From Blepharisma japonicum (Eukaryota; Ciliophora; Heterotrichea; Heterotrichida; Blepharismidae): a stretch of DNA of 64,000 bases. Within the stretch, counting starts at the first letter, position 1. Each line of letters opens with the position of its first letter. Of this stretch, positions 1 to 64,000 are shown one piece after another. Both the position numbers and the translations under genes were made by a program. The DNA lies in the NCBI GenBank assembly GCA_949751835.1, contig CATKHK010000023.1:248001-312000 (forward strand), given 5' to 3'. The notes below the pieces were generated by a model. The model was not told the DNA's origin and searched no databases. It saw only the letters and a program-made list of their open reading frames with translations.

Positions 1-731
1 CTATAACAGAAGATGTCTGGATGATTCCGTGCTTTGTCAACAGAGAGGACAACATATATCAACCACTTTGCAAGCCATTTAGTACTGATATAGATTGAGA
101 GAAATTACAGACAAGGCAGCCGTGAACTTTAATAGAAGATGATTCTTTAAGAGCTCTCATAGAGCAGCGTGGGCCAAGGCATTGAACGTCCATAGCTAGA
201 GAATTAAATTCTATTGTACATAAAAGCCTTCCCCTTAGACAAGGGAAGCAATGTCGAGAAAGATGGTATAATCATCTAGATCCGGGGCTTTTAAAAGGTA
301 ACTGGACGACTCAAGAAGATATTTATATTTTGGAAAAGCAGCTTGAGATTGGCAACAAATGAAGCGAAATTGCCAGGAATCTGCATGGGAGAACGGAAAA
401 TCAAGTCAAGAACCGATGGAAAAGCATGTCCAAAAAAGCCGAAAAAATATGTCCTAAAGGATCTGATCCTATAAATTTCTTGCTAGACGAGAAAAAATGC
501 ATGGAAAAAGAAACAAAGCCTGAAAATCCACTTCTTAATGTACCAACTCCAGTTCCAAGAAGTGGTGGAAGCCCTGGATTTGTGCCTTATACTTTTAATG
601 ATCTAGGCTTTTCTTCTCTAGCTGACCAAATAAAAATGTGTTATAACATGGGAGTGGGACCAAACACACAAGCCGAACCAAGTCCATCTCCATCATCACT
701 CTTGTTTTTCCAAAATCCAAGTTTTAGATAA
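1..731 (+). CDS. R2R3-type Myb DNA-binding protein (5' end outside window)
   Basis: The frame is open from base 3 to TAA at 729-731 if TGA is read as Trp (TGA at 96, 123, 183 and 360). It encodes two adjacent Myb repeats. The first starts near base 120 (PWTLIEDDSLRALIEQRG) and ends in KQCRERWYNHLDP; the second starts NWTTQEDIYILEKQ and ends in GRTENQVKNRWKSM, the classic third-helix motif of Myb repeat 3. The regularly spaced Trp residues are partly TGA-encoded, which is strong evidence for the code. The roughly 100-residue C-terminal tail is Pro/Ser-rich and unrecognised. Myb R2R3 proteins are nuclear DNA-binding regulators; the target here is unknown. An ATG at 21 is the first in frame in the window, but the real start may lie upstream. 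Confidence 0.88.
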
Positions 732-1842
732 ATAAGTATAGAGTATATACAATTTTATCGTATATTAATAATCAAATTTAATGAAACTCAATTGTTTATT
801 AAATTGCAATTCAACTTCTATTTTTATTAATAAGCATGATAAATGTTAGATAATGAATAATTATGTAGATTCAGCATCGATAAGATTTACTAACAAATTT
901 CTCATTGAAATGTTTTTCTTTTTATGCAGAAGCCTCTCATTTAAATATGTTAGACCCCATTTATTATGTATGATTTAATTAATTTTAGCCATAATCCAAT
1001 TCGGTAAATTACGTTAAATTTTAATGATAAATATCTTTCCAGTGTTTTCAGGAACAAAAATGACGGGTTTTCTCCAGCAAATAAAGATAATTAGATACTC
1101 TTGTGCTATTTTTAAAGATTTTATTTCCTTTTTCTTAAATATTTACATATGTCTTGATCTAGACCTTGGCAAATTGCATCAAATAAAACCCGTCTGCAGA
1201 TATCTATGACAAAATAGCCATAAATCGACGAAATTAACAGTTCAATAAATTGATAATTTCAATAGTAAAAGTCTGATAAATTTGATGATGTATTTAGAAT
1301 AAATACTATCATTAATGAGAGAAAAGACATTTTTTTGATAAACGTATCTTGATTAGGCATTAATTTAAATAAATTTTTTTAAAATAAATATAATGAAATA
1401 AAAATTGTAGAAGCAGGAGATCATGATATAAATTGCACTCAATAAATAAAAACTTTAAAATAAATAATGAATAATCATAGGTTGCGAATTTTTCAAATCC
1501 TCCATTTAATAAAATATTTAATAAATTTTTTTCTCATTGACTTGAATAATTACAAAAATTAGCAATTACTAGCTTTAGTAAACAAACTGTAAATAAAAAT
1601 CAAAGCACCAACTTTCATTAATCTATAGAAATATTATGATTTTGCAAATAATACAAGCCTTTTAAACTCAGTGTTATCAAAAACTTTTTAAAATTAGGCA
1701 ATCTATTTTATTTCCCAAGCAATTAATTGTGATAATCAAAGCAAGAGATCACTTGAAGATGATTTTGTTTTCTAAAAACCAAATAACATATGAATTATAA
1801 TAATCGAATCTATCAGATGCAAGCTATTAAAACACTATTAAA
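732..1842. other. AT-rich intergenic stretch, no gene recognised
   Basis: About 1.1 kb of very AT-rich sequence between the Myb gene and a leftward gene. The only ORF of note (1024-1209, 61 codons) has biased AT composition and no recognisable similarity. I see no tRNA-like cloverleaf, no telomeric repeat and no array. The length is unusual for this window, where most gaps are under 200 nt. Confidence 0.6.
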
Positions 1843-2406
1843 CTAAACAATGCGATCTCTTAATTTCCAAGAATACACATAAAGCGCGCTTAAAAATTCT
1901 GAAATCTCCCCTTTAAACCCCACAACACCTCTTTTTTGTTTTGTAAAATCAACATTTTGAATTTGAGATCCAGGACCTTTTTTGCCCTGTGCCAAAAAAT
2001 TTTGACCTTGAGCAGTTTGAAATGAAATTGAATTTACATATTTATCATATGTGATTTCTATTTTTTGAATATAGTCTGATGTCCCTAATATAAGCCGGTC
2101 TTCTTTTCCGTGATGTCCTCTTATGTGTGATGTTCGTTTTACAGAGCCATCAATATTGTATTCAATTATAAAGCCTTTTATATAGTCTTCTGAATAAATC
2201 GTAAGATCATATATGTGGATAAGTTGGGACTGCTTTATCAATTCTTTATGATCAAAAAATTGAATATCTTCACGATTTATAATGCCAGTTGGTGGAAAAA
2301 CGTCAGGGATTTGGTTTTTAGATTCCATAAGTGGAAGAAGTGGTGGTGCAGGCTGGTTTATGTAGAGATCTCTAACCGTGCCTCTATATATGACTGAGCA
2401 TCCCAT
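1843..2406 (-). CDS. Jacalin-like lectin-domain protein with MGC N terminus
   Basis: 187 residues from the ATG at 2406. The C-terminal part has jacalin features: a repeat of beta-strand blocks (IKGFIIEYNIDGSVKRTSHI, then IQKIEITYDKYVNSISFQT) and a closing GFKGEISEFLSALYVYSW resembling the jacalin G-F-x-G-x-x-G-x-x-l-D-x-l-G-v-Y strand. Jacalin-type domains bind carbohydrate; the ligand here is unknown. I prefer the internal ATG at 2406 over 2454 because the upstream codons are AT-rich and because it yields MGCSVIYRG, a good N-myristoylation plus S-palmitoylation signal. That would place a lectin-fold domain on the cytosolic face of a membrane. It lies 84 nt downstream of the next leftward gene. 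The fold call is from motif pattern only. Confidence 0.62.
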   Translation of the reverse strand: MGCSVIYRGTVRDLYINQPAPPLLPLMESKNQIPDVFPPTGIINREDIQFFDHKELIKQSQLIHIYDLTIYSEDYIKGFIIEYNIDGSVKRTSHIRGHHGKEDRLILGTSDYIQKIEITYDKYVNSISFQTAQGQNFLAQGKKGPGSQIQNVDFTKQKRGVVGFKGEISEFLSALYVYSWKLRDRIV

Positions 2407-2490
2407 TTCCTTTTTATATTTTAATAATATAACATAATTGAGAAAAAGGCGCATTGTTTTATGTGATTTATTTAAATAGGGCTTATTAAA

Positions 2491-3540
2491 TTAGTGGTAT
2501 GAACTATCTAGTTCAAGTCTCTGCTTGATTATTTCTCTATACATCAATGCAATGTTTCGAGGAATAACTGCATCTCTTTGTAGCTTTATTTCCATTTTTT
2601 TTTCTTCGTTATTTTTTAGCTTTGAAGTTTTACCTTTTGCAGATCCGTCTTTTGAAACTTTGGGAGGATCAATATCTAGAGTATACTCAATAACTTCAGA
2701 AATGATCGGAAGATTGGATTGCGATCGGAACTGGGGAATATTTTTATGAGTTTTTGTGAAATCCTTATTTATTTGGTCCTCAAATACTTTGCGCTTTTCT
2801 TCTTGAGATTTCTCATATTTTTGTTTGGAATTGATTATAAACTCAACGTATTTATTAGGGCGTTTTTTTCTCTTAATAGTTGTATTGTCTGATTTTATTA
2901 TATCGGCTAAATTAATAGTTCTTGTCTTAATTTCCCTAATTGTATTATCGGAATTTGCCAATTCTTTCAGATCGCTTTTATTTTCAAGTTCCAGCACTCC
3001 TATATTTTCTTTAGATACTCTTATTTTAGCTCCAATTAGCGAACTCGTTTCATTTTTTTTGCTTTTTTCTCATTTCTCTTCTGGAATTATTTCAAAATTC
3101 CTATCATTTTTGCCTGGACTTCTAATACTCTTAATTGGCTCAGCACTCTCATCTACATAATCTTTATATATAAGAGATATAAGTTCTCCAGTGTTACCTT
3201 GCTCATGTGAGCATAATCTCGGGGAGTTTCTACCTACATTATATGACGGGTTTCTATATCCTGTTGACGAGTTTGCAATAATCCTAGATTGATCATTAAT
3301 CTCAGGGACATAGCGGTTTGTTGCTTGGACTTCCAAGACATACTTTTCTCTATCTTTAGCTTTTCTAAGCTCAAGCTCGATACCTTTTTTAATTAGCTTG
3401 TCCTCAATTTTCATTTTCGGAGGGGTTTCATAGATAGCTCTGCTAGATTTTGTGTTTTGCTGTGACAAAGGTGGAGAATCATATTGTTTTTTGAGTGAGA
3501 GATATATAGGCGACTTTGCAAATTTGTCTTGTAAGAGCAT
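2491..3540 (-). CDS. Hypothetical charged, low-complexity protein
   Basis: One 349-residue reading frame from ATG 3540 to the stop at 2491, with a single TGA (Trp 157) joining two apparent ORFs. The sequence is rich in Lys, Glu, Ser and Ile. There are likely short coiled-coil stretches (for example ELELRKAKDREKYVLEVQA) and basic clusters near KSDNTTIKRKKRPNK. No signal peptide, membrane segment or recognised domain is visible. It could be a structural or cytoskeletal protein, but nothing in the sequence settles that. It is transcribed divergently from the gene at 3724, with 183 nt between starts. Confidence 0.7.
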
Positions 3541-3723
3541 AATTATTATGAAATTTTATTGGAATATCATAGAAACTTCTATCATTAGATGAAATCATTA
3601 TTATTTGGTTAAGCTTATGTGAAAGCTTATTTTAAGCAATATTTCAAAGAAATTTAAGAAAAATAAGTTACATGACTAAAATACCCATATCTCTTTAAAT
3701 AAAATTTAAAGAGAATTAAATAT

Positions 3724-4401
3724 ATGAAAAGCTTAAATCTCGCTTTACTAATGAAGCCTTGCGGCATTGAAAAAGACTTAAATGCGCTTTCAAGTTCTTC
3801 CTGCACAGAATTCAATAATTCATACTTAAAAGAAACTCTTTTTAACCAAGATATCTCTTACGATATTCGCAAAGAAATAGAATCTAAATACCAAAACTCA
3901 AAATCCAATAAAAATTATATTTTCCCCAGAAGTATCAGCACTTCCAATGTACTAAAAATCCAAATAAAATCAAAACCAAACTTTTCAAGACCTTTATCAT
4001 TGCAAAAAGAAAGAAAACCAAGCATTGGGTTTCAAAGCAGCAAATCAATGTTAAAGAAATTCTCCAATTCTCCATCATCTAAATTCAGGTTATTTTGTAA
4101 AAGATCACAGACACCTAATAGTTTATTAAATCCTAGTAAATCAAGCTCTAAAATAGATCAAAACTTATCTGGCAACTTAAAGACTCCAAAAGAGCTACTA
4201 AACCCTCTTTCACATAACAGGGTTATGAGTGATTTTATTCCTAATAAGCAAAGCTTTAGAAATAATATAGCTCCTCCCAAAGATAAGTCAATAAAGACAG
4301 CAAAATCATTCTTGTCGAAATATCAAAAAATCATTATGAGCCCTATTAAAGACCTGAAGCCTATTTTAAAGAATATCAAATTAAAAAGTAAAATAATGTA
4401 A
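3724..4401 (+). CDS. Hypothetical basic Ser/Lys/Asn-rich protein
   Basis: 225 residues, strongly basic, rich in Ser, Lys, Asn and Pro with many SKS/SPSS/KSSS-like runs and no predicted membrane segment. No domain is recognised; the composition suggests an intrinsically disordered protein with many possible phosphorylation sites. The ATG follows an AT-rich leader. The TAA stop at 4399-4401 faces the stop of the leftward gene, whose last codon begins at 4403, leaving one base between the two convergent coding regions. Confidence 0.7.
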   Translation: MKSLNLALLMKPCGIEKDLNALSSSSCTEFNNSYLKETLFNQDISYDIRKEIESKYQNSKSNKNYIFPRSISTSNVLKIQIKSKPNFSRPLSLQKERKPSIGFQSSKSMLKKFSNSPSSKFRLFCKRSQTPNSLLNPSKSSSKIDQNLSGNLKTPKELLNPLSHNRVMSDFIPNKQSFRNNIAPPKDKSIKTAKSFLSKYQKIIMSPIKDLKPILKNIKLKSKIM

Positions 4402-4402
4402 T

Positions 4403-5479
4403 TTATGAGTTACCACCATGAAAAGCCATCAGTAAATTTGTCATTAAACTTCGCTCGAACTGTCTATAAACATTTTCGAAGTCTGCGAGCAACTCTTTTA
4501 TAGATTTAACCAAGTTTACATCATTTTTACTTAAACATAAACTCCAAACTCCTCTCTTTAGCTTCAGTCTTTGATACTCCACCAAAGTAGAATTATAGTC
4601 TGGCTCAATTCCAGTATATTTTGTTACTTCAGGATTTTTCGATGCCACAAGTCCTGCAATACTTCTGACAGCTTCAAAATCACAATTACGGTTTAATGAT
4701 AAAAATTCATTTACAAGCTTACAAATTGTTTCATTCAATAGCATCGCATATTGAGTTACTTGGTCATCTGCAACTTTAGATAAAGGTTCTCGATTAACCA
4801 TTAGTGCCAGTCATAGTGTTTCCATAGTAAAAATATCATTATTAATTTCTTTCAAATCCAAGAGTTTTACATTTAATCCTCTTCCTGTAACTCTATACGC
4901 ATAATTATCGATGTTAACTAAACCCCATTTTATAGCCATTGCTGAAATAAATTTTAAGGTCTCTGCAAATAATATATATTCATTATAAGTTCGTGGGTGA
5001 GAGTCCAGAATGGACTCTAAATTTGCATTTAAGGAGTTCCTTTGCGAAATTGACAGTTCATCTTCCATGTTTTTCAAACGATAGACATGATGAATTTTCG
5101 AGATAGACTTAGATGATAAAGAGGATGAGGAAAGCTCTGTGTTAAACTTCTTGCATAAGTCATATAAAATTATTTCATAGTAATCAAGTGGTGTATTTTT
5201 AATTTCTTGCTAAATAATATTTACAATTTTCGTTTCAATTGCTTCAGTTATAGCTGCTGAGTCAAAACGAGGTCTAATATTGAATGCCTTGACATCCTCT
5301 AATCTTGCAAAAATTTCGCTCCCTTCACTACCGTTTTCTTTATGTTTATTCTGATAAACAAATAAGGCTTCTTCTTCAGCTTCATTTTCACCTTCTGGTA
5401 GTTTCCTTAGTTGTATAAAATTCAAATATAGAGAAGGTTTAGGTGGCGTTTCTTTCGATGCTTCCTCTGGAATACTCAT
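4403..5479 (-). CDS. Hypothetical protein, two exons
   Basis: Joining exon 5479-5225 to exon 5209-4403 across a 15-nt intron gives a 353-residue protein. A TGA (Trp) joins the METL and LALMVNREPL segments near 4808. Exon 1 encodes a Glu/Pro-rich start (MSIPEEASKETPPKPSLYL) and a short conserved-looking strand pattern. The rest is predicted helical, with NEYILFAETLKFISAMAIKW and NETICKLVNEFLSLN among the more hydrophobic helices. No signal peptide is visible and I do not recognise the family. The intron is the best evidence that the pieces are one gene: without it the frame ends at TAG. Confidence 0.75.
5210..5224 (-). other. 15-nt intron
   Basis: On the minus strand it reads GTAAATATTATTTAG. 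It has GT and AG ends and an A at position 10. Removal bypasses an in-frame TAG and keeps the frame. Confidence 0.85.
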
Positions 5480-6199
5480 TTTTTAGATATAATTAATAAA
5501 CTTCAAATACTTGAAATTAACCATTTATATGCTCACTGCTTATAAGCCAGCATAATAATCGGTCGATCTTAGCTAACTCAATTTATTTCTTATTAGTTTT
5601 AAAAATGCATTATTTTTACTTGAGTTAAATTAGAAAGTCAATTATTTCAAATTCTTATCAATATAAAGCAATAATATCATTTCAGGATCAAATTTGCTCT
5701 CGAAGATTTACTAACATGTTATTTTATCAAAATATTGGAGTCTTCAATAATTATTTTTTTGAACATATTGTGGAAATTGATGTCGACATTATAATGTTGC
5801 TAATATGTAATAGTTATCCAAACTTGATACCCTATCTGTAGCATATAAAAAGTGCTAGAGCTAAATTAAAAGTTTTGTTTGGTCTTGATATAATTTTAAT
5901 TAGGCTTAGCTAAAAACTATTCTTTCCAAAATAATTGCAAATATCATATTGTTCAAATATTTTGACAGAAAATCCCAAAAAATTTAGTTCTAAGAAAATT
6001 CTTTATAATAGCAATAAAACAAATTTTTATTTAGAAATTAATTTGTGTAACAATTGTTATAATTATTATATTCTTAGTTGTTCAATACCAATCGATCAAA
6101 ACATATTGTGGTTTAATAAATCCATATTTATTCTAATTTATTTGCTTAAAAATCTATTAAATTATATCATTATTGAATTGAATAAAACCTCAAAAATAT
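5480..6199. other. AT-rich intergenic region between divergent genes
   Basis: 720 nt between the start of a leftward gene and the HMG-box gene. An ORF at 5935-6246 is rich in Asn, Ile and Tyr, as expected of random AT-rich DNA, and starts without ATG, so I do not call it. No RNA gene or repeat seen. Promoters of both flanking genes should lie here. Confidence 0.55.
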
Positions 6200-6739
6200 A
6201 TGGAAGGCAGTTCAATTTCTATGGTAAAAGCTATTCAGATTGTTGAATTACTCCAGCTGACCTCAAAATTCTTCAATGATGCAGCTGAAATTGTAAATCA
6301 AAGAAGGTTTGATTCATCAGACCATTCAAAATCTAACAAAAAACGAAGAAAAATAAAAACAAAGCGTCACAAATCAGGCTACCAGGTCTTCCTTAAAGAA
6401 AAAATGGGCGAATTAAAGAGAAACCCTGAATATTCAAGTAACAATAATTCAGATTCAAAAATGAGCACTCTTTCGTCTTTAGTTTCTCAAGAATGAAACA
6501 AAGCAGGAGAGCAGGAAAAAGAAATTTATAAACAAAAGGCTGAGAAACTCAAACAAGAGGCTGAAAAAGCGGCTTGTGAAGAAAGAAAATTCGAGCCTTC
6601 AGCAAGCTTATTAAAGCTGCTTGAAGATAATGATACTATAGAGGAAAGTTCAAGTGAAAACGAAAAAGCAGTGAAGCAAGAAGCTATTAAAAGCTTTTCA
6701 GAGAGTGAAGATCAGCTTATGGAAGAGGAGAGTGATTAG
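6200..6739 (+). CDS. HMG-box chromatin protein
   Basis: 179 residues when the TGA after SLVSQE is read as Trp. Residues about 50-115 match an HMG box: a basic lead-in (KKRRKIKTKRHK), SGYQVFLKEKMGELKRNPEY for helix 1, then LVSQEWNKAGEQEKEIYKQK for helices 2-3. The Trp in that last motif is the conserved core Trp of HMG boxes and is encoded by TGA. HMG-box proteins bend DNA and act in chromatin and transcription. A short insert (SSNNNSDSKM) lies between helices. The C terminus is an acidic tail (SESEDQLMEEESD), as in HMGB-type proteins. It ends at TAG 6737-6739. Confidence 0.85.
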
Positions 6740-7065
6740 GATGCTAAATTTTAACAACGTTTAAAATAGCCGCTTTAATTAGGCAATTTTAACATAATTT
6801 TAGCAAAAAATGATGAAATTTACTTATATTTAATGCAAGGTTTAATATTTATCTTAATTATTATAAAAATCAAGATTTTTCTGCTTGCTACTCTTTTAGA
6901 TTTTTTTTTCAATTTTGGTAAAATGTAAAATATAAATTTTCTGATCTTCGCTTTTTCCAATGATAATATTTAAAATACATGTATCAATGATCTTGTAAAC
7001 TATCTCTTCAAAAGCGACATCTTTTCAATACTAATTTCTTTTGATTTCGTTGAAAATAAATTAAA
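6740..7065. other. Intergenic, AT-rich
   Basis: 326 nt between two rightward genes, including a T-rich stretch near 6900. It should hold the 3' end of the HMG gene and the promoter of the protease gene. No gene seen. Confidence 0.5.
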
Positions 7066-8262
7066 ATGCTGGGTTGGATATACCTATTATTAAGTTATGT
7101 GATTTCTCAAGAAATAGAGCATGCAGTTGTATATGGAAGCACAGAGGATCTTGCTTACTACTATGTCGATATTTGGGTCGGAACTCCAGCAGTCAAACAA
7201 ACTGTTATTGTTGACACAGGAAGTCGACTTACAGCATTCCCTTGTGCTGGCTGTGATAGTTGTGGCCAGCATATGGATACTTATTTTAATTACTCAAAAT
7301 CAACAACTGCACGTTTAGTCACATGTGAAGAGACTGCTTGTTCTTCTTGTCATGAACAAAAATGCGAATATTCACAAAGCTATGCTGAAGGAAGCTCAAT
7401 TTCAGGCTTCCTCGTTGAAGATTTAGTTATGTTTGGTGACGATTTTCAGCACTCCAAAGCTGTTCCTTTCAAATTTGGATGTCATAAAAGAGAAACCAAC
7501 CTTTTCAGAACTCAAAAAGCTGACGGGATCATGGGATTAGCATTTCCAAGAAGCAGAACCCCATCAATTATAGATGTTTTGTTCCAAGACCATGATATTT
7601 CTACTGATATTTTTGCCATATGTTTTGGCAAATTAGATGGATACATGACAATTGGGGGTTTCAATGCGTCTTTACATATCAGTCCTATAAAGTGGACCAC
7701 TTTGCATGATGAGACTTTTTATTCAGTTAATATAAATGATGCTTTATTAGATGGAGTTGCCTTACATTTGAATTCTAGGGAAAATTCAAGGACCTTTGTG
7801 TCAAATGCTATTGTTGACTCAGGAACGACTTATACTTATTTGACAAGCTCTATATATGATCCTTTATGGCAGGCTATAGAAAACTTTTGCCAAGTGGAAG
7901 GGAAATGTGATGGAGTCAGGAGACATATAAATGGGGAGGGCCATACATGTTATCATTATAACATTGATATACATCCAGATTTGTATCATTTTTTTGATAC
8001 TTTTCCAACTATAGCATTAACGATTGGGGATATCAATGTAGATTGGCTACCTGAGTATTATTTGTCATCATGGCAAGATTTCCCAGATATTTATTGTATA
8101 GGTATCTACAACACTGGAGGAGGAAGCGTGTTGGGGGGAAATTTTATGAGAGGGCAAGATGTTGTGTTTGATAGGGAAAATGATAAAATTGGCTTTGCAG
8201 AATCAGAGTGCAACCCGATTCATGTTCATGGAAATACCAGAAGACTTCATGGAAAATATTAA
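7066..8262 (+). CDS. Secreted/lysosomal pepsin-family aspartic protease (A1)
   Basis: 398 residues. The N terminus [16 protein letters not shown] is a signal peptide. The first catalytic motif is VIVDTGS with Asp50, and the second is [11 protein letters not shown] with Asp251; both sit in the expected hydrophobic-hydrophobic-D-T/S-G context of family A1. The flap region and C-rich insert ([30 protein letters not shown]) suggest disulphides, resembling plant nepenthesin-like and protist A1 enzymes. The [20 protein letters not shown] strand near the C terminus is also typical. There is little room for a classical propeptide between the signal peptide and the catalytic domain. No C-terminal membrane anchor is seen, so it is probably a food-vacuole, lysosomal or secreted protease. 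All Trp codons are TGG. Confidence 0.9.
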
Positions 8263-9306
8263 GGTCCAGGGTTAGTTCATAAAACTAAAACTTTTAATTA
8301 TTAGCTAATCTTCTTGGCTTGCCTTTTTATGGGCTTAATTTTGCAAACTGCCTAGATTTTTTATAGGTTGTCATATTTTAGTAAAATAAAAATTATGACA
8401 ATTTGGTAACACTCAGAGAAAAAGCTTATTAATTTATGATATCCTTGCATCTAAAATAGGTAATTATACATATTAACAGAGTTATTAGTTAAAATATTTG
8501 AAATAAATTTTCAACATTTTATTATTAAAATACAAATCTTAAAAAGTTCTAGAATTTATATATCAGAAACGAATAAAAGTAAAGCAATAATTTTTAAAAA
8601 TTCTCTAGTTTTTCTATATGATGTTTGTCAGTTTCAAAGAAGCTAATAAAATTGAAAATTTCTGATGGCATGATTTTAGAAAAATATAATTGGAATTTCT
8701 AATTTTTAAAGATCAATATCATTATCCTAATTTGTAGTTATAAGGTGTGCAGCAATTCACATGCATTTATAAACACAATCCCTAGTCTTAGGGCAAATAG
8801 TTTTTAGTGTCGAAAAATTTCTAGAGCCCATATTAATAGTTTTTGTATATCTCTGATCTTTTTCAAGCCAGCATTGAGCTCTTCCTTCTCAGTGATGTCA
8901 TTAAATTTCTTCATCTAATTTTCTATTAGAATTCTAAATCGCAATATAAAAATGTAGCTGGATAATGTCATCTATCAAGAATTAAAAAGCTCTATTATTA
9001 CTTGCTATGCCTTCCTATACTCTTCCACGCTCTCATTTCAACTTTTCTTTCCTGAATCTTGATTTTTGCAAAATTCTGTTATTTACTTTATATATTGACT
9101 AGGAGAACAAATTTTTCCCATATCCTTAATTTAATTTTTCACGATATTCTAAGCTTTATTCAAATTTCAGCTAAATTTTCTTAACCCCTTAACTTCCATG
9201 GATAAACTCAACCTCAATTAGTTTCTAAGTAACTAATTATAAATCCCTATTAAATGCTTTTATCGACATTTCAGTATTGATAAAAGAGTGGCTTATAATA
9301 AATAAT
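8263..9306. other. Long intergenic region with possible decayed coding sequence
   Basis: About 1 kb. The first half (8263-8720) is plain AT-rich sequence. The part from about 8740 to 9110 is more complex and, on the minus strand, gives short open fragments with Lys/Glu/Arg-rich helical composition broken by several TAA/TAG and frame changes, as expected of an old gene relic. A small perfect hairpin, CCCTA-GTCT-TAGGG, lies near 8781. No intact gene or RNA is supported. Confidence 0.35.
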
Positions 9307-10215
9307 ATGGAAAACAGCAGAACAGAGATCAGCGTCAGTGTAGGAGAAGTCCCAGCCCAACCAGGCGTCCAAGCTTACATCCACGTCGTTACTGGAGACA
9401 ATCTTGCAGCAAAAGCCAGAGAAACCATCCAAGCCGAGGTTGGAACAGCCCCTGCAGACTTCAACTTTTACACCGCTGTGAACTGTTCATCAGCCGAAGG
9501 TGCTGAAGAGCTGAAAAACCTTTTCAACAAAGTTTGGACTGGAATTACATCTGGATCTGCTACAGATGAAGCTTCTCAATTAATCAAAGGCCTTCTTGAT
9601 CCTGAAGGAGAAGGTCCAAAACTTAACCACGAATTCTCAGTTCACGGAACCAAACTCATCATCCGCGGATTTCCAAGTGAAGAGAAATTAGCTGAAGCCC
9701 AAGGAATCCAAGAAATGATTCACAGCATGGCTGGACACATCTTCGGACATGACCAAACTGTGCACCTTGAATTCGATATTGGCCACGAAATTGGAGCTAT
9801 CCTTGCAAGCCAAAACAAAATCATTGACGCTTTGAACTCATTGAGACTCAGCCTTGCTTTCCATGGAGCAGCATCTCTTTTCACCGATTTACAAAGTGTT
9901 GCTGAAGCAACTGGAGCAGGAAGAGGAGTCCTCCACATCTTAGGATTACTCAGCTTATACCAAAGCGCAATCCTTAACTTGAAGTTCAGAACCTCAGCTG
10001 AATTACCAGATGCAGTTAAAGAAAGAGCTCAAGTTATTGCCGCACAAGCCAACCTTGCTGATTTAAAGAACCAAGTCCCACCACCAGTATTATCATTCCT
10101 TGGAAAACTTGCCGATCATACCACTGGAGATGTACACGTCTTTATTGCAGCTGGCAGACTTGCTGGAGAATTTAAACTTCACTCACCTGGACTTTTACGT
10201 GCTCTTACAGCTTAA
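9307..10215 (+). CDS. Unknown Ala/Gly-rich protein with highly biased codons
   Basis: 302 residues from ATG 9307 (an upstream in-frame start at 9277 would add ten AT-rich codons and is unlikely). Composition is rich in Ala, Gly, Leu and His, with no signal peptide and no long membrane helix. The N-terminal half looks alpha/beta (QAYIHVVTGDNL, FNFYTAVNCSS, KLIIRGFPSEEKL); the C-terminal half is helical (NKIIDALNSLRLSLAFHGA, GRGVLHILGLLSLYQSAIL). I recognise no family. Its codon usage stands out: frequent C-ending codons (AAC, GCC, ATC, CTT/CTC, CAC) where neighbours use A/T-ending ones, which in ciliates usually marks very abundant proteins. No tryptophan is encoded by TGA. Confidence 0.88.
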   Translation: MENSRTEISVSVGEVPAQPGVQAYIHVVTGDNLAAKARETIQAEVGTAPADFNFYTAVNCSSAEGAEELKNLFNKVWTGITSGSATDEASQLIKGLLDPEGEGPKLNHEFSVHGTKLIIRGFPSEEKLAEAQGIQEMIHSMAGHIFGHDQTVHLEFDIGHEIGAILASQNKIIDALNSLRLSLAFHGAASLFTDLQSVAEATGAGRGVLHILGLLSLYQSAILNLKFRTSAELPDAVKERAQVIAAQANLADLKNQVPPPVLSFLGKLADHTTGDVHVFIAAGRLAGEFKLHSPGLLRALTA

Positions 10216-10521
10216 ATAACTAATCTTTAGTCCAAATAATCTCAGTTTTATCTAATTATTATTAATGCTAATAAAGGCGAATAAGATAGAGATAATAAAG
10301 AAGATAAAAGGAGTTTCATTTCTATTAGATATCAAAAATGTTATTAATTATATGGGATTTAAAAAATTTAGTAAAGGAATTAATATCAAACAGCTAGATT
10401 TATTTAGAAACTTTAAAAATAAATTCAGTAATTCAAATTCACCAATTCAAGCTTAATATGGACAAATCCATTCTCTTTTTCATATTTAAGCTTCAAAGTG
10501 CCGATTTCTTTTGATATAAAT
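10216..10521. other. Intergenic, AT-rich
   Basis: 306 nt between two rightward genes. A 63-codon ORF at 10265-10456 is Lys/Asn/Ile-rich and looks like chance. Holds the promoter of the VHS-adaptor gene. Confidence 0.5.
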
Positions 10522-13035
10522 ATGAACGCAACAAAACCTCTTGATTTAGTCCGCATGGGCTGTGTATCTAATGAAGACTATGAGCGATCAGCCCCTCAAC
10601 TCGCTGACATTATGAAAACAGCACAAATGCAGGTATGTCGCGATGTAATCGGTCTAATCAAAAAAATAATCAAAGACAAGCATGCAACTCCTCCTTCTAA
10701 ACTCCGTGCTTTAAAGCTTTTTCATGCTTGTATGATGGTTGCTAACACAAATTTCTTAATTTTCGCTCAACGCAAAGTAATGAGTAGATTTACCATTCTT
10801 GCAAAGCATAAAAAGCAGCTCCATGAAGATAACAGAGGAGATGATATGTTTGGCTCGGTAAGTGGAGTATCTGAAGAAAACCGTGAAGCTTCTAGAGAAT
10901 TTTTGACTTGTTTATTACAATACATCTACACTTGGGCTCAACAGTTTGGAAAAGCTCCTGATGGGAAGCCAAGTGCTTATTTAACAGCTTATAATGCTCT
11001 TCTAAAAGAAAATGTAACTTTTCCTAATAAGAGGAATTTAAAGCCAAGATTAAGTTTGGACAGCTCAAGACCAAGTTTAGATAACTCAAGGTCATCTTCA
11101 GCAGTCCCAAAACAATCATCTCCACAAATGTATGAAATGAACCCACAAAAGCCTCGTGCAGAAAGACAAGTAAATAGGCAGAATGGAGGGGGTATAAAAG
11201 GAAGGGTCGAAGCTACCATGAATATTTATAATGACCTGATAAGGTCTGGAGGAGGTGGCGATGCAATTGTAGAATGTTTTTTGCAGCTGAAAGAACTAAA
11301 AACTGAGCTTGAAAGAGAAGTGGGGCAATCTGATAACCCAGAAACAATTGAAAGTTTGTTTGAATTAAACGACCGATTACAAATGCTTATTGACTCTCAT
11401 CATGACATCGGAAACAAGCCACAACTCAGTAAATCTTATGATACAGTTCCTGTAATGCAGCCACAATCTGCATTAAAAAAACAGCAAATTGACAATATCT
11501 TAGACCTTGATTTATTTGATGACCCTCAGCAATCCTCAGTTTCTCAATCAGCAGCATTTTCAAGCATGTCTTTTGCAACCCAAAACCCTCGTATAAATAT
11601 GATGCCAATAGATATAAAATCCACAAACTCTCAAAATTACCCAGCCCTTTTACCTACTTCTGTGAAAGATGATGCTGGAGCTATAGAATCTCTTAGAAGG
11701 GAAAATGAAAAACTCAAAAAGGTCATAGGACACAGACAGGATGGGGACTCAAGTAAAATAAACCAAATAAATCAGCTTATGACAGAAAATATGCAGCTAA
11801 AACAGGCTTTAGAAGCTGTAAAACAGCAGATGTTTATGCAGGAAGAGAATATCAAAAAGCTAACACAAGGAAGTGCTCAATTAAATGCCTCACTTGTGGA
11901 GGCGAATCAAAATATAGACAGGCTTACAAGACAGTTGGAAGCTAAAGAAAATGAAATTAAGTCTTTGAAGATGAATGAAAAGCCAAATGGACACCAATCA
12001 AGCCTTTCGCAGCATTCTATTCCTATGAACCCTGAACTTAGAGTGCAAGCTCCTCAGCGTGCTCCAGATCCTTACACAATGGCTCCTGAGCTAAGAGTGC
12101 AAGCTCCTCAGCGTGCTCCAGATCCTTACTCTATGGCTCCTGAGCTAAGAGTGCAAGCCCCTCAGCGTGCTCCAGACCCTTACTCTATGGCTCCGGAACT
12201 TAAAGTTCAAATCCCTCCTCGCGTCCCAGACCCTTACAGTTCCTCCCCAAATCCTTTTGACAACAGTGATTCTTCTGATGATATTCCTGAGCAATCTCAT
12301 AATTTTCCGATCCAAAACGAACTCTATTATAGAATCTGCAACTGTATTGACAGAGGAATCTTATATGATGATGAATTTTTACAAGTTGGCATGCAGATTG
12401 CTAGGGATGAAACTAGCATTATGGGAATGATTTATGTCGGAAATAAAACCCCAGTTCCTATTACTGAGCTTAATACAGAAGTAATTAGCTATGAAAAAGA
12501 AGGACTAGTAGTGCTTATAAGCCCAATTATTTCTACTGATCCAATTACACAAGGGTTACAAGCTAACCGTATGGTTAAAGCTTCGTTAAAAGATTTTACA
12601 GGGAGGATTCCCAAAATTATCATAAAAATCAAGCAGGGATCAGAGACTAAGACTTTGTTTTTAAATTTGCCAATTACAATTGCGAGGTTTTTGCAAGGAA
12701 TTCAAAGGTCTCCTGAAGAGTTTTGGCCTATATGAGAAAGACTTGCATTTAAAGAGGAAAAGTTTTCATGCCAAATGCAAGGAATTAGATCAATGCAAGA
12801 GCTAGGCCAGCATTTATCACTTGGTGGGGCTTTTAAGATTTATACTCCACAAGAAATTTCTCAGCTCTCTCCAAATCAACTACTAGGAGCAGGCCAAAAA
12901 GGGGTTGCAGTACTTGTATTAGCTACAATAGACCCACAAACTATGTCAGCTCAAGTATCAATTCGCAGTGAAAGTTTAACGCTTCGTGAAGCTATAATGG
13001 AGATAATGTCAGCACAACTTTCAGGTAAAGAGTAA
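10522..13035 (+). CDS. VHS-GAT-hinge-alpha-adaptin-ear fusion, clathrin adaptor
   Basis: 837 residues from ATG 10522 (upstream in-frame GTG is not a credible eukaryotic start); one TGA (Trp) lies after EEFWPI. Residues 1-150 fit a helical VHS domain (KLRALKLFHACMMVANTNFL). Residues about 225-295 fit a GAT three-helix bundle (ESLFELNDRLQMLIDSHHDI). A coiled coil spans about 390-490. The hinge holds a clathrin-box-like ILDLD at 326-330, three and a half 18-residue repeats (504-575) and an NPF at 577-579. From about 600 to the end it matches the AP-2 alpha-adaptin appendage: GNKTPVPI sandwich strands, LNLPITIARFL, EEFWPIWERLAFKEE, and a platform ending LREAIMEIMSAQLSG. GGA proteins have VHS-GAT-hinge plus a gamma-type ear; here the ear is alpha-type with both subdomains. 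Likely a clathrin-coat cargo adaptor at endosome, TGN or plasma membrane. Confidence 0.82.
12031..12246 (+). repeat. 54-nt tandem repeat in the adaptor hinge
   Basis: Units at 12031, 12085, 12139 and a diverged fourth at 12193, each 54 nt. They encode PELRVQAPQRAPDPYxMA; the fourth is PELKVQIPPRVPDPYSSS. Units 1-3 are nearly identical at DNA level, so the expansion is recent. Confidence 0.92.
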
Positions 13036-13064
13036 TGATAATCATATTTTTAAGAAATAATAAG

Positions 13065-14631
13065 TTAAATCGTTATTTTCTTCCTTGCGAGCTCTGCAGT
13101 ATATTTTTCAGGGACCCCGTCTTTCTTTAGCGCTTCAAGTTTTTCATGCTTGATTCTTTCAAGCTTGCGCTTTTCGTCCTCAATTTCATTCCTAAGTTTT
13201 CTTCCTTCTTCTAAATACTCTCTCTGCTCCTGTGATTTCTTTTCATCATTAGTTAATATTTGAGCTTTAAGTTGCTCTGCGTGCTGCTTTCTAATCATAG
13301 CCTTCTGTTCTTCTATCATTCTTTCCTTGTCAGCAGCTTCTTTTTGGGCTTGAATAATTCTTTCAAATTCATCTCTTTCTTGTTTAGCTTGTATAAGCAT
13401 CCTTATTTCACGCTCTTGAGCTTGATTTATTCTTGCTTCCTCAATTTCTGCATTAATCTTTGCCAACTTTTGAGCTTCTTGGAATTCTTTTTCTCTTTCA
13501 ACCCTTTCTTGGGCTTCTTGAGCTCTTTTAGCTCTCAGTGCATCAAGCTCAGACTGTCTATCTTTAGCTCTTTCTTGTCTTTCTCTTAGCCTTTGGACTT
13601 CCCTTTCTTTTTCTGCTTTAATCCTCAACTGATCTTCTATTAATTCTTGTTCTCTTTTAGCTTTATCTAAGTTGTATTTCATAATCCTTTCATCTTCTTC
13701 TATTTCTTGTCTTTTTCTGGCTTCTTTGATAAGAATAGCTTTATTATTAGCTTGCTCCACCTCTGAAAGCAGTTTTTTCTGAGTCATCATCTTTTCTTGG
13801 GCAATTCTATTTTCTTCTTCTTGCAGTGATTCAATTTGTCTGAGCATTTGGGCTCGTTCTTTTTCAAGCATTTCTTGCTCTTTCATCCTAATAAAATCTC
13901 TTTCTTTTATTTGCTCTTCTAGCACTCTGGCACCTTGGATTCTGTCTTCTTTCCATTTTTGTTCTCTTTCATCATGATATTTGATGACCTTGAGTCTTTC
14001 GATTTCCATCATCAAGTCAAGCTGCTCTTCTGTTTTTTTCTTTTCTTCTTCAATAACTTTTTTCTCTTTTAACTGCTCATCTCGGACTGTTACGATTTTT
14101 GAGTATAGGACCATTTGGTTCATATGCTTTACATCATCATGCTCACGATCTAGAAGCTCGCCAGCCTTTTCACGAATTTTTTTCTTCTTTTCAGCGTCTT
14201 CACGCTCTGCTTCAGTCATTGGGGCATTTCTTTGACGCTCCTTTTCAAGCTCTTGCATACGCTCTTTACGAGCTTTAGCAGCTGCACGCTGTTGCTCTTT
14301 TTGTTCTTCAAGAACGGTTTGTTCTGCAAGGAGTTGGTCTTTTGTTTTTAAAACAGCTGCAGCTTTCATTCGCTGGATTTCGCTAAGAGGAATTACTGTA
14401 GCATTTTCAGGGATAGTTCCTGTTTTTACTTGAGTTTTTATTTTATTTACTTCGGCATCTGAGATTTTAACTGATTTTCCAGCTTGAGAGCCTGGCTTTG
14501 AAGATGGCTGTTTTTTGGATCCAAAAAGAGACTCATCAACTTGAGAGCCACCTGAAACTTTTTTATAATTAGAACCTGATTTTTTTGATTGGACACTTCC
14601 TTGGGAGCTTGGCTAAGTTAAAAATTACCAT
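13065..14631 (-). CDS. CFAP45: CFAP45 (CCDC19) microtubule inner protein
   Basis: 516 residues: ATG at 14631-14629, a 16-nt intron, then one exon 14612-13065. The protein is almost entirely a charged helix of the trichohyalin-plectin-homology type. It carries CFAP45-like blocks such as QRAAAKARKERMQELEKERQ, NQMVLYSKIVTVRDEQL and EQLDLMMEIERLKVIKY, and ends near the family's usual length of about 550. CFAP45 is known as a microtubule inner protein in the A-tubule of axonemal doublets. The N terminus (MPSSQGSVQSKKSGSN) is disordered. Its stop lies 29 nt from the stop of the convergent adaptor gene. Generic coiled-coil similarity is a risk, but the motif order favours CFAP45. Confidence 0.85.
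14613..14628 (-). other. 16-nt intron directly after the start codon
   Basis: On the minus strand it reads GTAATTTTTAACTTAG and splits the ATG from the second codon. Without removal an in-frame TAG precedes the conserved protein. A at position 10 as in the other introns. Confidence 0.75.
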
Positions 14632-14950
14632 TTAAAGAAAATATTGATTATAAATTATGAATTAATCAAATTTTCATATGAGAAGAAATAGAAACTTATA
14701 ACAAATAACATGAACTTATGGAGAACACTTTTAACATACTTGCATTGGGTTTTTGAAATTAAATAATTTTTCAATTGAAGCTTAAAATTAGGAAGTGTTT
14801 AATAATATATTCATCTCAATTTTCAAACAATCCGAATTAGTTTAAAATTTAAGTAATTATAATACATGATCAAATTTTTTTCCATTTAAGCATCTGATGA
14901 AAAACGCTGTAGCACATTTAAACTATTCTAATAAATTTATTTAGTTTATA
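14632..14950. other. Divergent intergenic region, CFAP45 / septin
   Basis: 319 nt of AT-rich DNA between two start codons; it must contain both promoters. No distinctive motif recognised. Confidence 0.5.
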
Positions 14951-16282
14951 ATGGAAGACTATTCAGATTCTTTTGATGCTCCTTTTAAAATCAGCAATTT
15001 TGACCAGCCTGACATTCATCCTTTTATTGGCTTACAAGAATCTTTGGATTCACCTAATTCCGAGAAATTTGCCCTTACTTCCGAAGTCCTTCGACAGCAC
15101 CAGATCTCGCAGCCAAAAATTTCATTTCTTCACAAATTTTTGCACGACCAACGTCACGCAGCTGGCTATAATTCTCCTGAAGCCGAGCATCAATCCCATG
15201 ATAGGAACTGTTTTCCAAAGCCAGGTATAGATGCCAAGACTATAAAATCTGATTATATTGATTCTCCTCAAGGGATTATGTCCCCAGAAAAAGAATTGCA
15301 GGCATCAATTAACTGTTCTGATTTAAAATGTCTTGCGGAGATTAGAAAGAAAAAATTATTAGAGCCAGTACTTTCTATTTAGATTCAATTTAATGTTATA
15401 GTTATTGGGGATTCCGGGGTCGGAAAAACCTCATTTATAAATACTTTTTTATCTATGAAATTTAATAGATTTGTTCCTGAAGACTTAGATAATAAAATGA
15501 GTAGGCCAACAATTAAAATAGAGCAAAATTCAGCTACAAAGGTGGTTGGTGATTTAACTTATAAAGTTAATATGATTGATACACCTGGTTATGGTAAAGC
15601 TAAGAATTTTTCTATATGACTAAAAAGTATCAAAAATTTTATAATACACTCTGCAACTCAATATAAACACGCTAAAAAATCTATAATGAAGCCAGAAGAC
15701 ACCAGGGTCCATCTATGTTTATACTTTATTGAAGGCCCAAGATGCAAAGAGCGTGATCTTCGTGCGATGTGCCAACTTCAAAAATATGTACAAATTATCC
15801 CAATTCTCGCAAAAGCAGATTCTTATCAATCTAAAGAAGAAATAGAGAATGTCAAGAGAAACCTCAATTTCGAAATTTTTAATAGCGAAATACAACTTTT
15901 TGATTTTATGAGCGCATTAGGCAATGATAAACATTTAATCACACGTGCACCTCTACAGCCCCTCCCACCATTTGCTATTATTTCTGCCACACAGCTGATT
16001 GAGACGAAATCAAAAATTAAATATGGAAGATCTTATCAATGAGGATTTTGTGATATTTCTGACAAAGAAACTTCTGATTTTTCAATTTTAAGCAAACTCC
16101 TTATGGGATATTTTGTCGATTTTGCAATTGATACAGCAAAAATAATAAATAAGAAGAATCTAAAAGAAATTAAAAACAAATTCGATGATAACAAAAAAAG
16201 CACAGGTATAAAGTCAATGAAAAGTAAATTGCTGGAAGGTATGGTATGAGGATTGTTTGGGTTAATTTTGAAAAGGAATTAA
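14951..16282 (+). CDS. Septin GTPase with N-terminal extension and hydrophobic tail
   Basis: 438 residues from exons 14951-15367 and 15383-16282, joined across a 15-nt intron; TGA encodes Trp at three sites. Residues 1-139 are an unrecognised disordered extension. The GTPase domain starts at IQFNVIVIGDSGVGKTS (P-loop G148-S156), followed by VNMIDTPGYG (G3), ILAKADS (G4) and a septin-type GRSYQWGFCDI with DFSILSKLLM. Septins bind GTP, assemble into filaments and associate with membranes; in Tetrahymena several are known to act at mitochondria. The C terminus MVWGLFGLILKRN is hydrophobic then basic and could be a membrane-inserting tail. A coiled-coil C terminus, common in animal septins, is lacking. 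Confidence 0.88.
15368..15382 (+). other. 15-nt intron
   Basis: GTACTTTCTATTTAG. Its final TAG would otherwise stop the frame; removal joins KKKLLEP directly to IQFNVIVIGDSG of the GTPase domain. Confidence 0.93.
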
Positions 16283-16329
16283 ATGAAATATTAGTGTAAG
16301 ATTAAAATTGAATATTAATGTTAAATTAC

Positions 16330-17130
16330 TAAGGCTATACTTGAGCTCCACAATTTAGGATATCTCTACATTATTATCAAGCATATCCTTTGCGCATCAT
16401 CTGTAAAATAAACAAACATTTTATAAAATGTTTTTCGCTTCATTAGTACTCCAACACCTAATACATCTTGTTTAGGCATGGAATAATAATGTGCTTGTCT
16501 AAACAGAGGAGTGCACTTTTAAGAATCTGCTTTATTTATTAAGAATATTTATTGGCACTATCCTAGGGCATTTCAAGTTATAATTTTTTTCAGATTTTTA
16601 ATGAAGTTTTGATGTGTGCAAGAATCATAGACATTGCATCCTTCAGATCTGGCCACGAAAACTCGATGTTTTCATTTTCTTCGTTGCAAACTGGACAAAT
16701 TATTAAGCCTCAGCTAATTTTGAACAAATGGTAAATTTTTCTTTTTCGTAAATTTTCTTACCATGCTGACACTTTTCAAGGAGGAAATAAAGTCTCTTGT
16801 GCATTCTCCACAATGATCTTCTGCACAGGAGCCAAGCTTGTAGTCTTTAGGCTTTGATCTGCTTTGAGGTAATTGGAGAGCTTCAGATGGTATTGTTTCA
16901 GTCCTATCAAACTATTTTGCCCAGCTTATTATTTCTATTTTTTTCTTGGAATATTGTTTTCGAGAAGAAAGTTCGATAGTTGGTGATCCTTTTGAATACT
17001 TCTGTACCTACTTAGAGACACCAAATTTATCTTCTCTTGGAACAACTTTTCTTTCTTCATTTTTATGTCTTAAGATTTCTTGTAACGGGTCAAAACCATC
17101 CACTAAATTGATATTATTGTCAAGTTCCAT
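16330..17130 (-). pseudogene. Probable decayed zinc-finger-like gene or genes
   Basis: From ATG 17130 the minus strand opens MELDNNINLVDGFDPLQEIL but meets TAG twice (near 17010 and 16914) with no plausible 15/16-nt intron to remove either. The same frame then gives a Cys-rich part (GSCAEDHCGECTRDF, near 16830-16785). A second frame supplies EKCQHGKKIYEKEKFTICSK and a third ICPVCNEENENIEF, the usual look of a RING- or zinc-ribbon-like protein after frameshifts. One GT...AG stretch of 16 nt (minus strand, 16772-16757) could explain one frame change but not the others. Further on, 16364-16500 gives an isolated open fragment with MPKQDVLGVGVLMKRKTF. I therefore read it as a pseudogene, possibly two fused relics; an unusual multi-intron gene is the alternative. 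Confidence 0.5.
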
Positions 17131-17212
17131 ATTTCTATATTTTTATATTTATATTTATACCATTATTTTATATCTGGCTTAAATAATTTTCATTGATTCT
17201 TTCCAGCTCGAA

Positions 17213-20200
17213 TCAATATATTTTCCAAGCCAGCATCAGAGTTTGAGTATCTTTTGAAATTTCAATTTCAGACTCACAATCTGTAATTCTCAATGACCAC
17301 TCTTCTACATCCAAGCTTTTCCACTTCTTTTCCCTTGCATTTTTCATCTTCTCAATAATCATCAATAAATCTTCTTTTTCTTTATCAATTATTTCTTTAG
17401 CTTTTTCAATTGAAATTTCTTGATTTAAACTATATTTTTCTTTGACTTCATTTATTTTGAAAATATTACTTTCAATTGAAGCTATCTTCAAATCTTCTAC
17501 ATCTATGCTTTCGCTTTGCAAAAGGCTGATAATGCTTCTAAATCTATTTTTGACTGAAAAATCATCTATTGAGAAATCTTCATCTTTTGCAGGAATATTT
17601 AATTTATTTCCTACCATTTGTCTTATAACAATAAATAGAAGTGGTTTAGGCAGCTGCTTTCTAACTTTGCATTTAAGTGCCTTTAAAATAAGAGAAATTC
17701 CGCCATAGATTTGTTTTTGATAATTTTCGTACTCTTCGACTACGATTTCGAGAAAAGTTTCTAATTCTATTAGGCCTGCCCCATTGATTCTTTTTGGGTC
17801 AGTTGAAATTATTTTATCCATTCGAGATAAAATGCTTGTATACACTGATTTATCAATAAATTCAAAATTTTCTTTTAGACATTCAGTAGCTCTCAGCGCA
17901 GGAAACATATTTACATCACTTGTATCTTGATACCCTGAAATAATGCCAAGTTTAGAATTTAGCATGTATTCTAAGCAGCTTAGATAAAGAAATAGACTCG
18001 GTTTTGAATAATTAGTTGTACCAATTTTATGCCCGCATTGCAAAAATTTTAAAAAAATATAAGACCTTCTTGATTCTTTAGTGCAAATTAATGACGCTAT
18101 AAAATCAATGAATTTTTTGTAGCTTGGAGCTTTTATCCCATATTTCGAAAAAAATTGGTCATAAGCTAGCTCAGCCAAATTTTCAATAATTTCATCATCT
18201 CTTAATTTTTGTATAGCTGATTCATATATAGAAGCAATCAGCCGATTTACCATTTTTCTGCTCATAGTAGACTTTTTCTTCATATACTCTATTTTTTTCG
18301 CCATAAATTTACATAATATTGATAGTGCAGGATTTATTTTTTTCTGAGCCAAGTTTATTGCTCTTTTATGAAACTGAAATTCCATCACTTTGGTAAGTTC
18401 TCTTCTTTTCTTTATAACTTTTTGAGCAATTGCCGCAAACCCTGTCTGGCGTCTTGAAGGGGAATATTCTTGCTTAATATCAGTTTTAGAACTATCAGAA
18501 TCAGAATAATATTCATCTTTAAGCTCTTCTTCGTCTGCTTCTTCATCAGATGATACATTTTCACTCGGGACATTTGAGGAAGAAATTTTATTTTCTCTCA
18601 TAGCTTGCAAATATCCTTCAAGCTGACCTTCTTCTAATCCAAAATTTTCTCCTTCAATAAACCCAACTGTTTTTCCTTTTTCATAACCTACATGATAGCC
18701 TATGATCCATGAAGGTTTATCAAGGTCTGGAGGTATTAATTTACTAATTTCATCGTCATCTACCATCAATTCTTCATTGCTGCGCTGAGCACTTAGTTTT
18801 CCTTTTCTTCTAGAATCTGCCTGGATATTTCTGCCTCTTGACGAGTCTTTCTCAAGCTCTTTTTCTTTGTTCTGGATTTCCTCATTTAATTTCTGTAAAA
18901 TTTGCAATTTTTTTAGGATTTCAATGTCAATATCATTTGGGGGGTTAGAAGACCTTGCACTTGCTCCTTTTAATTTACTTGATCTTTTGCCTTTGATTTT
19001 TATTGGAGATGACTCATCTTTTATTACTGCAGTTTTTCTTCTTTTATTAGTACGATATTTTGTTCGCTTGGGGTCTTCTAAGTCTTCTTGTGATCTAGAT
19101 GTTAGTTGATTTTCATTTGTTTCTGTAAGATTTCAGCTATTTTGTGTGTTTTCTGTATCTTTAAGTTGCTTTGTGGGAGAGCAATTCTTAGAATTTGTCC
19201 CATGTGTTTCAATTTCATCAACAGCATCAGCTTCTTTGATTATTTTAAATTCTTCGGAGTCTTTTCTATCTGAAGTTATAAATATTTTACCTTCGAAGCT
19301 GTTTGATTCTTCAGCTCGGTTTTTGATTGGTGTTTTTTTCTCTTTTTTTTTGGGATTTTGGTTAGGTTTTTGATGGGTTTCTTGATTTTTTGGATTTTTT
19401 TTGGGTACTTTTGAAGATGGATGGGATAAGTCTTGCTGAATTGGCAAATTTAATAGGGGAGCTTGTGAAATTCTGATATTTGAGGTGTTTAGAGTTTCAT
19501 TTGTTTCTTCGTAATCAGTTTGGATTCCAATATTTGCATTACTTATTTCAATCATAGTATTAGTCTGATGAATTTCGATTGATTTTTCATCTTTTGGTTT
19601 GCATAGAATTTCAATTGATAACTGCTTTTGTATTTCCCATACAGTATCACTAATTTCTTTATAATCACTGTCTTTATTGCTGATTTCTTCTTCAACATCC
19701 AGTTTATTTTCTATCTCAAAGTCCTCAACCCCTTCTAAATCTTGCTGATTATTGTTTGGTTCCTCTTCTATCTCGTGCTGGCATTTGTTATCTCCTTCTA
19801 ACTCAGGCTGGCTGTTTATTTCTTCTTGTAAGCATTCATTATTTTCTATATCAATTTCTTGAGCAATTTCTTCATCAATAATCCTTTGGCTTTCATCTTG
19901 AATTTGAAGCACATCTTTTATATTTTCTGCACTTTCATGCAAAAATCCAGACATTTCTGTAAATTGGATAGTATTTTGACTTTGCTCTAGCTTTATTTCT
20001 TCATTTTTTCAATTAACTGTTGACACTTCTATCCTTTGAGGCTCTTTAATCACTCTTTTTAAGTTTGGCTGCTTAATAACGACTTCAGTGCTGCTGTTTT
20101 TCTTTTTCAATTCTTCTCTTTCTTGCATCAGTTTTTTCAATGCTTCTTTTCATCTCTTTTTCATCAAAAGTGCATCCACTGAGAGTTTTAGCGCTTTATC

Positions 20201-21043
20201 TTCGCTTTTTTCAATCAAGCTCTGTAATTCTTCGATTTTTTCGTTCCTATTTCTTATTTCTTTATCATATTTTTCTTTTATTTCTCTTATTTCACTCAAT
20301 AATTTTTCTTCTTTTGCCTTAATTTTGCTTTCTCACTCCTTATCTTGCAGGCTAAATAATTCAGGAAATTTCATTAAAAGCTCTTTTAGCAATTCACCTC
20401 TTTCAATGCAATGAACTGAAATTTGTCTTATAAGCTCTTTCCCGCACATTGAATAAATTGCATTTAAATCTTCAAAGGAGCCATGACTATGCGTCATATG
20501 GAAAAATCATTTCCTTAAATGATCAATTTCTTGTCGGCCACTCGGGTTGCCTAAATATCCTCTTTCAATATTTTCTATAGTTTGTGGATTTTGAATCTCA
20601 TAAAAATCCAAGCTAGAAAAGCAGCCTTGTCGTGGGTGCTTTTCAAGTGCATAATCTACACAAGTTTCTTTTTTACATGATATATGCTGAGGTTTGCCTT
20701 GTGGCGAGAATGAAATTGGGACTCCGTTTCAGTTGGAAGATTCCATTAGTTTTTTCAAGTGATTGATATCAGTCGGAAGCGGCGGAATTACAGGCAGGTC
20801 AAGTGGCCTTAGCCTATCCTTGATATAAGAAATATCACGTGAATTTTTAGTTATATAATTTTTCAATTTTGATTTTTCTTTTTCTTTTTTAAGAAAATCT
20901 TTGATTTCTTCTGTACATATATTCGATAAAAATTTGCCAGAGCCGGATTTTGATGGTCTTCTATTAGTGTTTTTTAATACTGCTGGCAATTCTAAAGCAT
21001 CAACTTTGAGAGGTGAAAATTCAACACTGTGGTTTCTATGCAT
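17213..21043 (-). CDS. AXDND1-like axonemal protein with p28-type motif
   Basis: A single frame of 1276 residues from ATG 21043 to TAA 17213, passing through six or more TGA (Trp) codons. Residues about 75-120 (DISYIKDRLRPLDLPVIPPL) precede a block at about 200-225, GKELIRQISVHCIERGELL. That block matches the RQV-x-x-x-C-A-x-R-G-x-L-L motif shared by axonemal dynein light-intermediate chain p28/DNALI1 and AXDND1. A long coiled coil follows (about 250-350), then an acidic Glu/Asn-rich middle (about 370-560), a basic nuclear-signal-like stretch (KRTKYRTNKRRK), and a helical C-terminal half with no recognised domain. AXDND1 is linked to sperm flagella in animals. The assignment rests mainly on that one motif and on size and order. 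Confidence 0.68.
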
Positions 21044-21093
21044 GATTATTTTTTCATTATGGATAATAAATACATTTATCAGAAAAATATTAG

Positions 21094-21804
21094 TTATACA
21101 CTTCGGTAGCTATCTTGAATCAGCTTATAGTATTTTAGCATTCTTTCTTTTATATCTGAAGCTCTTTTCCAATCATCGCTGCCAATATTTGGGCCTAGTC
21201 CACCTAGCATAATATACTTGCTTGGTTTAATTTTTACATAATCTTTCATTGTATATGGCCTGTATCTCTTAATAGAATCTGCAGTGGAGTTTCTTGAAGC
21301 ATAAGAAAATTTTCCTGAGTTATTATTAGGAATTGGAGAAATACTTTTAGGTGGAGTTGGGGTTATTTTATATTTTTCTTCATCTGCCGTTTTTTCTTGA
21401 GAAATGTCTAAATCTTCTTTATCTTTTAAATCAACTGATTGACTAACTTTTATATTTCGATGCGAAAACTTATTTGTATTACTTTGGATATATACGGAAT
21501 GCTGCCTTCTATTCTTCTTTAATTTATTATCGTCAACACTGCAAGCGTTTTTTTGAGAGGCACTAGAAATCATTGTAATTTTTTCGCTTGCTTTTATTTT
21601 GGGCAAAATTGGGGAGGCTTCACTTGCATTTTTTTGGTTTTTTGATAGTAAAGCGGATGATTCTTGGTTTGCCTGAGCTGGAAAATAACCATAGACTTGA
21701 GAATCTTTGATTGATTTGTCTATGGGTATTGAAACGGGGATATCGAAGTTTCCATTGTGCTTGCTTAGCTTTATTTTAAAGCGTTTGAGAAAGCTGGTTT
21801 CCAT
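21094..21804 (-). CDS. Unknown protein with conserved-looking GGLGPN C-terminal motif
   Basis: 236 residues. The first 180 are disordered, Ser/Lys/Asn-rich. The last 55 are ordered and aromatic: YRPYTMKDYVKIKPSKYIML, then GGLGPNIGSDDWKRA and a terminal helix. That combination of a Y-x-D-Y motif, GGLGP and a helix looks like a small conserved domain; I have a weak recollection of similar tails in ciliary proteins (Jhy-like) but cannot confirm it. It lies 50 nt upstream of the AXDND1-like gene and 29 nt downstream of the next gene, all on the same strand. Confidence 0.72.
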   Translation of the reverse strand: METSFLKRFKIKLSKHNGNFDIPVSIPIDKSIKDSQVYGYFPAQANQESSALLSKNQKNASEASPILPKIKASEKITMISSASQKNACSVDDNKLKKNRRQHSVYIQSNTNKFSHRNIKVSQSVDLKDKEDLDISQEKTADEEKYKITPTPPKSISPIPNNNSGKFSYASRNSTADSIKRYRPYTMKDYVKIKPSKYIMLGGLGPNIGSDDWKRASDIKERMLKYYKLIQDSYRSV

Positions 21805-21833
21805 TTAGCGATTAATTTTTGTTAAATATGAAA

Positions 21834-22457
21834 TTACGTTGAATATGTAGCTGCTTTCCAACCTTCCAAGACCAATTCAAGTCTTTTCAACATATTTTCC
21901 ATTTCTTCTGTCAAATTTCCTATGTGCCTAGGCTTGCTTACACTAACTTGCCTTTTTTTCTTTAGATGGCTTACAGGCATAAAATAAGGGCTCGCTAAGG
22001 CATTTTTTAATATTTGAACTTGCGAAGTTGTTCGACTTAGAGTAGTTACTGGCCGATTTTGCATAAATTCATCAAGTAGCGAAGATAAAGACTCCTCAAT
22101 TGTGATTCGAGGGGTTCTTCTGCTTTTAGGAGTTTCATTAGAACTTTTGGCAGATGAAATCCTATCAGTTAAGTTTAAGCTTGGCTGTGACGAGGAATTT
22201 CTGATTTTTGGTTTTGCTGAAGTGACAATATTGTCTTTACTTGCAATATACTTTTCTAAATCTTCTATTTGCACGTCCTTTTCTTTTACTAAGCTTTTCA
22301 AAACTTTTACATGATTGGTTAATTCACTGATTCTTTGCTGGAGCTTATTTTTGTCATCTTGAAGCTTACGAATTTCAATTGATTTCTCAGTAAGAAGCTT
22401 GATCATTTCTTGGTTTTGGAGCTTGATTAAACTTTGAGTCAGTTTATTTACACTCAT
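21834..22457 (-). CDS. Small coiled-coil protein
   Basis: 207 residues. Residues about 5-75 form a strong coiled coil (KSIEIRKLQDDKNKLQQRIS, LKSLVKEKDVQIEDLEKY). A Ser/Arg/Pro-rich linker and a short C-terminal helix (NLTEEMENMLKRLELVLEGW) follow. No known domain. It sits at the head of a tight leftward cluster with the GGLGPN protein and the AXDND1-like protein, which hints at, but does not prove, a shared cytoskeletal setting. Confidence 0.72.
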   Translation of the reverse strand: MSVNKLTQSLIKLQNQEMIKLLTEKSIEIRKLQDDKNKLQQRISELTNHVKVLKSLVKEKDVQIEDLEKYIASKDNIVTSAKPKIRNSSSQPSLNLTDRISSAKSSNETPKSRRTPRITIEESLSSLLDEFMQNRPVTTLSRTTSQVQILKNALASPYFMPVSHLKKKRQVSVSKPRHIGNLTEEMENMLKRLELVLEGWKAATYST

Positions 22458-22553
22458 TTAAGTATTTATGATTATAATTATGGAACTCTATTTTCATTAA
22501 GTCTGCTCTATATATAATTAGAAAATCAAATTTAAATATAAAATTTGAGATAA

Positions 22554-23435
22554 TTAAATGAAAATATTTTTTGCACCTGTAAATGACCAAATATCCTGCG
22601 TTTCATTTGGCTGAAAACTATTATAATCAGAAAAATTTCTCCTATTTATCTCCTTTTCTTTCTTAAGCGCAGTCTTCAGCCTTTTTTCCATTCGTTTCTT
22701 AAAACAAAGATACTTATACTCTGCATTTAGCGAGTCAGCTTTTACTCTTATATATGGAGATGCACTTTTTCCTTTATATACAGCTGCATATTTTGTTATA
22801 AAATCATCCTTGTTATCTTTAATTAAAATTTCATTTTTCGCTAAATTATCTTCATAAGTAGTTTCAAATTTTGCTAAAGTATCTTCTTTATTTCCTCCAT
22901 TATTAACAATATTTGTTTCATTTACTAATCCTTCTAAAGCATCATAATCTTTATCAATAACTGAAGTTTCAGGTCACTGATTAAATACAAAATCAATTGT
23001 TTGTGACTCAAGGATCCTTCTCTTATTTTTTTTATTCTTTTTTACCATTTTAGGGGTTTCTGTCTCCTCTGTTTTTGGCATAAAAATTTCATATACTTTT
23101 GGGACTTTTATTTCAGTTTTAAACGGAGATGATCTAGACGTAATTGTTGAGGAATGGTCATAGTTGACTGATGGTAATCTAATAGGGGAAGATTTCTTAT
23201 AATTTTTCTTTAAATTAGATGAAAATAAGTTTCTGTGCTTTTCTTCAAGCCTTTTGCTTTCTTCAACTGCTTTTACTCAGTTTGTTTTAATTGAGTTAAG
23301 TTTTGGGAAGTTTTTTGGTTTTGTGTCAGTCCCTTTGGAGAGAGATAAAGCAATATTGGCTTTAATTAAATGCTTTTCTTTGTCAGATATAAGAGGATCA
23401 TCTGTGTAGCTATTTCTTGAAGAATTTTGATTCAT
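22554..23435 (-). CDS. Hypothetical basic protein, frame joined through TGA
   Basis: Reading TGA as Trp opens a 293-residue frame from ATG 23435 (MNQNSSRNSYTDDPLIS) to TAA 22554. TGA encodes Trp in KTNWVKAVEE and FNQWPETS. The protein is Lys/Ser-rich and mostly helical, with basic runs (MVKKNKKNKRR) and a C-terminal Lys/Arg-rich helix (CFKKRMEKRLKTALKKEKE). No domain recognised. A standard-code ORF search would miss it because each piece is short. It is divergent from the gene at 23467, with only 31 nt between start codons. Confidence 0.72.
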
Positions 23436-23466
23436 TTTAATCAAAATCTATCATTTCCTAATAAAG
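23436..23466. promoter_or_regulatory. 31-nt divergent promoter space
   Basis: Only 31 AT-rich bases separate the ATGs of two oppositely oriented genes (23435 and 23467), so both core promoters and leaders must fit here or extend into the coding regions. Function is inferred from position alone. Confidence 0.4.
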
Positions 23467-24177
23467 ATGAAACCAACTAGACCTCTTTCAGAATCAAAAC
23501 GTGCAAAATCACATAACAACTCCCTCCTTTACTCAGACTCCAAAGGACACACATTAACAAACCAATTTTCTTCTCACGATTCTACATCTCAATTAGAAAA
23601 ACATACAAATAAAAAAGAAATTTCTAGACAAATCAATTTAAATTTTGACGAAATACCGCAAAGAAGGAAAAAAAGCAAACATATGACTCTAATACTTAAC
23701 GACCTAATTGAAAAGGAATGAAAAAATATGCCAATCAAAAGAACTGAGTCACCTAAAAAAGAAATTAATAGTCGCCACCATAGAAACAAAACTGATATAT
23801 TAAGTCCCCTAGCACAAATTAATCAAAGACTTAGGCCAACTTCTCAATATTTTTCTGTTAGAAAATTAAGATCGACTACACTATTAAGAACCTCAAAATC
23901 TCCTAAAGGAACTATGAAGTTTGAAATAAATCAAAATTCCCCTTTAGCTAAAGGATGCCCTATCAAATTTCCTGAAGGAAAAGCAATGAATCAAGACGAC
24001 GCAATTCAGTTGGGAACCGAAAATATACTATCAAAACTCTATGAGCAAAGCATCAGGCTCCAAAAATATCTACGGCAAAAAGATACCCCGCATATATTAG
24101 AACGAAAACTTAAAAAATTAAATGATCTGATTCACAAAGAAAATAGCAAATTAGCCAATTCGTATTTTTCACTATAA
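23467..24177 (+). CDS. Hypothetical basic protein
   Basis: 236 residues; one TGA (Trp) joins LIEKE to KNMPIKRTESPKK. The N-terminal two thirds are disordered and Arg/Lys/Ser-rich. The C-terminal third is a helix pair (ENILSKLYEQSIRLQKYLRQ, ERKLKKLNDLIHKENSKL). No family recognised. It converges on the ARF-GEF gene, the two stops being 15 nt apart. Confidence 0.72.
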
Positions 24178-24192
24178 ATATATGTTTGTTAA

Positions 24193-27100
24193 TTATCGTG
24201 TTATAATCAAATACTCTTTAAAAAATTTCCGAACCTCTTCTCTGATTCTTAAATCATCAACTACAATTAGGTCTACTATTTGGGTGCCAATTTTGGAGGC
24301 TGCTTCTTTAATATTTTTGCTTAATCCAGGCAATAGCTGATTAGCTATAATAGGCTCAAGGTTGGTAATTTCTTGTTTTCGTTCTGCTCCTAATTGGTCT
24401 TTATTTATTATATCAGTCAATAAAATTTTGGATAATGAGTAAATCTTTTCAGAAATTGTAGGGTCTTTGGTTGAAAATTCAAATAAATAATTCAAAATGC
24501 AAGATAGAGATTCTTTTTCTATGTTGAAGAGGCCAGGAAGTATGTTTATGTCACCTAGAAAGCCTGCTTGCCATAATGTTGTTCTGTGGCTAATATTATT
24601 ATCATAATTTCTTGAATAATTATAGACCTCTTCTAAAATTGATATAAATTTTACAGATGGCTCCAGAGGGAATTTTGAAACAAATTTTTTCCCGATATCG
24701 TTACAAGCTTCAATCAATTGGCGTTGAATAATGCATTTTTCTAAACATAAAGCAATATCAAATGTCAATTTTCCTTCAATTAAGTCATCTTTAAGCTCAT
24801 ATGGAGTGGTAATTTTCAGCAATTCTTCGAATTTTGATAGAAAACAAATCCAAATTACTTCGTTAAAATTTACGCCTGATGCTTCAGCAAGGCTTTTTAT
24901 AGTCAAAATACTGATCCTTGCTAGCTGTTCATGAAGGCTTGAAACTCCTCTTCCAAGCATTTCTAAAAAATCAGGTATTAAAAAGCTTAAATGACTATAG
25001 CTCTCCGTAAGCAGTTGAACAACCAGTTTAAAAGTCTGTTGGCAAGTGGTATGCACCCACTCTTTATCTGAACTTGACCCATACTGAAAATCATCAAATA
25101 TTGGCAAAAGAATCCCCGAATAAATCACTTTCCATTGTTCTTCATTATATTTTCCATCAATTTTTTTTAATGACCCAAACAAGTTTTCTAAAGCTTTTAA
25201 CCTAATCTGTTCTCTAGGATCAGAAACTCTTCCTGCAATAGCTGAAATCAGAGTATATAAAAATCCAGGCTGAATTTTTTCATTTAAAATTTCTTCGATG
25301 CATTTACTCATTAAATCAAAGCTTTTGATACAAATAATCTCATTTGAATTTCCTGTGAAAAGGCATAAACAGTTAACTAACTCTTGAATATTTTCTGTGA
25401 CTAATCCTAAATGCTTTTCAATGATCATTGAAATAGCCTGGAATGCTTGCTCAGGGATTGACCCAGATGTGTATTTTGCTGCTGTTTGAAATACTTCAAA
25501 AATATTATGCCACCCTGAGTGTATATTATGAACCATAGTAAATACAAAAGTACACATGCAGGCTACAACTAGCTCTTTTACTTGGATATTTTGGCTTTGT
25601 TTAAAAATTAAGTCGAATGGATATAAAAATTCTTTTTGGAAGTGAAAATTAGTAGATTCTTCTTTCTGCAAGAATTTTATCGCAAGCTGCTTTAAAGAAT
25701 CAACTGCAAAAATTGCAATAAACTGATTATGATGTAGGCCAGATTTGTAAAAATGCTCTTTTAAAACAGTCCAAAGTCTGCTCCACACATAGCGGATTCT
25801 ATTCATATTTACATCAGCAACATTCACTAGTGCTTGTAAACAAAAAGTCTGTGGGTGTTCATTCCACAGCTCTTCTTTGGAAACTTCTACTAATTTTGAC
25901 ACAAATTCTACAATATTATCGTCATCTAACCCAGCTGACATATTAAAAATATAATCAATTTCATCAGGACTTATCTGCGCAGAAATGCTCTCAGAGACAT
26001 GTATTTCAAGTTCAGTAGCTGGCCCATCATACTCAGCTCCAGAGTTCAATAAATGAAGATGATCTAGCTTAGAAAGGCATTTAATTACATGCACCCATGA
26101 GCCTTTTAAACAATTTGCTTCAAGTTTTGCAATTTCTAGCAGTAGTTTGACGCATTCTATGTTTTTTTCTGTGATGAGATTATTTAAGTATATAAGGGAT
26201 GTAAATTTGGCAAGAGACGATAAAAAAATTTCAATTTCAAGGGACATGCCAAACCTGCAAGAAATTTTTATGCAGGCTAAGTAGCCTTGCATGCAGAGTC
26301 GCCAAAATTTAGGGTCATCGGATTCTTCTAAAATTATTGAAAAGGTTGCTAATAATGGATGCCATAATGCGTTAAACATAGTTTTGAGATAGTCAATATC
26401 TGTAGCTTCATGATACACAGTAGATTTTCTCGCTTTTTTGATCATATTATGGCCTTTATTTAGCATTTTTTCGCTTTCTTTCGCATAAAGCTCTTGCTTT
26501 TTTAATCCTACCATTTCTAATTTATCTCTAGCTTCTTCATCTTCTTCTAAGGTAAATGGATGATCTCTGACATTATTATAAATTTCTTCTAAATATTTAT
26601 GATCTAAATCTTTCCCTTGGTCAATCCCTGTATTAATCATAATAAACCCTGACAGAGTCATTTTATTTTTATTTGCTGGATTATGCAAATCTGTTTGCAG
26701 CATCATAATAGCAAAAGATAAAACATATACCGAATCAGCTGTGCTGAATTTTTCAGGATTATCTTTATAATATTTCTCTGCAAATCTTTGCATAATTCTA
26801 TCAATTTTTTGCCCTTCTCCAGGAATCCTAAAAGAAGTTAAAAATTCTCTGATAGCTTCTACAAGGCCAATACTTTGGAATGAATGCAAATGGATAAACT
26901 CATATAAAATCTGTAAATTTAATTCTTTGTCTTCAGCAAGATAATCTCCCAACATTGTTTTATTGATTCCTGGCGTGAGTTTTAAAAAGGTGGCGATTTC
27001 TTGGGGAGAATTAGAATTAAGGTAGCCATTATCGTCTAAAAATTTTATTCCTTGGGCTGGTTTTAAGTTAAATTTTGATACAGCTCTGGAAAGGCACGAT

Positions 27101-28818
27101 TTAAGCTGCTTATTCTTTTCAAATTGATCTGAAGCAATAGAAAAATTAATAGTTGCTTCAGATCCAGAATCGCTTACAGAATCAGAGAGTTCTTCAGAGT
27201 TCATATGTTCATTATTCCTATTTTGATACCCGTTTTCTTTTTCAAGCCACACAACTTGTACAGTCATAATATTTGTCACAGTCTCTAGAGCGATCGATCT
27301 TAGCGACAACTCTTGTTGTGGCTGTAGATTGCTAGAACTTTTATATCTCCCAACCGCAATTTTTCCTAGAATATCAATCATTCTTCCAAAAATATCTTTT
27401 TCTTCTACATCACAATCATAATTTAAAAATAATTCTAATGTGGTTTTAGGGTTTTGTGTTATCCTATAAAACACCTCAATAACTAATAATTTTTGATTAT
27501 AGCTTGCATTTTCACTTTCCAACAGCTTAATAAAAATATTGTCCATAAAAATCCCTATTTCTGTTTTCAAAGTGTCCTTAAAATTGTTGACTAATGCTAC
27601 AAATATAGATAAACTTAAAGCAAAAATGGTTTTATCAGTGGAAATGGAATTATTCATAAGACTTTCACACAATGTTCCGCGAATTATTTCTACAAATTGT
27701 TTTCGCGTACAAAAAACAGGGCCTGGGTTATCAAGCACAGCGAGGATCAATTCAAGTGACAATACTTTGGATCTAAATGTAACACTTGACATAGATCTAA
27801 TTAGCAATTACGTAGGCAGTTCTTTTAAACTTAATTTGCAGATTGATCGAAATGTAATAATAGCGTCAAATAAATAATCGTTATCTTCATCCCCTACAAG
27901 TGATAATTCAGCTTTTTCATAATTTCTTAGATTATTCTTTTTACAAGCTTCAGAACATACAGGCTCTCTCATATCTTTGCAATAAAAGTTAGCAGCCTTT
28001 CTACATACCACACATCAGCCGAACTTTCCTGCAGGAATTCCATCTTCATTGGTTTCTCCAACTTGAACAATCGTTTTATAAGAAGGATCATCAGGGTCGA
28101 GCATATATGGAACTGACCTAATAGGAGTATTCTTATCATTTTTCTTATCATAAATCACCACATCGTCTACCATTGTCCTGACGATACCTTTAATTACAAT
28201 ATTCAAAGGTTCTTCACTTAATCCTACAGAAGAGCTTTCCATTCTTTGAAATACAAAATGAAGCATCTGTGTGAGTGTTGCTTTGGCTGTGGTTTGATTT
28301 ACTAGATTTTTACTTGTAATATGAATATGATAGCAAGCCCTAAAAGCTTCTAGCAAAGTTCTGTCATGGACTTCTGTATTAAAACTTGTGATAATAGTTA
28401 GAATAGTTTTTATCACCTGAAGTTGTACATTGTCATCTCTTTCATGAACACAACTGCAAACAGATTCAACAATAGCATCAATTAATTTGCGCGGATATCT
28501 CTGGGAAATCAATTGAGGCGGCTCAGAATATTGGCAATTATCATCACAATTTCCAGTCAAAAACCCGTGAGAAATAAGCTTTTGAGTGTAGTAGAGAGTA
28601 TGCTCTAAGACTTTGGTGTTTTTGGAATCTAATGCAAGCTTAAAAATTGGGAAATATTTATTCGCATCTAATGTTTGGTCAACTTTGATCTGTTCTAAGG
28701 CCTGGTTACAGCTCTCACGTAGAGTTTTGAATTTTTTTGAGTTTAAGTATTTTCGTATCTTTTCAAGTGCTTGGGCAAGAAGTTCAGAAAAGGCTGTGTA
28801 GGCTGCTTGGACTTCCAT
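24193..28818 (-). CDS. BIG-type Sec7 ARF guanine-nucleotide exchange factor
   Basis: 1536 residues from exons 28818-27812 and 27796-24193 (15-nt intron), with a TGA Trp at the start of the Cys-rich module. Order: N-terminal DCB helices; a Cys-rich insert (WCVVCRKAANFYCKD then PVCSEACKKNN, about 268-300); HUS region (DAIITFRSICKLSLKELP); Sec7 domain (about 590-780) with SFRIPGEGQKIDR, whose Glu663 is the catalytic glutamic finger, and SFAIMMLQTDLHNPANKN; then long helical HDS repeats. BIG/Sec7 proteins activate ARF GTPases at the trans-Golgi and are targets of brefeldin A in many species. The size is close to animal and yeast BIG proteins (1.7-2.0 thousand residues), somewhat shorter. Confidence 0.93.
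27797..27811 (-). other. 15-nt intron
   Basis: On the minus strand GTAATTGCTAATTAG. Removal joins LKELPT to SMSSVTFRSK within the HUS-Sec7 linker; retention would give an in-frame TAA. Confidence 0.92.
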
Positions 28819-29043
28819 TTTGATTAGAATTAAATAAAAGATTTAAACATATTATAAAGTATCATAACAATTGTATATATTTTCTGCTAAAAATAAATTA
28901 TAATTCCGCAGATAATTTAGTATATATTAAATAAATATTATATATATATAAAATAAAGGTTAGCATATAGATAATTAAAAATATCAATTTAAATGAAAAT
29001 TTTGAATCAATATTTGAATTTATATAGGTTTAATTATTCAGGT

Positions 29044-32000
29044 TTAGTACCTTTCTTTTGAGGTGTCTTTGCCGCTAATTGTTTTACTCTTCAGCAAAGT
29101 CCTTTCCAAATCAGCAATTTCCTCATCAATAATTTCAAAATGCTTTTCCTCCTCACTTTTTTCTTCAGTATAAAGCAAGCATCTTGCATTTTTAGGGAAA
29201 AATGACACATCATTTTGCCTCATTTTATTTTTCACATATTTTTCGATTCCATTACACTCATTCAGTGGCTTCTTTCTTATATAAATAATAAAAGCTAAGT
29301 ATGCATATACATTATGTTCTAATTGTACATGCTCAGTCCACCCAGAGCCTCTTAATTCAAATTCAAACTTTTCCCTTCCACAAATAAAACATATATTGTT
29401 CATATCATGCTCAATTAATTGTCTTTCGTCTCTCAGCTCAGAAAAAGTATCAATAATTATACCAAAAATAATATTCAGCAGGATAATATTAATCACAATG
29501 AAAAATAGAATAAAAAACAGTTGGGATAGTAAATAGTCTCTATCTGTGTATAGTGGCTTCATTAAGGCATCGCCAATGCCTCCGCCGTTTCTTATCCCAT
29601 AGTTTAGTGTTGATGTGGCACACTCAACCAATGTATTGCAATATGTGCTAAAATTGGCACCTTCATCTTGTGTGAGATAATACTGCCCAAGCCACATGAA
29701 CCCTGCAACTCCAAATAAATAAATAGAAATAAGTCCTAGAATTAGTGTCAAAATAAGCTGTTTTCTGTTTTGAGTGATTGATCTAAGAACATTATCTAAA
29801 TCTTTGCTCCATCTTATACAGTCCAAAAGTAAAACAGCATAAAGTAGCTGATATTTCATAGCAAAACAAGCAGAAAGCAAATAAAGAAAATTAAAAAGGT
29901 TTTGTCTGCTTAAAAGTACTATAAGGAGTTTGAATTTTAGACTCAAATGCTTAGATTTATTATATTTTTTGACACTTTCTATATAATAATCCATTAGAAC
30001 AGTCCCTTTCAATTTATTTAAAACAGGAACATAGTAAATATCAGATTCTCTTTCTCTGTGCATATATTTATAAAGATCAATAGGGTAGTTTTCAAGCATA
30101 TAAAAAATATACACAAATAGTGATAAAAATATCAATATTAATCCTAGGAATACTACTCCACCTTTTATTGATGTATTATCATTTTGTTGTAGAGGCTCAT
30201 TTGAGTTTTTAACATCAGCTAGCAATAATGCATTTATAATTACTACAATCCAAAAACTCATTCTTGATAATGATGGATTTTTGCTTGCTCACCAAGCTAT
30301 CTTTTTGAACTCTGACAGTTTCTGAATATGTGTCATATAAATTTGATATTTTTCGCTATTATGAAATAATGATTTTATTTTTTCTTCATGACTGTTTCTA
30401 TTTATTTTATAAATAACATCATTTCTAAACTGTGAACTCAAAAATACCATAGATGAAGGAATCCTAAAATGGCAGATTTCGAGCCTATTGTCTCTATCAA
30501 TTTCAACAGTACCGATTAGAGAAGAATAAAATTCATAAGCCTTATCCATTGTTAAGTCATGAAATGTGTCTTTTCTGCTTCCTAAATATTTCCTTATTCA
30601 AGAATAAATTGTTTTAAATAAATCTTCATTTCTTCCTTCTAGATATTTTGTTTGCAAAATAATAGAGTTTAAATTTGTGGTCTTCGCAGCTATAGGAACT
30701 TTATCACTAAATGCAATTCAATTAAGCTCTTCTAAATGAGGAAACCTTTCCCTTAGTCTGATAGTCATAATAACAATTTGGAAGCCGATGTCTATAACCC
30801 GCCATTCATTCACAGGAATTTTCTCTGGTGGAATTTCAGAACATTTTATAAAAGACCTTAGAGTATCTCTCATTAAAATATTTCCAGAGCCATCATCAAC
30901 ACGATCCTGCATCAGTAGACTCATTTTGGGATATATATGTTCTTTATATATAATAAATGCTATATCAGCTAACTCTTTAAAATCAATTTCTTCTATCATC
31001 ATTGTAGCAATGCCTATATCAAGTTCTCCTTCTAAAAGTGTCGACAATAGTCTTATACTGCTCTGGAAATAATCTTCAAAAAGTCTATTTTCTATTTTTA
31101 AACTTAAAGCCATATTGATGAACTTATAAAACTTGCGTCTTTTTCCTACTAATAATTGATTTTCCACACAAGGTCCTCTGCAAGCATCAATCAATGTTTC
31201 TAAGCACTGTGGAATCAGTTTTCTGGCTTCATAATCATCTGATATATATGGTCCAGCCTCTCTTATATTGATAAGAAATTGTGCTAGCTCGTCTATCATA
31301 TTTATAGAAAGATGCACTTTTCTAGCAGATTCATCTTCTTGAGATCTAATATAATGCTGGAATTTTGTAAAGCAGTTTTCACAAAACAGCTGTAATAGTC
31401 TGATAAGATTTTTCACATGAGAAATTGTGTCTTTTAGATCATGAGGGATTTCAGCAGGATCTTGTGAGCCTTCAATAATAATTCCTGCTGCTCTTTCAGG
31501 GTTTTTTAAAAATGCACCTTTGGCTTTCTCCACAATTCGGTCTCTTGCTGAACGTAGTTGTGATCTGATATAAGAAAACAAATTTGAGTTATCTGAAATT
31601 GTCATAATTTTAAGTAGTTTTCTCTGCACAGAGGAATTTCCAAATCTAAGTAAACATAATAGAAGTTTAACTGCTTCGTTAATTAAATCAAATTCATTTC
31701 CATCATTGATTATTCCTAATGCAAGTTCAAGTACCCCAGCTTCACTTAGCGTGCTTTGTACATTTTGTAAATATTCATAATTATTAATTGTCTCATTTTC
31801 TTCGCTATCAAAAATTATTTCTTTTTTCTTGCTATCTGGAATCAGCATTCTTAGCATTTTCAACAAGCTAATTTTATGTTTCTTTTTCCGAAAAGCAGTT
31901 CCTAATTTTGATATAAATTCTTTTAAAATTGACAAATTTTTTGTTTGAATTGCAGGGTCTACAAATCTGTCTTTAATTTTTCTAACCAAAACTCCAACAT

Positions 32001-35000
32001 CTTGGTCCTTACAAAGATTTGAAAAAAGCTCAGAAAAGCTCTCCAGGTCATTTTTGACTTCTTGATCGAAAATTAACTCTTGATTTGGAGCTTGAACCGG
32101 ACTTGATGCTCCGCCACTTGCAAATATTCTTTGTTTGTTTACTTTGACTGCATGAGGAACTTTTGAAAAATATTTTCTAAGTTTATTGGCAAATTCTTTA
32201 AAACGTAAATATCCATCATGATCAGCATCTAAATAATAAAACGCTTTTTCTATATCAGCAGACCTAACGTTTCCTAGCATATTTTTAATTGCTTTTCTGA
32301 ACTCTTCATATTCAATATTTCCATTTCTATCCACATCAAATACCGAGAAAGCTTCTTCTAGAGACAGTTTTTCTTCTATTATATATTCTCTCATTCTTGC
32401 GACCAATTGGTCAAGTTCATTCCCCTCAGGGTTTTCTTGCATTTTTTCAATCCCTGACATAGGAAGGCATTCTCTACAAAGATTAATAGTCATTATAATA
32501 TTCGAAAAATCTAATTCAGGGAATTTCATTTCTTGGTTTTGGAAGTAGTCGCTCATATCGTGAAGGAGCTCACGAATATCTTGTAGAATTATAATTAAAG
32601 TTTCGCCTAAGGGCAAAGAATTAGAAAGCATCATATCTCGCAATATATGGACCAGGCCATCTTTTTCTGAATGCCATGATTTACTGCCTGATAAATAATT
32701 TCAATAGTCTTTGATGCGCTCTTGCTCAGGGTTTTGCTCAGGCTCAATAACTTCTGGAGAAAGTCTTCTGTTAGAAAATTCAGAATCAAGACCTATGAGT
32801 TCTTCAGCTTTGTTGTCTGCTACAAGTTTTTTGAATGTGTCTCATTTGTTTAGTTTTGAAAATTTGCATGGAATTGAATCATATTCTCCTAATAAAGATA
32901 ATTTTATAAGATCATCAGCAGTTTCTCTGTAGAGAGACAAATCATGTAGAAAAATATCTCTAAAAATATCCTCGAGACCATTTAAAGAAACTGCTGGCTC
33001 GACACCGCCTTCAATCCCAACCATATAAACTTGATATAGATATCTCAAATAAGCCTTTTTGCAATATAAATTTAAGTTTTCTTTCTTGAAAATATTTTTC
33101 AATTGTATAAGCGGGATTAGTTTTCTGCCCTGAAAAATTCCAAATCTATTATCTGTTGTACAAGCAATAATGCAATTAATTACTTCTAAATGGTACCTCA
33201 GCCTAAGTTTTCCTTTTACTGGGTCTTTATCAAGTCCTAAATGAGGTGACAAAAAATCTTGAATATTTCCAGTCTGCATATGCATTTGCCTGATAGCTTT
33301 GCTATTAAAAATTCCTTTTAAAATATCAATTTGGACTCTAGGAATAATGTTCCTATGCTCATCAACTATAAAAGTCCTTAAAAGCTGCAATAAATGGAAC
33401 TCATTATCATGGGTTTCTATTAATTCAAAAATATGCACAATCACTTTTCCAGCAATTTCTGACCTTGTATGACCGCTCAAAACTTGTGCTATCAGTTTGG
33501 TTACATTAAAAGAAATTCCTATTAAGTCAAGCAATTTATGAATGTGAGGGAAAAGCACTTTTTGGTTACGCTTGTTGTCTCAGCAAAAATGATATAAAGT
33601 AGTAAGGGCATGTCTTAATAAATATCTTTGCGATTCATCATGTTTAAGATATAGAATATCGATAAGAATATTATAAACGCCACTTTGCATCAGCAGATTT
33701 TGGTATTTTACTCTTTTATAGTCATGCATAGTATCATTTTTAAATAGCTGTGAAAATTCTAAAGTTATCACTGTAGAGTCTTTTAAAGCTTCATTATACA
33801 TAGGAATATCACTAGCTTCTTGAGATTCCTCTTGACTTTGTGTCAGTGTTTTAATAGTCTCATTAAGCCTTCTTTTTCGCTGTAGCAGTTTTAGATAAAA
33901 ATCTTTTGTATTTTCATCAGTCAAAAACTCTACTTTAATCATTTCTTTTTTCAGCAATTTTCTACTGTTTAAACCATTTAAAATCAGGTCAAGTGCCCTT
34001 TTCCTGATTTCTTTATTTTTTGATTTACTTACATCAAAAAGCAGCTCCAATAGATATATGTCTAAATAATGCACAGATTTGCTAATATTAGTAATCGGCT
34101 GATATGAAAAGCTTTGTATGAATTTTTCATCCATTTTATTGATGATTTCTATTTCTTGCTCTTTGCTGCGGTCTTCTACATCCCAATCCAATAGTTTCAG
34201 AGTATCTTCAAACCTAACCTTTAAATCCTCATCTGTTAGCTCCTCATCAGAATTCTTTTTTTCATTATATTCCCAAAACAGCCTCAGTAGATTATATAGC
34301 TGCAGATTTTCTCTTCTAACCACAAGCACCTGCAGCATGCTTAAAACTTCTTCGATAACTTGTATATGTTTTTTCTCCAGCGATGGATTATAATCATTAG
34401 ATAAAGATTCCCTTACTTCTCTTGTCAGCTGTGTGCATCAGTGATCTTCATCTCCTGATTTTTCAGTAATTAAGAAGCAAATAGGCTGCATTACAAACTC
34501 AATGAACTCATAGTCTTCGATTTCTAAATCAATCATAGATCTTGTTACTTTAATAAATGAAACAACTAGTTTTAATTTTCTTCCAAGTTGCTTTTTATTT
34601 ATTTTTACATCTCCTTCATAGCTTCAGAAGTTCTGGATAATTGCTTTGACTTGGTTTAAATTTTCATGACGGTGCTCAAAAGTAGTTTCGTCAACCCTTT
34701 CAATTTTGTCATCTCAGCTAAAACAGCGGGTTTTTTGTGATGTGCAAGGGATATAAGGGTCGACATCAATATAAAGAACCCTGCATAAGTTTGCATAGGC
34801 TGCTCGGACCTTGTCATTTATATTGGCATTTTTGAGCGCGAGCTGAATGTGGGAAAGTGAAGCATTGATGGTAGTTCCTGTATGCTGGATAGCCATTTTA
34901 TATCTACCTAAGCAGATACTTGCAATCAAATCTATTGTTGCGGCAAGATAGCTGGCGTATTCATCAAGTTTACAAATATCGTCTAGGTAAAATATAGCGC

Positions 35001-37113
35001 TAGTAATTTCATCGTCAATTTGCATGCTTTGCTCATCTTTGGCAGTCCCAAAGGCAGTTAGCCTTGGATTTGATTTTAATATATCTTGAACTGTATGAGT
35101 TTTAATAGGGAAATCAAACTCAACACAAGGTCTTTTATTTACTATGTGGAATCTTATTAGCGAAAAATGAGTTTCAGGATCAAGCAGACATTTTCTAGCT
35201 AAAACTTGAAATTTTAACACCCCAGCACCTTTATTTTCACATAAATATTTTAGAATTGTTAGATATAAAGTCTGTTCTTGGATATTATTAGGAGTTTCAC
35301 TGATTGGTTCTAGATAATTAAACCACCTGCTGAATTTTTTTTCGTCTAATAAAGAAAATTCTGAAGTATAGCAAAATATTTCTCTCAGAATGTTCCCAAT
35401 GTCTTTATTGATATGCTTAGAAAGCATAGCTACCAGATGATGCTCATATTTATCAAAGTTTTGGCAATTTCTTGAATTCCCTTTAATAGATTCATAAACA
35501 AGTCTGTATATTCCATTTTGTACATGTATTAGATATTTTGATGCAATAGTATTATCATCCTGATGTGCTGAGCGGCTTCCTGCACGAGTTCCAGTGCTGT
35601 CTAGTTTATTCTGAATTAGTTCTGCAATTGCCATTAGTCCATCAATGACACCCATTTCTCTCATAGAATTTTGCCTTTTATGAATATCTACTTCTGAGTC
35701 ATTTTGGTGTATAATATGCTTTGATAAATTTTTCAGCATTGTGGTCATATTACTACAATTTGCTTTTAAAAAATTCTCTCTTTCTGGATTTTCTAATAAA
35801 TAATCAGTTGTTATTGTATTATCGTCCATATAGTAATAAAAATCACATAAGTGAGGAATCATCAATGATAGTTTGTAAACATGTGCTGTCTGATGCTCCG
35901 GGACATCTTCTATTAAAAATGCAATGGTCGCATAATCTTTTTTCCCAGTTGCCAAGCCTAATTTATATTTAATGCTTTTCTTTTTCCTCACATACTGTTC
36001 TTCAATCATTTCATCCCTTACTTGGATAAATTTGTATTTTTCAGTCTGCAAAGATAAAATTGTGCCAAATCTTATTTCAGTTTCTACAGTTTCTGAATCG
36101 GGTATAAGTCTAAATAATGTCCCCTGTGCATAAGCATTAGAAGTTAGATCTACATAATCAGCTGACTCTTTTAAGAAAAAGCCAGTCGCTAAATGTTTTA
36201 TTCGAAACTGTTCTTCTCATTTTGCGGTTCCCCCTACAAAGCTGGAAACTCTTTGCAGCTCTCATAAAGAATTGCTTGATTTATTTTTCTTTTCTAAATA
36301 TGTTTCAGGGACTCCTACATCTCCAATGATTTGGGTTTCGCTAACTGATAAATATCCTTGTGAAATTCTATGATAAATTCTAAATGAGTCTCCAGTTGTC
36401 ACAAAATTAGAAGCTTCACTTGACAAATTAAACGCCATATATCTTCTAGGCTTTCATTCAGTCTGTTTCCCGCTTGCATTTACTTCTAATTTTCTATCCG
36501 AAAGTGCAGATGCGCTTTCATAGCAGTGCAAAAAATACTGCGATTTCTCTGATAAAGATTGAAATGATATAGAGTCTCCATAAGATATCATTTCTCCATC
36601 TCTCCTTAACTTATTAACTGGGACGATTTCAAATCATGTGTGCTCGCTTCCTTCATTTTCAATAGTTACTTGTAAACATCCTGGCTCCAATGCAATACTT
36701 TTGGCATTTACATTAATAAAACCCATGCTATGCAGATGCCGAAGCTGAATTCTTTCGCCATAAGTCAAGGCTTTCCCAAGCGTCATTTTAAGCTCAGAAT
36801 CTGCTTTTTCAGTAGCTACTTCATTTACTCTTCGTGCATTTTCTACACGAAATAAGCATGATCTTGCTAATGAATTTGCATTTTTTTCGCTTTCCGAGTC
36901 TCGTGGGATTACAACAAGGGTTTGAGAAATGACTCCATCAGCAGACAGAAATCCGCTGTAAACTCCATTGCTGTTGGATTTGAACATAAGTACAATTACA
37001 TCGCCAACTTTCATATAGCCGGCTTTATCTGTTCTGGTTTTTTCTTTGGCTCTTGCAGAGGCTTCTTGAATTTCTCTGTTTATTGATCTTGACTTGTCTT
37101 TAGAAGAAAACAT
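29044..37113 (-). CDS. IP3-receptor-like Ca2+ release channel with EF-hand pair
   Basis: One uninterrupted frame of 2689 residues from ATG 37113 to TAA 29044; only TGA (Trp) interrupts it, and family length is about 2700. Residues about 100-430 hold MIR-type beta-trefoil repeats (WELQRVSSFVGGTAKWEEQF). RIH-type helical repeats follow. Two EF-hand loops lie at 1593-1604 (DVDRNGNIEYEE) and 1629-1640 (DADHDGYLRFKE). The channel domain is at the C terminus: about six spans, selectivity filter GGGIGD at 2510-2515, S6 FFIVINIILLNIIFGIIID, and the CICG...H..EHN zinc-finger-like linker (NICFICGREKFEFE). These are IP3R hallmarks; the EF hands recall ryanodine receptors. It should release Ca2+ from an internal store. 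I cannot verify the IP3-contact residues. Confidence 0.93.
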
Positions 37114-37194
37114 TTTTGTTTTAAATTAAGATGAAACTGATTATTATAGAAAATATTTATATAAGTTGGCTATTGGAAAGGAGTATATTAATTA

Positions 37195-38115
37195 TTACCA
37201 ATGCTCATAGTTGCAAGTGCATAAGCTTGCAATTTGAAGGCAATCGACGCAATATATATTCCCACAAGTATCGCACTTTGCAAGCTTACCTTTGATACTT
37301 TTGAACCCTGTAGCACAAAATGGGCAGGATTTGCCATTTTGGCTGGTATACATGGGAGCGCTTCTGAAACATCTGCATTCATTTATTTTTCTTTCACAAT
37401 TTATGCAAAATTCTAGATGGCATTTTGTGCAATTTACTCTGTCGCGGTCAGAAACACCATAAAGTTCACCGCATTTGGGGCATGGAACAAATTTTCCATA
37501 AATTCCACTTGAAATTAGTTGTTGGGTTGAATATTCTTCAAAATGCCTTTTTAGTGAAGGAGTTAAAAATTCCATATCAATCATTTGAATTTCAGATTCA
37601 CAGGATTCTAAAGGACATTTTATCGGGAAAATATTGTTCGCTATGCAATTTTGTAAATGTCCTTCCAAACATACAGAATGAAACATATGATCACACTTTT
37701 CTAGCAATTTCAGCTCCTCTTCCTTTATTCTATGACCGCAAATTGAACAATTCAATAACATTTCTTCATGTTTCTTCTCTTCTATTGGAAGCTCGAAAAT
37801 AGGAGGACTTATTGGGTCCTTTATCTCATTCTTTTTAATTATGTCTTTGAGAAGGATATTTGCTTCTCCTAGTAGTCCTTCATAGAGCTTTAATTCGATT
37901 TTTTTCTGTGATTCTTCATTTATTATTTTGCGATTTATAGATTCATAAAATTTGTCTAAAAATTTTATGATTACATCTAGTGATAGCTTTGTCTTGCATT
38001 GAATTAACCCTGCAATGTAAAATCCTATTGGTGGGATTTTTCGGCCTAAAAATTTTATTGCTTCTAAGTCTTTTTCAGGATTTTCCTTATCTAAACTTAT
38101 ATTTTCAATATCCAT
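37195..38115 (-). CDS. RING-IBR-RING (RBR) type protein
   Basis: 306 residues. After a helical N terminus (1-120), RING1 runs from CSIC (123-126) through KCDHMFHSVC to KCPLESC (167-172), an RING-H2-like ligand set. An IBR domain follows (CPKC 212-215, CTKCHLEFCINC 229-240, CRC 247-249). RING2 starts SCPFC (264-267) and ends YCVDC (289-292) and CTC. RBR proteins are HECT/RING-hybrid ubiquitin ligases that carry ubiquitin on a RING2 cysteine. Here the canonical GGC-x-H-M segment is replaced by IKGKLAKCDTC, so the position ten residues after the second RING2 ligand is Lys277, not Cys. The enzyme may lack the usual catalytic Cys. Confidence 0.88.
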   Translation of the reverse strand: MDIENISLDKENPEKDLEAIKFLGRKIPPIGFYIAGLIQCKTKLSLDVIIKFLDKFYESINRKIINEESQKKIELKLYEGLLGEANILLKDIIKKNEIKDPISPPIFELPIEEKKHEEMLLNCSICGHRIKEEELKLLEKCDHMFHSVCLEGHLQNCIANNIFPIKCPLESCESEIQMIDMEFLTPSLKRHFEEYSTQQLISSGIYGKFVPCPKCGELYGVSDRDRVNCTKCHLEFCINCERKINECRCFRSAPMYTSQNGKSCPFCATGFKSIKGKLAKCDTCGNIYCVDCLQIASLCTCNYEHW

Positions 38116-38265
38116 TTATTTAGATTAAAATGGTAAAAAGACTTAAGAAACCTTAAAACTAGGAAAATTTTATGATTAGGAAATTCTAATAATTTAAAAT
38201 AGCCATGATTTATTAGTGGATTTTCTTATTAAATACACTTAATAAATATAATTTTAATGAAACTA

Positions 38266-40692
38266 TTACGAAACTACCATTGCAAGTTCTAATTTGATTT
38301 CAAGTTTAAAATCACAATTTTGATCATCTAATTTTTTTCCTTTATATTCTTTTAAGCATTTTTTATGATTATATATCATTATAGAGTCTCCTGAAATTGA
38401 AAGGGCGATGTATTTTCCCAAAGGAGAATAAGCAATATAACTAGGCGAATTATAGTATCTATATGTTTTAGCGACAATGGATTCTTCCTTTATATCTCAT
38501 AAAATAATTTGTGAGCTAGAAGAGCTTGCTAAATATTTTTCAAGTGGTGAAAAGCAAGCTGTTTCCTGTTTTTCTCCACATCCAAATTTTTTTGTAGTCT
38601 TATCATTCCAATTTAAAAGAAAAATAACATAAGGGTTTATTGCCAACAATGATATTCATTGATTACTAGGAGAAGGAATTATTTTTATAATTTCTTCACA
38701 TTCAAACTTAATAGGCTCCGCAATATCATTTTTAATGTCTAAAAATACCATATAGTTTGATTTTGAGCAGGCATAATAATCACCAAAAAATGCAGAAACT
38801 AAACAGTTATATCTACTTTTCGGATATGTTCATATGACTTGACCTATCTCAATATCAATGATATATATACTTTGGAATTTTCCTAATATATATGCTCGAT
38901 TGTTAGCAGCAGAAATCACAAATTCTTCTATATCATCTTCAGAATCGGTCAGAATTATCATTTTAATTTTTTTCTGTGTATAGATATCTCATATTTTAAT
39001 TCTCATGCAAAATTCATCAATTATTCCTACCATATTTCCTGATATTGAGCATGCTTTATACCTAGTTTTTGAAAAATCGAAGCTTGTTCTCCATTTCTTC
39101 TTTTTCATATCCCATTCTTTTATTATTCCATTATAATATAAGAGTCAAACAAATTTACCACAAGGAGACCAATTAATTGATTTAATTAAGAATTCGCTGA
39201 TATTATCAATATCAAATTTTTCATCAGTTTGAGAGTGCTTTAGAAGTCTCCACCCCAGTTTATTTAATCCTGTAATCATTCCTCAATCAACCAGAATTGT
39301 GTTAAATTTAGTGGTAATTGCTTTCATACTAACTTGATCAATGAGATATATTTTCGTTTGTATTTGGGTTTCAAATTCCAAAAAAATAATTTTATTATAA
39401 ATCCAAAAGATTAAAAATCTCCCATCAGCTGATGATAATAGCTTAATTCCGTTACTATTTCTTGGAGTAGCATCATATTTATATATCATTTCTTGTTTAG
39501 TTGTATCCCAGATTTCATATCTTTTATTTATTTTATTATATAGTGCCATAATATTTTTTTGTAAAAAAATTAATTTTCCTGTCGTCTTAATTTCTTTTTC
39601 GATAGATCAAGATTCAAAGGAAAATATATAAGCTCGAGTATCTGTATTTCAAGCAATATTATTCATTGACTGTGAAATGATAAGATTGATAGATCTTGCT
39701 TCAAAAGGTATTTTAAATGCTACATCTAAGGATGGTAATGATTTAATTCATATAGTGTTCATAAAAAAATAAACTAAATATTGTGAGGATAAGCATGGCT
39801 CAATTCACTTATTTCGGGTATAGGGATAGGCTTCAAAACTCTGCCATAAGCTTTCATGATAATCTCATATTGTGAGCTTGCCTAAGGTGTCAATTAAATA
39901 AACTGCTTGAGAATCAATTGAAAATGATAGTCATGCTTGATAATTTGTATTACTTTGTTCTAATTCCAACACTCTAGGCTCAACTTGCCCTTCTAGTCGA
40001 AATACTTTTATATTTTTGCAAAAATTAAAATATGCACCTGTTTTGTAGATCAAAATTGCCATATATTTTTTGCACTGAGAAAATTCTATTTTTTCAATTT
40101 TTCATTCATCATTTATAGAGCAAGATAATAATAATTCTATCCCAGAGGTGGAAGGAAGTGATGCATCTTTAAAATTAGCTGAAATTATGTTAGAGTTTGT
40201 GAAATCAGTATATCTTAAGTCACTACTTGAGAAATCTGTCTCTATGAATCTACCTTTTGTTAGATCTGCATAAGGAATTCTCACTCCTCTCATATTCCTT
40301 CAGCTAAATGAAAATCCAATTTTATTAAGGATTGTTGCAGCATTGCTAGCAGCCATCGAAATATCATTGTATTCTTTCGATAGCATAACTATTTTATATA
40401 ATTGCTTTTTTAGTGTTTTTGATGAAAATTCCATCAAATTTCTAGTGATTTCAATATTCTCATCAATATTCATGTGATTTAAATAAGAAATAAGTATTGA
40501 CTGATATGAATTTAACAACTTTACGTCTAAAACAAGTTTTTTGGCTAAATAAATTTCGAGATATTGCTTATTTATTGGTAGCTTTGATATTATCAAGGTA
40601 TATTTTTTGTCAATTTCTTTAAATGGACTTGAAGAAAGAAGTCTTTTACACATTTGCAGATGCTTTTCATAATATCATTTGCCTTCTTTCAT
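38266..40692 (-). CDS. Pentapeptide-repeat plus WD40 protein
   Basis: 808 residues from ATG 40692, open to TAA 38266 through more than fifteen TGA (Trp) codons. Residues 1-130 are helical. Residues about 131-175 are A(D/N)LxxF-type pentapeptide repeats (VRIPYADLTKGRFIETDF, SSSDLRYTDFTNSNIISA). From about 185 onward are degenerate WD-type blades with recurring ILWDIK/KEWDM/KIWDIY-like Trp-Asp ends. WD40 folds are scaffolds and pentapeptide helices often accompany them in ciliate and bacterial proteins, but no specific role is evident. No ATG exists in frame upstream before a TAG. The gene would be unreadable in the standard code because most WD tryptophans are TGA. Confidence 0.83.
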
Positions 40693-40832
40693 TTTAATAT
40701 TATGATAGTCTATATGATACTTTATCTCTAAGCAAGTAGAGAGCCTGCAAACATAAATGGAAAAATTAATTGCATTAAGCCTATTTTTTAAATAATTTTC
40801 CCTATTATTTAACTTTATCCTAACAATTAGAA

Positions 40833-42177
40833 TTAACAAAATGAGTATATTGAAATCTTGTTTGAATAACTAATTGCAAGCCTAGTTCCGTCTTCACTCC
40901 ATGACCTAAATAGAATTTACATATCGCAGATCGAAGCTTGAAAATGAAGTGACCTCATTTTAGAAGGAGGATCCACAGATCATATAAAAACAACGCCATC
41001 TTCGCTGCCGCTTGCAAAGTAATCGCCATCGTTTCTGTGAGAAATTTTGGTAATTTGGCTACTGTGAGCTTTAAATGAAGGCCCTGAAGATTTTTTAACT
41101 GGGTTCCAAAATTCCAGCTCTCCTTGTGAGGTTCCTGCAATAAATAAAGGCTGGCAAGGATTTCATTCAAAGGCAGACACACTCTTTTTCATCCACCAAG
41201 GCCCGTCTTGATCATAGAACCCTAAGTTTTCATCAGTAATCATTGCTAGTAGCCTCCCTTCTGAATCCATCCTAATTTTCTTTACGCTAAGAAAATTGCC
41301 TAAAGTTCTTGCAACGTTTTCACCAATCTTCCATATAAAAATTCCATCTGAAGTTGCTACTATAAATTCGTCATCTCCTTTTCACTTGACATCAGAAACT
41401 TCTGTATTTCTATGGTCAAAAACTTGTTTAAGCGACCCCTGCGCATCCCACAGTCTAATCGAGTCTTTAGAAAATGTTAATAAATGATACCCACTTGGAT
41501 CCCACTCCAAGCCTACTATTTCGCACTCATGGCATAAAGTTCCCATCAGCTCCCAGTTATTTCCCCACATTCTTACATACCCATCCTTTGCCAATGAAGC
41601 AATACCCTTATGCCTGTTTATTGCAATGGCAGTCACTTCAAACATCTGGGAAGACCCAGAAATATGTGGAAGAATGCTAATTGTTTCTCAATCGGACATC
41701 TCCAGGCCGATTCTCCACAAACGAGCTGTTCCATCATAAGAACTGAATAGAAATTACCCAGACAAAATCCACGATTTTTCATACGAAATATAAGTAACTT
41801 TTCCAGAGTGGCCTTCAAGAGTAGCTACATCAGGGTATTCATCGTCTGCGAACCCATTGGAGTTATCAACAATTGATCGTGGCGTTGTTTGATACCCACA
41901 TGTATGTGAATGCAAGAGCCGAAACTCGCCTCGGCAGCGCTGGAAGCCTTGATGTAGAGCGACCTTATATAAATTTTACTTCTTCGAGTATATGGGAGTC
42001 AAGTTCTTCCATAAGTAAAGCTTTCTGTAGATAATTAATCAGGGCGCCAGGAGGGACTGGACAGTCTTTAAGCTTGGATTCTTGTTCTAAGATGAAGGCG
42101 GCATGATTTAGACCACGTTCTCGGAGATAGTGGAGGATTAAAAGGTTTATGTCTTCACTGTTAATATAAATTGACAT
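40833..42177 (-). CDS. TBL1/TBL1XR1-like LisH-WD40 protein, four exons
   Basis: 432 residues from exons 42177-41980, 41963-41758, 41742-40921 and 40905-40833 with three tiny introns; total length is an exact codon multiple. Residues 1-35 are a LisH motif (INSEDINLLILHYLRERGLN) followed by VPPGALINYLQKALL, the TBL1-type N terminus. About seven WD blades follow (ILSGSYDGTARLW, LAKDGYVRMWG, FSKDSIRLWDAQG, ASGSEDGVVFIW), the last split by the final intron. TBL1 proteins (Sif2/HOS15 in yeast/plants) are subunits of histone-deacetylase co-repressor complexes; 432 is shorter than the human 514. The LisH dimerises and the WD propeller binds histone tails. Confidence 0.87.
40906..40920 (-). other. 15-nt intron
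   Basis: Minus strand GTAAATTCTATTTAG. Removal restores the last WD strand (SWSEDGTRLAISYSNKI); retention introduces a stop. Confidence 0.9.
41743..41757 (-). other. 15-nt intron
   Basis: Minus strand GTAATTTCTATTCAG. Splits a glycine codon in the WD motif ILSG-SYDGTARLW; the splice gives a perfect WD blade. Confidence 0.93.
41964..41979 (-). other. 16-nt intron
   Basis: Minus strand GTAAAATTTATATAAG, joining HILEE to VALHQGFQRC. Needed for frame because the next exon is offset by one base. Confidence 0.85.
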
Positions 42178-42297
42178 AGGTTTAACTAATTTTATTATTA
42201 GCCTTTACCGCTAGATATGGAGTTAAAAATGAGAAATTAAATATTTTTGTATAAATTTAGAAAAAATAAAAATAGTGAATTTTGGGTTAATTATTGA

Positions 42298-44376
42298 TTA
42301 TAAAGAAATGGATAAACGGAGGTGAAGCAATAACTCAGAAATCAGACCTTTTTCTGGTACAAAAATTTCTGCATTTGAGAGAGAGTAGTATAGGCTTTTG
42401 CCTAATTGGTATTGTGTAACAAATCCTTCTACCAGAATAAATGGTGACTCAAACCATATTGCACAAATTCCAAATAACAGAATAGTAGTAAGTAAAGCAC
42501 CGCCTCCAAAAATTCACCATTTTTCTATTTTCAAAGCCTTTGTAATTGAAATGTAAAAGAATCCTAGCCCAACAAAATATGCTATATAGCTTTTAATGCA
42601 AACGCTATATACTATCAATATCCCAATATAGCAAAATAGCGCAGAATAGAACTCCAAATTCATTTTCTCTTCAATAAGATATCTGTAAAAAGAGACACCC
42701 ATCATTAAAATCCCTATATAAAACGCAAGATACACACTTTGGGCCATTATAGACAGCCTTAGACCAAATAAAAATACAATTGAGTTTCTCATAATTTTAT
42801 CAGTTGTGCTTTCTGATCCTGAATAGTCTAATGGTATATTATTACAATAAACTATTGCAAGATTATAAACTAAGCTAACCAGCCACGAATTTTCGTCTTC
42901 AACCAATAAAATCAAAATAATATTCAGCAAATACCTTGTAAAAAAGCTTAAAATATACTCGATTCATGTCTGTGAAGGTCTGTTTTCATCTTTAACTAAA
43001 GGATTACTTAGAGGCAGCAAATGAGATGAATATAAATTAAAGACTGCTACAACTGCTAACAATGTCCTCACAATTGTGCTCAAAAAAGGCCACACGATCG
43101 TATCAGGGAAAAATGATATTATTTGTGGCGAAAAGGTATCTTCAATGTTGCTCAAAAATGAAGGCACAATTATTTGAAAAAGGAGTATAGCAGTAAATAA
43201 AATTCTATCAGGAAATAATGCATTTGTACGAGGCAAAAATGATATTCCTATTGATAACCCTGCATATCCATAGATAATTAAGCACCAAACTCTTTGCTTA
43301 AATCCGAAAAATGATAAAAATATATAAAACACCAATAATCCTAAAACAAGCATATCTTTTGTGCACCAATTTCTATATCCACCAGGATTTGCAGCTATTT
43401 TGGCGTTTATTAGCTCAAAATTTAAATAATCTCTTTTGAATTCATCATACTCACCAAAATAATTCACGTATACCAAAACTGGTAATAAAACTGATATTAT
43501 TGCTCCATTAAATATATAGCCTACTAGCCTAAAGTCAACTTTTCTATCCATCGAGTCAAAATCATCTTTATATATAAACGCTCTGTCGCCTGCTAAATAT
43601 AGGTATGTAAGGATTAAACCTGAATAAACTATCATAAAAACACACCAAAATGGCTGCAAACGTAAAGGCATTTTTGGGTGCAGCTTAAAGCCAATAAGAT
43701 AGCCTATATAAGCAATTCCCAAATAAAACGGCAACTGAACAAGAGGGAAAGGGCAGCAAAAGCTGAGAATATATGAAACCCATGATAAAAATATCGCTGT
43801 AAAGGCTCTTACTCTTGTGTTTAGATCTACATTAAAAGTCTCTACTTCTGTCTCCATGTCGGAATATTTCAAAAAAATTAAAATACTGTGTAGGAACATC
43901 GTCCAAGACAAGCAGCACGCAATTAATAAAATGCTGCTTATCAGCCCTGACCCTGTGTTTTCATATAAAATAGTTCCTCCCATATATAATAAAAACGCAA
44001 AAAATAAGCTGCTTATGCACAAGCTGACTGCCGATTTGTTAGAATAACAAGACGACATGGTTCCTGCAAAAAGACCTAAAATTGCATATGAGCCTATTCC
44101 ATAAAAAATTGATAAAACTGGTATGATTCCAAACAAATAATAAGTATCGTCTCCTTGGGTTTCTGGGTTATAAAGCGTATCCGCTTCTTCAGCTCTTTTG
44201 ACTAGAAATTCCCAAATTTCCATTGCTTTACTAACCGTGAGTTCTCCACTTTGGACCAGCGATTTCATGTCATTTACACCTAAAATCAGCTTGTAGTCTC
44301 CTTTATAATAAAAATCCTCATGACTGAAGGTTAACCCCAAAGCTAGAAATCATAGAAGTAGAGAGCTCAGTCCCAT
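42298..44376 (-). CDS. Polytopic membrane protein, unknown family
   Basis: 692 residues. Start at ATG 44376 gives a signal-peptide-like MGLSSLLLWFLALGLTFSHE whose Trp is TGA. A soluble segment (about 22-70) follows, then about 14-16 hydrophobic spans (for example YLFGIIPVLSIFYGIGSYAI, ISVLLPVLVYVNYF, FVGLGFFYISITKAL). No ATP-binding motif and no recognisable transporter signature. Two more TGA Trp codons join the three apparent pieces, including the last segment ending LLHLRLSISL. Could be a transporter or channel; I cannot name the family. Confidence 0.8.
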
Positions 44377-44404
44377 TTTTAATTATAAAGATTATCGTCA
44401 TTAA

Positions 44405-46909
44405 TTAATTACTGCTAATGGCTTGAATAGCATAGTTTGCCATTTCCCTCAGCATGGGGTCATTACCAGTTTTATGCTGTTGCAAATACGTGTTGATGAT
44501 AGGTGTCCTCAAGATATGCACGACATTTTTACCATACGCTCCAGCGATATCTCCAAGAAGCCCTACTGCATTTGCGTGATGATTTTTGTTTGGTTTAAAA
44601 GCTTCACTGATAGCCATCATTGTATAATTCACAATGCTTTGCATATTACCTAATAATAAATCAGTTTGGCCACTTTCTACAAGTCCTTGAAGTAGGCTTA
44701 CATAAAATTCCAATATAACTTCTCTTAAATCACTAAGGTAATCAAACAAGTCTGGGTTCTCAGCTTCTCTTACTTGCTGTACACTTGCATTGGCTGCTCC
44801 TTCTATAATTGCAATAGTATTCCCCAAGTATTCCATAAACAGCTTTTTCGTGTGTGCTGCAAAATCTCCTAGACTTTCAATGCTTAATACTTTGACATCA
44901 GTGCTAACAACGTCACTTTCTAAATTTCTAAGTAGAGATGGGACAAAATTGAAAATATAAGGACCGATTTTTTCTTTCAAAGCTCTTGCTAGATCTCCTA
45001 CACACATTGTTCCAGCTCTGCAAATACTCATTGAGTCATTCTTATTGAGTGCCCATGCTACAAATGGGCTAAACTGGTCCATAAACACAATGAACCTACC
45101 TTCTATATTCATAGCGAGAGCTCCAGCTGCCTGCATCCCGTCCTCAATAACACTACCTCTTAAGTTAAAAATCTGTATAAGCGTTTCCATAAAGATCTTT
45201 GCAGTCTCATCAGTAATTGAAGCTTGGCTTGCCCTTGCAAAACAAGCTTGTAAAGCTGAACATATAAAAGCTTGGACTTGTTCACTTTTAGGCACTGCAA
45301 TTGACTGCCTCAGCTGATCAATAAAACTTGGGATTCTTTGTTCAAAAATTGGGACACATTCATTAGGTGCTTTTTCTATGACTGTATTTACAGCGCTATA
45401 AGCAGAGAGCTGTAAGTTGTGCTCTGTGTTAAATGAGTCTTGTCTATATGCTGCATCTAATAAAGATGTTAACAATAAATTTACTATATCTCTTCTAAAT
45501 AAAGACACTTCAGAGCAACGATCTACTAAGTTAATTAAAGCCCAGCAGCAATGGCAGGCCACTTTTGGATGATCTTTTAAGGACTCAATAAGTTTAGGCA
45601 CAATTGGATTAAATAGCCCAGGCTGTGACATTATTCTGTATTGGATTTCACAAATTTTCGACAAGCTCCATGCAGAAGTTTGCCTTACAGCTAAACTTGG
45701 GTCATTCATCAAGTTTTTTAAAGCTTCAACCCCAGATGTGAGCAATGGGGATAATTTATTTTCACTAGGGCCATCCACTATAGATCCTAACAAAAGTGCA
45801 GCTGAGTCTCTATTTTTCCAATTTGGTGATCTGATTTCTTTACTAATAAAATTGTGTAGCAAATCCACAATAGGGTCTTTTATTATTTGTGCAATTGCAC
45901 TGATGCAGCTAGAAGAAGCTTTATGCAAATTTCAGTCATCGTCTTCGTCTTCATATTGGACGATTTTTGTAAGTAAAATAGGGACAAGAGTATTCGCAGC
46001 TGTATTGATAAATCCATTAATAGGCTGGCTGTTTTGGAGTCTTAGTACTTCTAGATCAGCTATTACATTCCAAAACTCAATACCAAGCACAGCAATAGAC
46101 TGCTCATCATGCTGAATTGCAGTATAAGTCACATTTCCTAGCTGAAATAGCGCTGAGCTTAAATACTCATAATACATAAAAGCAATATCGCACAGTGCCT
46201 GGAACGCTTCTAGCCTTATCTGCTCCACACTTGCTTGGCACGCGTTGCAGATTAAGTCAATAATCACTTGTTTTTCAGTTTCGTGCATAAAATTGGACTT
46301 TGTGAATGGCAAAGAATTTCTTAAAGCTTGCAATGCAATCTGTTTTACATCTGCATCTGGCTGTTCTGGTGTCAGACTGGCTGCGATTGCAGTCAGAATT
46401 TGATCTGATAAAGACTTTTCTATGCACTCTGGCGGCAGGTCTTCACAAATATACCCAAGCGTCATTAAGCTGGCTTGTTTAAACATAGGATTCACGTTCA
46501 TAGCATTTGCAATCAAAATCGTCAAAATATCGAGCCACTCCCCTCTTGGTATATCTTTTTTGGCAATGCAGGCGACTGCTTGTGCAGCGCTAAGACGAAC
46601 ATTTCGATCTGGACATGCCAAAGTCCCTAAAACGTTGTTTCTTATTTGTGGTTTTGTTTCAGGGTCAATTTTATACCAAATTTCTTCAAGATATGGGTCG
46701 TTGTTGGCATTTATGATTGTGTTTTTTAGGACAATTCCTGCAATTTGGCGTGCTAAGATTAAAGAACTTTCGTCTGCCAGGATTGCAGAGAGCTCCAGCA
46801 TGAAATGAGCAGGGTTTTGATGGGTTTGAGCGGTGAGGATTTCACTGGCTGCTTGAGAATTGGCGTCACCTTTTTGCGCGGAGAGCAGGACCTGAACTAA
46901 ATTTGACAT
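44405..46909 (-). CDS. Importin-beta (karyopherin beta-1)
   Basis: 834 residues from ATG 46909 (MSNLVQVLLSAQ), preferred over the upstream ATG at 46948, whose first residues are AT-rich leader. The protein is a series of HEAT repeats with importin-beta signatures: IAGIVLKNTI, WYKIDPETKPQIRNNVLGTL, the acidic loop EDEDDDWN followed by KASSSCISAIAQ (the DDDW Trp is TGA) and AAALLLGSIVDGPSENKL. The length is near the usual 860-876. Importin-beta binds importin-alpha or cargo and Ran-GTP and carries proteins through nuclear pores. The N terminus and HEAT 1-19 layout look complete. A single gene, formerly seen as two ORFs, split at TGA. Confidence 0.95.
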
Positions 46910-47050
46910 GCTATGACTAAAATATGGAAAGAAATGAATCTTTACCAAAAGTGCGGGATTTTAGAATAAAGAGGGTATAGGTGATAGCCTTAATTATCTA
47001 CAGTAAAATTATTGATAAAATAATAGTAAAAAATAAGGTGTAGCATTATT

Positions 47051-47521
47051 TTAAGTTTGCTGTTTTGGAGCTTCCTTTGCGAGCATTAGCGCTGTAAATT
47101 CTTCAAAACTTAGAAGCCCATCTTGGTCTCTGTCTCCTTCCCCCATAATTTCATACAGCTCTTCATCATTCATAGGCTGTCCCAAACTTTTCATTACATG
47201 CTTGATTTGTCCAGGCGCTATAAATCCTGTGTTTTCTCTATCAAAAATCATAAAAATTTCTTTCAGCTCTTCTTCAGCGTCCACATCTTTTGTGCTTTTC
47301 GCTGCAATTTGTAAGAATTCTTCAAACTGTAAATTTCCATCAGAATCTACGTCTACATCTTTCATAATATCATCAATTTGTTCAGAATTAATTGTAACCC
47401 CTACCTTTCTCAATGCAAATGACAGCTCTTTGCTTGAAATATTCCCGCTGGAGTCCTTATCCATAGTCTGAAAGATTTTTCGGTAGTTTTCGATTTCTTC
47501 TTCACTAAACTTTTCGACCAT
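47051..47521 (-). CDS. Calmodulin-like four-EF-hand protein
   Basis: 156 residues with four EF hands: DKDSSGNISSKE, DVDSDGNLQFEE, DRENTGFIAPGQ and DRDQDGLLSFEE. Loops 1, 2 and 4 have the canonical acidic residue at position 12; loop 3 ends in Gln, so it probably does not bind Ca2+ well. Centrin-like and calmodulin-like families are both possible; there is no N-terminal centrin-type extension. The ATG lies only 8 nt downstream of the stop of the preceding same-strand gene. Confidence 0.9.
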   Translation of the reverse strand: MVEKFSEEEIENYRKIFQTMDKDSSGNISSKELSFALRKVGVTINSEQIDDIMKDVDVDSDGNLQFEEFLQIAAKSTKDVDAEEELKEIFMIFDRENTGFIAPGQIKHVMKSLGQPMNDEELYEIMGEGDRDQDGLLSFEEFTALMLAKEAPKQQT

Positions 47522-47529
47522 TTTAAAAA

Positions 47530-49002
47530 TTATTTTTTATGTTTTCGCTTAAAAATTGTCGTTCCTGATTCGGGGTGTTTTATTGCGAAATAGTTGTTCC
47601 AGCTGCCATTTCTGCCTTGAGCGTAGTTTCTTAGAAGTCTGACGTTGTTTGCGGTGTCGACTTCGTTTAAATCTTTTCCGTTGCCAATTAAAAACCCTTC
47701 TCTGTGCATTTTTATTAATAATGCTACTTTCTGAGCATTTGGGCCTAATTTAGGCTGGTCAGCTATACTGGCATCCCATTCAGTCCCAACCTGAGTCAGT
47801 GGTTTTTCTACATGGGTTAAGCTCATTGGCTTTCTAGTCACCGAAATATCTTCAGCTTTTCTATCAGTCGGTTTCTTCTTTTTAATATTTGTAACTGGCG
47901 CTCCTGTGATTTTTGACATCCAAAACGCCATCCTTGCATTTCTATCATCAAAAACCCTTTTTTGCATATCATAAAAATTCATCCTCTTAAAATAATCAGT
48001 ATCTAAATCCTCAAACAAGCTTCTTACATGGCTTGCTGTATAAATAATTTCATCAGGCTCTACCAAATCTATAGTCAAAATTATAGTCTTAGCAGCGCTT
48101 CCTTTCACCGCAGTAAGCATTTGTTCAATTTCGTTTTTATTCATTTCTCTTATAAGTTGAGTGATTTCAATGTCAGTTAACAAATGTTGGGCATGTCTTC
48201 CACTGGGGAGATGAGAATAGTTGTCACAGTGATATTTGCAAGCTTCACATAGCTCACTTCAGATATCTAATATTTCTTGTTCATGAAGTAGTCTTCTCGC
48301 TGGCTCTTCTAAAGCTCCTCGTTTAAAAGGCTTTGCTTTGCATTCTGGACCAAGCTTTTCTTTTCCAAGCCTGGAACAATTGACACAGAAGCAGCCTAAA
48401 TCAACTGAGTGATAATTCACAATAGGCCCATAATAAGCAAAAATATCAAGACGGCCTGTCACATTAGAGTGCTCTAAATGTGGAGGAAAAATAAATTTCA
48501 TTAAAGACTCTATTGTGATCTTATATGGGTCAAATACAAAGTCAGGCTCTCTGACAGGGACTGGAAAATCAAAAATATCCCTTTCTCTGTTAGCTTGTAA
48601 ATAGTCATCACTTCCATGGAATTCATTTCGTAATAAAGAAACTCCATATTGCGCTCTCAAACTTGTAGGAGCTTTTACCTTAGCTTCTGCTGGATCTGAA
48701 GGGCCAATTAATTCTTTCCAAACTCTTATAGGATCTCCACTGATCATAGTCAATAACAAAATTTCGCATGGCCCACTCTGCATATAATCAATCAAATCCT
48801 GATAAAAATCTCTATTTTTGAACTTTGCGAATAGATTCTGTGCATCTTCTTTATCAAGCACTCTTGATTCTCTTTCATAAATATTTAGCCCAGAGTCTTC
48901 AATTCTTTTAATTATATTTTCCACCTTTTCTCTGGAACTCGCAGTGTCAGGTTTAATAACTGCCAAGGTATATGGCAGAGCTTCCATCTTCCCAATCTCC
49001 AT
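47530..49002 (-). CDS. NDK5/RSP23-like protein, radial-spoke candidate
   Basis: 490 residues, one frame across a TGA (Trp) that joins LHEQEILDI to SELCEACKYHC. Residues about 10-140 are a nucleoside-diphosphate-kinase fold: TLAVIKPDT, then the catalytic-histidine motif NEFHGSDD (His129), with APTSLRAQYG as in NME5. NME5/RSP23 is a radial-spoke-associated axonemal kinase-like protein. The rest (about 150-490) is unusual: aromatic stretch (PPHLEHSNVTGRLDIFAYYG), Cys cluster (CFCVNCSRLG, CEACKYHC) and a helical C-terminal domain I do not recognise. No clear DPY-30 or IQ motif. Confidence 0.85.
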
Positions 49003-49016
49003 TTAATATTTAAATC
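49003..49016. promoter_or_regulatory. 14-nt divergent start-codon spacer
   Basis: Fourteen AT-only-rich bases (TTAATATTTAAATC) separate the ATGs of the NDK5-like gene (minus) and the methyltransferase gene (plus). Including the overlap with the minus-strand ATG it contains the inverted repeat ATTTAA-TAT-TTAAAT. Promoter role is inferred from position. Confidence 0.4.
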
Positions 49017-49661
49017 ATGGCACAATACGGGAAAGCTGAGTACTGGGAAGAAAGGTATACAAGGGACGCTGAGCCATTTGATTGGTATCAGCGTTGGAGT
49101 GGTGTAAAAGACGTGGTGACTCAATCTGTTTTTCCTACTCACCAAATACTTCATTTAGGATGTGGAAACTCCCGGCTAAGTGAAGAAATGTATGATGAAG
49201 GCTTTATTAACTCTATCAATATTGATATCAGCCAAGTCGTTATTAAAGCAATGCAAGAAAAATACAGAGACAAGCAGACTATGAGATTCTTGCATATGGA
49301 TGGGAGAAATATGGAATTTGATGATGCTACCTTTGATGCTGTTATTGATAAAGGGACACTTGATGCAATTCTCTGTGGGGAAAATTCTACTGCTCATGCC
49401 AATAAAATGATATCAGAAGTATATAGAGTTTTGTCACCGACTGGGGCTTATGTTGTGATTTCTTATGGGCAGCCTCCACATAGATATCCTTATTTAGATA
49501 AGTCAGAATTTAATTGGGAAATAACGGTTCATCAAGTCCAAAAACCGACGATTGCTAGCACTGCTGCATTAGCTACAGACGATAGAGATCAGCCTAATGT
49601 GCATTATATTTACGTCTGTAAGAAGCGTGGAGGAAGAGAAGCACCTAGACAAGAAGCTTAA
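49017..49661 (+). CDS. EEF1AKMT4/METTL13-like lysine methyltransferase
   Basis: 214 residues. It starts like this family (YGKAEYWEERYTRDAEPFDW), has SAM motif I at 45-53 (LHLGCGNSR), a motif II/III region (NIDISQVVIKAM, MDGRNMEFDDATFDAVIDKG) and the TLDAILCG that follows, as in EEF1AKMT4 and METTL13. These enzymes methylate eEF1A lysines. The C terminus is basic and disordered (CKKRGGREAPRQEA). The gene is divergent from the NDK5-like gene. Confidence 0.9.
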   Translation: MAQYGKAEYWEERYTRDAEPFDWYQRWSGVKDVVTQSVFPTHQILHLGCGNSRLSEEMYDEGFINSINIDISQVVIKAMQEKYRDKQTMRFLHMDGRNMEFDDATFDAVIDKGTLDAILCGENSTAHANKMISEVYRVLSPTGAYVVISYGQPPHRYPYLDKSEFNWEITVHQVQKPTIASTAALATDDRDQPNVHYIYVCKKRGGREAPRQEA

Positions 49662-49685
49662 TAAAAATAATTATTTTATTAAAAT

Positions 49686-50246
49686 ATGCAGAGATTGCCA
49701 AGATTTGGACAAAAAGGAAATAATTATAATGAAGAATTAGAAAGAAAAGGAATTGAAAAATTAGAAGAGTTTCTTGGGAGAGAGAAAAAGTGCAAAAAAG
49801 CAATTGGGACCGTAATAGGAAATTTTGAAGCTGTAGAAGTAATTGAAGATAAAGCAGGTTTAAGAGGACAATATGGGTATATAATGAATGGAAAACTCTA
49901 TTTGTTTCCTGAAGAAGCTCTTCATTTGATAGGCAAAGGGAATTTAATTGTAAATGACTACTTGGGGGCACTGATTAGGAATTGTGGAATGAAAATTGAT
50001 GACATGAATTGCTATGGGTTTTTGAGAAGAGAAGGAGTATGCTTAAAGAAATCAAAAGAAAACATGAGAAATATTTTATATAAAGTTAGCGAAGAAGATT
50101 TATGCAATGAATTTGTCCTAAATAAGTCTGGAAAAACCCTACATGTGAAATCTCCAAATGATACTTTGGATCCTAGCATTGAATTAGTGGCTGTTACTTC
50201 ATTATCAAACCCAGCTTTATTACAAATTCAAGAAATTTCTCCATAA
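49686..50246 (+). CDS. Sen54-like tRNA-splicing endonuclease subunit
   Basis: 186 residues. GQYGYIMNGKLYLFPEEALHL followed by IGKGNLIV is the Sen54-type N-terminal domain pattern: an aromatic strand, LYLFPEEALHLIG and a helix. Sen54 is the structural partner of Sen2 in the endonuclease that removes tRNA introns. The protein is short compared with fungal and animal Sen54 (about 400-520), and no C-terminal nuclease-like domain is seen, so it could be a minimal version or a paralogue of the N-terminal domain. The start is 24 nt after the methyltransferase stop. Confidence 0.74.
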   Translation: MQRLPRFGQKGNNYNEELERKGIEKLEEFLGREKKCKKAIGTVIGNFEAVEVIEDKAGLRGQYGYIMNGKLYLFPEEALHLIGKGNLIVNDYLGALIRNCGMKIDDMNCYGFLRREGVCLKKSKENMRNILYKVSEEDLCNEFVLNKSGKTLHVKSPNDTLDPSIELVAVTSLSNPALLQIQEISP

Positions 50247-50264
50247 TCCTAATTAATTTTATTT

Positions 50265-51179
50265 CTAGACCCTAGACATATCAATATCTGCAACCCCACA
50301 GTAATTCACATGCAAATATTTTTTCCTAACAGCTTGCAAAGGAAATTTTCTAGCTCCATGCAGCAAAATGCACATATCTTTGGCACATAATTTCAAGCTG
50401 TCTTCTTTATAAGGAGAAGTGTCAAAACTAAGCTCCATTCCTCTCTGCAATATTTTCCTTGATAAGTATATTGCAGATGCTGCTAGTAGTGATGGCTGAT
50501 ATCTAATCATCTTGTATTCAATAAAGGAAAGCTCAATAAGATAACGTATCAAGCATACATTTTGATTCGATAAATCAAAATCCTGGCTATAAATTTCTAC
50601 AAACCTAAAAGGGCTGGGTAGAGTTATTCTGAAATCAAGAACTCTTAGTATCAGCCTTTCCATAAGCAAAATTTCTTCAACAGAATAAGCTCTATCTGTT
50701 ATATGTGCAAAGTCTTTAACTAGCGGCGGGCATGATTCTTCGTATTTACAAGCTATAAACATAGCCGTTATTCCTACTAATTGAAGCTTCTGACGTTTAA
50801 CTGGCTCTTTTTCAAGAAACCGGTCAATCAGGTTTATAGTTAAATAAAGGGTTTCTGGGAAAAGCTTGAATTTAAGATGGACATCAACAAGCCAATCTAT
50901 AAGCATTGCACGCATCTTTTCATTGATATCTAGCTGAGATTTCATATAGCCATATTGAGGAATTAAATGAGGTTCAACACAATGCATGCAAGTATATGTT
51001 TCTTTTGTATATGTATCCGGTGAAGATTCTGGCGTTTTTTCTTCTACGAAAAATGTTGGCTGGCTTAGATTTGTAATATTGGTGCCAAAGGATCGATAGG
51101 ATGTAAAGGAATCAATAGTCTTGCTGATTGGCTTTAATGGGCCTTTGCTAAGGGATGTGTTTGGTAATTGAAGATTCAT
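50265..51179 (-). CDS. A/B-type cyclin
   Basis: 304 residues. The cyclin box begins near residue 80 (YMKSQLDINEKMRAMLIDWL) and continues VDVHLKFKLFPETLYLTINL, CKYEE and EILLMERLILRVLDF, the canonical A/B cyclin pattern including the MRAxLxDWL-like MRAMLIDWL and the Lys/Glu pair that contacts the CDK. A second box follows to residue about 270. N-terminal 75 residues are disordered; no obvious R-x-x-L-x destruction box is visible there. Cyclins activate CDK1/2; the M-phase/S-phase split is not decided here. Confidence 0.92.
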   Translation of the reverse strand: MNLQLPNTSLSKGPLKPISKTIDSFTSYRSFGTNITNLSQPTFFVEEKTPESSPDTYTKETYTCMHCVEPHLIPQYGYMKSQLDINEKMRAMLIDWLVDVHLKFKLFPETLYLTINLIDRFLEKEPVKRQKLQLVGITAMFIACKYEESCPPLVKDFAHITDRAYSVEEILLMERLILRVLDFRITLPSPFRFVEIYSQDFDLSNQNVCLIRYLIELSFIEYKMIRYQPSLLAASAIYLSRKILQRGMELSFDTSPYKEDSLKLCAKDMCILLHGARKFPLQAVRKKYLHVNYCGVADIDMSRV

Positions 51180-51372
51180 ATGATTTGAATTTTTATTATG
51201 AACTGCAAGGCGGCCAAATTTAAATAAATATGATGAATTAGCAATTTTTAAGAAACTCTAAATTAGCACTAACATTTCCTTAAATAATGAATTTTGAGCC
51301 GTCATATTATTATCAGATATTTTAAATCATTTTTTAAGCTTCCTACAGTAAATTAATATTTAAACGCAGATT

Positions 51373-51828
51373 TTAAATAATTTTTTCTAAAAGCATTTCA
51401 GAGAACTCTTTGTAATCAATATACCCATTGAGATCTTTATCAGCTTCTGAAATAATAAAATCAATTTCGTCGTTAGTTAACGGTTCTCCCATGGTCGTCA
51501 TAACTTGTTTGAATTCCTTTGGGTCGATTCTCCCATCCCCATTTCTATCAAACATTTGGAAGTATCTGATCACATCATCTCTAGTAATAGGCTCCCTTAT
51601 TTTTTCAGCGTACATATGCAAGAACTCATTAAATTCAATCCTGCCAGTTCCTCTAGAGTCAGCTCGACGGATCATAGCGTCTACTTCAGCGTTTGAAGGG
51701 TTCAAATTTAGAGATCTCATGACTTTTCCTACCTCTTTTGCAGATATGCTTCTATCTTTATTGATGTCGAAAATATCGAATAGCCTTCTGCATTGATCAA
51801 TTTGGTCCGGAGTCAGCTTATCAACCAT
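51373..51828 (-). CDS. Calmodulin-like four-EF-hand protein
   Basis: 151 residues with EF loops DINKDRSISAKE, DSRGTGRIEFNE, DRNGDGRIDPKE and DKDLNGYIDYKE. All four have Asp at position 1 and Glu at position 12, so all may bind Ca2+, although loop 1 lacks the Gly at position 6. Length and spacing are as in calmodulin, but identity is too low to call it calmodulin itself. Confidence 0.92.
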   Translation of the reverse strand: MVDKLTPDQIDQCRRLFDIFDINKDRSISAKEVGKVMRSLNLNPSNAEVDAMIRRADSRGTGRIEFNEFLHMYAEKIREPITRDDVIRYFQMFDRNGDGRIDPKEFKQVMTTMGEPLTNDEIDFIISEADKDLNGYIDYKEFSEMLLEKII

Positions 51829-51857
51829 TTTATTATCGAAATATTGGTTTTAATTAT

Positions 51858-52745
51858 TTATAGGAAGATCTGCTTATAAAAATTTAGCTCTTCTTTGAGG
51901 GAGGTTTTAAAAGACTTTTCAGCACGAGAGATTTCATTTTGCATCTTTTCTTTTAATTCTGCTATTTTTTGGTGGTCTGGGAAATCAGAATCTTCAATTT
52001 CTCTGATAAGGCTGTTATAATTAACTTGAATTTCTGTAATCCTTGATATTTTGGCTGAACAGTTGCGTTCCATGATTTCTTCTAAAGTTTGTTCAAGCCT
52101 ATCTGTGAATTTTCCATAATCAAAGGAAATAGAAAGATTCTCTGAAGAGCAGGTTTCATTTGTGAAGGAAGAGGATAATTGCAGCTTTTTCAAGCCTTGG
52201 CTGATTTTTTGTCTTTTTCGATTCAGGAGCCGGAAATTCAAGTCGTCTTCTTGAGAACGACAGTTTTTTAGGATTTTTGGAACAGTGTCTTTGATTCGAT
52301 TGTCTGATTGAGAAATTATTCGTGTAGAAGTTCGCTCAAGTTTTGTGGGCGGCTGTATCACGACTTCTGGGACTTTTTCTACTATGCACTTCTTAGGGAT
52401 ATCATGCTTTTTCTTTGGAATCGGTTTTTTGAACTGCCGAGAGATGTTTTCTGAATGGTTATTCATGATCTGTATTACATCAAATCTGCTTAGTAGCTGT
52501 TTTAGCTTGTTTTGAAAGTAATGTGATAAAGGATTTTGTTTGTAGCTGTAGTGCTCAATTGCTTTTGTATATAAGTCTACAAGTTCCTGGACTGTTTTCA
52601 CACTTACAGATTTTTCTATCAAAAATTCTTTGTTTAAAACTTCTAATCCAAAGTCCTTTGGAAGTTCTGGAGGACACACGTTCAAATTGTAGTTGTGCTC
52701 AAATGGGATGCTGTCCTTATCTTTGATATGACAATTATGGAACAT
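51858..52745 (-). CDS. Unknown coiled-coil protein
   Basis: 295 residues. The N-terminal half holds a helical domain (VQELVDLYTKAIEHYSYKQ, NPLSHYFQNKLKQLL). The C-terminal half is coiled coil (EQTLEEIMERN, IAELKEKMQNEISRAEKSF). A Lys/Pro-rich middle (KKPIPKKKHDIPKK) is disordered. I do not recognise the family. It lies just upstream of the EF-hand gene (29 nt between). Confidence 0.75.
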   Translation of the reverse strand: MFHNCHIKDKDSIPFEHNYNLNVCPPELPKDFGLEVLNKEFLIEKSVSVKTVQELVDLYTKAIEHYSYKQNPLSHYFQNKLKQLLSRFDVIQIMNNHSENISRQFKKPIPKKKHDIPKKCIVEKVPEVVIQPPTKLERTSTRIISQSDNRIKDTVPKILKNCRSQEDDLNFRLLNRKRQKISQGLKKLQLSSSFTNETCSSENLSISFDYGKFTDRLEQTLEEIMERNCSAKISRITEIQVNYNSLIREIEDSDFPDHQKIAELKEKMQNEISRAEKSFKTSLKEELNFYKQIFL

Positions 52746-53214
52746 TTATTATTTTAAGCGAATTCAGAGAAAAACGCAATTTCAAATTATATTCAGGAAA
52801 TTATAAAATATTTCAAATTATTTATTATGATGAATGATGTAATTGAAATTCTGACTTGTGAAAAATCTCTCCAAAACTGTTGTTAGTATTTAATAAATAG
52901 CAAAATGTTTTTTTATTTATTAAAGACATTAAATTGCAAATTAATCAAATATACTGTAGCAATCTTTTTATATGATACTTCGTGTATTTCATATTAAATA
53001 ATAGGTATAAATAACTGACAGCAATAGATTTGCATGAAATTGTTGTGAATTTATTAAATTACAAAGTGCTTAAAAGAATTCCCTGGCAAAAATAAAATTC
53101 TTAATCAATATAATTGCAGTTTTAGAAAAATATTCTACTTATGCTATTAATGGATTTATCGAATATACTTTAAATTAATTTTTGTTTAAATTAATATAGT
53201 AAAATAATATCTTT
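52746..53214. other. Divergent intergenic region
   Basis: 469 nt of AT-rich DNA between two genes in opposite orientation; no RNA gene or repeat recognised. Confidence 0.5.
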
Positions 53215-54057
53215 ATGTACTCTCCAAGGCGTTTGACTGATACCTTTACTTTAGATAGACTTAATGCTCTATACAGAGCTCCACTTAACCAAAAGTCAAA
53301 CACAAATTCAAAGCTTCGTCCAACTGAAATCAGGCGGTCAGAGATTTCTGATTCACTTATTCAAAATATCAAAAAATCTTATCCCAAAATATTTGCAGAA
53401 GAACAAAAGTCAAATGATACTCAAAATCAATTTCAGTCCAATAATACTTTTTCATCAAAATCAAAAGGCAAGCATATAGAAAAAATTGACCAAACAAATA
53501 TCCAGACAGATTTTAAGTCGGATGAAATAATAGAAGAAAATCCTAAAAGCTTCACTAAAATTGCATCAAGACTGCATACACATTATATACAAAAGCTAAA
53601 TATTTTGGAGCAAAAAGTTTTGGAACAATTTCAAAATATGAAAAATGAGATCGCAGAAGATATTACAAAAGAAGAAAAAAATTATGATGAAGAGATAAAC
53701 ATTAAATCAGAAAATCTGAACTGTGAAATAACATCAAAAAGAAAAATTAATAGGAATGAAAAAGTATTGAGGCAAAATAGCTTTGTATCAGAGATGAGAG
53801 ATAAGGAAAATTTTATTGGAAATAAATCATATTCTGCAAGTCTTGAACGTAAAGCAGGAGAAAGTTGTAGAAAATATCATACTAAGCCAATTCTTCAATC
53901 AGAATTAGTAATTACTCAAAAATATTCTTTGAATAACTTAAGAAAAGAGTCTATACTTAAACAAAGTATTTCGATAAGAGACACAAATAAAAAATGTATC
54001 AGGAGAATTCCTATACAGAGTATAGAATCAACTAAGTATTCCACCTATTATCGTTAA
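53215..54057 (+). CDS. Hypothetical charged protein
   Basis: 280 residues, hydrophilic, rich in Ser, Lys, Asn and Glu, with a central coiled-coil stretch (HYIQKLNILEQKVLEQFQNM, NEIAEDITKEEKNYDEE). MYSPRRLTDTFTLDRLNALY is the only compact N-terminal part. No domain recognised, no signal peptide. Upstream is 469 nt of AT-rich DNA, which supports ATG 53215 as the first start. Confidence 0.7.
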   Translation: MYSPRRLTDTFTLDRLNALYRAPLNQKSNTNSKLRPTEIRRSEISDSLIQNIKKSYPKIFAEEQKSNDTQNQFQSNNTFSSKSKGKHIEKIDQTNIQTDFKSDEIIEENPKSFTKIASRLHTHYIQKLNILEQKVLEQFQNMKNEIAEDITKEEKNYDEEINIKSENLNCEITSKRKINRNEKVLRQNSFVSEMRDKENFIGNKSYSASLERKAGESCRKYHTKPILQSELVITQKYSLNNLRKESILKQSISIRDTNKKCIRRIPIQSIESTKYSTYYR

Positions 54058-54638
54058 CTAATTACATGTTTCAATTTCCCATAACTTAGTATGTTTTATT
54101 CATATCTGGATCTGCTGGGCTAGATTTCCGATTTAGCAGATTCATTTTTAATAATCCTTACATATAATGAAATTCAATCAAAAACTATCGATAAATTGTG
54201 GTGATGTATATAAGTTTATTATCAGAGTTTTTAAATACAGAAAAATATATATGAGTTTGTTATGAGAGTCTTTGAAATGCAAAAAAAACATCAGTAATCA
54301 CCTGAAATTTTTTGTTTTTTTAGAATCTTCTCTTTCCAAATCTTCTTAATTTCTAAGTGCCAGCTTGATAACTATTATAATATCCTCCAAATTCAAATTA
54401 CTTTCTTCACAAATGACTAATACAATTTCTGATATTATGGCAACTTTATAATATATAATTTTCCATAAATATCCAAAAATTTCATTGATATTCCAACTAA
54501 TCTAATAAAAATGAATAATTTTATCTATTTCTCAGCCAAATTGTATTAAACCCATCAATTCATAAAAATATTTAAATCTTTGATAAGCCCATCCTTAATT
54601 TTTTATCTCCTAATATCCATTGATTGGATTTATAAAAT
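54058..54638. other. Intergenic with an imperfect direct duplication
   Basis: 581 AT-rich nt. At 54208-54246 and 54248-54288 two roughly 40-nt segments (ATATAAGTTTATTATCAGAG and TATATGAGTTTGTTATGAGA starts) are imperfect copies of each other. No gene recognised; it contains the promoter of the mutase gene. Confidence 0.45.
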
Positions 54639-56783
54639 ATGCTACGACGTATTTTAAGTAGATCATTCAGTAAGTTCGAACAATGGAAAAAAGCAGCAGA
54701 TGCAGAGCTGAAGATGAAGGATTCTTGGAAGAAGCTAACTTGGCATACCAACGAAGGCATTGAGGTCCGCCCTATTTACTTTGCTGAAGATGCAGTCAAA
54801 ATTCCAGATTTTCCAGGAGAATTCCCATATATGAGAGGTCCATATACGACTATGTACACCCATAGGCCCTGGACAATCCGTCAGTATGCAGGTTTTAGCA
54901 CAGTCGAAGAAAGCAATGCATTTTACAGAGCCAATCTTGCGGCAGGTCAGCAAGGTCTCAGTGTTGCCTTTGATTTGGCTACACACAGAGGGTATGATTC
55001 CGATCATCCTAGAGTTAAAGGCGACGTCGGTATGGCTGGAGTCGCTATTGACACTGTAGAGGACATGAAAAGACTATTTGAAGGAATTCCACTTGGCAAT
55101 ATCAGTGTAAGCATGACTATGAACGGCGCAGTTCTCCCTATTATGGCCATGTACATCGTTGCAGCTGAAGAGCAAGGTGTAACCCAAAAACAACTCCAAG
55201 GGACCATCCAAAATGATATTCTTAAAGAATTCATGGTCAGAAATACCTTTATTTATCCACCAAAACCTTCAATGAAAATTGTGTCTGATATCATTGGCTA
55301 CACCGCTGCACATATGCCAAAATTCAATTCTATTTCCATATCTGGCTACCATATGCAAGAAGCTGGGGCTGATAAGAAACTAGAGCTGGCTTTTACCCTT
55401 GCTGATGGGTTAGAGTATATCAGGTCTGCCTGCAGTGCTGGGCTGACTGTAGATCAAATTGCTCCTCGTTTTTCTTTCTTCTTTGGAATTGGGATGGACT
55501 TTTATATGGAAATTGCCAAGCTTAGAGCAGCCAGGCTGTTATGGGCAAAATTATTGAAAGAAAAATTCAACCCTCAGAACACAAAGTCTTTAATTTTAAG
55601 GACACATTGTCAAACTTCTGGATGGAGTCTTACAGAACAAGATCCATTAAATAACATTGTGAGAACTGCTATAGAAGCTACTGCATCAGTCCTAGGAGGC
55701 ACCCAATCTTTACATACTAACTCTTTTGATGAAGCTGTTGGACTCCCTACTGAAACTTCTGCAAGAGTTGCCAGAAACACCCAAATTATCCTTCAAGAAG
55801 AAACCGGAATCACCAGAGTGGTTGACCCTTGGGGTGGGTCTTATTTCATGGAAAACCTCACCCAACAGCTTGCAGACGCTGCTTTAGAAGTCATCAATGA
55901 AGTTGAAGCTTTAGGAGGTATGGCAAAAGCTATTGAACAAGGTATGCCAAAACGAAGAATCTTGGAATCAGCAGCCAAAAGACAAGCAAAAATTGACTCA
56001 GGCGAAGAAGTCATTGTAGGTGTCAACAAGTACAAAGTTAAGCATGAAGACAAAATTGAGGTCAGAGCTGTAGATAATGCACAAGTCAGAAATGAACAAA
56101 TCAAGAAAATCAACAAGCTAAAGGCTACCAGAGACACTGCCAAAGTAAATCAAGCTTTAGAGAACTTAAGAAATGCCGCTAAAACAGAGAAAGGAAACTT
56201 GTTAGAATTCACTGTGGACGCTGTAAGAGCTAGAGCTACTCTTGGAGAAATTTCTAAAGTACTAGAAGATGTATATGGAAGATACGTCTTAGATGAGCGC
56301 ATTGTTCAAGGCGCTTATTCATCAATTTTGACTGACGAGTTCAAAAGAGTCCAAAGCAAAGTTGTGGAGTTCGAGAAAAAAGAAGGCAGAAGACCTAGAA
56401 TGCTCATCGCAAAAATGGGACAAGACGGCCATGACAGAGGTGCAAACGTCATTGCATCAGGATTTTCTGATATGGGCTACGATGTCGATATAGGCCCACT
56501 TTTCTCAACACCTGAAGAAATCGCTTTACAAGCTTTGGACTCTGATGTCCACATAATTGGAGTCAGCTCTCTAGCTGCTGGACATTTAACTTTGGTCCCT
56601 GACCTTATTAAATGCTTAAAAGAAAAAGGGATGAACGATGTGTTAGTTGTAGTTGGAGGAGTTATCCCTCCAAAGGACTATGATGCTCTCTATTCTGCTG
56701 GAGCTCACTTTATTTTTGGACCAGGATCATCAGTTGCTACTTGCGCCGAAGTTTTAGTTGACAGGCTGATGAAAAAGAACTAA
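54639..56783 (+). CDS. MUT: Methylmalonyl-CoA mutase, mitochondrial (adenosylcobalamin-dependent)
   Basis: 714 residues, full-length for a single-chain mutase. The N terminus [15 protein letters not shown] is an amphipathic, Arg-rich mitochondrial presequence. The substrate-barrel signatures are present: [53 protein letters not shown] and [17 protein letters not shown]. The C-terminal B12 domain has DGHDRGA (596-602), whose His598 is the lower axial ligand of cobalt, then [12 protein letters not shown] and [12 protein letters not shown]. The enzyme converts methylmalonyl-CoA to succinyl-CoA in propionate catabolism. All seven or more Trp codons are TGG. It implies a need for vitamin B12. Confidence 0.97.
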
Positions 56784-56802
56784 TTAATCATTATTTACTG
56801 GT

Positions 56803-58455
56803 TTATTTACGTGATAACTCAAAAAGCTCGAGTTTTTCGTGCTTTAAGCGCTCGTTTTCTAGTTTAAGCTCAATGATCTGCCGCTTTAGGATGCCTTCGG
56901 TGGCGTTGTCAGTTTCTCGTTTGCCTTGGATTAGTTCAAGACTTTCTTTCATTATTCTGCATTGATTGGAAAGGTCGATGTTATCTTTATATGACTTCTG
57001 CTGGGTTTCTTTAAAAACTTGTTTTAAATGGGAAATTTCGAGGTCTCGTTGTTCGATTTCTTGCATGTAAGTTGACTCTTTGGACTCATGCTGCTCTATA
57101 ATGTGCTCAATTTCTCCTAAAATGTCTATATCTTCTTGAGGAAGCCCTTGTCTGCTCGTATGGAGACAGTCAGTGTAATACCCTACTGACTGCTTAGATT
57201 TTCCAAATAAATTGAATTTATAGTTTGCTGGATCTTTGAGCTCTTTTATGGAATTAATTCCTTGCTTCAGCAAATTCCACTGCTGTTCTGTTTTTTTGCT
57301 ATGTTCTTTCATCTCTGTTTTCGCTCAGTCCAATTTTTCAATATACTCAAAAATGTAATTCACAGTTTCTGAATATTTTACCCTAATTTTCGCAATTACT
57401 TCAGACTTTGGGCTTAGCTCTTCTCTATACTTATTTTCAAGCTCTTCTAATATTCCACCAACTAACTCCAGCTTTGGTCTGAGTAAGCACTCAATTACTT
57501 CTGTTTCTAAATTATTAAAAGCTTTGCCAATAACAGTTTGAACAGTCCCTTCGCTTTTATCATATGTTTTTTCTTCTAATGAGCTTAAATATTTTTCTAT
57601 ATTGTCTATACAGGCGTCTAAGCCTGATTTATTTTCTACTACACTGCTATTTTCTTGGGCTTGAAAATTAAATTTTTTCCCCAAGCTGTTTTTATTGCTT
57701 TTTGTTTGGAATTTTTCAAAAAGGCCTTTCAATGCTGGAGAAGCTTGTCGAGGTTTTAATGGTTCTTTGACTTCAAAGGTGGGAATTAATAATAAATTGT
57801 TGGTTGATGACAAGTTTGACATTTGAGAAACTGTATTGTGTCGGGAGGTGTTGATCGTATCTTGGATATCTCCAATAGAAGATTTACCAATACTGGGGTC
57901 ATTAATTCGGAACATAGGGTGGGCATATCCAGAAAATCTTTTGTGGACTCAAGAGCCTTCTCGTGTGGTATAATTTTGTTTTGAGGATGGATCAAAAGAA
58001 GATAAACTGGAATGAGTTTTCATGATTTCTCTTGAAGCATCTTTTATATTTCTAATTGAAGCTGATAAAGATGAATAGCTTATTTCATTCCTTGTTCATT
58101 CAAGCTCAAAATTTGTATAAAGTAATGGATGTTTCCACCAATTTGGAAAAATGTTATGCATGAAATCTAAAAATTTTCTCATTGCAGTTACTCGGGGCAT
58201 ACTCCCAAGCTTTTTTCATTCCTCTTCTCATTTTCTTTTATATGATGTATTATAATTTTGCATATCTGGCTGCAGAATTCCTGGTATACATGGGCCATAT
58301 GTTGCTTGCATGTGAAGGACCCCAAGAGTCATTCGTTGAGCTTCACTTAGAGATAAAGGCTTTTCTTGGGATAAATAAAATTGGGCTGCCATGAATTGCT
58401 TAGTCAGATCCCAATTGCCAAATGTTGGAGAACTTGATATCATAGAGAGTAGCAT
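56803..58455 (-). CDS. Acyl-CoA-binding-domain protein with C-terminal coiled coil
   Basis: 550 residues when read through TGA. Three of those Trp codons lie in the part shown here (KRKWEEEWKKLG, LEWTRN, EGSWVHKR). An ACBP domain occupies about residues 10-100: LGVLHMQATYGPCIPG matches YALYKQATVG of ACBP, KRKWEEEWKKLGSMP matches the KAKWDAWNELKGMS helix, and RVTAMRKFLDFMHNIFPNWW the last helix. Ligand residues are altered (Tyr28 and Tyr31 by Gly and His, Lys32 by Met; Lys54 conserved; Tyr73 by Phe). The rest is disordered followed by coiled coil (LKQVFKETQQKSYKDN, ELKLENERLKHEKLELFE). The upstream ATG at 58560 would add a hydrophobic stretch (YFKHYFLLIQMLL); the start is uncertain. Confidence 0.78.
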
Positions 58456-58775
58456 TTGAATTAATAAAAAATAATGTTTAAAATAAAAAGACATAAAATA
58501 ACCTTTTACAAGAAGCTTTGATAAATATTTACTAAGGCATCCAATCTCCCAATTTAGCATTTCTAATTAAGATCTTGATAAATTAATCTTCGCCAAATAA
58601 AATATCGACCAGAAACTGTTTTCTTTGATTATCAAAGAAAACTTATATAAAATAAAAGACAAATTTTTATTTTTCTTACCAAGATTCTTCTCTTTCTATT
58701 TTAATCAGCAATTAACTATATAATTTTTTTCCACTTTATTAATTTGGCACGATTGTGCTATATAAATAATTTAAA

Positions 58776-59153
58776 ATGCCCAGAGACCAATCCATCAATA
58801 AACCATCAAGAAAGTCTGAGGGCTCATCAAGCAGCTCCAAAAATCAAAGCAGCATTTTGAGGCCAAGCGAGAACCTAAGTATAGTCACAGTGCAAGCTAC
58901 TAATGATGATTTAGATACAATTGAACTAAGGCAAACTGTTCTTCAATTGAAAGAACAAGTCTTACATTTGCAAAAAGACTGCCAAATCTACAAGGCCAAA
59001 GCTCACAAGTTGAGGCACGAATTGAAGAAGCTGGATTTGTATAAAACTGTATGCGACTTTAAGACTGGATCTTATCTAAGAATCAATAAAAGGGAAAAGG
59101 ATATCAGGAAAATGCGAAGCACATGCACTTCTCCTAGAGCAATTTATACTTAA
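58776..59153 (+). CDS. Small Ser-rich coiled-coil protein
   Basis: 125 residues: an N-terminal Ser-rich disordered region (SEGSSSSSKNQSSILR), then a coiled coil (LRQTVLQLKEQVLHLQKDCQ, KAHKLRHELKKLD) and a basic C terminus. Family not recognised. Stand-alone, with its own AT-rich leader. Confidence 0.68.
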   Translation: MPRDQSINKPSRKSEGSSSSSKNQSSILRPSENLSIVTVQATNDDLDTIELRQTVLQLKEQVLHLQKDCQIYKAKAHKLRHELKKLDLYKTVCDFKTGSYLRINKREKDIRKMRSTCTSPRAIYT

Positions 59154-59785
59154 TTCTGAAAATTCTTTAATCTAAACTGATTTAAATAAGTGGATTGATA
59201 AGATTTATATAATGGTTGGATTTTTAGTCCTTATGTAGATTTTTTGGTATTTAGAAGTCTAAAAGCAAGATCTATAATATGCTAGAAAATTTAATAGGAG
59301 CAATAGAGTGTTTTAATACACCAACTCAATATATTTAATTTTTGCCGCACTATTCGAAAACAAGCAAGATTTTATTACTTATTCAGAGACTGATTTCTTT
59401 TTTTTGAATTTTATATTTTTGAGTTTTAAAAGCTACTAATACATAGTTAATTATTTTAATTAGTTAATCTTATGAAGTTACAACAAAATACTAATATCTT
59501 TTACCTTCACAGAGTTCAATTTTAAAATTCAGAGCGTACATATCCTTTCTTGCCTTCTTAAGGGAGTCAGGCAAACACGTTTGCTTAGCTAAATCTAAAG
59601 TCTTGCAATAATTATGCTAAAGCTTTTCAAAATTCATATAATAAATGGAGGATAGATTTTGTAAAATCACCGTATATAGAATATATCAAATATTGTATTA
59701 TATTTTTTTCGATAATCTGTAAAAAGTCTAAAACATTAAGCTTTTTTCGCCAACAACTATTTTCATTTTATAAATAATAATACCA
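59154..59785. other. Intergenic, AT-rich
   Basis: 632 nt between two rightward genes. No gene, RNA or repeat recognised; a stretch around 59510-59600 has somewhat higher complexity but no frame. Confidence 0.5.
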
Positions 59786-62700
59786 ATGATTATTTTGTTT
59801 TTTTTAGTAAACAAACTTTTAGCCCTTTCAAGATTAGACATAATAGCCAGCCAAGAAACCAATCAATCTCTGCTCTTATCATTAGCCAGAGCTATAAAAA
59901 TATATTATAATGAATCTATAGAAATCAATACGATATATCTGAGCAATGAAGACTCTATAGAAGACTTTGTGAACAATTCTGACATCATAGTTGACGCTAC
60001 TTTTAATCTTTTATTGCAAGTTAAACTAATTGAAGCAGCAAAAATATTTCAGTATGTTCATATAATCATTGGAGAGCCTTTTAAAGGAGCAGACAAGCAA
60101 TCTTATTTTTCACTGGCTCCAGAGCAATCCCATTATGTAGCTTTAAATAGCTTTTTAACTTATCTGAATTTGCATCGGTATATCTTAATATTTAGCGAAT
60201 CCAATCTGGCTATAAAGACCAAGAAATTATTTTCGGATGACCCAGCTAAAAGATATGAATTTTGCTACCCGAATGATAGTAATGCAAATAGGAGTGATTA
60301 TTTTATTGGAAGAGAAGTAAAGCCAACAGGGCTAAATAATCTTGTTGTTTTAAACGAAGGACTCGGTGCTGATAAATTCGTGAACTCTTTAATTAGGAAA
60401 AAAATGTATGGAGAAAACTCAGGGATAATAGTGTGAAGTAAAGGAATATGAGGATCCTCACAAAACGGACTGATTGCCATTGTACAAGAAGGTCTAGAGT
60501 ATGTTAAAAGTTCGGATGAATATGAAGCTACTTCAGTCACAAAAATGCTTCAAAATCTTGGGGATCTTGCTGAATGAGAAAGCACAAATTTTAAAACAAT
60601 AAAAGATTACAACCCAAAGTTTAATTTCTCAATTGTGAACATCCAAAATGGGCAAAGAATCATTATTGGCACAATTCATAATGGAGAAGTTAACATATTC
60701 ACTCAGCCAATTTTTCCAGGTCATACATTACGATTTCCTGATTCCAGTAATACTAAGATAAAGATTTCAATTTCTGATGGCACTACAAACTTTGATGGGA
60801 CAATACATCATGGGACAGACGTAGTCCGTGTAGGAACTTTAAGTGCACTTAATTATGCAAACCAAACAAACTTCATAAAAAATTTTGATTTGACACTTCA
60901 TCACACTGATTGTAGTGCTGAATATTATAACTACGATTTTTCATTCAATTGTTTTTTAAAGCAAAAAAATGACTTTGGAGTGCTGTTTATCCCTTCAATA
61001 CATGATGATGTTTGCATAGGAACAATGAATGACTTTCAAGAGATGGGACTAAAAATTCCATTAATTGCAGACTTTTGCACAAGCTCAGAATTAAATAATA
61101 AAGAAAAGTACCCTGAGTTTACACGAGTTATCAAAGGATTTGAATCACATACTAGCACTATGGCGCATATGATGGGGATTTTTGAGTGGAAAAACGTTGT
61201 TGTGATGTATGAAAACACAACATTAGGAAAAACTCTTTATAAGGCTTTTATGAGTGTAGCAGATGAGACTGGAGTAAAAGTTTTAAATGATGAAAATAAA
61301 AGAATGGTAAAAGCAAATTATGCCAACGAGGACTTTGAAGACTACCAAGACAATATAGCTCATGCAATAAATACAAAAGGTAGAATAATAGCTCTTTTTG
61401 TGCTGGAAGATCTTTTAAGCCATTTTTATTTAGTTTCTCATTTTTATGACTTAGGATTAAGAGCTGGAGATTCTATATTTTTATTTTACCAAACAACTGC
61501 TTGATTTACTATTTATGCTACTGGTTTAGAGCAATCTATTATAGCAAAATGCTTAGAACTGTTTTATGGGTCTCTTTCATTTTTTCAAGCTGAATGAATA
61601 GGTGATTTAGGAGAAATTGCATATAATCAAATTGTGCATGAATGGCATGCATCCCCTGTTACCTATCAATGCCACGCATTTAACTCTGGATGGCTTGCAG
61701 TTAACGCCATAAATGCTTTGATCGAGTATGGAGAGGATTACACAGACAGGGATACTCTACTTAAATCAATTAGAAAACAAAAAATTAATGCTTGCACTGG
61801 GAAACTTCCAATGTCTTCTGAAATGAATGAGCCCGACGAAATGATTGTAGGAATTTATAATTTTTTATTTAACGCCACTACAGGGACTTGAGAAGACTTT
61901 CCAGTTGGCTCTTATTCTGTTTCTAGAAATCCTCCATTTTCTTTCCAAGAAAACATTATTTGGCCAAATAACGAAATTCAAGTTCCTGGCGATTTAAGAA
62001 TTGATCCATTGAATTGCCCATTTAATAGTAGATTAATTCAAGATTTTCAAACTGGAGAAATAATTTATTACTTGATAGTTTCTTTTTGGACAATTTTTTC
62101 TTTGATAATTTCAGCTATTTATTTGAAAAAATTTTGGAAATTGACGTTTCCTGATATCAATGTGAAAAGAGAAATAAATATTAGAGATTGGATTGTATAT
62201 GTTTCTATTTTAATCCAAAGCTTTCAGCTATTAGCTTTAGGACCTGATTTAAGTTGGTTTTATTGGAAAATTTCATATGGGTTTAATTTTTTATCAGGAA
62301 ATCTATTAAAAACTGCTAATTATCAAAGTGAAATGTTTTGGCCAGGAATATATTTAGCATTAGCAACTTGCTTAGTGACTCTATCTTTAAATTTATTACT
62401 CATATATAAAGTTGATTTAAAAATTCGGTCTTGCTATATTTGATTAATTTGTGAATTCGGAAGAGAGTCCTTGACCTATATTAACAATATCTGCTTTATC
62501 CCTGTCATTAATTCTCTTTTTTGGCTATATGAATGCACAAAAAGTGTCGGTCCTAACTCATTTGATACATTCTTATATGGAGATTGCAATTCTTTTTGCT
62601 GAAAAAATTGGCATATAGTGTTTTTATTTCTTTCAGGAATAGCGCTTACCATTTTTATTCCAATGACTATACTTTTAAGACCTTATCATGAATCTTTCAA

Positions 62701-63250
62701 TAGCGAAAAAAATATTTACTGTAATCAACATTATTTGATAGCCAAAAGCATTGTTCAAATATTAGCAATCGCATTTAATTCTACTTTTGGAAAATACAAT
62801 AAAGCCTTGCATGGAGTTTTATACATACTGTTGTTAAGCATTTATATAACTTATTCATTTATATTCAAATCTTATAACTACACCAGGGCAAATCTATGGA
62901 ATATAGCCTCTCTATTTTGTGTAGTTTTAAGCACTGTCCTTTCAACTATTTATTGACTTTTTCCAAATATCAGTGCAATTTTATGGATTTGTATATTGAT
63001 TGTAGGATGAATATTGATTATTGTTATTGCATATTTTATACAGCTATTTTATTATTGTAGCCTTTTATTTTCAAAAGAAGGATATGATATTAGTTTACTA
63101 TTCAAATTTGAGCTTTCTTCTCAGATAAACGCATCACAGATTTCTAAACATTCAGTGGAGAGAAAATATGAATTTTCTGAGAGTTCCCTATTTGAAGCCA
63201 AAATTTTCCCTGAAATGCTTCAAAGCACACATGCTGATGTAGGTATTTAA
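59786..63250 (+). CDS. Large receptor with two ANF/periplasmic-binding-type modules and 8-9 membrane spans
   Basis: 1154 residues in one frame, open through about ten TGA (Trp) codons. A hydrophobic N terminus (MIILFFLVNKLLALS) acts as a signal peptide. Two ligand-binding-fold regions follow: one at about 15-280 (RLDIIASQETNQSLLLSLAR, DIIVDATFNLLL), and one at about 350-700 (VRVGTLSALNYANQT, SHTSTMAHMMGIFEWKNVVV, TTLGKTLYKAFMSVADETGV), resembling the ANF-receptor/type-I periplasmic family. From about 755 there are 8-9 hydrophobic spans (for example EIIYYLIVSFWTIFSLII, LHGVLYILLLSIYITYSFI, LWICILIVGWILIIVIAYFI). The tail is short and cytosolic-looking. Class C GPCRs have one such module and seven spans, so this is either a divergent class-C-like receptor or a ciliate-specific type. 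Ligand unknown. Confidence 0.8.
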
Positions 63251-63494
63251 TTCAGAATTACCTAGGATATAGCAGTATAAATAATATAATAGCGTATTTA
63301 AATATATTAAATGGTTATTGCAATTCTTTGGCAGAATTCTATTTTATTTATAAGCATAATTTAGTTGATCAATTAAAAGATGTTACCTTATATTCATAAA
63401 TTTACTATAAATATATGAATATAGTTATCGCTAGATTTTTCTTTTCCATTTTCATATTATCTGATATCATAATTCCATTTAAAACCAAAAATAA
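63251..63494. other. Intergenic, AT-rich
   Basis: 244 nt between rightward genes; AT-rich leader with no distinctive feature. Confidence 0.4.
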
Positions 63495-64000
63495 ATGCAT
63501 TTCAAATTTTTATTGGTAATTTTCACACAGTGCTGCTGCCAAGATTCCAAAGACCAAGAAGAGCCATCTCTCCAACATGCAGTTCCTACAGAAAGTCAAA
63601 ATAAACACCTTCGAAGTTTTGATCAAAGTCTTCAAAACCTCCAAGGTTCTTTTTCAGGCGACGAAAACTCTCTTAACCTCGTATTATCCGAAAAAGAAAT
63701 CGCAGATTCTCCTAAATTAAACATACAAATTCTTGAAAGTCTCGGGTCAACTCCAGGAACCGTCATAAATATCAATGCTGGAGGTTGTATTAATTCTCTG
63801 CGCAAAAAACAAGACTCTCATACCTATATAGGATCCGCTTTAGAAGATTCCACAGGCGTTTTAAACGATCTTGCAATCCTTGAAGAAGAAAAAGGAATGG
63901 GCAAAATGCATCTAGTAATTACATTTAATCCTACAGTTAAAAAATACAGCATAAAAGATCTTGGACAAGGCACCGGAACTTTTGTAAGAATTGACAACCC
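63495..64000 (+). CDS. FHA-domain protein, N-terminal part (runs past window)
   Basis: ATG 63495; a candidate 15-nt intron at 63516-63530 would turn MHFKFLLVIFTQCCC into MHFKFLLCCC, a Cys cluster typical of palmitoylated N termini. The 15 nt has no stop and is a multiple of three, so both forms are readable. After an acidic/Ser-rich linker, an FHA-type pattern appears from YIGSALEDST through GKMHLVITFNPTVKKYSIKD to LGQGTGTFVRI, the usual phosphothreonine-binding strand end with NGTFV replaced by GTGTFV. The gene continues beyond 64000. Confidence 0.72.
   Translation, partial: MHFKFLLVIFTQCCCQDSKDQEEPSLQHAVPTESQNKHLRSFDQSLQNLQGSFSGDENSLNLVLSEKEIADSPKLNIQILESLGSTPGTVININAGGCINSLRKKQDSHTYIGSALEDSTGVLNDLAILEEEKGMGKMHLVITFNPTVKKYSIKDLGQGTGTFVRIDN
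63516..63530 (+). other. Candidate 15-nt intron
   Basis: GTAATTTTCACACAG: GT-AG ends, A at position 10. Not forced by the frame, since it is readable either way; supported by resemblance to the other introns. Confidence 0.6.

Follow-up and report, generated by a model that had tools for sequence, protein, structure and literature searches.

What kind of adaptor begins like a VHS protein and ends in what resembles the appendage of AP-2 alpha? The question is raised by an open reading frame at positions 10522-13035 (+) of the window, by which we mean the whole 64,000-nucleotide stretch of Blepharisma japonicum DNA that was analysed. The frame comprises 837 codons plus a stop, and stays open if TGA stands for Trp, a codon usage that fits a heterotrich. 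Window positions 8001-16000 were base-shuffled 300 times (three frames, one strand); the longest chance open run was 246 codons, and the frame is thus far beyond chance length. The features of the gene are listed below, where C21, C25 and C26 denote other loci of the same genome.

10522..13035, + strand: whole gene, 837 aa, VHS-GAT-hinge-alpha-ear, putative KAE/KIC4-type adaptor (open frame and paralogues)
10522..11025, + strand: VHS domain, aa 1-168 (VHS profile against PDB; hhalign to the VHS protein C25)
11197..11430, + strand: probable GAT three-helix bundle, aa 226-303 (Pfam GAT in paralogues)
11497..11511, + strand: clathrin-box-like ILDLD, aa 326-330 (kept in the hinges of this protein, C21 and C26)
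11686..11973, + strand: coiled-coil-like hinge stretch, about aa 389-484 (weak matches to several coiled-coil families)
12031..12237, + strand: tandem repeat with a period of 54 nt and 3.8 copies, coding for PELRVQAPQRAPDPYSMA units
12250..12258, + strand: NPF, aa 577-579, with a Ser/Asp-rich run between it and the ear
12340..12669, + strand: ear, sandwich subdomain, about aa 607-716, subdomain boundary approximate (PDB searches; Alpha_adaptinC2)
12670..13017, + strand: ear, platform subdomain, about aa 717-832, with Trp at the alpha-adaptin W840 position (PDB searches; hhalign)
12733..12735, + strand: Trp codon TGA at aa 738, within the ear; the sole in-frame TGA

GGA proteins consist of VHS, GAT, a hinge with a clathrin-box-like motif and a single gamma-type ear domain, while TOM1 and Tom1-like proteins have VHS and GAT without an ear. 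The predicted protein shares VHS, a probable GAT, a clathrin-box-like hinge and an ear with the GGAs, but its ear is of the two-subdomain alpha type, and it shares VHS and the probable GAT with the TOM1 group, from which the ear sets it apart. Its ear is like the AP-2 alpha appendage over the full length, but here no adaptin trunk is attached.

The ear and the VHS-GAT front

Searched as a single sequence with phmmer, residues 607-832 matched AP-2 alpha appendage chains of the PDB (E 7.6e-9), and Alpha_adaptinC2 matched the isolated ear at 2.5e-5, registering in all six ears of the paralogue family described below. A profile built from all six ears found (A2) gave nine PDB matches up to E 10, the top seven being AP-2 alpha (4.8e-20 to 2.1e-18) and the remaining two a flagellin-type protein (5.6e-4) and GGA1 (0.016); a beta chain did not appear in this list. 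The two-subdomain alpha-adaptin-like ear described in an earlier, sequence-only reading of this DNA is borne out by both the single-sequence and the profile searches. That reading had also proposed comparison with gamma, alpha and beta ears. In hhalign, the ear matched the mammalian alpha ear at 98% (E 2e-13), but the beta ears of its own genome at 1% and the AP-1 gamma at 1.4%. Given these matches and alignments, the ear is of the alpha type, and both subdomains are present, as expected for an adaptor of the KAE/KIC4 kind described from apicomplexan parasites. An identity as AP-2 alpha itself is ruled out by the missing adaptin trunk (Adaptin_N is absent among the 13 Pfam families listed for the protein), and a GGA identity by ear was rejected from the ear profile and hhalign, which do not point to a single-domain gamma-type ear.

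The platform gave a weak match to the Pfam family B2-adapt-app_C (0.0034 on this ear; two of the six ears, best 3.8e-5; 1.6e-4 for full-length C21). Beta and alpha platforms have a common fold, and the weak match is therefore best read as fold resemblance. It could also be taken to favour a hybrid of a GGA and a beta-adaptin, which is how KIC4 of P. falciparum, with VHS, GAT, appendage and a beta-type C-terminal subdomain, was initially interpreted on the basis of a structure prediction and described by Schmidt et al. 2023 (PMC10718435), who in the excerpts used here call this organisation found in no other protein. For the Blepharisma protein we consider such a hybrid highly improbable, as the nine matches of the full-length ear are led by alpha, at 4.8e-20, and include no beta chain, and hhalign separates the mammalian alpha ear from the genome's own beta ears; a beta-type ear was rejected on the same comparisons.

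The VHS domain escapes detection when the protein is searched as a single sequence, and needs a family profile. With a VHS profile of seven own-genome members, the top five of six PDB matches were TOM1, TOM1, STAM2, TOM1L1 and HRS, all VHS proteins, at E-values from 6.4e-6 (TOM1) to 0.02 (HRS), and hhalign matched the VHS region to C25, one of the genome's own VHS proteins, at 95% (E 2.3e-8). Pfam VHS registered in three of seven members as cut-out domains (E up to 10, best 1e-5), and in none of nine full-length proteins at 0.05. In general, Pfam searches of full-length members miss domains that register when cut out; perhaps coiled-coil composition disturbs the whole-protein scan.

A GAT domain after the VHS is probable, and less firm than the VHS domain and the ear. 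Pfam GAT registered in five of seven members (E up to 10, best 1.7e-6; this member alone 0.019), and in the full-length C19b member at 1.5e-6, with 28.8 bits, just below the curated cut-off of 31; none of the GAT matches given with a cut-off attained it. A GAT-only profile placed GGA3 first in the PDB (6.6e-4), nearly level with a designed helical repeat (8.1e-4), whereas a combined VHS-GAT profile matched TOM1 (1.3e-5) and the GGA1 GAT (5.2e-5), with designed helical proteins from 0.0045. Profiles A1 and A3 took in seven of nine family members, all but the C56 fragment and C49, whose front does not stay in a single frame. Of the VHS-GAT front that the sequence-only reading had named, the VHS part thus stands and the GAT part is the weaker. 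Single-sequence AlphaFold2 models had mean pLDDT values of 38.6 (ear) and 45.6 (VHS region), neither usable, and were not carried into a fold search, since a poor model yields meaningless matches.

A paralogue family and an AP-2 alpha without an ear

The genome (45.19 Mb, 224 contigs) was searched with the protein and with Alpha_adaptinC2, and the loci found were then read. Six have a VHS-like front and an ear: C23 (10522-13035), C21, C26, C19a, C19b and C49. In C21, C26, C19a and C19b the entire order from VHS to ear stands in a single uninterrupted frame; C49, the most divergent locus, has both halves, with the front divided between frames. For three further loci, C48, C9 and C56, we found the front and coiled-coil part and no ear, and in the C56 fragment the next gene follows directly. 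On C56, an ear-less VHS-GAT-like gene with a coiled-coil tail (L050:3155-4528 (-)) adjoins the AP-4 epsilon gene. There are also separate VHS genes with no ear detected (C72, C25, C81). A genome search with one ear recovered five of the six ears and missed C49, so an equally divergent ear elsewhere could escape. A search with PF02296 gave no match in the genome, the family's own ears included, nor in control genomes, and is thus no proof of absence. A scan of viral contigs based on the ear alignment turned up 71 pattern matches but no relative.

Since this locus and four paralogues each read from VHS through ear in one frame, we take the protein to be encoded by one gene, and the observation of a predicted VHS-through-ear protein with an alpha-type ear to be confirmed at the sequence level. 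The frame is known here from DNA alone, which could be held to favour neighbouring genes mistaken for a single one, or a chimera of the assembly. We find this barely credible and rejected it, given the uninterrupted 837-codon frame and the same order in one frame in four paralogues. The two ends also covary: VHS identity correlates with ear identity across five of the six ear-bearing members (all except C49; 10 pairs, r 0.93), with 4 of 120 permutations as high. Between this gene and C21, VHS and ear are each 81-82% identical, with dN of 0.11 for both and dS saturated for the VHS and 1.1 for the ear, and the linker, GAT and hinge diverge faster. Judged against C21, both ends are under purifying selection; the dN/dS comparison took in three of the five ear-bearing paralogues (all except C19a and C49).

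The convergent neighbour of the gene is a TPH (trichohyalin-plectin-homology) gene (window 13065-14369 (-)), a second copy of which lies at L009 2-916. As this neighbour was copied together with the adaptor on C21, a block duplication of the region seems to have taken place. Further coat genes, judged by eye, are paired too (C66/C127, C10/C3, C14/C16, C25/C81).

As read from the DNA, the only AP-2 alpha found (C42) ends after the trunk without an ear. Its match to AP-2 alpha (E 1.3e-136) spans residues 6-662 of the 939, after which the frame stops; 41 bases on, a small ATG-led open reading frame starts, followed by another gene, which leaves no room for an ear. We take the small frame to encode a ribosomal protein-like product. 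No second AP-2 alpha was found in the genome. Other adaptins served as controls: the beta-adaptin of C66 retains its beta ear (E 2e-26), and AP-1 gamma on C20 retains an ear match (60.5 bits). What is new here is a genome whose only AP-2 alpha found lacks an ear, while a beta-adaptin and AP-1 gamma still have one. AP-2 alpha is not the sole such case, since AP-4 epsilon (C56) likewise has no detected ear. Adaptin_N gave 19 matches, of which the 14 strongest were fetched and five named by PDB search (C42, C67, C20, C66, C56); the names of the remaining adaptin loci are provisional.

Two further observations concern the trunks. The AP-2 alpha and AP-4 epsilon genes have similar tails, DLLEI (L034 (C42) 2650-2664) and DLLEL (3' end of L032 (C56) 1135-3483 (-)). 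A divergent AP-1 gamma-like trunk on C67 (L037:690-2363 (+), 558 codons) is an open frame that ends without an ear.

Relation to KIC4 and KAE

The sequence-only reading knew of no named family with this order of domains. That claim does not hold, as KIC4 is already a VHS-GAT-ear protein (excerpts of PMC10718435) and KAE an alpha-ear-bearing one (excerpts of Koreny et al. 2023, PMC10105704). On these published descriptions, the Blepharisma protein is probably a new member of a known, little-studied kind of adaptor already described in malaria and Toxoplasma parasites. Like KIC4, it has VHS, a probable GAT, a hinge and a two-part C-terminal adaptin ear, and the hinge of KIC4, reported to be without detectable fold, can be likened to the hinge here. 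Unlike KIC4 as described, the ear is of the alpha type rather than part of a beta hybrid, and the order is present at six loci of one ciliate genome. TgKAE, the homologue of KIC4, is essential according to the excerpts of PMC10718435. In those of PMC10105704, Toxoplasma KAE (TGME49_272600) bears an alpha ear and no other conserved domains by sequence search. The features in common with it are a C-terminal alpha ear without adaptin trunk, coiled-coil motifs and an altered ear of AP-2 alpha: the Toxoplasma AP-2 alpha ear is described as degenerate, and none was found on AP-2 alpha here. Unlike KAE as described, the Blepharisma protein carries VHS and a probable GAT.

Koreny et al. state the split into AP-2 alpha and KAE for all alveolates, and report K13 as apparently absent in ciliates (excerpts of PMC10105704). 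From the two papers, apicomplexans are thus known to have the architecture, and the claim of a split extends to ciliates. Among the open-licence titles and starts of abstracts listed in a ciliate-directed literature search, none dealt with a ciliate VHS-GAT-alpha-ear protein, and the excerpts of PMC9947163 and PMC12742282 added nothing on one.

We think it likely that the protein is a ciliate adaptor of the KAE/KIC4 kind, which would bring the alpha-ear to endocytic coats as a separate VHS-GAT molecule. As AP-2 alpha ends after its trunk without an ear, delivery of the alpha-ear by separate VHS-GAT proteins appears the most probable arrangement. In this model, cargo, ubiquitin or membrane would be bound through the VHS-GAT end, and clathrin and EH-domain proteins would be contacted through the hinge. 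The VHS-GAT proteins would carry the alpha-ear to forming coats, where it would take over from AP-2 alpha the recruitment of accessory proteins.

The protein could instead be a sorting adaptor of the GGA or Tom1 type (ESCRT-0-like) that acts at the TGN or endosome and merely uses an alpha-like ear. Its VHS is closest to TOM1, STAM and HRS and its probable GAT to GGA, and disruption of KIC4 in Plasmodium had no detectable effect on endocytosis in the assay used (excerpts of PMC10718435). We nevertheless regard this as unlikely: GGA1 reached only 0.016 in the profile search with this alpha-type ear, AP-2 alpha was found without an ear, and the genome has separate VHS genes without a detected ear. 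The Toxoplasma homologue, moreover, is located at the plasma-membrane micropore with AP-2 (excerpts of PMC10105704).

We infer common descent with KAE and KIC4 from architecture and published descriptions, which gives some room to convergence, with VHS-GAT joined to an alpha ear independently in ciliates and myzozoans. The report of KAE without other conserved domains by sequence search (PMC10105704, in excerpts) would fit such separate fusions. Convergence seems rather improbable to us, however, as KIC4 shows the identical unusual order (excerpts of PMC10718435) and the split of AP-2 alpha and KAE has been placed in all alveolates.

If the protein is of the KAE/KIC4 kind, it joins two 2023 reports whose excerpts describe the same protein differently, one as KAE, with an alpha ear and no other domain, the other as KIC4, with VHS-GAT and an ear taken to be beta-like. 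The presence of VHS, a probable GAT and a clear alpha ear in one ciliate protein suggests an origin of the full order before parasitism, in the alveolate ancestor. Free-living, non-pathogenic cells thereby become a place to test the role of a detached alpha-ear, and a further system of interest is a genome in which the one AP-2 alpha found is entirely without an ear.

Hinge motifs and ear ligands

The two hinge motifs named in the sequence-only reading are both present, ILDLD at aa 326-330 and NPF at aa 577-579. Motifs were counted in five of the six ear-bearing members (all except C49). ILDLD, which we take to be one letter from the clathrin box LLDLD, occurs in three of the five hinges and in 0 of 500 shuffles for each of those three, and it may bind clathrin. 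NPF is present somewhere in four of the five, with 16 to 51 of 500 shuffles containing NPF in those four, and is only mildly rarer than chance; the site here is at the same place in C21 and C19a. The units of the 54-nt repeat carry DPY, with none in the paralogues aligned. The C19a paralogue (L011:986-5302 (+), 1439 aa in total) has a hinge of about 900 aa between GAT and ear that is largely coiled-coil-like.

Several ear positions with a role in binding could be compared in mammalian alpha numbering. An aromatic residue at 740, G742, Q782 and an aromatic at 837 are each retained by five of six members, W840 and R920 by all six. Certain other residues of the mammalian alpha-ear platform are mostly lost: E849 is found in two of six members, R916 in one and R905 in none.

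In Toxoplasma, the KAE ear binds Eps15L through WxxF and TgAP-2 alpha does not (excerpts of PMC10105704). The EH family gave 26 matches in the Blepharisma genome, of which the three strongest loci, with five matches between them, were taken as open frames with no introns modelled. In contrast to Eps15L, these three EH-domain (Eps15-like) proteins contain no WxxF, nor any DP[FW] or FxDxF, so that a link to Eps15 of the Toxoplasma type is unsupported by motif here. They do contain 19, 5 and 0 copies of F[DN]F, a pattern chosen after reading the sequences; shuffle means were 1.1 for the 19-copy and 0.43 for the 5-copy protein, and 0 of 500 shuffles reached either count. We offer as a tentative idea, and a doubtful one, that the alpha-ear of AP-2 has been fully handed to at least six VHS-GAT adaptors and that the ligand code has changed from WxxF, DPF and FxDxF to F[DN]F in the Eps15-like proteins; for the changed code, the basis is a correlation of motifs. 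If true, the accessory-protein hub of endocytosis would be an interchangeable set of parts. In the 19-copy protein, an EH-domain open frame of 1075 codons (L045:312-3536 (-)), many of the F[DN]F copies occur as EFDFNK repeats.
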